From IMG/VR virus record IMGVR_UViG_3300035181_000611, positions 1 through 37,028 of that record: a stretch of 37,028 nucleotides of DNA; one strand, written 5' to 3'. This document shows, one piece after another, positions 1 through 37,028 of this stretch. The notes beneath the pieces are model-generated. The model saw only the letters and a program-made list of their open reading frames with translations. It searched no databases and was not told the DNA's origin. The stretch comes from a virus. Positions within the stretch are counted from its first letter, which is position 1, and each line of letters opens with the position of its first letter. The position numbers and the translations under genes were made by a program.

Positions 1-143
1 ACCTACACAACCTCATGCACTTCTTGCGTCTTCGACTTCATGCACATGCCCAGTACGAAATCCGGGTGTACGCTGAGGCTTTACTGGAACTGGCGACTGC
101 CGTCTGCCCAGTTACAATGAAGCACTTTAAAGAAACCCTGTAA
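1..143 (+). CDS. thyX: Flavin-dependent thymidylate synthase ThyX, C-terminal end (partial)
   Basis: Reading from base 3, an open frame of 46 codons runs from the window edge to TAA at 141-143. It begins [12 protein letters not shown] and continues [16 protein letters not shown]. This is the pattern near the C-terminus of ThyX, where an LHNL-FLxLR segment precedes a conserved H-A-Q-x-E-I motif. ThyX makes dTMP from dUMP with FAD, NADPH and methylenetetrahydrofolate, and phages often carry it to feed DNA replication. The N-terminal part, including the RHRxxS signature, lies outside the window, so only the tail can be judged. A leader shared with a second site (818-840) starts at its stop codon. 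Confidence 0.82.
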
Positions 144-163
144 GTAACCCATAACCAAGGAGA
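141..163 (+). repeat. Intergenic leader repeat, copy 1 (copy 2 at 818-840)
   Basis: A 23-nt string starting with the stop codon TAA, then GTAACCCATAACC and ending AAGGAGA, occurs identically at 141-163 and 818-840. Both copies carry the stop codon of the upstream gene and the Shine-Dalgarno of the next one. They look like a duplicated gene-junction module that lets small genes be swapped as cassettes. Confidence 0.75.
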
Positions 164-169
164 AAGGAA

Positions 170-523
170 ATGAGTGAAACGTGTAACTGGATTGAAGACG
201 ACGGCGGTGTTTGGGGTACTGAATGCGGAAACTTTTTTGACCTAAGAGATGGCACTCCACACGAAAATGGTATGCACTGGTGTCCGTACTGCGGCATGAG
301 CCTGCAAGAAACCAAAGGGTCGTCGTTCTCGAATGTAGGGTTAGGTGGCACGATATGGGGATACGGTGAGGATAACGACGGCTGGTATGTCGGCCCACCG
401 GGAGAGCAAATCGGCTACGCAATTTCTGAGTCCAACGCTAAGCGGATAGTGGCCTGCGTTAATGCCTGCATTGGGATACCTATAGATGTTCTCAATATCA
501 ATGGTGTGTCGCCTAACCCGTGA
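170..523 (+). CDS. Small phage zinc-ribbon protein
   Basis: 117 aa. Four cysteines (C5, C19 and the CPYC pair at 38-41) in an acidic, aromatic N-terminal half suggest a small zinc ribbon. The C-terminal half ends in NAKRIVACVNACIGI, a segment I recognise from many uncharacterised phage proteins. ATG follows AAGGAGAAAGGAA, an ample ribosome-binding site. It sits between thyX and a short unknown gene in what looks like an accessory operon. Zinc binding is inferred from cysteine spacing, and function is unknown. Restriction-alleviation (Lar-like) proteins also have small zinc ribbons, but I see no specific match. Confidence 0.75.
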   Translation: MSETCNWIEDDGGVWGTECGNFFDLRDGTPHENGMHWCPYCGMSLQETKGSSFSNVGLGGTIWGYGEDNDGWYVGPPGEQIGYAISESNAKRIVACVNACIGIPIDVLNINGVSPNP

Positions 524-599
524 TACGCACCAAGGGGCGACGGCGGCTTTATCGCTAGCATCTCGCTCGAAAGTATAGTTATGTCAACAGGGGAATAGG

Positions 600-824
600 A
601 TGACGAAAGATAAATACCCGCAATACCGAGTGGCGCAGTGGGTATCTAGCCGCCAGAGTGGGATGGCACGCATTCATGAAACCGTCCTTTATGGCGTGCA
701 GGTTAAGTATGAAGAGGACGGCAGGTGGTCACATGTCGTCAGCAAAGAACCAATGTTTTTTAATTCGCCGGAAGAGGCTCAGGTCGCATGTGATGAGTTA
801 GCAGCCTCCCCACCCCGTAAGTAA
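600..824 (+). CDS. Hypothetical protein, 74 aa
   Basis: 74 aa with no recognised domain. It is compact and hydrophilic, with a YGVQVKYEEDGRWSHV segment followed by a short helix (SPEEAQVACDELAAS), which suggests a small alpha/beta fold. ATG is preceded by a GGGGA Shine-Dalgarno at good spacing. It ends at 824, just after the second copy of the leader repeat begins (its stop codon overlaps that copy), so translation of this gene and the J-domain gene may be linked. Coding status rests on the ribosome-binding site, tight packing and protein-like composition. Confidence 0.65.
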   Translation: MTKDKYPQYRVAQWVSSRQSGMARIHETVLYGVQVKYEEDGRWSHVVSKEPMFFNSPEEAQVACDELAASPPRK

Positions 825-840
825 CCCATAACCAAGGAGA
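818..840 (+). repeat. Intergenic leader repeat, copy 2
   Basis: Identical over 23 nt to 141-163. It spans the end of the 600-824 gene and supplies AAGGAGA for the J-domain gene starting at 847. Confidence 0.75.
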
Positions 841-846
841 TTCAAA

Positions 847-1464
847 ATGCTAGCGAGCTACTACGAAAGACTAGGTGTCGCACCCAATGCTACCCCCATT
901 GAAATAAAAGCGGCCTATCGACGCCTAGCAAGAATTAAGCACCCTGATAAGGGTGGGACCACCGAGGAATTCCAGTGGTTGCAGAAAGCATACGAAACTC
1001 TAATGGATGCAGACAAGAGAGCGGCCTATGATAAGTTTGGCCGGGATGCCAATTACGCCACCAATCTTGAAAAAGCACAACAGGAGCTAGTAGCTCTATT
1101 CACTAGCATGTCTGATAAGGCATCTGACGGACATTCGTTTCCCACAACATTGAACTTAGTGAATGAGGTGAGGCGCTTCATAATCACCTCCATCCTGAAC
1201 CTTAAACGAAGTATCGAGGGGCTGCTGGCAAAAAGTAATAAACTAAAAAAGATATCAAAGCGCCTGACCAGCGCGGGTGGTAACTCTATCCTGCATAACG
1301 CACTACGTGAGCAGAGAAAGAACTGCCTACGCACAGTTAAGCATGTGCGAGAAGACCGCAAGCACCTAGTTATGATGGCTAGTCTGGTGGATGAATACAG
1401 CTACTCAACGGATATCCAAGTGCCTAGGGTAGTCAAAGAAATGGAATGGGTTACCACAGCATGA
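847..1464 (+). CDS. Phage-encoded J-domain (DnaJ-like) protein
   Basis: 205 aa. Residues about 4-65 form a full J domain: a first helix YYERLGV, a basic second helix AAYRRLARI, the essential HPD at 32-34 (KHPDKGG), then the third and fourth helices ending YDKFG. J domains stimulate the ATPase of Hsp70/DnaK. The remaining 140 residues are not DnaJ: no Gly/Phe linker, no zinc fingers, no substrate-binding domain. They are helical and basic. It therefore probably directs host DnaK to one phage client or process through the private C-terminal part. ATG follows AAGGAGATTCAAA. It overlaps the next gene by ATGA. Confidence 0.88.
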
Positions 1465-1673
1465 GACAACTGCACGGGTACCAGGCGCTGAAGTCAAAGG
1501 TACACTTACACCTTGATGAGGAGGGAAAGTGGGTACGCTGCTACCATAGCACCAGGTCTGCACTAACATCATGGGGATTCTGGGTAGGTATAACCTTCAG
1601 CTTCCCTCTAGAGCACATGCTGTGGGAAAAGGTATGGCCTTTCAATGCAGTTGCTAGATGGATGGGCTTGTAA
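1461..1673 (+). CDS. Hypothetical protein with VHLHL strand
   Basis: 70 aa. I chose the ATG at 1461, which overlaps the J-protein stop as ATGA, rather than an upstream ATG at 1446 inside that gene. The protein has a short [12 protein letters not shown] strand-turn and a hydrophobic, Trp-rich second half ([13 protein letters not shown]), perhaps one membrane-associated segment. Nothing identifies a function. The VHLHL strand resembles, loosely, the His-x-His-x-His strands of small genes further downstream. Translational coupling to the J-domain gene suggests co-expression. Confidence 0.6.
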
Positions 1674-1716
1674 GTGCGTAGTACACAGTCCCTGTCATTA
1701 AACATAGGAGATAAAG

Positions 1717-2001
1717 ATGAGATTATGGGTAGTTGAACGTAACTGCAAAGGCAGTCGGGTATGGCTTCCAGTCTACCAATCAATCAGGCTATCAATAGCA
1801 GAAGACGAAATGATGAGGCTTCGTAACCGTGACCTCCTCACCAACCCAAACCGCTACCGGGTTATTGAGTATGTGGATGTGCGCTCTGCCATGCAATCAT
1901 ACGAGCCTCCAATGATCACTTACCTATCCCTGGTATCGATCTACCTGCTAGCAGGTATGTGCTTTGGTATGGGCTTGCAGTATGCCTACCAGGTATTCTA
2001 A
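1717..2001 (+). CDS. Small protein with C-terminal membrane segment
   Basis: 94 aa, preceded by AGGAGATAAAG. The first two thirds are soluble and contain a helix with LSIAEDEMMRLRNRD. The last 30 residues (from about MITYLSLVSIYLLAG) form one clear transmembrane helix, so it is probably a C-tail-anchored inner-membrane protein. No family recognised. Its stop codon is followed within 5 nt by the first repeat array. Confidence 0.68.
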   Translation: MRLWVVERNCKGSRVWLPVYQSIRLSIAEDEMMRLRNRDLLTNPNRYRVIEYVDVRSAMQSYEPPMITYLSLVSIYLLAGMCFGMGLQYAYQVF

Positions 2002-2005
2002 AAAT

Positions 2006-2187
2006 GGAACATCCTTAGAACATCCAAGGATCATGTGGATCATCCAGGATCATCCAAGGATCATGTGGATCATCCAGGAACTTCCAAGGATCATCCAAGG
2101 ATCATCCAAAGAACATATGGAACATCCAGGAACTTCCAAAGAACTTCCATAGAACAAGAGGAACAAGAGGAACATAAGGAACATGAA
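2006..2187 (+). repeat. Array A of about 10-nt GGAWCATCCA-type units
   Basis: About 18 imperfect units in 182 nt, each starting (G)GAAC or GGATC. Typical forms are GGATCATCCA, GGATCATCCAA, GGATCATGT, GGAACATCCA and GGAACTTCCAA. Unit lengths are 8-12 nt, averaging about 10. Toward the 3' end the units decay to purine-rich GGAACAAGA and GGAACATAA. The array fills the space between the stop at 2001 and the start at 2183. A second array lies at 4669-4759. The two share an identical 21-nt stretch (2006-2026 and 4685-4705). Confidence 0.92.
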
Positions 2188-2416
2188 GAACAAATGCCTA
2201 GAGAAAAAGCCAGTATACCCAATGAGAGCAGCAATCCTTGTATACAAACACAAACTCCCAACCAAGCTATTAGATAAAGCCCATAGCTATGGCTTAGCAG
2301 CGGGCATATCCCCTGAGATCGTTACCCTAGTAGCCAAGACAGAGTCTGTAGAGGAACTGCTGGCATTGCTAATGAAAGCAGGGGCGCTGTATAAACGCAG
2401 GCCTGCACTAGGATAA
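2183..2416 (+). CDS. Hypothetical protein, 77 aa
   Basis: 77 aa, lysine-rich at the N-terminus, then two predicted helices (KLLDKAHSYGLAAG and SVEELLALLMKAGALYK). Not recognised. The start lies in the decayed purine-rich end of repeat array A, whose GGAACATAAGGAACATG run acts as a crowded Shine-Dalgarno. A later ATG at 2222 has no such site. It ends TAATG, overlapping the next gene. Confidence 0.55.
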   Translation: MKNKCLEKKPVYPMRAAILVYKHKLPTKLLDKAHSYGLAAGISPEIVTLVAKTESVEELLALLMKAGALYKRRPALG

Positions 2417-2655
2417 TGCTTTTAATAGAAGTCCTAAGTGAGCTCAACAGGGAGCTATGCAAAGGGTACCTGATGCTGCACCCAACCAGAAGGTACTGCT
2501 TGATAGTGGCTGCCACCCGCCCCAGCCTGAATACCACTAGAAACATAATAGAGAAGCATAGGCCTATAGGCATTGAAGTCGTGTATAGGCGTATAGGCGT
2601 ATATGAGAGCATATTAACCACACGCTTTGTCTTTATCCCCAACAGGGCTAAGTAA
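2416..2655 (+). CDS. Hypothetical protein, 79 aa
   Basis: 79 aa. The start overlaps the previous stop as TAATG, and the weak AGGAT site suggests dependence on upstream translation. The content is protein-like (LSELNRELCKGYLMLH, then a beta-rich C-terminal half around IGIEVVYRRIGVYES), but I do not recognise a family. It is the last gene before a gene-free interval that ends in a strong terminator. Confidence 0.55.
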   Translation: MLLIEVLSELNRELCKGYLMLHPTRRYCLIVAATRPSLNTTRNIIEKHRPIGIEVVYRRIGVYESILTTRFVFIPNRAK

Positions 2656-2706
2656 TGTAGGCAGGTTCTGCGGTAGTGCCTAAGAAAAGGCACACACAAG
2701 TAGTAG

Positions 2707-2736
2707 TTGGCATCTAGATAGATTATTGAATATTAA
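2707..2736 (+). promoter_or_regulatory. Possible sigma70-type promoter
   Basis: TTGGCA at 2707-2712 (5 of 6 to consensus) is followed, 18 nt on, by TATTAA at 2731-2736 (4 of 6), in an AT-rich patch (ATTATTGAATATTAAAAGG). It would start transcription near 2743, just before the structured interval. Seen by eye only. Confidence 0.33.
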
Positions 2737-2742
2737 AAGGTT

Positions 2743-2940
2743 AGGTGATAAACAGGGGTGTTACCCTTGTACCGACAGCATCCCCGGCCCTAGGATACGT
2801 TCCCAATAGCTAGGCTGAAGTAGTAACGGATCCTAGCTAGGCGAGACATAGTAGGGCAGTCTCCTCCAGATGGGCCATAACCAATAGGCCTATCCTTAAA
2901 GCCACCTCTTGCAGCAATGCACTTGGTGGCTTTCTTTTTG
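2743..2940 (+). ncRNA. Candidate structured small RNA ending in a terminator
   Basis: The 300 nt between genes at 2655 and 2957 hold no convincing gene but several hairpins. These are ACAGGGGT/ACCCTTGT (2752-2770, one G-T pair); a long stem CTAGGAT-A-CGTT with AACG-G-ATCCTAG (2790-2801 with 2825-2836, one mismatch, 23-nt loop); GAGAC/GTCTC (2843-2863); and the terminator at 2898-2940. A further hairpin GTGCCT/AGGCAC lies upstream at 2676-2693. Within the long-stem region GCTAGG can also pair with CCTAGC, giving two exclusive folds. It could be a free small RNA or a long leader of the terminase operon. No Rfam family or tRNA is recognised. Confidence 0.4.
2898..2940 (+). terminator. Rho-independent terminator
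   Basis: AAAGCCACC (2898-2906) pairs perfectly with GGTGGCTTT (2925-2933) and is followed by CTTTTTG. It would stop transcription from the accessory genes, or end the candidate small RNA, just before the terminase operon. Confidence 0.85.
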
Positions 2941-2956
2941 TCTAGGAGTTAGCACA

Positions 2957-3286
2957 GTGAAGCAGATAAAACCGACTGAGTCTGAGTCGGATCCAAAACC
3001 TAACCTCCCACGCAGGGAAAGCAAAGTTAATCGCCTTGCTATAGAAGCGGCCCATCGCACAGGCCTACTACCACATGAGTTCTTATTGAAGATAAGCCGG
3101 GGTGGTAGGATAGATGGAGTAAAACCGGACCTAGCCATGCGTATAGGCTGTGCTAAAGCAGCAGCACCCTACTACGCACCTAAGCTGTCAGCGGTAGAGT
3201 TGATCAAAGATCTATCGGATGATGAGTTGGCCTCAATTATTGAAGGTACCGCAAATGAAGCGGGTTTTGTTATTAAGCCCAAATGA
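2957..3286 (+). CDS. terS: Terminase small subunit (putative)
   Basis: 109 aa from GTG 2957, chosen because AGGAG sits 8 nt upstream; the in-frame ATG at 2909 lies inside the terminator hairpin. The core reads [15 protein letters not shown] and then [17 protein letters not shown], a pattern I associate with small terminase-type phage proteins next to large terminase genes, with a helical DNA-recognition N-terminal region. It overlaps the large subunit by ATGA. The small subunit binds the packaging initiation site and recruits the motor. Identity rests on position plus this motif; no wet evidence or alignment is available. Confidence 0.72.
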
Positions 3287-4668
3287 GCTTAGTACAATCC
3301 TTTAGAGCCCTCCCAGCTAAGCAGGTGCTGGCGATAGCCCTAGCAGAGAAAGCGCGTAGGGATAAGTTCAGGGGACTCAGTCACGAAGAGCTAGTAGTAA
3401 GGCCTGAGTTTGCAGCGATTAACAGCCTGGTACTTGATAGTAGGCACCCGCTTAGCGATTTGATGCGGCCTTCCCGGTACAAGGTATTCTATGGGGGTCG
3501 GGGTAGTGGCAAGTCGTGGGGGTTTGGCGAGGCGCTCATAAGGCGTGCCTCGGTTGAGCCCATCCGCATCCTATGCACCCGGGAATACCAGAACAGCATT
3601 GCTGACTCAGTGCACCGCCTGCTGACGGATACCATTGACCGCCTGGGTATGAATAGCTGGTTCAAGACTACCAAGAACAGCGTGGTATCAAGGTCTGGCG
3701 CCGAGTTCATATTTAAAGGCTTGCATAACAACATCCAGGAGATTAAGTCTACTGAGGGTGTTGACATATGCTGGGTAGAAGAAGCACAGGATGTAACGCA
3801 TGAGAGTTGGGAAGTACTAGGGCCTACTATCCGAGGCGCTGACTCGGAGATCTGGGTTAGCTTCAATACCACGGATGAGCAAGCTGCGACCTATCAAAGG
3901 TTCGTCAAGCACAAGCCTAGGAATGCAGTAGTGCACAAGCTTAACTTTGACCAGAACCCACACTTCACAGCAGTGCTTGAGGGGGAGCGTCAGTACTACC
4001 TAGGCTTGATTGAGGATGCAACCAGCACCAGTGAGAGGGCAGATGCACAGGCAGCCTATGACCATATATGGCTTGGCTCCCCACGCAAGTATAATCAAGC
4101 AGTCATCTTTGCAGGCAAGTTCGTCATTGAATCCTTCCCTGACGACTTGTATAAGATGGCAGATCGTCTGCACTTTGGCGCTGACTTTGGATTCTCCCAA
4201 GACCCGAGCACCTTGCTTCGTATGTTCATATTGGAGAATACCCTCTATGTCGAATATGAGGCCTATGGGGTAGGAGTAGAGTTGGATGAGATGGAAGAGT
4301 TCTACGACGCTATTCCAGGCAGCAGGGAATGGCCAATTAAGGGTGATGGAAGTCGCCCTGAGACCATCAGCTACATCAAGCGCAAGGCCTTCAGCATTAG
4401 TGCAGCAGAGAAGTGGCCAGGCAGCGTAGAGGATGGCATCACCCACCTCAAAGGCTTTAAGAAGATTGTCATCCACACGCGCTGCAAGCATACAGCCAAT
4501 GAGGCAAGGTTATATAGTTATAAAACTGATAGGGTCACCCGTGAGGTGTTGCCGATCGTTGTAGACGCGCACAACCATTGTTTTGATGCAATCCGCTACG
4601 GTCTTGATGGCTACATCCAGAGAAGGGGTAACCTCAATATGTGGGAGCGCCTGGGGAAATCAGAGTAA
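3283..4668 (+). CDS. terL: Terminase large subunit
   Basis: 461 aa, a normal size. Walker A is GGRGSGKS at residues 71-78. The Walker B region is [10 protein letters not shown] at 160-169, with glutamates following the hydrophobic strand. A C-terminal RNase-H-like nuclease starts around [13 protein letters not shown] (D301), with further acidic residues toward [17 protein letters not shown] near the C-terminus. It is the ATP-driven motor and nuclease that packages and cuts DNA at the prohead portal, belonging to the Terminase_3/PBSX-like group. It overlaps the small subunit by 4 nt. Its stop codon directly abuts repeat array B. Confidence 0.96.
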
Positions 4669-4759
4669 CATCCAAGGATCATATGGAACATCCTTAGAAC
4701 ATCCAGGAACATATGGAACATCCAAGGATCATGGGGATCATCCAGGAACACGGGGAAAC
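4669..4759 (+). repeat. Array B of about 10-nt GGAWCATCCA-type units
   Basis: About nine units (GGATCATAT, GGAACATCCTTA, GAACATCCA, GGAACATAT, GGAACATCCAA, GGATCATGG, GGATCATCCA, GGAACACGG), 9-12 nt long, fill the whole gap between the terL stop (4668) and the next ATG (4760). They are the same family as array A at 2006-2187. The last units also provide GGGGAAAC as a ribosome-binding site. Confidence 0.92.
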
Positions 4760-4972
4760 ATGACAAGCGATTATCAACCTAGTTTCTTCTTCGGGGTACT
4801 GGGCAGCTCACCAACAGATTGCGATGTAACGCTGCACCAGTTCTTCGAGTCGAGTGCGGAGTGCACTCACGCGGCGGAAATGACCAAACGCGACTACCCC
4901 ACCTATAGCTTCAGGATGTGGCAGCGGAACCAGCACGGTCAGTGGTATTCTTTTAACCAGTGGATAGTATGA
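4760..4972 (+). CDS. Hypothetical protein, 70 aa
   Basis: 70 aa from ATG 4760, which immediately follows repeat array B. An earlier in-frame start inside terL would add a translated repeat and is unlikely. The protein is polar and aromatic (SFRMWQRNQHGQWYSFNQW near the C-terminus). It looks like a small beta protein, but no family is recognised. The terminal segment, a Trp/Gln strand repeat, is common in short phage proteins of unknown role. Confidence 0.6.
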   Translation: MTSDYQPSFFFGVLGSSPTDCDVTLHQFFESSAECTHAAEMTKRDYPTYSFRMWQRNQHGQWYSFNQWIV

Positions 4973-4984
4973 GAGGAAATGATT

Positions 4985-5161
4985 ATGTCTTTTAAGATCG
5001 GCGATGAAGTGAAGCCCAAAGTAACAGCCCCTGTAGGCGAAGTGCAGGATGCCCGCATGAATACAAGTGGTGGGGAACTGGAATACCTGGTTACCTACGC
5101 AGATGCAGACGGGGAAGCCCAAGAGCGGTGGTTCCTTGAATCACAAATCGAAGCAGTCTAA
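4985..5161 (+). CDS. Small SH3/KOW-like phage protein
   Basis: 58 aa from the second ATG (4985), which lies 8 nt after GAGAGG; the first ATG at 4979 is too close. It starts SFKIGDEVKPKVTAPVGEV and later has LEYLVTYADADGEAQERWF. That alternation of short strands with an early GDxV turn is typical of a small SH3-like or KOW barrel. Function unknown. It is tucked between terminase and the accessory structural cassette. Confidence 0.65.
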   Translation: MSFKIGDEVKPKVTAPVGEVQDARMNTSGGELEYLVTYADADGEAQERWFLESQIEAV

Positions 5162-5170
5162 GGAAACGAT

Positions 5171-5725
5171 ATGAAAGAACTATTCAAAATGAATGCAGCA
5201 GCAGTGGCAGTGGTTGCACAGGCAGGCGGCATTGGCGAGGCCCTAGCAATGGAGGGCTACTACGAGGTTGAGTGCTTCAACCCTGATGGTACCTTAGCTT
5301 GGCGGGACCAGATTCATAACCTGATCCCCACGGCAGGCAAGAACCTTGCGTTGGATACCCTGCTGTCAGGCAGTGCCTATACCGCTGCGTTCTATATGGG
5401 CTTGGTGGATGGCGCATCAGCACCCACCTTCAACACAGCTGATACCGCTGCTTCTCATGCAGGCTGGACTGAGAACCAAGGCTACTCCGCAGGCACAAGA
5501 CCCGCGCCAAGCTTCTCGGCCGCATCAGCAGGGGTCAAGGCTACCAGTGCCGCCTTGAGCTTCACTGCGAACGCGACGGGCACTATTGCAGGCTGCTTCA
5601 TTGCAACCAGCAACGTGAAGGGCGGTGCCGCTGGTACGGTGCTTTCGGAAGGTGCATTCGCAGGCGGTAGCCAAGCAGTAACCAGCGGCAGCATCATCAA
5701 CGTTTCTTACAGTCTGAGCGTGTAA
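5171..5725 (+). CDS. Putative virion structural protein (decoration or fibre-base)
   Basis: 184 aa, preceded by AAGGA. The N-terminal third contains YYEVECFNPDGTLAWRDQIHNLIPTAG broken by short strands, followed by an Ala/Ser/Gly/Thr-rich beta region (TAASHAGWTENQGYS, then GSQAVTSGSIINVSYSLSV). I recognise this arrangement, a W-x-D-x-I-x-N-L-I-P-T-x-G motif followed by a measurement-like beta domain, from phage proteins near head or fibre genes, but its exact role is not known to me. A GC-rich hairpin follows its stop. Confidence 0.65.
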   Translation: MKELFKMNAAAVAVVAQAGGIGEALAMEGYYEVECFNPDGTLAWRDQIHNLIPTAGKNLALDTLLSGSAYTAAFYMGLVDGASAPTFNTADTAASHAGWTENQGYSAGTRPAPSFSAASAGVKATSAALSFTANATGTIAGCFIATSNVKGGAAGTVLSEGAFAGGSQAVTSGSIINVSYSLSV

Positions 5726-5732
5726 GAACCCG

Positions 5733-5754
5733 GGGCTCTTGACTGAGCCCCGAC
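5733..5754 (+). promoter_or_regulatory. GC-rich intergenic hairpin without U tract
   Basis: CGGGGCTC and GAGCCCCG pair perfectly over 8 bp around a 6-nt loop. No run of T follows, so it is not a standard terminator. It may trim, stabilise or partly attenuate the message between two structural genes. Confidence 0.55.
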
Positions 5755-5775
5755 CCCTGCACTAGAAAGGTAATT

Positions 5776-7236
5776 ATGACAGCTGTTAGCACCCAGTTAG
5801 CCCATGGCATTAAGGCTACCACCACTACGGTAGGCACAGGAGCTTTAACCCTCGTCTCCCTAGCAGGTTTCATGCTACCCCTTGCCCGGTTCTCTGTGGG
5901 CAGTCTAATGAGCTACTCCCTGCAAGATGGCAACAACCGGGAATGGGGGATTGGTACCGTTGCAGCAGGTAACGTACTAAACCGGACTACCATCACAGGC
6001 ACCCTGGTAGCCGGCACTTACACTACGGGTGGTGCAGCTCTTACCCTATCAGGAGGCACTTCTCTGTTAGAGTGCGTAGAGCATGAAGGATCTGCCCTAG
6101 ATACTATTGACAATGCCAACGCGTTGAGACTTAAAGTTTCCGACGTATACTCAGACTTCGTCGCATTCGGACTTGTCACTGGCACCAGCGCGTCCTTATC
6201 GGGCGTTATGACTCCTGGCGCTGCTTATGTGCTTGGCACGCGCGTCGAGAAGCTGATTGCAGACGCCACGCTGACCTTCACCTATGCAGTATCAAGTGAT
6301 ACCTACAACGACATAAGCAATGCAGGCGTTATTACCCACGTTGCGGTTGCAAATGGTGCAGCAGCGCCAGCGGTAACGGCCAACTCAATGCGTCTTGAGA
6401 AGGTGGTGACCAGCGGCACTGCAATTACTTCCGTGGTGAGGTTGGTAGGTAGAAGTTTGCCAGTGGCGGTGAAAGATCCGGTTACCGGCACTACTGTATT
6501 GGAGGCGGGTGGCGTTGCTATCCCAACCCCAGGCAACTTGGCTACCAACGGATTCGCGGCACTCGGGGTTATCGTAGCGGGTGGCGTTCCGGGTACAGCT
6601 TTGGTGGACTCTACTGGTGCAACGCCACCCGCGATTCAAGCGCAATGGGTGCCGCGTACCGGTACCTTTTTGACCCTATCGACAACCACACTGAATCCCG
6701 GCGAGATTGCCACGGCTACTGACCAGAAAGCCCTTTACGTTAACAACTCCACAGTTTCAGCCGTCGGCAGCGTATATCGCCAGAACTTGGGCTTGTGGAC
6801 TGCTGGAGCCAGCCCACAGTCATCAGTAACCCTGACTGCCGCAAATACGAACTACGAGGTACCGCTGAAGACTGTTATATCAGACACGTCCTCAATGATG
6901 CAGGCAAGCACTGGCTACATTTTCCCTGTGAATGGGGCAAATGTTATCCAAGTTACGGGCGTATTTAACTTTACTTACGACTCTGGTGCAACTCGAACGA
7001 AATGCAAGGTCAGCTTGCAACAAGAGAGCCCGCTAAATTCCAGTACTTGGATAACCATAGATTCCATCACGTTTCCGGCTAATCAGTTAGGTGCGACCGG
7101 ACCAGCGTTTTATATCGCGCTATCGATATATACGCCAGATACAGGGCGTATTCGCATAGTGGCGCAGCATGACATTGCTGGGGGCACAGTAAATACATCA
7201 TTGTCCGGGCTCGTAATCAAACAAAGCGTAATTTGA
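5776..7236 (+). CDS. Putative fibre-like structural protein
   Basis: 486 aa. Residues about 15-100 (TTTTVGTGALTLVSLAGF, then SYSLQDGNNREWGIGTV and TLSGG) match the N-terminal anchor seen at the base of many phage fibres. The middle is Ala/Gly/Thr/Val-rich beta structure. The last 150 residues, from about LWTAGASPQSSVTL, look like a jelly-roll or TNF-like trimer tip. Lying between terminase and portal rather than after the baseplate, it may be a head-attached fibre. Downstream of about base 6100 the codon style becomes more AT-rich, so the tip may be a later acquisition. The stop overlaps the next start (TGATG). Confidence 0.66.
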   Translation: MTAVSTQLAHGIKATTTTVGTGALTLVSLAGFMLPLARFSVGSLMSYSLQDGNNREWGIGTVAAGNVLNRTTITGTLVAGTYTTGGAALTLSGGTSLLECVEHEGSALDTIDNANALRLKVSDVYSDFVAFGLVTGTSASLSGVMTPGAAYVLGTRVEKLIADATLTFTYAVSSDTYNDISNAGVITHVAVANGAAAPAVTANSMRLEKVVTSGTAITSVVRLVGRSLPVAVKDPVTGTTVLEAGGVAIPTPGNLATNGFAALGVIVAGGVPGTALVDSTGATPPAIQAQWVPRTGTFLTLSTTTLNPGEIATATDQKALYVNNSTVSAVGSVYRQNLGLWTAGASPQSSVTLTAANTNYEVPLKTVISDTSSMMQASTGYIFPVNGANVIQVTGVFNFTYDSGATRTKCKVSLQQESPLNSSTWITIDSITFPANQLGATGPAFYIALSIYTPDTGRIRIVAQHDIAGGTVNTSLSGLVIKQSVI

Positions 7237-8561
7237 TGAAACTGCAATTTGACCTTGCCGGGCAGCAAATTCGAGGTCCGAATTCCGCTGACGACTTCAT
7301 ATATACGATAACGCCCTTTAGTGTGGGCGCTACTGTCGGTACGCCTACTGTATCCAACAACTACGATGCTGTGGTGTATAACATCGTCAACACCGGAGCG
7401 CGGGTAGATTTGAAAATCGACGTTTCTCAGTCGTTTGCTAATTCAAATAAGAGTTTGTCGTTTGCAAGTCTCACGCCTTCGATTGCTACTGTAGATGGCA
7501 CTGGCTATGTCACTGCCCTTACAGATGGGACTGCGACCATTTTGGCAAAGTCGGGCGGAATAGAGCGCCGTATTTCGCTAGATATGCAAATCGTGGCCAC
7601 GCTTAACACGCACACTCTTATTTCCTACCGAACCGATGCTGGCACGTCTCTAGGGGCACATGCGTCCGCGCAAATAAACGCACTCATCGCGGGGAAGGAT
7701 GCCCAAGGCAATGTTAACAGTACGAGCGGTACTCAAACCATGTGGGCTTCTAATAACCACGACGCCGCTGCTCCGGTTGTTACGCGCAACAGCGGATTTT
7801 TTGGCGCTGGGCTTAATAACATCACAGCCATCGGTGCAATGAACGCATCGAACGCATTGAACGAAGACGCAAGGGTTCACCCCCCTTTGCTGGTGACTGC
7901 ACGGCACATATTCGGCGCAAATCATTACCAAACAAACAACGGGATTATTGGAGATAAGGTTGTTTTTGTTCGTACCGATGGCAGCCTGCAAACCGAAACA
8001 CTCATTGATAAGTGGTCAGACCCCGACAGCGACGACCATTGGATTGGCTTATTGAGCAACCCAATTACCGGATGCACTCCGTTTCAGATCATGCCGACAG
8101 GTTGGCAAAATTACATTAAGAGCTTGGATACAAACTATGGCAACGCGGACGGTACCTGGGTGGGTAACATACCAGTGCTTGCTCGCGTTTTTCATCGACC
8201 AGATGGAGTGGAAGATGAACGCGTCAATATATTATCGCTCGTTGGTCTGAGTTCGCTGGCCAATGTGCAGCCGTACGATAGGCCGTTTGTCGGCGTAGGT
8301 AGACAGCCGGACTACTTAACCTCTCCGCTTTATGGGTGGTTTGCGCCAATCATCGGTGGTGATTCAGGCGGTCCTGTGGCAATGGTTGTAAATAACAATC
8401 TTGTGTTGCTCACGACATTTCACTACACAGGGGGAGGAGTATCGATTGAGCGTGACGCAGCTGAATATGAAACTCAAATGAGGCGCATGGCGGCCTTGGT
8501 TGGTGACAACACAGCGTATGCGTTTACCCGCGCTGATTTGTCTTCCTTCGCAACATATTGA
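7236..8561 (+). CDS. Ig-like (BIG2-type) protein with trypsin-fold serine protease domain
   Basis: 441 aa from ATG 7236, overlapping the fibre stop as TGATG. Residues about 55-120 read like a bacterial Ig-like type 2 domain (SIATVDGTGYVTALTDGTAT). The C-terminal half has the hallmarks of a chymotrypsin-fold protease: LVTARH with H224, SDDHWIGLL with candidate D267, and GGDSGGPV with S377. The oxyanion GDSGGP signature is exact. No signal peptide is present, which fits a virion component made in the cytoplasm and carried to the host surface. Likely substrates, by inference, are surface proteins of the host or the virion itself. Assignment of the catalytic Asp is the least certain part. Confidence 0.8.
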   Translation: MKLQFDLAGQQIRGPNSADDFIYTITPFSVGATVGTPTVSNNYDAVVYNIVNTGARVDLKIDVSQSFANSNKSLSFASLTPSIATVDGTGYVTALTDGTATILAKSGGIERRISLDMQIVATLNTHTLISYRTDAGTSLGAHASAQINALIAGKDAQGNVNSTSGTQTMWASNNHDAAAPVVTRNSGFFGAGLNNITAIGAMNASNALNEDARVHPPLLVTARHIFGANHYQTNNGIIGDKVVFVRTDGSLQTETLIDKWSDPDSDDHWIGLLSNPITGCTPFQIMPTGWQNYIKSLDTNYGNADGTWVGNIPVLARVFHRPDGVEDERVNILSLVGLSSLANVQPYDRPFVGVGRQPDYLTSPLYGWFAPIIGGDSGGPVAMVVNNNLVLLTTFHYTGGGVSIERDAAEYETQMRRMAALVGDNTAYAFTRADLSSFATY

Positions 8562-8659
8562 CCTAGAGCACCACGACAGGCCCGCAGCACCTTGCTGGAA
8601 GCTTAAGAGGGTGACCTAGATCGAAGTTCATAGGCCTAGATGTCTGGGCCCGCGATAAC

Positions 8660-8673
8660 CCCGGGTACCCGGG
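8660..8673. repeat. 14-nt perfect palindrome CCCGGGTACCCGGG
   Basis: A perfect self-complementary 14-mer lies in the 140-nt gap between the protease gene and the next structural gene. It could form a small hairpin or cruciform or be a protein-binding site; no T run follows. The rest of the gap shows only the ribosome-binding site AAAGGAG before 8702. Confidence 0.6.
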
Positions 8674-8701
8674 TATTCTAACCAAGTAAAGGAGTATTAC
8701 A

Positions 8702-9004
8702 ATGAGCAAAGCAGTTCTAGCATCAATCATCCTGGGCACATTCATAGCAGCAGAACCGGTCACCGGCATTCGCGTCACCTTGAAAGACTCTACTGGAGGC
8801 AACCCTGACTTGGTCGCTACAGAGTCACCGGGATCAGCCAATGCCCTTTTCACAGTCGAGCCTGGTACCTGGTCTGCCACCTACCAAGCCTTTGGCACAG
8901 TAGCTGACATCGGCCCCGCATTCACCACCGACCCCTTGGTGGTAGAAGCCATCGCAACAGTGGTCGTGCAGATCCCTGTAGGTGGGGCACTAGCAGCAGC
9001 ATGA
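8702..9004 (+). CDS. Small beta-sandwich structural protein (putative)
   Basis: 100 aa after AAAGGAG. A hydrophobic N-terminus (AVLASIILGTFIAAEPV) leads into a domain with strands RVTLKDSTGG, NALFTVEPGTWSATYQAF and AIATVVVQIPVG. The spacing and the PGTW-x-A-x-Y motif recall carboxypeptidase-regulatory or prealbumin-like beta sandwiches that decorate virions. The hydrophobic start lacks a positive lead and lipobox, so it is probably a core strand rather than a signal peptide. Its place among structural genes supports a virion role. Function not established. Confidence 0.62.
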   Translation: MSKAVLASIILGTFIAAEPVTGIRVTLKDSTGGNPDLVATESPGSANALFTVEPGTWSATYQAFGTVADIGPAFTTDPLVVEAIATVVVQIPVGGALAAA

Positions 9005-9194
9005 AGTACCGGCGAGCCCACCATCACCATCGCCATCATGGCGGGGCTGTGGATAACCCGGGATGCCTGTCTTTGTTTCTTCGCAAGATGCTCCGCTTGG
9101 ATAGGGGCTTCTATGTACTGCTCCCGGTAGGTGGTTCTCTGAGGTTACTGCCTCAGCTAACCCACCGATGCCGTAGTAATGGTTGAAATTGATT

Positions 9195-9212
9195 CTCCGG
9201 GGAAACCCGGAG
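9195..9212 (+). promoter_or_regulatory. Hairpin with GAAA tetraloop before a structural gene
   Basis: CTCCGGG, loop GAAA, CCCGGAG: a 7-bp perfect stem closed by a stable GNRA tetraloop, 22 nt ahead of the ATG at 9234. No T run follows. It probably protects the message end or modulates read-through. Confidence 0.6.
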
Positions 9213-9233
9213 TCTCTAACTAAGGAATTCAAT

Positions 9234-10013
9234 ATGGCTTTCGGAACTAGTAGCTTTGGTACCGCTGGGTTCGGCTCGCTCACCTCCGGGGGCATGGTAG
9301 TAGTCAGTACTGCTGAGGTAGGTGCACTGGCAGATGCCTCAAGCCAGGCCGCCTCGTTTAGTGGTTCGGTAGCAGAAGCAGGTACACTGGCAGATAGCTT
9401 CAGCAACTCCCTTATATTTCCCCTCAGTGTTGTTGAGTCGGCAGCCCTGTTAGATTCGGTCACTGGGGTAACCACCTACTTCTTGCAGGTGTCAGAGGCA
9501 GGCGCCTTGGTGGAGCTTATAGGGGCGGGTGCGGTGTTGTCAGCAACCCAAGCTGATTCAGCTGCCCTTTCTGATTGGTTAGCAGCAGGTCAGATTTACG
9601 AAGTAGTTCAAAACGAGGTAGCTGCCCTTAGCGATGCCTCAGATGGGGTATTAGTAGTTTCGGTGGTACTGGTGCTGGGTACAGCACAGCTGTCGGATGG
9701 TCCTTCTGTAGCTAGTGGTCGCCGCAAGCTGATGAACTACTACGTGCTGGGTGGGGAGGTTACTATGATCTCCTCCTTTGCAGATGTTAATGGGCTCCCA
9801 GTTAATCCCATCTCGGTATCAGCTGAGGTACTCAAACCTGACAACACGAAGGTGCAGTTCTCAGGGAGTCAGATAACAAGCTTGGGTGGTGGTTCATACC
9901 AAGTCAACTACACGCCCGACCAAACGGGCATCTACTTCTATCGCTTCACCGGCGTTGGATCAAACCAAGTAGTGGCAGAAGCTTACTTCCTGGTACAGAG
10001 GGCTTACAACTAA
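9234..10013 (+). CDS. Repetitive Ala/Ser-rich structural protein with C-terminal Ig-like domain
   Basis: 259 aa from ATG 9234, chosen for AAGGA 7 nt upstream. After a Gly/Phe-rich start (FGTSSFGTAGFGS), residues about 25-165 contain about six loose repeats of 22-26 aa with the core E-x-G/A-A-L-x-D followed by a hydrophobic strand (for example VAEAGTLADSFSNSL and EAGALVELIG). The last 90 residues form a beta domain ending TPDQTGIYFYRFTGVG, like an Ig/FN3-type fold. Such repeat proteins occur near phage head genes and may be elongated virion surface components. It sits directly upstream of portal. Confidence 0.68.
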   Translation: MAFGTSSFGTAGFGSLTSGGMVVVSTAEVGALADASSQAASFSGSVAEAGTLADSFSNSLIFPLSVVESAALLDSVTGVTTYFLQVSEAGALVELIGAGAVLSATQADSAALSDWLAAGQIYEVVQNEVAALSDASDGVLVVSVVLVLGTAQLSDGPSVASGRRKLMNYYVLGGEVTMISSFADVNGLPVNPISVSAEVLKPDNTKVQFSGSQITSLGGGSYQVNYTPDQTGIYFYRFTGVGSNQVVAEAYFLVQRAYN

Positions 10014-11489
10014 ATGGCAAAGCAGCGTAAGGTAAGCATTGTAGCCGCAGCTAACAAAGAAGCAGTAGCACAGGCAGAGGTGCTCAGGCAGGCTACCCAA
10101 GACAGCAAGGTAAGGCAGTCAACGACGGACTCCTTCATAAACCTAGCACAGCGGATGGGCATTGGGGCGGATAATGCACTGACCTCATCCTCGTATGGTT
10201 ACAACCCCATCACCCGCAACCGGGTCATGCTGGAATGGATTCACCGGGGAAGTTGGATCGGTGGGGTTGCAGTTGATGTGGTCGCTGACGACATGACCCG
10301 CGCAGGTGTGGACTTCGAAGGTGAGATTGATGCTGGGGATATGCAGTCCATGCGGGAGTCTGAAGTCAGTCTAGGTTTGTGGAACGCAATCAATGACGGT
10401 ATCAAATGGTCTCGCTTATATGGTGGGGCCATCGTGGTCATGATGATTGACGGGCAGGATATGAAAACCCCGCTTCGTCTGGATACCGTAGCGAAGGGTC
10501 AGTTCAAAGGGTTGATTACTCTTGATCGCTGGATGGTAGAGCCGTCGCTTAACGACCTAGTCACTGACATGGGCCCAAACATTGGGATGCCAAAGTTCTA
10601 CCGCTGCAATAGTGGAGCGCCTGCATTCCAAGGGAAGCTGATTCACTTCTCCCGCGTCATCCGACTGGAGGGCTTAAAGCTGCCCTACTGGCAACGGGTG
10701 ACGGAGCAGCTGTGGGGCCTATCGGTGCTGGAAAGGATCTATGATCGCATGGTAGCCTTCGACTCGGCAACTACTGGTGCAGCTCAGCTTGTATACAAAA
10801 GCTACCTCCGCACTTTGAAGGTTAAGGATATGCGTGAGATCGTATCAAGCTCTGGAGCAGCGGTGGATGGTTTGGTCAAGTATGTGGAGATGATGAGGCG
10901 CTTCCAGGGTATTGAAGGCATCAGCCTTATCGACGCTGAGGATGATATCAGCTCGGAGCAGCACGGCGCCTTCAGTGGGCTGTCGGATGCACTTACCCAG
11001 TTCGGGCAGCAGCTTGCCGGTGCACTGCAGATTCCACTGGTAAGATTGTTTGGCCAGTCGCCCTCAGGCTTCAGCACTGGGGATGCCGATATGCAGAACT
11101 ACTACGACGGCATCTACCAAAAGCAGGAAAAGGAATTGCGGGTAGGCGTGACGAACATCTACCGATGCCTAGCTGCCTCAGAAGAGGTGGAGCTGCCAGA
11201 AGGCTTCCGCGTTAAGTTCAACTCGCTGTGGGAAATAGACTCCGAGAAGAAAGCTAACATCGCCACAAGCCTTACCAACGCGGTTATTGCAGTCCATACC
11301 GCTGGGCTTATCAGTGACCAGGTTGCTCTACAGGAGCTGCGGCAGTCATCGCATGAGACGGGCATCTTCACTAACATCACTGAAGAGCTTATTGAGCAGG
11401 CCAGTGAAGACCCAGTACCGCCAGCAGATCTTGCAATGGCAGAGGAAGGTGCAGACGATGGGAATGATGGTGCAGACAGTCAACCGTAA
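10014..11489 (+). CDS. Portal protein (DUF1073 type)
   Basis: 491 aa. The N-terminal region NLAQRMGIGADNALTSSSYGY followed by LEWIHRGSWIGGVAVD and DDMTRAGVD is characteristic of the DUF1073 (Phage_portal_3) family. Twelve copies form the ring through which DNA enters and leaves the head and to which the neck attaches. A typical helical wing and stem follow (SSGAAVDGLVKYVEMM, QLAGALQIPLVRLFGQSPSGF). The C-terminus is an acidic tail, without the extra domain that some relatives carry (the Acb1 anti-CBASS nuclease). Its last 32 nt overlap the minor head gene. Confidence 0.92.
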   Translation: MAKQRKVSIVAAANKEAVAQAEVLRQATQDSKVRQSTTDSFINLAQRMGIGADNALTSSSYGYNPITRNRVMLEWIHRGSWIGGVAVDVVADDMTRAGVDFEGEIDAGDMQSMRESEVSLGLWNAINDGIKWSRLYGGAIVVMMIDGQDMKTPLRLDTVAKGQFKGLITLDRWMVEPSLNDLVTDMGPNIGMPKFYRCNSGAPAFQGKLIHFSRVIRLEGLKLPYWQRVTEQLWGLSVLERIYDRMVAFDSATTGAAQLVYKSYLRTLKVKDMREIVSSSGAAVDGLVKYVEMMRRFQGIEGISLIDAEDDISSEQHGAFSGLSDALTQFGQQLAGALQIPLVRLFGQSPSGFSTGDADMQNYYDGIYQKQEKELRVGVTNIYRCLAASEEVELPEGFRVKFNSLWEIDSEKKANIATSLTNAVIAVHTAGLISDQVALQELRQSSHETGIFTNITEELIEQASEDPVPPADLAMAEEGADDGNDGADSQP

Positions 11490-12249
11490 GACGATTGATG
11501 CTTATCGCACCAGAGCCAAAATTGCCCGGGAGCGTTTCAACAACTCCCGCAAGGCGGAGAAGTCTTACGCAAGACAGTTAAGGCAGGTGGCTAAGCAGAT
11601 CGGGAGCATCATCAATGGCATGACTGACCCCAACTTCTTGCCTAATGAATCCAAGATGCGGGCTGCCCTGCAAAAGTACAGCGAGCTGCTTAATCCATGG
11701 GCAAGGTCGGTGGCTAAGAAGATGCTAGATGAGGTAGGCCTGCGAGATGCTAAGGCCTGGGCTGAATACGGGGATGACCTAGGTAAGGCCCTACGGCAGG
11801 AGGTTTTAACAGCGCCTACTGGGGCCTGGTTGGTCTCAATGCTGGAAGAGCAGGTCACTTTAATCACAAGCCTGCCCCTCAAAGCTGCAAAGCGTGTGCA
11901 TGACCTGACTTTGAATGGTTTGGCTGAAGGCACCCGCGCTGCGGATATTGCCAAAGAGATTATGAGGACAGGCAAGGTAACCGAAGGCAGAGCAAAGCTG
12001 ATCGCACGAACTGAGGTAGCTCGCACCGCTGCTGGCCTGACAATGGCACGCGCCACTCATGTTGGAAGCCCGGGTTACTTCTGGCGCACTGCAAAGGATG
12101 CAGACGTCAGGCACAGTCACAAGCTTATGGAAGGGAAGTATGTGGAATGGGATAAGCCTCCCACCCTTGAAGATGGTACCGTTACCCATGCTGGTATGAT
12201 TTACAACTGTAGGTGTTATGCCGAGCCCTACTTACCGGAGTTGGATTGA
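11458..12249 (+). CDS. Minor head protein (Mu gpF / SPP1 gp7 family)
   Basis: 263 aa from ATG 11458, which is preceded by AGGAAGG at 8 nt. This places the start inside the portal gene, a common arrangement. The C-terminal third carries the family signature: ARTEVARTAAGLTMARA, then FWRTAKDADVRHSHKLMEG and a terminal NCRCYAEP. The N-terminal half is helical and basic. Proteins of this family ride in the prohead in a few copies and may help portal incorporation or early DNA delivery. Stop and next start overlap (TGATG). Confidence 0.9.
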   Translation: MGMMVQTVNRKTIDAYRTRAKIARERFNNSRKAEKSYARQLRQVAKQIGSIINGMTDPNFLPNESKMRAALQKYSELLNPWARSVAKKMLDEVGLRDAKAWAEYGDDLGKALRQEVLTAPTGAWLVSMLEEQVTLITSLPLKAAKRVHDLTLNGLAEGTRAADIAKEIMRTGKVTEGRAKLIARTEVARTAAGLTMARATHVGSPGYFWRTAKDADVRHSHKLMEGKYVEWDKPPTLEDGTVTHAGMIYNCRCYAEPYLPELD

Positions 12250-12647
12250 TGAAACTACTAAAATTTATATTTTGCTCAGCGATTTGGCTCCTAGCATTTT
12301 TACCGATGGTACTCCTGAGCTTTGCGGTAGTGCCTATTATGTGCCTGACTAACTGGGATGGTAAGACTACCTGGTTCGGTAACTTTAAATATGGTAGAGG
12401 GGATACCCACTACAAGGCGCCCTCGAATGGCAAGTACTGGTTACAGCTGCGGTTCCTGTGCATTCGGAACCCAGTCAGCAACTTCGGGAAATGGGTGCTA
12501 TCGGTAGTCGATGCCCCTTGGGTATGGTTGATCGATGCCAAGGTGTACAAGAACTTCTACTGGAAGTTCGGCTGGAAGGGTCCAGACCCCAACGCAGCTA
12601 TTAAGTTACGCACCTTCGTCTACCGCCCTTGGCTTCACAGGAACTAA
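12249..12647 (+). CDS. Small membrane-anchored phage protein
   Basis: 132 aa from ATG 12249 (TGATG overlap). Residues about 4-32 form a strong N-terminal membrane helix (FIFCSAIWLLAFLPMVLL). The rest is rich in Trp, Tyr and Phe, with RNPVSNFGKWVLSVVDAPW and FYWKFGWKGPDPN. I have seen this FG-W-K-x-G pattern in uncharacterised phage membrane proteins next to head genes (a DUF7338-like group), but the role is unknown. It is an odd gene to find between minor head and protease, so it may be an accessory insertion in the head operon. Confidence 0.7.
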   Translation: MKLLKFIFCSAIWLLAFLPMVLLSFAVVPIMCLTNWDGKTTWFGNFKYGRGDTHYKAPSNGKYWLQLRFLCIRNPVSNFGKWVLSVVDAPWVWLIDAKVYKNFYWKFGWKGPDPNAAIKLRTFVYRPWLHRN

Positions 12648-12650
12648 ATC

Positions 12651-13289
12651 ATGGCAAAACATATTCACATCCACCTCCCCAAGAATGCCATCCCGGCTCT
12701 GCTGCTCCCTAAGAAGACGCAGGACGCGGAAGCATACAAGGCAACCTACGAGCAGTCGAAGTTCGGTAAGAAAGGGTACCGGCCGAAGGTTCTGGGCAGC
12801 GACGGCAGAACGGTGTTCCTGAGCCAGGCTTCCTTCCTCACCGAGATGGAGGCTATTCGGGTAGCCCAGAGCTACGCCGACCAGCTGAAGCGCGGGGTAG
12901 GCGAACCAAGAACCCCGTTCCAGGGCACCGCCGATTCCGACAAGACCGGAAACGATGCCTTGGGCGAGTTGCGTCGGAAGCGCCAGCGCCTTGAAGAGGA
13001 GCTGGACAAGTCTGACGACTCAGGGGACAACCGGCAGATGGACCGCATCAAGAAGGAGCTTGCCCAGGTCAACAAGTCCATCAAGGAGGTGGAGAAGAAG
13101 GATACCAAGGATGCCGACCACAAGTCATTCACTTCGATCTACTCTACCGCACGCGATAAGGCTGCCGGGAAGGTGTATAAGGTGGTGGCGCAGGATGCCA
13201 AGAGTAAGGACCAGGTTAGATACCTGCTCCTGAAAATGCCCCATGCAAACGTTTGGTGGTCTATCGATAAACTGGAGCCCGTGATATGA
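12651..13289 (+). CDS. HIHIH-motif protein, 212 aa
   Basis: Begins MAKHIHIHLPK: a His-x-His-x-His strand at residues 4-8. Then comes a small domain (residues about 25-85) with KFGKKGYRPKVLGSDGRTVFLSQ broken by short strands. A charged coiled-coil stretch follows (GELRRKRQRLEEELDK, DRIKKELAQVNKSIKEVEKKD), and the C-terminal domain has a VYKVVAQDAKSKDQVRYLL strand pair. No known family recognised. It sits 3 nt after the previous gene and overlaps the protease gene by ATGA. It is one of four small genes here that open with the same histidine strand. Metal binding or packing against a beta sheet are possible roles; none is proven. Confidence 0.72.
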   Translation: MAKHIHIHLPKNAIPALLLPKKTQDAEAYKATYEQSKFGKKGYRPKVLGSDGRTVFLSQASFLTEMEAIRVAQSYADQLKRGVGEPRTPFQGTADSDKTGNDALGELRRKRQRLEEELDKSDDSGDNRQMDRIKKELAQVNKSIKEVEKKDTKDADHKSFTSIYSTARDKAAGKVYKVVAQDAKSKDQVRYLLLKMPHANVWWSIDKLEPVI

Positions 13290-14710
13290 AATACAGATTC
13301 CATTCAGTGGAGCAGCTAGGCAAGAAGCGCAGTCTGACGCCGGAAGGCTTCTTGGTCTGCGAGGACGTGCCCATCTCTCGCACTGGCACGATGATGTATG
13401 GGCCTGACGAACTGCCTATTGATGGCAGTAAACAAGGCTACGTGAAGATCAAGCGGGATGCAGCCGACCTGTTCAATGAAACCACTATTGCCAGCTTCAT
13501 GGGCAAGGCAGTTACGATCAACCATCCAGAGGAGGATGTAAACCCTAACAACTGGCATGACTTATCAGTGGGCGTAGTCCATAACGTGCGGCGAGGAGTA
13601 GGTATTGAGGACGACCTACTACTGGCTGATTTATTCATCACCAACAAGGATGTCATCGCCCAGCTATCAAACGACCTGATAGAAGTATCGGCTGGGTACG
13701 ATGCAGACTATGAGGAGACTGGACCAGGAGAAGGAGCCCAAACAAACATTGTAGGGAATCACGTAGCGTTGGTTGAATCGGGTCGTTGTGGACCACGCTG
13801 TTCTGTAAGAGATAGCGACGACCCATCACTTGTAGTTGTTAAAAAGGAGCTTCACATGAAGTTAAAGAAAAAGGGTTTCACCCTTGACGCTTTGCTAAGG
13901 CGAATCCGTAAGGCCACAAAGGATGAGGATCCTGAGGCACTGGAAGCAGCACTAGCAGAAGCTGAAGAGGGTGGCGTAACTGAAGACGACGCCTTGCCGG
14001 AAGCAGCCGATCCCGGTGACATCCATGTTCACATTCACAATGGTGCTGCCGAGACTCTGGGCACGACTACGGTGGAGGATGAGGTACCGCCTGCGGATGA
14101 AAAGAAAGGCACCTATGATGATGAACTCGGTGGTCGTATTGATGCACTAGAAGCTGGGCATACAGAAATCCTTGCCCAGCTGGCAGCCATCAGCGAGAAG
14201 CTTGGCGGCGGTGGGGGCAGCACTGACGATGCAGAGAACGAAGAGCTGAAGGAAGAGATGAAGAAGGAAGATGAATCTGGGGCTACGAATGATGCAGCCT
14301 TTAAATTCACGGACTCCGCATTCCTATCCAAGTCCTTCCGTGATACGATGTCGAAGGCTGAAATCCTGGTACCGGGCATTCGTGTTCCGACCTACGATGC
14401 CAAAGCACCGGCCCACATCACCTTCCGCAAGATCTGTGGCACCCGCCGCACTGCTCTTGACTTAGCCTACGCTCAGCCTGCTACGCGCAGTGTCATTGAT
14501 GATGTGTTGGATGGAAAGCATCTCGACACTCACAAGATGACCTGTGATGCAGTTCGCCAAGCTTTTGATGCCTCGGTACTGGTGCAGAAACGTTCCAACA
14601 ACCACCAGTCTCAGCACTCAGGCTCTCAACCAGCCAAACAAGCCGGGGCTACTATCACAAGTATCTCTGACCTCAACAAGGCCAATTCTCAGTTTTGGGC
14701 CGACAAATAA
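13286..14710 (+). CDS. Prohead maturation protease with C-terminal scaffold (DUF2213 type)
   Basis: 474 aa. The protease part, residues 1-180, has FMGKAVTINHP with H80, LIEVSAGYDADYE with S135 and GNHVALVESGRCGPRCSVRD with H159, matching DUF2213 prohead proteases of the herpes-assemblin type fold. Residues about 190-474 are an acidic, helical scaffold-like region (DEDPEALEAALAEAEEG, EELKEEMKKEDESG). It contains an embedded HVHIH strand at 247-251 and a conserved end (SVIDDVLDG, then DAVRQAFDASVLVQKR). It shapes the prohead and then cleaves itself and capsid parts. An internal start at 13856 probably yields scaffold alone. Confidence 0.87.
   Translation: MKYRFHSVEQLGKKRSLTPEGFLVCEDVPISRTGTMMYGPDELPIDGSKQGYVKIKRDAADLFNETTIASFMGKAVTINHPEEDVNPNNWHDLSVGVVHNVRRGVGIEDDLLLADLFITNKDVIAQLSNDLIEVSAGYDADYEETGPGEGAQTNIVGNHVALVESGRCGPRCSVRDSDDPSLVVVKKELHMKLKKKGFTLDALLRRIRKATKDEDPEALEAALAEAEEGGVTEDDALPEAADPGDIHVHIHNGAAETLGTTTVEDEVPPADEKKGTYDDELGGRIDALEAGHTEILAQLAAISEKLGGGGGSTDDAENEELKEEMKKEDESGATNDAAFKFTDSAFLSKSFRDTMSKAEILVPGIRVPTYDAKAPAHITFRKICGTRRTALDLAYAQPATRSVIDDVLDGKHLDTHKMTCDAVRQAFDASVLVQKRSNNHQSQHSGSQPAKQAGATITSISDLNKANSQFWADK
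13844..13849 (+). promoter_or_regulatory. Internal ribosome-binding site for scaffold
   Basis: AAGGAG in a run TTAAAAAGGAGCTTCAC sits 6 nt before an in-frame ATG at 13856, inside the protease/scaffold gene and exactly at the boundary between protease domain and scaffold region. This is the strongest Shine-Dalgarno in the gene. Confidence 0.75.
13856..14710 (+). CDS. Scaffold protein from internal in-frame start (putative)
   Basis: 284 aa, identical to residues 191-474 of the protease/scaffold protein, beginning MKLKKKGFTLDALLRRI. The start is supported by a well-spaced AAGGAG and by lying just after the last protease motif. The layout matches lambda C/Nu3, where a protease-scaffold fusion and a shorter scaffold come from one gene and the short form is made in excess. 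Expression from this site is an inference from sequence. Confidence 0.66.
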   Translation: MKLKKKGFTLDALLRRIRKATKDEDPEALEAALAEAEEGGVTEDDALPEAADPGDIHVHIHNGAAETLGTTTVEDEVPPADEKKGTYDDELGGRIDALEAGHTEILAQLAAISEKLGGGGGSTDDAENEELKEEMKKEDESGATNDAAFKFTDSAFLSKSFRDTMSKAEILVPGIRVPTYDAKAPAHITFRKICGTRRTALDLAYAQPATRSVIDDVLDGKHLDTHKMTCDAVRQAFDASVLVQKRSNNHQSQHSGSQPAKQAGATITSISDLNKANSQFWADK

Positions 14711-14719
14711 AGGATGAAC

Positions 14720-15262
14720 ATGAAAACTCGATTCAAGACTCGTGACGTAGCTTTCCAGTTCCGTATGGGCGCTGGAAATCCCGGTGACGTCAACCGCACC
14801 CACCCCGCTGGCATTGAAGCGGCCCTCCAAAACGCTACCAACCCCAACCTGATCTTCGGCGGTGCGGCGGTAGTTGATACCACAACGCAGACGGTGCGTC
14901 GGACTATTGCAGGTGATTCTGCAATTACCAACGTGTACGGTTTCACAGTGCGTTCCTACCCGACTCAGTCGCCTGCTGGCGGCCAGTTCGGCTCGGAAAC
15001 GCTGGGTTCAGCCGTGCCCCCTGCTACGGGCGTCATTGACATCCTTCGCAGTGGTTACATCATGGCGAAGCTGCCCTCCGATGCTGCCGCTGCCAAAAAA
15101 GGCGGTCAGGTATTCATCTGGGTAGCTGCAAGTAGCGGCACCCACACTCAGGGTGGAGTAGAAATGGTTGCCTCTTCTGGCAATACCGCGGCTCTTGCCA
15201 ACACGACTTTCAACGGCACCCAAGATGCAAACGGTGTGGTTGAAGTCGCTCACAACATTTAA
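14720..15262 (+). CDS. Capsid cement/decoration protein (putative)
   Basis: 180 aa. I chose ATG 14720, 5 nt after AAAGGA, over ATG 14714, which overlaps that site. It is rich in Ala, Gly, Thr and Val, with a beta-type layout (GAGNPGDVNRTHPAGIEA, then ILRSGYIMAKLPS and GGQVFIWVAASSGTHTQGGV). Position between scaffold and major capsid protein, size and the G-D-V-x-R start resemble structural cement proteins that clamp expanded capsids. No cysteine or enzyme motif is visible. Confidence 0.78.
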   Translation: MKTRFKTRDVAFQFRMGAGNPGDVNRTHPAGIEAALQNATNPNLIFGGAAVVDTTTQTVRRTIAGDSAITNVYGFTVRSYPTQSPAGGQFGSETLGSAVPPATGVIDILRSGYIMAKLPSDAAAAKKGGQVFIWVAASSGTHTQGGVEMVASSGNTAALANTTFNGTQDANGVVEVAHNI

Positions 15263-15276
15263 TAGAGGGTAATACT

Positions 15277-16386
15277 ATGAGCAAGATTTTTGTTCCTAAA
15301 CGCCGAGTCCGCACGCTGGATATCCTGACTTACGATGCAGTAAATACAATTGACTCTAGCGGTAATGCCCTGGGTCGTCGGCTGCAAAACGCAGTTACTA
15401 CTCACGATGGTCGCACTGTTGACTCCACCGGCTCCTTTATGGTCGGCGAGTTAGAGCGCCTCGATCTGACCCTGCATCAACCGCTGGCTGCTGTAACCTG
15501 GTCGCGTGACATCGACTTACGTGAAGATGTGACCATTGCTGATGAGATCTCAGCTTTCACACAATCCAGCTTCGCTTCTGCTGGCGGCCTGGGTACCGGT
15601 AACGCTATTGGTAACGGCAAGGCTTGGATCGGCAAGAGCACCGACCAGGTCACCGGCATCTCGGTTGATATCGCCAAGACCCCGCAACCCCTGCGTCCTT
15701 GGGGCATGGAGTTGAAGTACACGGTACTGGAGCTTGAGTCCAGCGCCCGCCTTGGTCGTCCGATTGATGACCAGAAGTTCCAGGCACTGCAACTGAAGTA
15801 CCAGATGGACATCGATGAGCAGGTTTATATCGGTGACTCCACCACGGGCGATAAGGGCCTGCTGAATGCCTCGGTCGTGACTGCCCAGAACTTGCCCAAC
15901 GGTGCTTCCGCAAGCCCGAGATGGTCCACGAAGACCCCGGATGAAATCCTGGCTGACGTCAACAACGCTCTGACGACCACCTGGGCAAACTCCGGCTGGG
16001 CTCAAATGCCTTCGCGCTTGCTGCTACCGCCTGCACAGTTCGGCTATATCAGCACCGCGAAAGTAAGCTCCGCTGGTAACGTGTCCATCCTCAAGTACAT
16101 CCTTGAGAACAACATCCTGAGTACTTCGGGTATGGGCAAGCTGGAAATCTTCCCAGTCAAGTGGTTGCTGGGTTCTGGTGCTGGTGGTACCGTAGGCACT
16201 TCTGGTACGGTTGACCGCATGGTCGTGTACATGAAAGCAAAAGATCGCGTTCGCTACCCGCTGACTATGCTTCAGCGCACCCCGCTCCAGTTTGACAGCA
16301 TCTACCAGAAGACCACGTACTTCTGTCGCTTGGGAGTGGTCGAGTGGGTGTACCCGGAAACGGCTGGGTTCTTTGACGGTCTGTAA
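15277..16386 (+). CDS. Major capsid protein (DUF2184 type)
   Basis: 369 aa. The sequence opens MSKIFVPKRRVRTLDILTYD and contains LRPWGMELKYTVLELESSAR and KYQMDIDEQVYIGDSTTGDKGLLN broken by strands, typical of DUF2184 capsid proteins with an HK97 fold. The C-terminal half has MVVYMKAKDRVRYPLTMLQR and ends EWVYPETAGFFDGL. It forms the icosahedral shell. Codon use is markedly GC-rich with CTG, GGT and ACC favoured, as expected for the most highly expressed late gene. It sits right after the cement gene. Confidence 0.93.
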   Translation: MSKIFVPKRRVRTLDILTYDAVNTIDSSGNALGRRLQNAVTTHDGRTVDSTGSFMVGELERLDLTLHQPLAAVTWSRDIDLREDVTIADEISAFTQSSFASAGGLGTGNAIGNGKAWIGKSTDQVTGISVDIAKTPQPLRPWGMELKYTVLELESSARLGRPIDDQKFQALQLKYQMDIDEQVYIGDSTTGDKGLLNASVVTAQNLPNGASASPRWSTKTPDEILADVNNALTTTWANSGWAQMPSRLLLPPAQFGYISTAKVSSAGNVSILKYILENNILSTSGMGKLEIFPVKWLLGSGAGGTVGTSGTVDRMVVYMKAKDRVRYPLTMLQRTPLQFDSIYQKTTYFCRLGVVEWVYPETAGFFDGL

Positions 16387-16408
16387 TTAGAAAGGATGGT
16401 GATTTAAG

Positions 16409-16759
16409 ATGGCACAACCACGCGTACGTTTAGAAGGTCAGTCTGATGCAGAAGCCGAAGCCGCCGAGGCAGCAGATGGGGCCGAGTTGCAAGCTGCTGA
16501 AGATGCATCTGCAGAAGTGAGGGTGGCTGAGGAGGTAGCGGCAGCAGTAGCGGCTGCACCCGCCGAAGTTGCCGTGGGTAAGTTTGGGGATCTGACGGGG
16601 GTTGACGAGGTCACCTGCCTAGTTCCCAAGAACCTCCGGCTGCACCTTGATGGTAACAGTGCCCACATTGAGATCGCGGCGGGGATGCAATCCTTGCCCC
16701 GAGCAGTTGCGGAGCATTGGTACGCTAAAGCTAATGGCGTTCAAATAGCCGTTAGTTGA
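16409..16759 (+). CDS. Small head-associated protein with Ala/Glu-rich N-terminus
   Basis: 116 aa. Residues 10-58 are a low-complexity Ala/Glu/Asp run (EAEAAEAADGAELQAAEDAS), probably a flexible helix. The C-terminal 45 residues form a compact domain, RLHLDGNSAHIEIAAGMQSLPRAVAEHWYAKANGV. This domain resembles short phage proteins (the STY1053-like group) coded right after major capsid genes. ATG is 6 nt after GGTGA. A terminator follows the gene. Role unknown; a small capsid or neck accessory is plausible. Confidence 0.68.
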   Translation: MAQPRVRLEGQSDAEAEAAEAADGAELQAAEDASAEVRVAEEVAAAVAAAPAEVAVGKFGDLTGVDEVTCLVPKNLRLHLDGNSAHIEIAAGMQSLPRAVAEHWYAKANGVQIAVS

Positions 16760-16778
16760 AGTCTGTAGTTGTACTGCT

Positions 16779-16808
16779 TAGGTCCCCTTCGGGGGACCTA
16801 TTTTATTT
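16779..16808 (+). terminator. Rho-independent terminator after capsid genes
   Basis: TAGGTCCCC, loop TTCG, GGGGACCTA, then TTTTATTT. A 9-bp perfect stem with the stable UUCG tetraloop and T-rich tail. It separates head-shell genes from the connector and tail genes, probably lowering downstream expression relative to capsid. Confidence 0.92.
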
Positions 16809-16820
16809 AAGGAGCCCAAG

Positions 16821-17270
16821 ATGACGGCAGTAGACTTTAGAAGGGACTTTCCAGCCTTCATTGATAGTAATGCGTATCCCGGGCCCGTTATTGATATGTA
16901 CCTTGGAGTTGCACTAACGCTACTCCGCCCAGAAAGATGGACTACGGCACTAGATTATGGTACCGGATTATTTGTAGCACATAATTTGATGCTAGAGGCC
17001 AAGGAAATGGCATCAGCTGCCAATGGCAAGACCTCTAGCAGCACAGCAGGACCAATCTCCAGCAAGTCAGTAGGCGGCATTAGCGTCAGCTACGACAGCT
17101 CCTCAGGGGTAGAGGTTGGTGCAGGTCATTGGAATGACACGACGTATGGCAGGCGCTTCATTCGACTTGCTAAGATGATGGGCGCCGGCCCAATCACAAT
17201 CATGCCTAGTGGGATGCCCCAAGGATTTGACGGTGCGTGGCCCGGGGTGACTACCTTCGGGAGCATGTAG
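16821..17270 (+). CDS. Head-tail connector protein (DUF4054 type)
   Basis: 149 aa after AAGGAGCCCAAG. It starts TAVDFRRDFPAFIDSNAYPG and has DYGTGLFVAHNLMLEAKEM followed by a Ser/Gly linker (TSSSTAGPISSKSVGG) and a conserved end (GAGHWNDTTYGRRFIRLAKMMG broken here for length). This is the layout of DUF4054 adaptor proteins, which bind the underside of the portal in the neck. Context fits: directly after the capsid genes and before the tail genes. Confidence 0.86.
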   Translation: MTAVDFRRDFPAFIDSNAYPGPVIDMYLGVALTLLRPERWTTALDYGTGLFVAHNLMLEAKEMASAANGKTSSSTAGPISSKSVGGISVSYDSSSGVEVGAGHWNDTTYGRRFIRLAKMMGAGPITIMPSGMPQGFDGAWPGVTTFGSM

Positions 17271-17272
17271 CA

Positions 17273-17518
17273 ATGACCCTCCACATCCATATTCATAAAA
17301 GCAGGGATTCGTATACCGGACCAAAGTACGCCGTGATTAAGGCCGGGGATCATCCCACCTTAGGTTATCCAATCTGGGATATCTACGATAATTTCGGCAA
17401 GAAGATTTGTCGAGTGGATAGTATCCAGAGGCTTCACCGGGTAGTAGAAGAATCAGAGAGGGACTGGCTCAAAGAGCATCTCGAAGAGATTAAGAAGGCG
17501 GAGAAGGCTAAAAAATGA
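17273..17518 (+). CDS. HIHIH-motif small protein, 81 aa
   Basis: 81 aa from ATG 17273, with GGGAG 9 nt upstream inside the end of the connector gene. It opens MTLHIHIHKSRD (histidines at 4, 6 and 8). A small strand-rich region follows (YAVIKAGDHPTLGYPIWDIYD) and then a charged helix ending KKAEKAKK. No recognised family. Inserted 2 nt after the connector stop and overlapping the next neck gene by ATGA, it interrupts a normally conserved neck gene order. It shares its N-terminal strand with the genes at 12651, 18386 and 21130. Confidence 0.7.
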   Translation: MTLHIHIHKSRDSYTGPKYAVIKAGDHPTLGYPIWDIYDNFGKKICRVDSIQRLHRVVEESERDWLKEHLEEIKKAEKAKK

Positions 17519-18006
17519 CAGACATCCTTGGGGACATGCTGAAGCAATCTAAGGTGGCACTATCTAAGGTGGAAATGAAGCTGCACGCGCTAGCCCTGAA
17601 GTCGGTTCTAGTAGGCATTCCCGCTGCCGCTAATAACCGGAAAGCGGATGAGTCGATAACAAACTCACAGATTGCCTACATCCAAAACTTTGGTGCTCCC
17701 GAGATAAACATACCAGCCCGCGAGTTTATGTATTCTGGCATCCGTAATGCACAGACCAGGATAGTGAAGGCCCTTAAATTGGCGGGTATGGCGTCGTTTA
17801 ATGGGGGTAACCCTGATACCTACCTAGCTCAAGCCGGTTTAGTCGCGCAGGCCTCGATTAAAGCTAAGATAACAGACGGCCCATTCATACCCCTTGCTGC
17901 TGGTACGGTGGCTGCTAGGCAGAGCAGGGGTAAGAAGAGTGATAAGCCCCTTATTGATACTGGCCAACTGCGGAATGCCATTACCTACGTGATAAAGGAT
18001 AACTGA
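17515..18006 (+). CDS. Neck/tail-completion protein (HK97 gp10 / Mu gpG-like)
   Basis: 163 aa. The middle segment NSQIAYIQNFGAPEINIPAREFM and the C-terminal PLIDTGQLRNAITYVI are typical of head-to-tail joining proteins in the gp10/Mu gpG-like group. These proteins bind the connector ring or tail end and finish the junction. The N-terminus is helical (LKQSKVALSKVEMKL). It overlaps the small histidine-motif gene by ATGA and the next gene by TGATG, so translation is likely coupled. Confidence 0.76.
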   Translation: MTDILGDMLKQSKVALSKVEMKLHALALKSVLVGIPAAANNRKADESITNSQIAYIQNFGAPEINIPAREFMYSGIRNAQTRIVKALKLAGMASFNGGNPDTYLAQAGLVAQASIKAKITDGPFIPLAAGTVAARQSRGKKSDKPLIDTGQLRNAITYVIKDN

Positions 18007-18389
18007 TGGCTGATTTAGATATCTCGGAGTTGCTGGAAGATCCAGACTTTGCTGATGAGTGCACTGTTATCCGCAGGCGTCAGGTAGTGGATGATAATGG
18101 CAGGTCGTCGGATGTCAACACTACCTTCGATTCAATCGTTATGAATATAACGCCTGCCGGAAGGAATGACGTAGAGCGGTTAGATGATAGCCAGAGGCAG
18201 CTAAGAGCCATCAAAGCCATTACCCGCTTTCGGTTGCAGGGTCCGACTATTGGGATGAATGCAGACCTGGTGAATTGGCAAGGCAGTATGTACCTAGTGG
18301 CAGTAGTTGATCCCTACACCCAGTTCGGGGGTGGGTTCGTCGAAGCCGTTTTAGTTTCCACCAACATGCAAGAGAGTAAATTCAAATGA
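18006..18389 (+). CDS. Head-tail stopper/adaptor protein (putative)
   Basis: 127 aa. A short acidic N-terminus (DISELLEDPDFADE) is followed by a beta-rich domain (CTVIRRRQVVDDNGRSSDV, ITRFRLQG, MYLVAVVDPYTQFGGGFVEA). Size, the position between gp10-like and tail terminator genes, and the G-x-F-V-E-A-x-L end match head-closure or stopper proteins that plug the connector. Overlaps its upstream neighbour by 1 nt and the next by ATGA. Confidence 0.72.
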   Translation: MADLDISELLEDPDFADECTVIRRRQVVDDNGRSSDVNTTFDSIVMNITPAGRNDVERLDDSQRQLRAIKAITRFRLQGPTIGMNADLVNWQGSMYLVAVVDPYTQFGGGFVEAVLVSTNMQESKFK

Positions 18390-18586
18390 GCAAACATATC
18401 CACGTACACCTTGGCGCCAAAACAAAAGATGCCGATAATTTAACCTCTCTTATTTCCAAGATTTCAGCTCTGCAGAAAGACATTGATGATGCCCAACGTC
18501 CGGAAAACCCAACTTCAAAAAACAAAGCGTTAGAACGGGCCGGTGACTATCTACGCCAAGCTAAACGCGTATTGATGTTCACCTAA
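18386..18586 (+). CDS. HIHVH-motif small protein, 66 aa
   Basis: 66 aa starting MSKHIHVHLGAKTKDAD, with histidines at 4, 6 and 8. The rest is a helix-turn-helix-like coiled pair (SLISKISALQKDIDDAQ and ALERAGDYLRQAKRVL). The stretch after the histidine strand, (K)TKDxx then two helices, aligns by eye with the gene at 21130, so the two look like diverged copies. It is placed between stopper and tail terminator with an ATGA overlap. Function unknown. Confidence 0.7.
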   Translation: MSKHIHVHLGAKTKDADNLTSLISKISALQKDIDDAQRPENPTSKNKALERAGDYLRQAKRVLMFT

Positions 18587-18588
18587 TC

Positions 18589-19164
18589 ATGGCAATCGTT
18601 GATTCAAGTGATGGTCTTCCGCTGCTTCCAGACCCACTAACCGATCCCCAGTTTGGGCAATCCTTCGATGACTTCCTACAGCAGGTAATGGTAGGCGTCA
18701 CCGGACTGCCCGGGGATATGGTGAGACCTCGCTGGCAACCTGAGATGCCTAACATGCCTGACGCTGGGGCGGACTGGGTAGCATACGGGGTAACCAACTC
18801 AATGGCGGATACCTATCCTTATGTGGGCCATGTGGATGGGGTCTCAACTCTATACCAGGATGAGGAGTTCGATATTCTATGCTCTGTGTATGGGCACCGG
18901 GCAGACTACTACACCAAGACCTTACGCGACGCCTTCCAGATCCAAACGAACCTGGATGTGCTGCGTGAAGCAGGGGTAGCCTTTGTCGGGGTCAACTCCA
19001 TAGTAAGAGCACCTTCCCTAGTTAAAGAAAGGTGGTTGGATAAGTTTGACATAACCATGCACTTCCGCAGGCGGTACTCTCGCAGCTACCCAATACTGAA
19101 CCTCGAGTTCGGTTCAATCATCCTACTTACCGACGTAGGCATCACCTCAACCGTAGCACTTTAA
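18589..19164 (+). CDS. Tail terminator / neck protein (LIC_12616-like)
   Basis: 191 aa. Early segment LPLLPDPLTDPQFGQSFDDF, then VRPRWQPEMPNMPDAGADWVAYG (split by strands), EEFDILCSVYGHRADYY and a C-terminal KFDITMHFRRRYSR. This is the pattern of myovirus neck proteins annotated as LIC_12616 or gp37-like, thought to cap the tail tube and sheath. It precedes sheath and tube genes, as expected. No clear Shine-Dalgarno is seen before ATG 18589, 2 nt after the previous stop, so it is probably translated by coupling. Confidence 0.78.
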   Translation: MAIVDSSDGLPLLPDPLTDPQFGQSFDDFLQQVMVGVTGLPGDMVRPRWQPEMPNMPDAGADWVAYGVTNSMADTYPYVGHVDGVSTLYQDEEFDILCSVYGHRADYYTKTLRDAFQIQTNLDVLREAGVAFVGVNSIVRAPSLVKERWLDKFDITMHFRRRYSRSYPILNLEFGSIILLTDVGITSTVAL

Positions 19165-19176
19165 GAAGGAAACATG

Positions 19177-20667
19177 ATGGGAACTAACGCATTACCAATC
19201 TCGAGGCTCGTAAGCGTCCAGGTTAACCTGACTCCTGCCGCAGCCCAAATCCAAAATCTATCCACCATGCTTATCCTGGGCAGTTCCTCAGGAGTCATTG
19301 ACACGGTAGAGCGGGCACGCTCTTATATCGGCATCGATGAGGTAGCAGCAGACTTCGGCACCACGGCAGCAGAGTACCTGGCCGCCGTGCTGTGGTTCGA
19401 ACAAGCTCCTCAACCTACCAGTCTGATGATTGGCCGCTGGGCACAGGCCGCCACACACGGGAAGCTACTGGGAGCCACCCTTGCTCCGGCCAATCAGTTA
19501 ATCTCGGTATGGAATGCTATTACCACAGGATCACTGAAGGTAACTGTGGATGGGGGTTCACTGCAAACGATCACCGGATTAAACTTTTCCGCCCAGACCA
19601 ACCTGAATGGGGTAGCCAGCGTACTACAAGCGGGCATCACTGGGGTCACTGTGCTATGGAACTCTACCTACCAGCGTTTTGAGTTTACCAGCAACACGAC
19701 CTCCACGACCTCCACGGTCTCCTTCATGACCGCTGGAACAACAGGTACGGATATCACCGGTCTGTTGGCAACCCTTGCCACCTCCTCCGGCGCTTATGTT
19801 GCTCAGGGCATTGCAGCAGAGACCGCATTGGCAGCAGTTACGATCATGGATCAGCAGTTCAGCGGCAAGTGGTATGCCCTGACCTGCCTTGGTGCAGCCG
19901 ACTCAGACCACCTGGCCATTGCTCCTTACATCGAAGCAGCTAACACGAAGCATGTGTACGGGGTTACTACGCAGGAAGCAGGTGTCTTGTCAGCAGTCAG
20001 TACCACCGACATTGCCTATGTACTGTCTCTGCTGAAGTATAAGAAAACCGTGGTCCAATACAGCAGCGGCAACCCCTACGCAGTATGCAGCCTGCTCTCT
20101 CGCATCCTCACGGTTGACTATACCGGTAACAACACAGTCATCACGCTGATGTACAAGCAGGAACCGGGCATCGTAGCCGAGGATATCGGGCCTTCACAAG
20201 TAGCTGCCCTGGAAGCGAAGAACTGCAACGTGTTTGTGAACTACAACAACAACACAGCAATCATTGAAAACGGTGTGATGACCTCCGGGGACTTCATGGA
20301 TATCATCACGGGCACTGATTGGCTGTCGCTTGATATTCAAACTGCTGTATACAACTTGCTGTATACCAGTACCACCAAAATACCGCAAACTGATACAGGA
20401 ATGAATCTCATCCTCACTACGGTTGAGAATGAATGTTCACAAGCGGTAACCAATGGACTGCTGGCTCCCGGGGTTTGGAATAGTGGGGGCTTTGGTAGCC
20501 TGCACCAAGGAGATTTCTTATCCAAGGGTTTCTACTGCTACGCTCCGCCCATGTCAAAGCAGAACCAGTCGGACCGTGCGGCTCGAAAAGCACCCACAGT
20601 GCAGGTAGCCTGTAAGTTAGCGGGTGCAATTCACACCGCGAACGTCATCATCAACGTCAACCAATAA
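19177..20667 (+). CDS. Tail sheath protein (DUF3383 type)
   Basis: 496 aa from the second of two adjacent ATGs; AAGGA lies 6 nt from 19177 but only 3 nt from 19174. The N-terminal LPISRLVSVQVNLTPAAAQ, AADFGTTAAEYLAAVLWFEQ (split) and IGRWAQAA, together with the C-terminal KAPTVQVACKLAGAIHTANV, are typical of DUF3383 sheath-like proteins. The sheath contracts to drive the tube into the host, so the phage is a myovirus. The middle GSLKVTVDGG-SLQTITGLNFSAQ region is the outer domain. The next gene is the tube. Confidence 0.9.
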   Translation: MGTNALPISRLVSVQVNLTPAAAQIQNLSTMLILGSSSGVIDTVERARSYIGIDEVAADFGTTAAEYLAAVLWFEQAPQPTSLMIGRWAQAATHGKLLGATLAPANQLISVWNAITTGSLKVTVDGGSLQTITGLNFSAQTNLNGVASVLQAGITGVTVLWNSTYQRFEFTSNTTSTTSTVSFMTAGTTGTDITGLLATLATSSGAYVAQGIAAETALAAVTIMDQQFSGKWYALTCLGAADSDHLAIAPYIEAANTKHVYGVTTQEAGVLSAVSTTDIAYVLSLLKYKKTVVQYSSGNPYAVCSLLSRILTVDYTGNNTVITLMYKQEPGIVAEDIGPSQVAALEAKNCNVFVNYNNNTAIIENGVMTSGDFMDIITGTDWLSLDIQTAVYNLLYTSTTKIPQTDTGMNLILTTVENECSQAVTNGLLAPGVWNSGGFGSLHQGDFLSKGFYCYAPPMSKQNQSDRAARKAPTVQVACKLAGAIHTANVIINVNQ

Positions 20668-20677
20668 GGAGCCATAA

Positions 20678-21127
20678 ATGGCTAACAGAGTTTATTCGTT
20701 CCTAGATATCCATGCCTCCCTCGTGGGGCCCGGCGTCGCTATTTCTTTAGGCTCAGGCGCAGGTACCGCCGAAGAAGGCATCTCCATTGATGCAAGTGGA
20801 GAGATTGACAGTATGATGATCGGCTCGGATGGTACCCCGATGCACAGCCTTCATGCTGACAGGTCAGGCAAGGTAACAGTACGACTGCTGAAGACTTCTC
20901 CCTCTAATGCAATCCTATCTACTGCCTACGCCTTCCAAACTGCTTCTGGTCTGACCCACGGCCAGAACACACTGACCATTTCCAACCCGGTAACTGGGGA
21001 CGTAATCACTTGCCAGGCAGTTGCTTTCGCTAAAGCCCCTAGTATCAAGTACGCCAAAGAAGGCGGCGTACAAGAATGGGAATTCAACGCAGGAATTATT
21101 GATCGCACACTAGGCGCAGGTATCTAA
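20678..21127 (+). CDS. Tail tube protein (DUF3277 type)
   Basis: 149 aa after AAGGAGCCATAA. It starts VYSFLDIHASLVGPG and contains SGEIDSMMIGSDGTPMHSLH, KVTVRLLKTSPSNA and EWEFNAGIIDRTLGAG. This is the conserved layout of DUF3277 tube proteins, small beta barrels stacking as hexamers inside the sheath. It directly follows the sheath gene. Confidence 0.9.
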   Translation: MANRVYSFLDIHASLVGPGVAISLGSGAGTAEEGISIDASGEIDSMMIGSDGTPMHSLHADRSGKVTVRLLKTSPSNAILSTAYAFQTASGLTHGQNTLTISNPVTGDVITCQAVAFAKAPSIKYAKEGGVQEWEFNAGIIDRTLGAGI

Positions 21128-21129
21128 TT

Positions 21130-21366
21130 ATGAACACGAAATATCAAGGCAAGGTACATATCCATATCCACCAGGCTACGAAGGATGGCGTTGCTGATAT
21201 CGCTTCCTGTAACAGCTACATACGCAAGATTCAAGCTGCCTCTCGGGATTTAGTACTACTTAAAGAATCTGGGCTTTCGGAGTTTTCTGTCAAGGACAAC
21301 CTATCCAATTGTCAGGAGCTGAAATCCCAGATCAACAAACTTGTAGCATCTTTAAATAAACTTTAA
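21130..21366 (+). CDS. HIHIH-motif small protein, 78 aa
   Basis: 78 aa. The N-terminus MNTKYQGKVHIHIHQATKDG has histidines at 10, 12 and 14. Two helices follow (CNSYIRKIQAASRDLVLL and CQELKSQINKLVASLNKL). The plan matches the gene at 18386: histidine strand, TKD turn, helical hairpin. ATG lies 2 nt after the tube stop with no strong ribosome-binding site. It separates the tube from the tail chaperones, which are normally neighbours, and so looks like an inserted accessory gene. Confidence 0.68.
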   Translation: MNTKYQGKVHIHIHQATKDGVADIASCNSYIRKIQAASRDLVLLKESGLSEFSVKDNLSNCQELKSQINKLVASLNKL

Positions 21367-21374
21367 GGAGGTGG
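21365..21374 (+). promoter_or_regulatory. Full-length Shine-Dalgarno before the tail chaperone
   Basis: AAGGAGGTGG is complementary over 10 nt to the usual 16S rRNA 3' end and lies 3 nt before the GTG start at 21378. It is the strongest ribosome-binding site in the window and decides the GTG start. Confidence 0.8.
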
Positions 21375-21377
21375 TCT

Positions 21378-21779
21378 GTGAGTGAAGTAACCGTAGGTGA
21401 GCATAGGTACCGCATCGACAAGCTAGATGCGATGAAACAGTTCCATGTGGCGCGTAGATTGGTGCCCGTGCTTGCAGCCTTTACCAAGATTGGCGATAAC
21501 TTCCAGCAGGCTAAGGCTGGCGGCGTTCAAAACGTAGGGGTGGCAGCAATGCTACCCATCGCCGAAGCAATTTCGCACATGAGCGATGTGGATTCGGAAT
21601 ACATTGTGAATACCTGCATGGCGGCAGTATTTAAGTTTGACAGTGAACGCTGGCATCCCATGATGATTCAAGGTGCGTTCGTGTACCAAAATACTACCAT
21701 GGCAGATCTGGTGAAGCTGACCTCGGAGGTCATCATGGACAACCTCGGGGATTTTTTCTCAGGCCTCCAAACGACTTAA
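21378..21779 (+). CDS. Tail assembly chaperone, short form
   Basis: 133 aa from GTG 21378. It is mostly helical after a short beta start (VTVGEHRYRIDKLDAMKQFH), with a conserved middle VARRLVPVLAAFTKIG and end SEVIMDNLGDFFSG. Size and place between tube and tape measure identify it as the G-type tail chaperone, which coats the tape measure and recruits tube protein. The heptamer T TTT TTC at codons 125-127 of this frame lets some ribosomes shift by -1 into the next feature. Confidence 0.85.
   Translation: MSEVTVGEHRYRIDKLDAMKQFHVARRLVPVLAAFTKIGDNFQQAKAGGVQNVGVAAMLPIAEAISHMSDVDSEYIVNTCMAAVFKFDSERWHPMMIQGAFVYQNTTMADLVKLTSEVIMDNLGDFFSGLQTT
21752..21758 (+). promoter_or_regulatory. Programmed -1 frameshift site (T TTT TTC)
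   Basis: In frame GAT-TTT-TTC, the canonical X-XXY-YYZ heptamer T TTT TTC lies 19 nt before the chaperone's stop codon. After a -1 slip the frame is open without any stop from 21758 through 21976, joining the DUF6889-like sequence. The internal ATGs of the second frame (21806, 21815) have no ribosome-binding site. Known tail chaperone pairs (lambda G/GT and many myoviruses) use the same device at this spot. Confidence 0.8.
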
Positions 21780-21805
21780 TACCTTCCCAGCTATCCCCGG
21801 TACCA

Positions 21806-21976
21806 ATGCTATCCATGTCAGATGACACTGACTGGCTGCTACGTCCTGTGATGGCTGGCAAGTGTCGGTACGAGAGCCTCAAGGATGGTAGTTTGGACTT
21901 GCTAGATATTGCCATACTGAATGAAGCCCTCGACGTGGAGGCCGAAAATCAAAATAGGTTGAGAAACCATGAATGA
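21806..21976 (+). CDS. Tail assembly chaperone, frameshift extension (DUF6889-like)
   Basis: 56 aa if read from ATG 21806; the natural product is more likely the -1 fusion with the upstream chaperone, about 199 aa in total. The sequence includes DDTDWLLRPVMAGKCRYESL followed by KDGSLDLLDIAILNEALDV and AENQNR. This is the pattern I know for the small DUF6889-like protein that always follows the first chaperone. It overlaps the tape measure start by 8 nt. Confidence 0.82.
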   Translation: MLSMSDDTDWLLRPVMAGKCRYESLKDGSLDLLDIAILNEALDVEAENQNRLRNHE

Positions 21977-23351
21977 AGATGTTCTACATGAGTTCCTAGT
22001 AAAGCTTGGTTTCAAGGTAGACAACCTGGCCCAGAGCAAGATGGAAGGTTCCATCATGATGCTAACCAAGCGGGCTGCGGGCTTGGTATCTGGACTACTT
22101 GCGGTAACCGCCGCCGCGGAAGTAATGGTCAAGAGCTTTTCCACTCAGATGGAGAAGCTGTTCTACGCGTCACAGCAGACTGGGGATTCGGCCGGTCACC
22201 TACAGGCATTCGCACGCGCAGCTAAACAGATTGGTATAGATGGGGACGAAGCTCTTGAGTTTGTCAAGAACTTTGATTTAGCTCTTAAGGCGAACCCAGG
22301 CCTCCAGCAGCTTCTATCGGGTATGGGAGTTAAAGGCGGGGATGATACTGAGAAGCTGTTCAGCTTCATTAAGAAGTTGAAGGGAATGCCCGATTCTATG
22401 GCATTCCAATTCGCTAGTCAGTTTGGCGTTAATCCAAGTAGCTATCTCAGGATGAAGAACAACCTGCCTGAGATGGAGAAGTACTATGAGCAGGAGAAGA
22501 AGCGCCAGGCAGAAAATGGAACTGACGTAGGCGAGCAGGCCCGTAAGATGCGGGAGTTCGACCAACAGCTTGCAAAGGTGTCGGATAGTTTTACTACCTT
22601 AGGCCAACAGCTTGCAGTTTTCATACTTCCAGTACTGACAAAAATAAATGAACTATTGGATAGTGCTATCAAAGCGAGTTCGAGAACACCTAAGCAGATA
22701 GCAGATAGCAGAAACCAGTTCTCCAAGGACCATCCTGTATTCGCTAAATTAGCGGAGTCGCTGTTCGGGGCACCACCGCCCGCTGGGCCAACGGCGGTGC
22801 CAAGCGTGACCTACGGAAAAACCACAGCCAAGCAGCAGTTCGAAGCCTTGCAGAAAAAGTACGGGGTGCCCGCTGAAATTTTATACAAGATGTGGGGCCA
22901 AGAATCCAATTACGGCCGTAACATGGGACCCTCAAAAGCTGGGGCATTGGGACACATGCAATTCCTACCCGGCACCGGTGCTGATTATGGTCTGAAGAAC
23001 CCAGGTGACCATAAAGACTTCTACAAGTCTACTGACGCTGGTGGTAGGTACATGCGGGATCTTCTAGGAAGGCATCATGGAGACATGGCGATGGCACTTG
23101 CAGCGTACAACTGGGGAGAAGGGAATCTGCAGAAGTATGGTCTTGGTAGGGCCCCAGCAGAAACGCGCAAGTACCTGAACAACATCCTCGGTGCTGGTAA
23201 CTGGGATAAGAACGGCATGGTGCAGCACAACACCACAAAGATTGACGTCCATAGCACCGCGCCAGCGAATGAGGTTGGTAGGGCGGTAGCTGATAAGCAG
23301 TCCGACGTGAATGCTCGCGCAGCGCGCAATCTGGGAGGTAGAATACAATGA
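21969..23351 (+). CDS. Tape measure protein with lytic transglycosylase domain
   Basis: 460 aa. The N-terminal 280 residues are mainly helical, with one hydrophobic stretch at about 37-54 (AGLVSGLLAVTAAAEVMV) and coiled-coil-like charge patterns (MEKYYEQEKKRQAEN, KMREFDQQLAKVSD). Residues about 288-410 form a soluble lytic transglycosylase-type domain: YKMWGQESNYGRNMG with catalytic E312, GALGHMQFLPGTGADYG and MALAAYNWGEGNLQKYG. It sets tail length and, on injection, would open peptidoglycan. 460 aa is short for a tape measure, predicting a short tail. Starts 8 nt before the chaperone extension ends. Confidence 0.88.
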   Translation: MNEDVLHEFLVKLGFKVDNLAQSKMEGSIMMLTKRAAGLVSGLLAVTAAAEVMVKSFSTQMEKLFYASQQTGDSAGHLQAFARAAKQIGIDGDEALEFVKNFDLALKANPGLQQLLSGMGVKGGDDTEKLFSFIKKLKGMPDSMAFQFASQFGVNPSSYLRMKNNLPEMEKYYEQEKKRQAENGTDVGEQARKMREFDQQLAKVSDSFTTLGQQLAVFILPVLTKINELLDSAIKASSRTPKQIADSRNQFSKDHPVFAKLAESLFGAPPPAGPTAVPSVTYGKTTAKQQFEALQKKYGVPAEILYKMWGQESNYGRNMGPSKAGALGHMQFLPGTGADYGLKNPGDHKDFYKSTDAGGRYMRDLLGRHHGDMAMALAAYNWGEGNLQKYGLGRAPAETRKYLNNILGAGNWDKNGMVQHNTTKIDVHSTAPANEVGRAVADKQSDVNARAARNLGGRIQ

Positions 23352-24100
23352 CCGCAACACTAGGTTTAGTAAAAGCAGCCGCCCAGCTTGGCTTTCAATC
23401 CCTCCTGGTTAAGCCCCAGCGATCGATCGGACTGTTTATACCTGCGGCGGTATTTGAAGAAAACCATATCGATGAGTTGGAAATCACAGACCATCCAATT
23501 GAATATGGTGCGACCGTAGCAGATCATGCCTACCGACGCCCAGCTGAAGTCACTATACATTGTGGTTGGTCGAACAGCCCTAACAAAACAGGCCTCCTCA
23601 GCGCATCACTAGGCTTAGCATCACTGGTCACCCCGATTGCTGGTATTGCATCGGCGGTTATTGGGGCGGTCGAGGGTTTGACTGGCAGTGACCACTTAAA
23701 AGGAATCTACACGAAGATGCTGGACCTGCAAAGGACCCGAGAACTCTTCGATGTACATACGGGCAAGCGGACTTACCAAAACATGCTGATCAAAACCTTG
23801 TCGGTTACTACTGACAAGAACTCTGAGAATACGCTGATGGTAACCGTGGTGTGCCGTGAAATAATTATTGCCCGCACCACCTCAGTGCAGATGGGGGCAG
23901 TCAATTCAGACCCAGCCAAACAAGCCGCCCCAGAGAAGACATCAGTTCCAACAAAATCAGGCACTAAAACATTAGCCCCTGCCCCCAAGTTCAACAGCAA
24001 GTCCCCGGTTCCCTTCGTGCCGGGCGGCGGGAACGTCAACCCGAATGCAGGAGCAACCGGCTCGTGGGGTAGAGGTGCTTCAGGATCATGGGGGCCTTAA
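23348..24100 (+). CDS. Dit-like baseplate/distal tail protein
   Basis: 250 aa, overlapping the tape measure by ATGA. The N-terminal domain contains RSIGLFIPAAVFEENHIDEL and ITDHPIEYGATVADHAYRRP, ending AEVTIHCGW, typical of Dit-like N-terminal domains of small myoviruses. A hydrophobic helix pair follows (SASLGLASLVTPIAGIASAV), then VHTGKRTYQNMLIKTLSV and EIIIARTT. The C-terminus is a Pro/Ser/Gly-rich tail with the short repeat GSWGRGASGSWGP. It caps the tube end and holds baseplate parts. Confidence 0.83.
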   Translation: MTATLGLVKAAAQLGFQSLLVKPQRSIGLFIPAAVFEENHIDELEITDHPIEYGATVADHAYRRPAEVTIHCGWSNSPNKTGLLSASLGLASLVTPIAGIASAVIGAVEGLTGSDHLKGIYTKMLDLQRTRELFDVHTGKRTYQNMLIKTLSVTTDKNSENTLMVTVVCREIIIARTTSVQMGAVNSDPAKQAAPEKTSVPTKSGTKTLAPAPKFNSKSPVPFVPGGGNVNPNAGATGSWGRGASGSWGP

Positions 24101-24103
24101 AAA

Positions 24104-24427
24104 ATGCCATACGCCTATACAATCAATGAAGTCCCGCTGTCACCCAACCCACAAAGCTTCGAGATCGCACTAGTAGGAATCAACTACCAAGTAGATCTTC
24201 GCTGGAATGCCCATTCACAGAACTGGAACATCGATATAAACGATACCTCAGGGAGCCCAATAGTACAGGGCATCCCACTAGTAGCAGGTGCAGACCTTTT
24301 ACAGCAGTTTGAGTATCTAAACTTTGGGGGAGCTTTGATGGTGCAGTCGGACTCCAATCTATCTGCACCTCCTGCATTCTCCACCCTAGGCATAACAGAT
24401 CACCTCTACTTCATCACCTTCTTATGA
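24104..24427 (+). CDS. Baseplate plug protein (DUF6983-like)
   Basis: 107 aa. The sequence INEVPLSPNPQSFEIALVG, then YQVDLRWNAHSQNWNIDI and GIPLVAGADLLQQFEYLNFG, matches the small baseplate plug seen in myoviruses such as the cyanophage Pam3. A compact beta protein that closes the tube lumen at the baseplate. It lies between Dit-like and hub genes as in those phages and overlaps the hub gene by ATGA. Confidence 0.84.
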   Translation: MPYAYTINEVPLSPNPQSFEIALVGINYQVDLRWNAHSQNWNIDINDTSGSPIVQGIPLVAGADLLQQFEYLNFGGALMVQSDSNLSAPPAFSTLGITDHLYFITFL

Positions 24428-25371
24428 GCGATGATAAAAAGTATCTTCGGGTAGCAAGCCTGATCGTCTCTCAGGGTAACGAGGGTCTTGATTTGTCTGA
24501 GATGCGGATTAAGTTCCACATCGATGCTGCTCAGACGGAGAGCCCCAACAATGCAGAGATTCATATCTACAACCTGAGCGATGCTACCACAAAGAAAATC
24601 CGCAAGGAGTTCACAGAGGTGCGCCTTGAGGTAGGGTACTCCGGAAGCCCACTCGGGGTGATCTTCACCGGTACCATCCGCCAGATGAAAATAGGAAAGG
24701 AGAATAACAAGGATACAGTACTCATCCTGCTGGCATCAGATGGTGATTTGGTATACAACGCAGCGGTAGTGAATACCATAGTGCCTGGTGGCAGCACCGC
24801 AGATTCTGAGATCGCACAGATGAATGCTCAGCTACCTAACGCAAGCCTAGGATATGTAGTAAGCCTTGCAGGCATCAATCCGGGCTCGGCAATTATCCGG
24901 GACAAGGTAATGTTCGGCATGTACCGGCAGGTGGCCAGGCAGATTTCTAAACAGCACAACCTATCGTGGACCGTCAACAATGGAAAGGTAGTATTCATTT
25001 CCAATGACGGGTACATCCCCGGCACTGTGGTGAAGATTAACTCCCTGACCGGCATGGTTGGGATACCAGAACAGACTGACAGCGGCATCAAGGTAAGAGC
25101 TCTAATCGATCCTAATATCCAGGTAGGTGGTCTGATTGAAGTAAACGAGAGGGACATAACCGCTCTACAAATCAATGATCAAATACCTTACGGTAATGTC
25201 CCATACAACCAGGTGGCAGGCATTGTTTATGCAGCAGCTTTGAGTGGCGATGGAATCTATATGGTGCTGTCGGTCGATTACGATGGGGATACCCGGGGCA
25301 ATGAATGGTACATGGATATGACCTGCCTTGCAGTTAACAGAGATACTATGAAGGTGGTGGCCAAACAATGA
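24424..25371 (+). CDS. Baseplate hub protein
   Basis: 315 aa. N-terminal beta domain with KYLRVASLIVSQGNEGLDLS, MRIKFHIDAAQTESPNNAEI and HIYNLSDATTKKI, then VRLEVGYSGSPLGVIFTGTI. Later IRDKVMFGMYRQVARQISKQ and SLTGMVGIPEQTDSGIKVRAL. These fit the hub protein of Pam3-like or Mu gpP-like tails, whose trimer links tube and spike. It overlaps the spike gene by ATGA. Assignment rests on gene order plus these strand motifs. Confidence 0.84.
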   Translation: MSDDKKYLRVASLIVSQGNEGLDLSEMRIKFHIDAAQTESPNNAEIHIYNLSDATTKKIRKEFTEVRLEVGYSGSPLGVIFTGTIRQMKIGKENNKDTVLILLASDGDLVYNAAVVNTIVPGGSTADSEIAQMNAQLPNASLGYVVSLAGINPGSAIIRDKVMFGMYRQVARQISKQHNLSWTVNNGKVVFISNDGYIPGTVVKINSLTGMVGIPEQTDSGIKVRALIDPNIQVGGLIEVNERDITALQINDQIPYGNVPYNQVAGIVYAAALSGDGIYMVLSVDYDGDTRGNEWYMDMTCLAVNRDTMKVVAKQ

Positions 25372-26039
25372 AAAGGGTAGAGCGCATAGGTGACTTCGAA
25401 ACCACCATCCTGGACATACTAGAATCTGCTCAATCTAATACCTGGACAGCACTTCCCGGGATCATTCAAAGTTTCGACGCAGCTAAGATGATATGTTCGG
25501 TGGTCCCCGCGATCCAAGCCTTATACACGGATCTGCAGGGGAACCAGCAATGGATTACCCTTCCGGTATGCACCCAGGTACCAGTCATCTTCCCCTCCGG
25601 GGGTGGGTTCACTCTTACCTTCCCAATAGCAGCAGGCGACGAGTGCTTGATCGTATTCTCATCCCGCTGCATTGACGCATGGTGGTACCACGGGGGCATC
25701 CAGAAGCAGCAGGACCTAAGAATGCACCACCTGTCGGATGGCTTTGCCTTGGTTGGGGCTCGCTCCCAGCCTAGGGTACTGCCTAACGTCAGCACTTCAG
25801 CGGTAGAGCTTAGAAGTGATACCGGCAATACCAAGGTGTCAATAGTGGAGAATGTTATCACTATGACTTCACCCACTCAAGTGGTGCTGGAAACGCCCCT
25901 GCTTAAAGTATCCGGCGACATAATAGATAACTACCACACTAACATCCACGCCATCTCGCATTTGAGGTCAGTGTATAACAACCACTACCATACCGACCCT
26001 CAAGGTAGTGTTACTGGAGGCCCGAACGCAACGGATTGA
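25368..26039 (+). CDS. Baseplate spike, Gp138-type membrane-puncturing protein
   Basis: 223 aa. The OB-fold N-terminal domain has ALPGIIQSFDAAKMICSVVP, ITLPVCTQVPVIFPSGGGF and PIAAGDECLIVFSSRCIDAWW, the Gp138_N pattern. The C-terminus is a beta-helix spike with repeats TSAVELRSDTGNTKVSIVEN and a His-rich end (NYHTNIHAISHLRSVYNNHY, then HTDPQG). In phi92 Gp138 and P2 gpV a His cluster at the tip binds iron and stiffens the needle; I infer the same here. It pierces the outer membrane when the sheath contracts. Confidence 0.88.
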   Translation: MKRVERIGDFETTILDILESAQSNTWTALPGIIQSFDAAKMICSVVPAIQALYTDLQGNQQWITLPVCTQVPVIFPSGGGFTLTFPIAAGDECLIVFSSRCIDAWWYHGGIQKQQDLRMHHLSDGFALVGARSQPRVLPNVSTSAVELRSDTGNTKVSIVENVITMTSPTQVVLETPLLKVSGDIIDNYHTNIHAISHLRSVYNNHYHTDPQGSVTGGPNATD

Positions 26040-26041
26040 TT

Positions 26042-26392
26042 ATGAGATACAGAAGATTAGATGAGAGTGGTGACTACGTGTTTGGGCAAGGGTCGCAGCA
26101 GTTTCTAACCAATAGCCCGCAAGCAGTAGCCCAAGCAGTAGCTACCAGATTAAAGCTGTACCAGGGCGAGTGGTTCATTGATACCTCAGACGGTATGCCT
26201 TGGATGACCGAGGTCTTCGGTGCAGGTACGGAGACCCTGTTCGATTCGGCAATTAGGAAAAGAATCCTGGGCACTCCCGGGGTTTTAGAAATAACCGAGT
26301 ACCGCTCCCTTCGAGATAGTGCTAGGCGGCTTTCAGTGGCCTGCACTATTACTACCCAATATGGAACAACCCAACTACAGCAGGTGATTTGA
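26042..26392 (+). CDS. Baseplate wedge protein, gp25-like
   Basis: 116 aa from ATG 26042; an in-frame TTG at 26036 would add two residues. The core KLYQGEWFIDTSDGMPWMTE, then DSAIRKRILGTPGVLEITEY, carries the E-W-F-x-D-x-x-x-G-x-P-W pattern of gp25/W-like baseplate proteins, which join wedge and sheath. It is followed by the gp47-like gene through a TGATG overlap, the usual order. Confidence 0.85.
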   Translation: MRYRRLDESGDYVFGQGSQQFLTNSPQAVAQAVATRLKLYQGEWFIDTSDGMPWMTEVFGAGTETLFDSAIRKRILGTPGVLEITEYRSLRDSARRLSVACTITTQYGTTQLQQVI

Positions 26393-27621
26393 TGCCAACC
26401 TTTCCTCTTGCTACCCTGTCTGCACAAATAACTGCAACTGGTATCACTGCTCCTCCCTACTCTGATATCCTCAGCAGCTTGCAGGCAAGTTTCCAGGTTA
26501 TCTATGGCAGCGATATTTACATCGCAGCAGATTCACAGGATGGTCAATTCCTGGCGCTGATCGCAGCCGCCATAAATGATAACAACCAGGCGATGATTGC
26601 GGTCTACCAAGGGTACTCCCCAACCTATGCCCAAGGCGCGGGTCTATCTGCACAAGTCAAGCTGAACGGGCTACAGAGGCTGGTCGCCAGTAAAAGCACC
26701 GCAGTAGGCACCGTAACAGGTCAAGCAGGCTCGGTTATAACTGCCGGGGTGGTGAAAGACTCCAACGGCAACCTATGGAACCTGCCTAGCACTGTTACAA
26801 TCCCCATTGGTGGTTCTATCAGCGTCACGGTAACTGCTCAGCAGGCGGGCGCAATCCAGGCGGGTATTGGAGCTATCAATATCATCAATTCGGTGCAGCT
26901 AGGCTGGCAGAGCTTTACTAACACAGCGGCCGCAGTCGTGGGTAACCCAGTAGAGACCGACGCGCAGCTGAGGATACGACAATCAATTTCAACAGCCCTA
27001 CCTGCACTATCCAACCTGGATTCGATTCGAGCCGCTATCGGCAACGTGGCCGGAGTGCAAAGATTCACTGTTTACGAGAACCCTACCGCTGCCACCGACG
27101 CAAACGGGATACCCGCCCATTCAATCGCACCGGTGGTCAGTGGTGGGTCTGTTGCTGATATCGCCCAAGCTATTGCAGCCCGTAAACCTCCGGGTATCCA
27201 AACCTTCGGGCCTACTTCATATACCTACTATGACGTGGTCGGGATGCCGGTACCAATTAACTTCAAGGTGTTGGATATAGTGCCGGTATACGTATCGGTG
27301 AACCTAACTGCTCTGCCTGGCTACACAGCAGCCACTGGCACCTTGGTCATCAATGCAGTGGTAGCAGCAATCAACGCCCTAGTCATTGGAGAAGACGTCT
27401 ACCTCAACCGCTTGTTTGCACCTGCATCCCTAGCCGGGGAAGCAGCGTCAACCTCCTCTGGGCTGCTGCCTTTTGAGCTGTACTCTCTATCTGAGACCTT
27501 CCACGTGACCAGCATCCTCGTTGGATTATCAGCAGGGACCAAGGCGGCGTCGGATCTGGTCATTGCATACAACGCAGCGGCTTCCGCGGTCTCCACCAAC
27601 CTCGTCCTGACGGTGACTTAA
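26392..27621 (+). CDS. Baseplate J / gp47-like wedge protein
   Basis: 409 aa from ATG 26392. The N-terminal SDILSSLQASFQVIYGSDIY, then SQDGQFLALIAAAINDNNQA and SPTYAQGAGLSAQVKLNGLQR (split by a turn), is the common start of Baseplate_J proteins. The middle has VGNPVETDAQLRIRQS and AIGNVAGVQRFTVYENPTAA. Wedge subunit that transmits contraction from fibres to the sheath. It follows the gp25-like gene directly. Confidence 0.93.
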   Translation: MPTFPLATLSAQITATGITAPPYSDILSSLQASFQVIYGSDIYIAADSQDGQFLALIAAAINDNNQAMIAVYQGYSPTYAQGAGLSAQVKLNGLQRLVASKSTAVGTVTGQAGSVITAGVVKDSNGNLWNLPSTVTIPIGGSISVTVTAQQAGAIQAGIGAINIINSVQLGWQSFTNTAAAVVGNPVETDAQLRIRQSISTALPALSNLDSIRAAIGNVAGVQRFTVYENPTAATDANGIPAHSIAPVVSGGSVADIAQAIAARKPPGIQTFGPTSYTYYDVVGMPVPINFKVLDIVPVYVSVNLTALPGYTAATGTLVINAVVAAINALVIGEDVYLNRLFAPASLAGEAASTSSGLLPFELYSLSETFHVTSILVGLSAGTKAASDLVIAYNAAASAVSTNLVLTVT

Positions 27622-27622
27622 A

Positions 27623-28294
27623 ATGACTACCGGAGATGTAACCCAGTATCTCAACCTAGTGACGGCAGAGCACCGGGATAAGACAAAGTTCCTAGCCACC
27701 CTTACCACTGCTCTGCAACCCTTCGCTGACTCATTGCAGCAGGTCTCGGGCATACCTTCCAACTACGACATAGATCTTGCTGTTGGAGTTCAGTTGGATG
27801 CGATTGGTAAATGGGTGGGAGTGGGCAGAGCCCTCTACACTCCCCTGACTGGGGTCTACTTTGCATTCAACACGGTGGGGTTAGGTATCAACCAGGGCGT
27901 CTGGCAAGGCCCATATGATCCAACAAGCGGCTTGGTTAACCTCCCAGATGGCCAATACCGCACTCTACTGAAGGCGAAGATCGCCAATAACCAATGGGAC
28001 GGAACTAGAGACTCAGCCTATGCCATCTATAACTCAATCTTCACAGAAAGCGGAAATACCTTCTTCTACCAGGATCTAGGTAACTTAACCTTTGTCATGG
28101 GTATCTACGGGGTCGCTCCAGATGCGGTAACCCTTGCACTTCTTACTCAAGGGTACCTGTCAATCAGACCGGCAGGAGTTCAGCTCGCAGCGATACTGTT
28201 TCCCGGCAGTACCGGACCGCTGTTTGCCTTCAATTTAAATGATGGTACCAATTTTGGTGGGTTCAACATTGGCGCTTGGGCCGCAATAGCTTAA
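27623..28294 (+). CDS. Tail protein, DUF2612 type (gpI-like baseplate periphery)
   Basis: 223 aa. QYLNLVTAEHRDKTKFLATL at the start, then DLAVGVQLDAIGKWVGVGR, LPDGQYRTLLKAKIANNQWD and GTRDSAYAIYNSIF. This is the DUF2612 layout, comparable in place and likely function to P2 gpI, at the edge of the baseplate where fibres attach. The C-terminus, FAFNLNDGTNFGGFNIGAW, is a short repeat-like segment that may dock the fibre coded next. Confidence 0.88.
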   Translation: MTTGDVTQYLNLVTAEHRDKTKFLATLTTALQPFADSLQQVSGIPSNYDIDLAVGVQLDAIGKWVGVGRALYTPLTGVYFAFNTVGLGINQGVWQGPYDPTSGLVNLPDGQYRTLLKAKIANNQWDGTRDSAYAIYNSIFTESGNTFFYQDLGNLTFVMGIYGVAPDAVTLALLTQGYLSIRPAGVQLAAILFPGSTGPLFAFNLNDGTNFGGFNIGAWAAIA

Positions 28295-28312
28295 CAACGA
28301 AAGGATAAAGAA

Positions 28313-29116
28313 ATGCCAATAAATGATTTTAAGGTCTTTGCAGGAGGGAGCGGTGCGGACGTAGTAAGCCAAGCGTCCTACGAAGCTCTGTCCGCACTAG
28401 TTAATGGGTTTTCGACAGGCACCGCAGTCAGTAGCCAGCTGAACAAGGTCTGGAGGCAGTCAAGTATAATGTCTGCTGTGCTGGCTCAATTCATTGTGGC
28501 TCGGACAGGTCTCAATACCCTAGATGATGGCACCACCACCACCCTGGAAGCGAACCTGGAGGCTGCCATCGTAGCGATGATCGGCGCGAACGCCCCCACC
28601 TCCATTGGGCGGCATACGATCTGGGTGCCCGCTGCTGCTATCTACAGCACCTTGACGAATGGGGCGGGCTTCACTACGTTGGAAACCTCGGCGAACAAGG
28701 TCGTAACTAGCGCCTTGACCTACGACCCCGCCGTCACCCAGTACGGGCAGTTTGCGGTGCAGATGCCGAAGAACTGGAACGAAGGTAGCGTGACCGCTGT
28801 GGTTGACTGGTCACAGCCAGCGGGCAGCGGTGGGGTGGTTTGGGGACTCCAAGGCTTAGCGCGGTCTGATGGCGATGCCCTGGAAGCAGGCTGGAGCACG
28901 GCTGTCACTACCACCGATACGGGTGGGTCGGCTGACACCCTCTACCGTTCCCCGGAGACCGCCGCTCTTTCGCTGGCTGGAACCCCGATCGAGAATGATC
29001 TGGCTCTGTTCCAAATCTACCGCGACGTTGCCAACGGTGCCGACACTCTTGGGGTTGCTGCTCGCCTGCATGGGCTCGCCCTGTTCTATACCACTAACGC
29101 TGGGACGGATGCGTGA
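28313..29116 (+). CDS. Tail fibre protein
   Basis: 267 aa after AAAGGATAAAGAA. The first 90 residues (FKVFAGGSGADVVSQASYEA, then GTAVSSQLNKVWRQSSIMSA and TGLNTLDDGTTTTLEANLEA) match the conserved baseplate-attachment part of many fibre proteins. The rest is a beta jelly-roll-like domain (GRHTIWVPAAAIYSTLTNGA, PKNWNEGSVTAVVDWSQPAG). From about 28600 the GC content and codon choice shift, suggesting the tip was exchanged. Overlaps the adhesin gene. Confidence 0.82.
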   Translation: MPINDFKVFAGGSGADVVSQASYEALSALVNGFSTGTAVSSQLNKVWRQSSIMSAVLAQFIVARTGLNTLDDGTTTTLEANLEAAIVAMIGANAPTSIGRHTIWVPAAAIYSTLTNGAGFTTLETSANKVVTSALTYDPAVTQYGQFAVQMPKNWNEGSVTAVVDWSQPAGSGGVVWGLQGLARSDGDALEAGWSTAVTTTDTGGSADTLYRSPETAALSLAGTPIENDLALFQIYRDVANGADTLGVAARLHGLALFYTTNAGTDA

Positions 29117-29727
29117 TGTTAAAGGTCAATGAATTAAGCGGGTTTGGCTCGGGGGTTAAAGCTCTTCCCGGGAGCATCACCCTTCTAGTCTCTAGCACCT
29201 TCGTGAATACGACTGGAACCTTCACCGTACCCAGAGGGGTGACCAGACTCCGGGTCACTATGTGTGGTGGCGGTGGTGGTGGTGGTGGTAACTGGGATGG
29301 CTGCACTGGAGGTTCTGGAGGCGGAGGCGCTGGATACTACTCGAACCAGATCCTTAACGTAGCTCCGGGGCAGGTGCTTTCCTACACGGTGGGGATGGCT
29401 GGCGACGGTGGGGGATATATCTATGCCGCGATCAGCGGAGGGAACACGGTCTTCGGCAGCCTCACCGCAACCGGCGGTGGTTTGGGAAATGGGAACGGCG
29501 CTGCGGGCGGGACGGCTGGTTCTCCCAGTGGCCAGGCAGGCCAGTCAGGCGCGGGCGGTAAAGGGGGCGACTGCACCGGGTTCGGGACAGGCGGGCAGAT
29601 ACCGACCGCCGCTACCGGCAATGGTTCTGGAGGCGGCGGAACTGCGGGCTGCTACGTAACTACATGCGGCGACAACCGGGGCTGTCCCGGCACGCCTGGA
29701 AAAATCTTTGTGGAATGGGGGTTCTGA
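29116..29727 (+). CDS. Glycine-rich receptor-binding adhesin
   Basis: 203 aa from ATG 29116 (stop of the fibre gene overlaps as TGATG). A short N-terminal domain leads to FTVPRGVTRLRVTMCGGGGG and then repeated Gly runs (GSGGGGAGYYSNQ, GGNTVFGSLTATGGGLGNG, GSGGGGTAGCY). Several paired cysteines occur in the loops. This is the glycine-rich domain found at fibre tips and in T-even gp38-like adhesins, where Gly-rich loops pack as polyglycine helices and variable loops bind the receptor. Likely host-range determinant. Confidence 0.8.
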   Translation: MLKVNELSGFGSGVKALPGSITLLVSSTFVNTTGTFTVPRGVTRLRVTMCGGGGGGGGNWDGCTGGSGGGGAGYYSNQILNVAPGQVLSYTVGMAGDGGGYIYAAISGGNTVFGSLTATGGGLGNGNGAAGGTAGSPSGQAGQSGAGGKGGDCTGFGTGGQIPTAATGNGSGGGGTAGCYVTTCGDNRGCPGTPGKIFVEWGF

Positions 29728-30290
29728 TGAAATACGCATTGGTTAACACTCAGGGTGATATCCTGAACACTAGGGAGTTTGACGAGGCTCCTCCGATCCT
29801 GGCCCAGGAAAAGGGGATCCGGTGGATCCCCGACAACCCACCGGTGGTGGATCCGGAGACGGAGGTTCTCAGTCAGGTTAGCTCGGTTGCTTTGGATGCA
29901 ACCGAAGTCGGGTACCAAATCCTACCGGTCAACTTGACCGCGTTCCAGCAGCGCCGGAAGGAGTGGATCGAATCTTGCCGGGATAGTGCAAGCTCGATGC
30001 CGGTGGTGGTATTTGGGCGACCGTGGCAGGCTGGTACGATCCACCGGGACCTCTTAACCCAAGCGGTAGTTCTTGCCTCGGCTGGTTTGGCCCTACCCCC
30101 GTTCTGGCGGGATGCCGACAACAACAACATGGCGGTTACCGATCTCCAACAACTTCTAGATATCGCTGGAGCTATGAGCGTTCAGGTCAACGAGGCCTAC
30201 GCCCGCTCATGGCAGAGAAAGGCCGAGATCGAGGCCGTTACTGACGAGACGTCTGCTGGCATCGCCGAAGTGCAGGCAGTAGTCTGGTAA
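29727..30290 (+). CDS. Tail fibre assembly / DUF4376-like protein
   Basis: 187 aa from ATG 29727 (TGATG overlap). N-terminal MKYALVNTQGDILNTREFDE, then KGIRWIPDNPPVVDPETEVL, resembles fibre-assembly proteins. The C-terminal part FWRDADNNNMAVTDLQQLLD, then VNEAYARSWQRKAEIEA, is the DUF4376 pattern, usually coded last in fibre clusters. It probably helps folding or attachment of the fibre or adhesin. Confidence 0.78.
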   Translation: MKYALVNTQGDILNTREFDEAPPILAQEKGIRWIPDNPPVVDPETEVLSQVSSVALDATEVGYQILPVNLTAFQQRRKEWIESCRDSASSMPVVVFGRPWQAGTIHRDLLTQAVVLASAGLALPPFWRDADNNNMAVTDLQQLLDIAGAMSVQVNEAYARSWQRKAEIEAVTDETSAGIAEVQAVVW

Positions 30291-30334
30291 TGCACTATGG
30301 AAACCAGCCTGACCTTAACCTTAGGACTGACGAT

Positions 30335-30625
30335 ATGAAAAGAACTACATTGTTTTTATTATGGCTGGGATGTATTTTTATTGCCTGCGTTGCATTAGTC
30401 TGGCAACTTCTAGCGATTATTTTTAAACCGGACAGGTCCCTCGGAATTGCTAGAGAGTTTGATGTTACTCTTGCAGCCGCTTGGAGCGGGCGAACTAATA
30501 ACACTATCAGTCTGATCGCTGCTCAGTATGCACGCGCTGGGTCGATCTGGGCGCGGTTGGTGTGTAGGATTTTGGATAGCATAGTACCAGGTCATTGTGA
30601 AAATCAAATAAAAGGGAGTAAGTAA
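30335..30625 (+). CDS. Small membrane protein of the lysis region
   Basis: 96 aa. I chose ATG 30335, with AGGA 8 nt upstream, over the ATG at 30290 that overlaps the previous stop but has no such site. Residues about 3-28 form a membrane helix (LFLLWLGCIFIACVALVWQLL). The C-terminal half has ARAGSIWARLVCRILDSIVP and ends with GHCE. I have seen this W-x-x-L-x-C-R-x-L-D-x-x-x-P-G-H-C pattern in uncharacterised phage lysis-region proteins. It could be a holin or its partner; the evidence is only the helix and the place. Confidence 0.66.
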   Translation: MKRTTLFLLWLGCIFIACVALVWQLLAIIFKPDRSLGIAREFDVTLAAAWSGRTNNTISLIAAQYARAGSIWARLVCRILDSIVPGHCENQIKGSK

Positions 30626-30907
30626 GTGGGCGATTTTCAGACTCTATTCAACGTCTCGGTAGGCGCTGTTGGAATTCTTGCTGGATTCATTTTAAACGTC
30701 CTGTGGCAAGCGTTAAAAGACTTGCAGCAAGTCGACTCACAACTGGCATCCAAGGTTTCCAGTATTGAGATATTAGTAGCTGGCCAGTACATAAAAAGAG
30801 ATCTATTTGATGCGAAGGTAGATGCCCTGTTTACAAAATTGGATCAAATGGAAAGTAAGTTTGATTTAAAACTAGACAGGGCACTTGACCACAGGAATCC
30901 CAAGTAA
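30626..30907 (+). CDS. Putative holin-like membrane protein with coiled coil
   Basis: 93 aa from GTG 30626, 8 nt after GGGAG. The N-terminal membrane helix is FNVSVGAVGILAGFILNVLW, followed by a long charged coiled coil (LASKVSSIEILVAGQYIKRD, then KVDALFTKLDQMESKFDLKL). Placed just before the endolysin. Similar single-helix proteins with a V-A-G-x-Y-x-K-R-D motif precede endolysins in many phages and are candidate holins or holin regulators. Confidence 0.72.
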   Translation: MGDFQTLFNVSVGAVGILAGFILNVLWQALKDLQQVDSQLASKVSSIEILVAGQYIKRDLFDAKVDALFTKLDQMESKFDLKLDRALDHRNPK

Positions 30908-30926
30908 TCAAACAAGGAGTTTAAAA

Positions 30927-31766
30927 ATGCAAAGGATCAGTACTGGCGGTGCAGCCCGCTGTATAAAGCTTGAGGGTGGTTTCAAGTTAGTGGCATACCT
31001 AGATTCAGCAGGCATTGCAACCATAGGCGCCGGCCACACCAGGAACGTGCGCTTGGGCATGACCGCCACCCTTGATCAATGCCAAGCATGGTTCAAGGAT
31101 GATATCCGCGGAGCAGAGATGGCAGTGAGCACCAACGTTAAAGTGCCGCTGTCCCAAAACCAATTCGACGCCTTGTGTATCTGGCAGTTCAACACTGGGG
31201 GCCTGGTAATTGAGAAGAAAGGAAAGCTGGTACCTTCTGCTGTCTTGACTGCACTTACCGCGGGAGAGTATGATCGCTGTATTGATCTAATGCAGCAATG
31301 GAAGTACACGACGGTAACTGTGGCGGGCAAGAAGGTTAAGAAAGTTTCCAGTGGACTTATCAATCGACGTGCTCAGGAAGCTCTTATCTGGAGCACCCCT
31401 GATTCAGACCAAACTAAGCACGCATACTTCGGCGCTGGGGTAGGGGAGGGCACGCCAGCACCACCCGCCGTACTTACCACAAACGAAACTCCTGAGGCTC
31501 CGCCCACCGCCGTGATCAGCACCACTACCGGGAAAGCCCAGGTAGGTGCAATCGGAGCGGGGATAACTGCTTTAGTGCAGGTGCTGTCCGATTCGGTATC
31601 CAGCATCAGACAGGTAGCCAGTCCAATTAAAGAAGCACTTGGCCTACCCGACGGTTATTCTGGGTACCTGCATTACGGGGTGATCGTGGCTCTTTTAGTA
31701 TCAATTGGTTTCGGGGCGTACACCCTATGGCGCAAGAAAGGGGTACTAGCAGGTACTAAAGAATGA
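30927..31766 (+). CDS. Endolysin, GH24 (T4-type) muramidase with C-terminal membrane helix
   Basis: 279 aa from ATG 30927 after AAGGAGTTTAAAA. Residues 1-155 are a lysozyme domain: KLEGGFKLVAYLDSAGIATI and GAGHT give the E16-D26-T32 triad (one residue longer between E and D than T4 E11-D20). FNTGG and the C-terminal NRRAQEALIW also match. A Pro/Thr/Ala-rich linker (about 165-210) leads to a C-terminal region with a membrane helix at about 247-268 (HYGVIVALLVSIGFGAYTLW) and a basic tail. It cuts peptidoglycan glycan strands; the tail probably tethers it to the inner membrane until release. Confidence 0.9.
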   Translation: MQRISTGGAARCIKLEGGFKLVAYLDSAGIATIGAGHTRNVRLGMTATLDQCQAWFKDDIRGAEMAVSTNVKVPLSQNQFDALCIWQFNTGGLVIEKKGKLVPSAVLTALTAGEYDRCIDLMQQWKYTTVTVAGKKVKKVSSGLINRRAQEALIWSTPDSDQTKHAYFGAGVGEGTPAPPAVLTTNETPEAPPTAVISTTTGKAQVGAIGAGITALVQVLSDSVSSIRQVASPIKEALGLPDGYSGYLHYGVIVALLVSIGFGAYTLWRKKGVLAGTKE

Positions 31767-31957
31767 AAACTGACCTGCACCTGAACGCCAGTTTATGTTA
31801 CAAGTGTTCGTACTGGGATTGGGTTATGGTGGTGAATAAGCATGGGCAGGAGCGACCAGAGCATAGTTGCTGCAATGATGATCCTACAATGAAACCTGGG
31901 GATATGGTTGTTAAGTGCCTGGGATTTGACCTTAACCAAAATAGAGGAAATGACTGA
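31763..31957 (+). CDS. Small cysteine-rich protein, 64 aa
   Basis: 64 aa, overlapping the endolysin by ATGA and the spanin by TGATG. It has cysteines in a CYKC pair, then CC, then KCLGF, which looks like a small zinc-binding knuckle (MKTDLHLNASLCYKCSYWDW, then PEHSCCNDDPTM). No family recognised. Being wedged between endolysin and spanin suggests a role or regulatory function in the lysis operon, but nothing in the sequence proves it. Confidence 0.66.
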   Translation: MKTDLHLNASLCYKCSYWDWVMVVNKHGQERPEHSCCNDDPTMKPGDMVVKCLGFDLNQNRGND

Positions 31958-32496
31958 TGGGTGCGATTACAGGATTGCTGGGCTCTACCCTCGCGGGCCC
32001 CAGCTGGCTATATCGGGGCCTAGCGTATCTTGCGCTAGGGATTGGGGTACTTACCTATGGCTACGTGAAAGGAATCGGTCACGAGCAGTCTAAGCAGGCC
32101 CTGGAGCATAATCAGCAGCTAATTAAATCCGCGGCTCTGGTGCAGCAGCAGATTGCAGTGAATCACGGCGCTGCTGCACGACTCCAGGCTAGTTATGAGG
32201 CCCTGGGGAATAATTATTTGAAACTACAGAAAGAGGTAAAGAAGCATGTCACGATATCCGACTCTACTTGTAACCTATCTAATGGTTGGTTGCTGCTCCA
32301 CGACTCCGCCGCCAATGCTACCGTTCCCGGAGCTTCCGCCAAGTCTGAGGCGGATCCCTCCGGAACTTCGGCAGTTGAAGCCCTTACCGACGCAATCATC
32401 CCAAACTACCAAGAGTACGTCAAATGCCGCCAGCAAGTGATTGAGTTTGTAGGCTGGTACGATAAAAACCGGGCTTTGTACGAGACAGCGAAATAA
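31957..32496 (+). CDS. Inner-membrane spanin (Rz-like)
   Basis: 179 aa. An N-terminal membrane helix at about 20-37 (RGLAYLALGIGVLTYGYVKG) is followed by a periplasmic coiled coil (HEQSKQALEHNQQLIKSAAL, QASYEALGNNYLKLQKEVKK). This is the Rz plan: anchored in the inner membrane and bridging to the outer-membrane lipoprotein to fuse both membranes at lysis. The o-spanin gene lies entirely inside it in another frame. Its last 77 nt overlap the end of the convergent minus-strand gene. Confidence 0.84.
   Translation: MGAITGLLGSTLAGPSWLYRGLAYLALGIGVLTYGYVKGIGHEQSKQALEHNQQLIKSAALVQQQIAVNHGAAARLQASYEALGNNYLKLQKEVKKHVTISDSTCNLSNGWLLLHDSAANATVPGASAKSEADPSGTSAVEALTDAIIPNYQEYVKCRQQVIEFVGWYDKNRALYETAK
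32246..32440 (+). CDS. Outer-membrane spanin lipoprotein (Rz1-like), nested
   Basis: 64 aa in a different frame wholly within the i-spanin gene, with GAGG 9 nt before ATG. The N-terminus MSRYPTLLVTYLMVGC is a short signal sequence ending in a lipobox, with the lipid-bearing C16. The mature part is proline-rich (STTPPPMLPFPELPPSLRR), as in lambda Rz1. It would be lipidated, inserted in the outer membrane and pair with the i-spanin. The nested order is exactly that of lambda Rz/Rz1. Confidence 0.83.
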   Translation: MSRYPTLLVTYLMVGCCSTTPPPMLPFPELPPSLRRIPPELRQLKPLPTQSSQTTKSTSNAASK

Positions 32497-32743
32497 GTAT
32501 ATCCACAACTTGTCCAGATAGTCTTTTTAAGTAGTCCGCGTGCTTCACATTACCCCTCCTTCTTTCGATCAATTCGCCGGCATCAAGTAGTCCGGCGATT
32601 GATTCGAACTGTCTAATTGACCGAATCAAAACCTCGCAACTCTTAGCTTCCAACAGACGGGCATTTAAATTCTCGATCCCCAGTACCTCAAAGGCAGGTC
32701 TGCGAAAAGTAAACACGTCAGGCATTTGATTATTCTGCTGCAT
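32420..32743 (-). CDS. Hypothetical protein, 107 aa
   Basis: Minus strand. Of two adjacent ATGs I prefer the second (32743), 7 nt from AGGAG. The protein has helices VLGIENLNARLLEAKSCEVL and IRQFESIAGLLDAGELIERR, with no recognised domain. It ends inside the i-spanin and o-spanin genes on the other strand (77 nt and 21 nt overlap), so late and early transcripts would be complementary here. It is the last gene of the minus-strand operon. Confidence 0.66.
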   Translation of the reverse strand: MQQNNQMPDVFTFRRPAFEVLGIENLNARLLEAKSCEVLIRSIRQFESIAGLLDAGELIERRRGNVKHADYLKRLSGQVVDILISLSRTKPGFYRTSLQTQSLAGGI

Positions 32744-32912
32744 CATTCTTCTCCTGTAATTTCCTTTTAAGATCTAACCAAGCCAGGTGTGGGGTCTTTC
32801 CGTAAGACAGAAGCTTTTCAGGACTATGTTCCCATACATGGTAACCTTTCCAGGCAGCCTTGCAACAGAAGGCGCTTGGGATCTTTTCCAAACAAAACTC
32901 TTTAGGTGTCAT
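32730..32912 (-). CDS. Hypothetical protein, 60 aa
   Basis: I chose ATG 32912, 6 nt after GGAGG, rather than upstream in-frame starts inside the neighbouring gene. The sequence MTPKEFCLEKIPSAFCCKAA, then GYHVWEHSPEKLLSYGKTPH and a C-terminal helix LAWLDLKRKLQEK, has three cysteines. It resembles short phage proteins that fold as one beta-hairpin and helix. Function unknown. Overlaps the next gene by 14 nt. Confidence 0.62.
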   Translation of the reverse strand: MTPKEFCLEKIPSAFCCKAAWKGYHVWEHSPEKLLSYGKTPHLAWLDLKRKLQEKNDAAE

Positions 32913-33204
32913 CTTGAACCTCCATTCTTCTTTTCTCAAAAAGGATACGAGTGGTGTACTGCATGTCTTCAACTACTTCCTTCACCAAAGGCCTGCCTGA
33001 GTAGATGCCAGCAAGCCCTTGGAAGTAGTTGGCTGCGTCAGCGGTGCGCTGACGCTGAGACCCCATCGCTACTATACGCCAAGTACCATACCTACGGTAC
33101 AGGCAGAAATGCCTTCTTTTAGGATCCGTGAATACCTTCTGCACTAGCTGGTACGCTATCGAGTTCAGGCTTCGCTTCTCCGGAAGATCTGTGTGCTCTT
33201 TCAT
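32902..33204 (-). CDS. Hypothetical protein, 100 aa
   Basis: Minus strand, with AGGATAGAG before ATG 33204. Basic and mixed alpha/beta (SIAYQLVQKVFTDPKRRHFC, TWRIVAMGSQRQRTADAANY). Not recognised. It overlaps both neighbours: 11 nt at its 3' end and 86 nt at its 5' end, where it runs antiparallel in frame choice to the 33119-33310 gene. Coding support comes from its ribosome-binding site and length. Confidence 0.6.
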   Translation of the reverse strand: MKEHTDLPEKRSLNSIAYQLVQKVFTDPKRRHFCLYRRYGTWRIVAMGSQRQRTADAANYFQGLAGIYSGRPLVKEVVEDMQYTTRILFEKRRMEVQDDT

Positions 33205-33310
33205 TCTCTATCCTGTGGAAAGTTCTAGCGATGTCGGTTTCTCGGCTGCTCACCCATTTAAATTTCGGGTTAAGTAGATGGGTATCAGGCCTTGGGTGCG
33301 GATTGCTCAT
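33119..33310 (-). CDS. Small hypothetical protein, 63 aa
   Basis: 63 aa after a strong AGGAG at 7 nt. The segment NPKFKWVSSRETDIARTFHR is a pattern I recognise from short early phage proteins (F/Y-x-W-V-x-S-x-x-T-D-I-x-x-T-F). Function unknown. Its start overlaps the stop of the 33307-33483 gene as ATGA, and its 3' third overlaps the next gene. Confidence 0.68.
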   Translation of the reverse strand: MSNPHPRPDTHLLNPKFKWVSSRETDIARTFHRIENERAHRSSGEAKPELDSVPASAEGIHGS

Positions 33311-33483
33311 ATTGAACTCCTAGAAATAAGGTTAAGGAACGTGATAATCAGCATTAGGCACGCCCCAAGCCATAGAACCCTACCCAGCACAACCAGCACC
33401 CCTGATAAACAGTGCCTAATCGACCCTGGGCGGCTTTGAGTCTGGGAATAACTTGTAGGCAATCCAAAATTGTAAGGTTTCAT
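33307..33483 (-). CDS. Small membrane protein, 58 aa
   Basis: 58 aa read on the minus strand from ATG 33483 (AGGAG 8 nt upstream) to TGA overlapping the next start as ATGA. It begins MKPYNFGLPTSYSQTQSRP and continues with one long hydrophobic helix (LSGVLVVLGRVLWLGACLML, then IITFLNLI). It fills what would otherwise be a gap of about 175 nt. No family recognised; probably a single-pass inner-membrane peptide. Confidence 0.68.
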   Translation of the reverse strand: MKPYNFGLPTSYSQTQSRPGSIRHCLSGVLVVLGRVLWLGACLMLIITFLNLISRSSI

Positions 33484-33485
33484 TT

Positions 33486-34304
33486 TTACATCTCCTCTTC
33501 AAGGGCTGGGTAGAACAGCTTAGAGATACGCTCGTCAAACTCTATCCGCCGCTGTAGCGTGTTGGTGTTGTGGGTTGAGAAATAGGTCAGCTCATTGTAT
33601 AGATCCCACTTTGACTTCGGGTACTTGCTTTCGTCTAGCACCGGGTTCAAGTACTTCGCCGGGAACTGACCTTGCAGAAATTCAAAGGCTTGATCAAAGT
33701 CAACCTGGGTATCCCGCCACTCCAACCAGGTATCCTGCAAAGTCGGGGCCTTAGCTAGCATACTCCCCAGGTCGGGTAGAATGCTCAATGGATCGGCATC
33801 CTCCCCCTCGCTATGGATAAGGTGCTTAGCTTTGACCGACCCTAGGGATTCGCCTATGGTCATGCCGTTGGAGCAGACCAGGCGGAAGGCTCCCAGCACT
33901 GCCGAGAATGGGCAGCTTCTATCGTAACTGTTATTCACCACCACTGTGATGTTGGTTAGGTCACCTTTGACCAGTTTGATGGGCGCCATGGGAATCTTGA
34001 ACTCAGCGCGTACTCGAGCTCCCCCTCGTAGGGTGCAGACACTCATTTCAATATCCCGTGCAAAGATCTTTTTTAGGCCACCTGCAACCAATCCCAAGGC
34101 ATCCGAGTGGGATACCGTTTGGTATCGATCACTGACCACATCAAACAACTTGGTACGGTTGTGATTAAATAGACACTTCTTGTTGCGGTACTCCTTCACC
34201 TCACCCAGTTGGGGAAAGGCTTGGTTTAGGGGTACCGATATTACCGGTCGCTGCCACTCAGGTACAGCTCTGGTAACTTTTGTAGTGGTTCGTGTAGCTA
34301 TCAT
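33486..34304 (-). CDS. DUF932-domain phage protein
   Basis: 272 aa from ATG 34304, 6 nt after AAGGAG; upstream in-frame codons lie in the next gene. The motifs VVSDRYQTVSHSDALGLVAG, RGGARVRAEFKIPM, VVNNSYDRSCPFSAVLGAFR and LVCSNGMTIGE are the signature of the DUF932 (phage/plasmid-like, TIGR03299) family. Members are common in phages and plasmids and are of uncertain role, often placed near replication or recombination genes. It is one of the longest genes in this operon. Confidence 0.88.
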   Translation of the reverse strand: MIATRTTTKVTRAVPEWQRPVISVPLNQAFPQLGEVKEYRNKKCLFNHNRTKLFDVVSDRYQTVSHSDALGLVAGGLKKIFARDIEMSVCTLRGGARVRAEFKIPMAPIKLVKGDLTNITVVVNNSYDRSCPFSAVLGAFRLVCSNGMTIGESLGSVKAKHLIHSEGEDADPLSILPDLGSMLAKAPTLQDTWLEWRDTQVDFDQAFEFLQGQFPAKYLNPVLDESKYPKSKWDLYNELTYFSTHNTNTLQRRIEFDERISKLFYPALEEEM

Positions 34305-34314
34305 TTGAATCTCC

Positions 34315-34551
34315 TTAAGAAGAAATAAAATTACCAAGGTACTGATCGCCGATCTTTGTACCATGCTTATCCAAAAAGTGTATCGCGAATGATTGCACTT
34401 TTGAACTACCACCCAAACTCTTCAACCGATAGCTGTCAGCTTTGTCAGGCTGCACCCCATCCAGGTTGGTCTGGTTATTAAAATCTTTGAAAACAGCCCC
34501 AGCAGCTAATTTCACAAGTGCTGCCGGGGATAGGTTATTACGGACGCTCAT
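34315..34551 (-). CDS. Hypothetical protein, 78 aa
   Basis: 78 aa after the conserved leader AAGGAGATTTAA. It starts SVRNNLSPAALVKLAAGAVF, with a strand-rich second half (SSKVQSFAIHFLDKHGTKIG). Not recognised. Placed between ParB-like and DUF932 genes, with 10 nt and 34 nt gaps. Confidence 0.66.
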   Translation of the reverse strand: MSVRNNLSPAALVKLAAGAVFKDFNNQTNLDGVQPDKADSYRLKSLGGSSKVQSFAIHFLDKHGTKIGDQYLGNFISS

Positions 34552-34585
34552 TTAAATCTCCTTAGGTTATGGTGGATGCTGCTGA

Positions 34586-35455
34586 CTACTCTTGGCCTAG
34601 TAGGTGCTTAACCGCACGCACCATACCATACTCATGCAGCGCGGTATTCAAATCACTTTCTTTTGCAGCAGCCGACAACTGCTCCATATTGGTGAATCCA
34701 AGCTGCTTTATATGTTCGGCCAGCAGGCGCTCGATGCTTTCTAAGAACTTCAGGGCATCTTGCGCAGACTTCAAAGCAGGCTCGTTTTTAATAGGGGTAC
34801 GCTTCCTCACACCTGCTTCAACCTCCTTACGCACAGCCTGCTGCTCCTTACGGCCCTTGCCCGCTGATTTAACCTTACTGACAAGTTCCCGCTGCTTAGC
34901 TTTGTCCTTGGTTTTCGCGATAGTGCGGGCTACTACGCTGTTAATCTCACCTTTCTCAAGAGCGTCAGTGACTTCGATATCTGCGTCCATAAGAGCCACC
35001 GTAAACTTAACATGCGCCTCTGAGCGCCCAAGCCTGTGGGCTACCTGCTTGCAAGTCAGACCTTCAGCATCCATCAGCATCTTGTAGGCCTTCGCAGCCT
35101 CAAGAGGGAGGAATGGTTTGCCGCTATTTGACTCAAACATCAGTATCATATTATCCAGGTCAGTAGCAGACTTGCTCTCTATGATTGCCAGCACCCCCTG
35201 TGGAAACTCTAAGCCCTTCTTCATCAGGTGCTCAACGGCAGTAAGGCGGCGATCACCATCGATAAGCTCGAAGCGATCACCAACCCGCTTCACCCGCAAT
35301 GGTTGCAGCAGGCCGTTCTGTTTGATGGATTGTGCAAGCTCCTCAATCTCGCCAAAATCAAAGCGCGGGTTCCAGCCAACCCGCCGGTCGATTGTGGTAG
35401 GGTCAATGTGGTACGAATTGGTTCTTGTGATAATTCCGGGGCCGTAGCTGCTCAT
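34586..35455 (-). CDS. ParB/RepB-like DNA-binding protein
   Basis: 289 aa. The N-terminal ParB domain has GEIEELAQSIKQNGLLQPLR and FELIDGDRRLTAVEHLMKKG, matching ParB boxes I and II (the G-x-R-R box is read here as GDRR). The central helix-turn-helix is LTCKQVAHRLGRSEAHVKFT. The C-terminal half is charged and helical (GKGRKEQQAVRKEVEAGVRK). No parA gene or clear parS site is seen nearby, so it is more likely a phage regulator or nuclease-type ParB than a partition system. ATG follows the conserved leader. Confidence 0.88.
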   Translation of the reverse strand: MSSYGPGIITRTNSYHIDPTTIDRRVGWNPRFDFGEIEELAQSIKQNGLLQPLRVKRVGDRFELIDGDRRLTAVEHLMKKGLEFPQGVLAIIESKSATDLDNMILMFESNSGKPFLPLEAAKAYKMLMDAEGLTCKQVAHRLGRSEAHVKFTVALMDADIEVTDALEKGEINSVVARTIAKTKDKAKQRELVSKVKSAGKGRKEQQAVRKEVEAGVRKRTPIKNEPALKSAQDALKFLESIERLLAEHIKQLGFTNMEQLSAAAKESDLNTALHEYGMVRAVKHLLGQE

Positions 35456-35457
35456 TT

Positions 35458-35646
35458 TTAAATCTCCTTTACTGGTTGGGGTTGAAATACTTCGTCATGA
35501 ATTTCATGTAAACAACACATGGTACTTTTAATGATACTACCCTGGGGGCTCAATCTCTTTGCAGCTATTAAATCACGCAACTCCAACACAGTGAACTTAG
35601 CGTGTAAGGCGGTTAGCAGCGCACTTCCAGTCATCGGGGTTTCCAT
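35458..35646 (-). CDS. Hypothetical protein, 62 aa
   Basis: 62 aa from ATG 35646, 5 nt after GGAG; a GTG at 35652 is an alternative. Helical start TGSALLTALHAKFTVLELRD, then KSTMCCLHEIHDEVFQPQP. A 33-nt stretch of this gene (35490-35522) recurs with 29 matches at 36968-37000, so part of it was duplicated. Function unknown. Confidence 0.64.
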   Translation of the reverse strand: METPMTGSALLTALHAKFTVLELRDLIAAKRLSPQGSIIKSTMCCLHEIHDEVFQPQPVKEI

Positions 35647-35648
35647 TA

Positions 35649-35903
35649 TCACTCCTCCTCTTCTTCTGCGATTTCCTGCTGCTCCAGGTAGGCGTCGAGG
35701 CTATTGAAGAAAAGGTCACCATCACTTCCTTGTGGTGGTTCGACGGTAAGACCCAACTCCTCAAGCATGGTGCAAGCTGCTGCCACCAATCGTACCCGCG
35801 CACGCTTTTCATCATCACTTAACCCACCATCTTTGATGTACTCCAAGCAGTCCTCAAAATCCTGTTGAGTATTTTGAAACCGGCAGTAAGACATGTTAGG
35901 CAT
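35649..35903 (-). CDS. Small conserved phage protein (MSYCRFQNT type)
   Basis: 84 aa from ATG 35903 after the conserved leader. MPNMSYCRFQNTQQDFEDCL followed by a helical middle (DDEKRARVRLVAAACTMLEE) and a Glu-rich end. The N-terminal M-S-Y-C-R-F-x-N-T is well known to me from early phage proteins of unknown function. Its 3' end touches the next gene. Confidence 0.78.
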   Translation of the reverse strand: MPNMSYCRFQNTQQDFEDCLEYIKDGGLSDDEKRARVRLVAAACTMLEELGLTVEPPQGSDGDLFFNSLDAYLEQQEIAEEEEE

Positions 35904-35959
35904 TTTTAAATCTCCTTGATTAAAAAAATTGATTAAATTTTGGTTTCTTGATCGTCTTA

Positions 35960-36343
35960 TTAGACAAACCACTTTAAGTCGTCATACCCTGGCAGGTTGC
36001 AGATAGCTGCGTGAAGGATTGTGTTAATCACTACAGCGGCTGACGTGCCTGGGTAGTCGTCAACCTCACAGGCTTGGTAGTTAAAGCATCTACATAGTTT
36101 AATGATCTGCATGGGGGACTGATGGTTGTCGGTTGGTCTATACTCAACGCCCCCTGCAACCTCGTCATCGCCGAGTTTGAAAGATACCGCTTTCCTATTG
36201 GCTGTTTCCAGCATATCAATAATGAGCTGCTCATTGCCTTCAACAACAATCCATTCATTGTCTACGAACACATCATGAACATGAGCGGCTGCATAACTAA
36301 CGATTGCGTTCAAGTGAAGGTCTGTAACCATATATGATGACAT
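35960..36343 (-). CDS. Conserved phage hypothetical protein, 127 aa
   Basis: 127 aa after the conserved leader AAGGAGATTTAAAAATG. It has LHLNAIVSYAAAHVHDVFVD, a central GGVEYRPTDNHQSPMQIIKL and a C-terminal CFNYQACEVDDYPGTSAAVV. The last pattern (C-x-x-Y-Q-x-C-E followed by Y/W-x-x-T/S-x-A) is shared by many phage early proteins of unknown role. The 56 nt between this and the preceding gene are AT-rich and otherwise empty. Confidence 0.76.
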   Translation of the reverse strand: MSSYMVTDLHLNAIVSYAAAHVHDVFVDNEWIVVEGNEQLIIDMLETANRKAVSFKLGDDEVAGGVEYRPTDNHQSPMQIIKLCRCFNYQACEVDDYPGTSAAVVINTILHAAICNLPGYDDLKWFV

Positions 36344-36373
36344 TTTTAAATCTCCTTAAGTTAAAAGTTAAAA

Positions 36374-36449
36374 GTTACCCGCGCTGCGCGGGTAAGTCTA
36401 CCGACTCAATAGTTACCCGCGCTGCGCGGGGAAGTCTACCGACGCAATA
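36374..36449. repeat. Two tandem 38-nt palindrome-bearing repeats, locus 1
   Basis: Copies at 36374-36411 and 36412-36449. Each starts G, then TTACCCGCGC, a central T and its reverse complement GCGCGGGTAA (the 21-nt palindrome 36375-36395 is perfect; the second copy has one mismatch), then GTCTACCGACTCAATA. The second copy codes for the C-terminus and stop of the 36413-36865 gene. A second pair is at 36887-36962. Confidence 0.9.
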
Positions 36450-36865
36450 GTATCTATAGCTTCAGCCACCCAGTTAAGCACTTCGACGAACGCCGCACGA
36501 GCTTCTTCATCCCCTTTAAAGTCTTCAGGCACCTCAGTGGGTATCCCCTGCAACCCACACGCTGCCATCTCCAGTCGTTTAGCTCGTGACAGATAGGTCG
36601 ACTTTGGATACCGGGTCTGCATGTATTCAATGGGGAATCTGTGAATTTCCAGGTAGTCAAGATCGATGACCTCACCCAGTTCTTCTGAGGCTTGTTCAAG
36701 CTGCTGAATGGCTTCCTCCAACTGGGAGCCCTTCTCACCGTTCTGGAATTGCTCAGGCATGTTGTCGTACCAGTTCTGCAACTCATCCTGAAGATTATCG
36801 CACTCGATGCAAGCTGCTTCTACCGCACCTAAGAGGGTGCCTGTTTGTTTAATTGTCTTGGACAT
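36413..36865 (-). CDS. Conserved phage hypothetical protein, helical
   Basis: 150 aa after AAGGAGATTTAAA. Nearly all helical: ACIECDNLQDELQNWYDNMP, then EKGSQLEEAIQQLEQASEEL and LSRAKRLEMAACGLQGIPTE. The L-x-x-W-Y-D-N-x-P-E-x-x-Q segment occurs in widespread phage proteins of unknown function. Its last dozen residues and stop codon are encoded by the 38-nt repeat at 36412-36449, so the repeat has become part of the gene. Confidence 0.76.
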   Translation of the reverse strand: MSKTIKQTGTLLGAVEAACIECDNLQDELQNWYDNMPEQFQNGEKGSQLEEAIQQLEQASEELGEVIDLDYLEIHRFPIEYMQTRYPKSTYLSRAKRLEMAACGLQGIPTEVPEDFKGDEEARAAFVEVLNWVAEAIDTIASVDFPAQRG

Positions 36866-36886
36866 TTTAAATCTCCTTGGTTAAAA

Positions 36887-36962
36887 GTTACCTGTGATGC
36901 GCGGGTAAGTCTAACGACTCAAAAGTTACCCGCGCATCTTGGGGAAGTCTACCGACTCAGTA
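36887..36962. repeat. Two tandem 38-nt repeats, locus 2
   Basis: Copies at 36887-36924 and 36925-36962, spaced exactly 38 nt apart like locus 1 but more diverged in the palindrome arms (TTACCTGTGA and TTACCCGCGCATCTTGG). The part GTCTACCGACTCA is best conserved. Locus 2 lies just upstream of the leader of the 36413-36865 gene. Confidence 0.85.
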
Positions 36963-36998
36963 AATCACTTCGTCATTAATCTCATGCAGACAACACAT
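36957..36998 (-). pseudogene. Gene-end fragment duplicated from the 35458-35646 gene
   Basis: A 13-codon frame MCCLHEINDEVIY followed by TGA matches MCCLHEIHDEVF of the 35458-35646 gene. The DNA match covers 36968-37000 with 29 of 33 bases. Upstream, the same frame is closed by TGA within a few codons, so the rest of the paralogue is missing or out of frame. The window ends 28 nt further, so an intact start beyond it cannot be excluded. Confidence 0.5.
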
Positions 36999-37028
36999 GG
37001 TTCACAGTGATTGGATCAATCCAATGGG

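Follow-up and report, generated by a model that had tools for sequence, protein, structure and literature searches.

The gpG/gpG-T frameshift of phage lambda was reportedly described by Xu et al. in 2004. In lambda, the pair immediately precedes the tape measure gene, and its slip site is G GGA AAG. In systems of this G/GT type the two forms are made in constant proportion, the long one being the less abundant, and neither is present in the virion. Passages of one report describe the G/GT frameshift as widely conserved in long-tailed phages and state that a low shift rate suffices in lambda, at a ratio of 30:1 (PMC5009743). Burkholderia phage Magia and Klebsiella phage Mulock carry TAC and DUF6889 homologues in the same order as the locus considered here, in each case annotated as a joined CDS. 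A programmed frameshift is stated in a passage of the Magia paper (PMC7883833); a term search of the Mulock paper (PMC6856289) did not return the word frameshift.

The DNA that we analyzed, hereafter the window, is an IMG/VR virus record of 37,028 bases. It contains a chaperone ORF and a -1 frame extension in which the overlap is open throughout, an in-phase X XXY YYZ motif lies close to where the first ORF ends, and the pair sits between a tube-like gene and a tape measure gene. Given how widely the G/GT frameshift is conserved among long-tailed phages according to that report, the window locus belongs to this already known lambda kind. By analogy, it would share with gpG/gpG-T a short chaperone, a rarer -1 extension, a slip late in the first ORF and action together with the tape measure. 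The locus differs from lambda in its slip sequence, T TTT TTC, and in having an extra ORF (21130-21366) between the tube and chaperone genes. It also differs from Magia, where the slip sequence is CCCTTTT, and from Mulock, where GGGAAAT, AAATTTT and TTTTTTG are stacked in place of TTTTTTC; the window chaperone has 27.3% protein identity with each of its two counterparts. What is new here is the family-wide case, built from sequence comparison, that DUF6889 is probably expressed as an extension of the chaperone. Among open-licence papers, searches found none naming DUF6889 and none combining DUF3277, DUF3383 and frameshift.

Identity and layout of the locus

The chaperone ORF matches Pfam PF21822 Phage_TAC_15 over residues 7-129 (2.7e-23, 83.3 bits against a cut-off of 22) and phrog_1688, tail assembly chaperone (3.1e-29). 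The extension matches PF21829 DUF6889 (3.9e-16, 59 bits against a cut-off of 23.9) and phrog_4364 (3.8e-19), whose PHROG function label is unknown. Pfam likewise lists DUF6889 as being of unknown function, whereas here it is tied to the Phage_TAC_15 chaperone through reading frame and slip site. AlphaFold (AF2) models of the chaperone and the extension are confident, with mean pLDDT values of 90.8 and 86.1, respectively, and the top viral fold match of the chaperone model is a predicted tail assembly chaperone of another phage (E 1.6e-9). Solved structures gave no credible match to either half by sequence or by fold, and NCBIfam profiles matched neither. A preliminary description of this DNA had the frameshift joining two tail chaperones; the joined product stands as the prediction, but the second ORF is a 72-residue extension domain, DUF6889, and not a chaperone.

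The phage is of the contractile-tail type, and the features of the locus are collected in Table 1. The tape measure ATG lies within the end of the extension, the two reading frames sharing 8 nt. Five ORFs of this phage contain a motif resembling His-Ile/Val-His-Ile-His, near the start or internally; no credible match was found for the four searched against NCBIfam or the one searched against Pfam. The variants are MAKHIHIHL, LHIHIHK, MSKHIHVHL, VHIHIHQ and DIHVHIHN.

Table 1. Features of the tail chaperone locus and of the His-motif ORFs in the window.
Feature	Position	Strand	Remarks
Sheath (DUF3383)	19174-20667		Name taken from annotated relatives
Tail tube-like structural protein, KPP10_Orf10 (PF11681)	20678..21127	+	Pfam 6.2e-47; tube name from annotated relatives
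78-aa ORF	21130-21366		Between tube-like gene and chaperone
Tail assembly chaperone, short form, 133 aa	21378..21779	+	GTG start, strong Shine-Dalgarno
Slippery heptamer T TTT TTC	21752..21758	+	In phase, codons 126-127
Dual-coding overlap, slip site to zero-frame stop	21759..21776	+	0-frame SGLQTT; -1 frame LRPPND
-1 frame extension DUF6889, 72 aa plus stop	21758..21976	+	Pfam PF21829, phrog_4364
Tape measure-type protein with SLT transglycosylase domain	21969..23351	+	Pfam SLT 7.8e-15; phrog_2276 tail length tape measure 2e-22
ORFs with HIHIH-like motif	12651-13289, 17237-17518, 18386-18586, 21130-21366, inside 13286-14710

Reading frames at the slip site

The heptamer lies, as had been described, in the frame of the chaperone ORF, where the zero-frame codons read GAT TTT TTC (21750-21758). 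Its distance to the TAA stop (21777-21779) had been given as 19 nt; we count 18. The -1 frame contains a TGA at 21644-21646 and is thereafter open until the TGA at 21974-21976, which bears out the earlier observation of an open frame running into the extension. The predicted fusion comprises 127 + 72 = 199 aa, the size that had been estimated. Because 53 slippery heptamers of the type scanned occur in 37 kb (+ strand, all frames), a lone T TTT TTC proves little. A single heptamer in the window having so little force, the weight of the argument rests on comparative evidence.

Conservation of the slip site

Relatives of the chaperone were found in 35 phage records and relatives of the extension in 36. 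The loci compared are 17 phage loci together with IMG/VR loci found via the chaperone or via the extension, with the best 80 matches retained in each of two of the searches. Both halves were found in all 182 sequences, which form 111 clusters at 90% nucleotide identity. Counted among the 182 are the window itself, a copy of it (L001) and two loci whose chaperone is 100% identical. In every one of the 182 loci examined, the extension lies in the -1 frame relative to the chaperone.

We scanned for in-phase X XXY YYZ heptamers with Y = A or T. Of the 111 clusters, 101 have such a heptamer within the final 75 nt of the chaperone; in the three preceding 75-nt blocks, only 0, 4 and 2 clusters have one. 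Synonymous shuffles (n=200) gave a heptamer in 20.4 +/- 3.5 clusters, with a maximum of 29; the clusters are related by descent, and these and the other shuffle statistics therefore overstate independence. Within the last 75 nt, phase 0 accounts for 147 hits and phases 1 and 2 for 26 and 4. With the nearly invariant Phe 126 as the anchor of the alignment, every NNY codon at position 125 has T as its third base (110 of 110, compared with 1247 of 4047 elsewhere), and TTT is the codon for Phe 126 in 100 of 102 cases (180 of 494 elsewhere). This restriction of the slip codons to NNT TTT goes far beyond what codon usage would give. Nine of the 111 clusters have Thr or Ile at position 126, with G GGA AAT one codon earlier, and the slip types among the relatives include T TTT TTN, C CCT TTT, A AAT TTT and G GGA AAT as well as stacks of two or three motifs.

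The pattern recurs in a replication set of 47 bacterial-genome loci, for which the extension served as the only query. The set was left unclustered, and many of its members are close relatives of one another (Photorhabdus, Acinetobacter). All 47 have the extension in the -1 frame, 37/47 carry a canonical heptamer, 45/47 have TTT at codon 126 and 43/47 encode Arg in the -1 frame after the slip.

A canonical heptamer is lacking at the site in ten clusters (L012, L059, L069, L086, L087, L095, L122, L147, L151 and L166), all of which retain T_TTT, and in ten of the 47 bacterial-genome loci (L188, L191, L197, L214, L217, L220 and L225-L228), often with G CCT TTT instead. The latter count against a strict heptamer rule. 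Taken together, the heptamer-less sequences suggest that P-site re-pairing can be imperfect in this chaperone family. Across both sets, nearly all of these relatives keep a T TTT tetramer, as in G CCT TTT. Passages of a study in E. coli report that tetramers of the T_TTT type shift if a stimulator is present, place U_UUU_UUC in a shift-prone class and list H_HH.U_UU.Y, the class of the window heptamer, among the efficient classes (PMC4066793). The family offers a natural series of slip-site variants at one aligned position, in which it could be tested which motifs work in bacteria.

Dual coding in the overlap

Substitutions were counted per 0-frame codon position in 45 ungapped pairs with at least 70% identity. 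Upstream of the slip site the values at positions 1, 2 and 3 are 0.21, 0.13 and 0.38; in the overlap they are flat (0.14, 0.18 and 0.17); and past the zero-frame stop they become 0.08, 0.34 and 0.12. The periodicity thus follows the 0 frame upstream of the site and the -1 frame past the stop, flattening out between the two, which indicates that the protein frame changes and that both frames are constrained in the overlap. Between the slip and the zero-frame stop, a -1 frame stop occurs in 0 of 111 clusters, compared with 20-44 per synonymous shuffle (n=300). Just past the slip, the -1 frame retains an Arg in 98 clusters, against a shuffle maximum of 69. At the level of sequence, these comparisons establish the site and the frame relation, show that both are conserved and reveal selection on both reading frames.

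Stimulators of the shift

No downstream stem-loop is evident in the window: folding of the downstream region gave z values of +1.66 (50 nt), +1.67 (67 nt) and +0.11 (a third stretch), and a further folding test gave z +2.2, again with no stem-loop. An SD-like stimulator was not found at the right distance (energy -3.0 kcal/mol), and an Rfam search returned 0 matches. In the family as a whole, the folding of downstream stretches is slightly more stable than that of controls, with z below -1.5 in 35 of the 111 clusters as compared to 15 of 111 control stretches.

Model for expression and alternative explanations

We consider that a programmed -1 frameshift at T TTT TTC makes a 199-aa chaperone-DUF6889 fusion beside the 133-aa form, a reading to which the compared sequences lead us to assign a probability of roughly 0.93. 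It agrees with the preliminary description, and it draws its support from the frame relation, the slip site, the constraint on the slip codons, the conservation of the -1 peptide and the substitution pattern. In this model, the majority of ribosomes would translate 21378-21779, terminate and release the 133-aa product. In a minority, the P-site tRNA on TTT and the A-site tRNA on TTC would slip one base back onto TTT TTT, and the shifted ribosomes would continue in the -1 frame through DUF6889 to the stop at 21974-21976. We infer that slippage takes place in the host at a low rate. As in lambda, the chaperone part may coat the tape measure protein and the DUF6889 part of the long form, the less abundant of the two, may recruit the tube protein; by the same analogy, the ratio of short to long form would matter.

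One alternative is that the extension is a separate small protein with its own start, the ATG at 21806 or the one at 21815, where ribosomes that have terminated at the TAA at 21777 might re-initiate. Both ATGs are present, and the extension has been given its own CDS in 6 of 14 annotated relatives. However, in line with the earlier remark that these ATGs have no ribosome-binding site, their anti-SD energy of -3.1 kcal/mol is at background, equal to the median of ATGs on the + strand of the window, whereas the GTG of the chaperone has -16.8. In the family, 39 of 111 clusters contain at least one start in the extension whose anti-SD energy reaches -6.5 or better, so that a minority could also start separately; against this, ATG is absent before the invariant Pro in 64 clusters, and in 25 there is no ATG, GTG or TTG at all from the slip to that residue. 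Selection on -1 reading is, moreover, already apparent upstream of those starts, and separate initiation leaves both the NNT TTT constraint and the constant -1 relation unexplained. We therefore regard it as very improbable for the window.

Two further explanations concern the heptamer itself. The fusion might arise by transcriptional slippage on the run of six consecutive T residues, and T7 is the last heptamer at 22 of 101 sites; yet such a run of six is absent from 40 of the 101 canonical sites (CCCTTTT/C, AAATTTT, GGGAAAT and GGGTTTT types lacking T TTT TTN), and codon phase is fixed at the sites, which that mechanism does not require. This makes a transcriptional origin extremely unlikely. 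That heptamer and open -1 frame coincide by chance, with the 133-aa protein the sole product, could draw on the commonness of such heptamers in the window, but it is contradicted by all of the comparative tests (frame, slip site, codon constraint, substitutions and replication) and by the extension being a conserved Pfam family, and we give it next to no credence.

The programmed frameshift could also set tape measure output, such that one slip event would fix both the ratio of long to short form and the amount of the ruler protein. Mainly shifted ribosomes would then reach the junction of extension and tape measure and re-initiate there. The idea arises because the tape measure start overlaps the extension end, and commonly so in the family: of the 111 clusters, 107 have a long downstream ORF, and in 75 of these a tape measure-type start overlaps the end of the extension. 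In the window, the start at 21969 has a weak SD (-4.5 kcal/mol). We consider such coupling unlikely.

Annotation of DUF6889

DUF6889 is best read as a frameshift-made C-terminal domain of Phage_TAC_15 chaperones, which corrects its annotation. Three of the 17 phage loci are unannotated; among the 14 that are annotated, two join the frames, six show the extension as a separate gene and six omit it. In two Klebsiella phage records (L019 and L025), the extension is labelled 'NTP pyrophosphohydrolase', a name very likely given to the DUF6889 domain in error. In the record of phage Mulock (L010, MN098327.1), the long downstream ORF at 10796-12712 is named 'tape measure chaperone'; by its position, this ORF is the tape measure gene.
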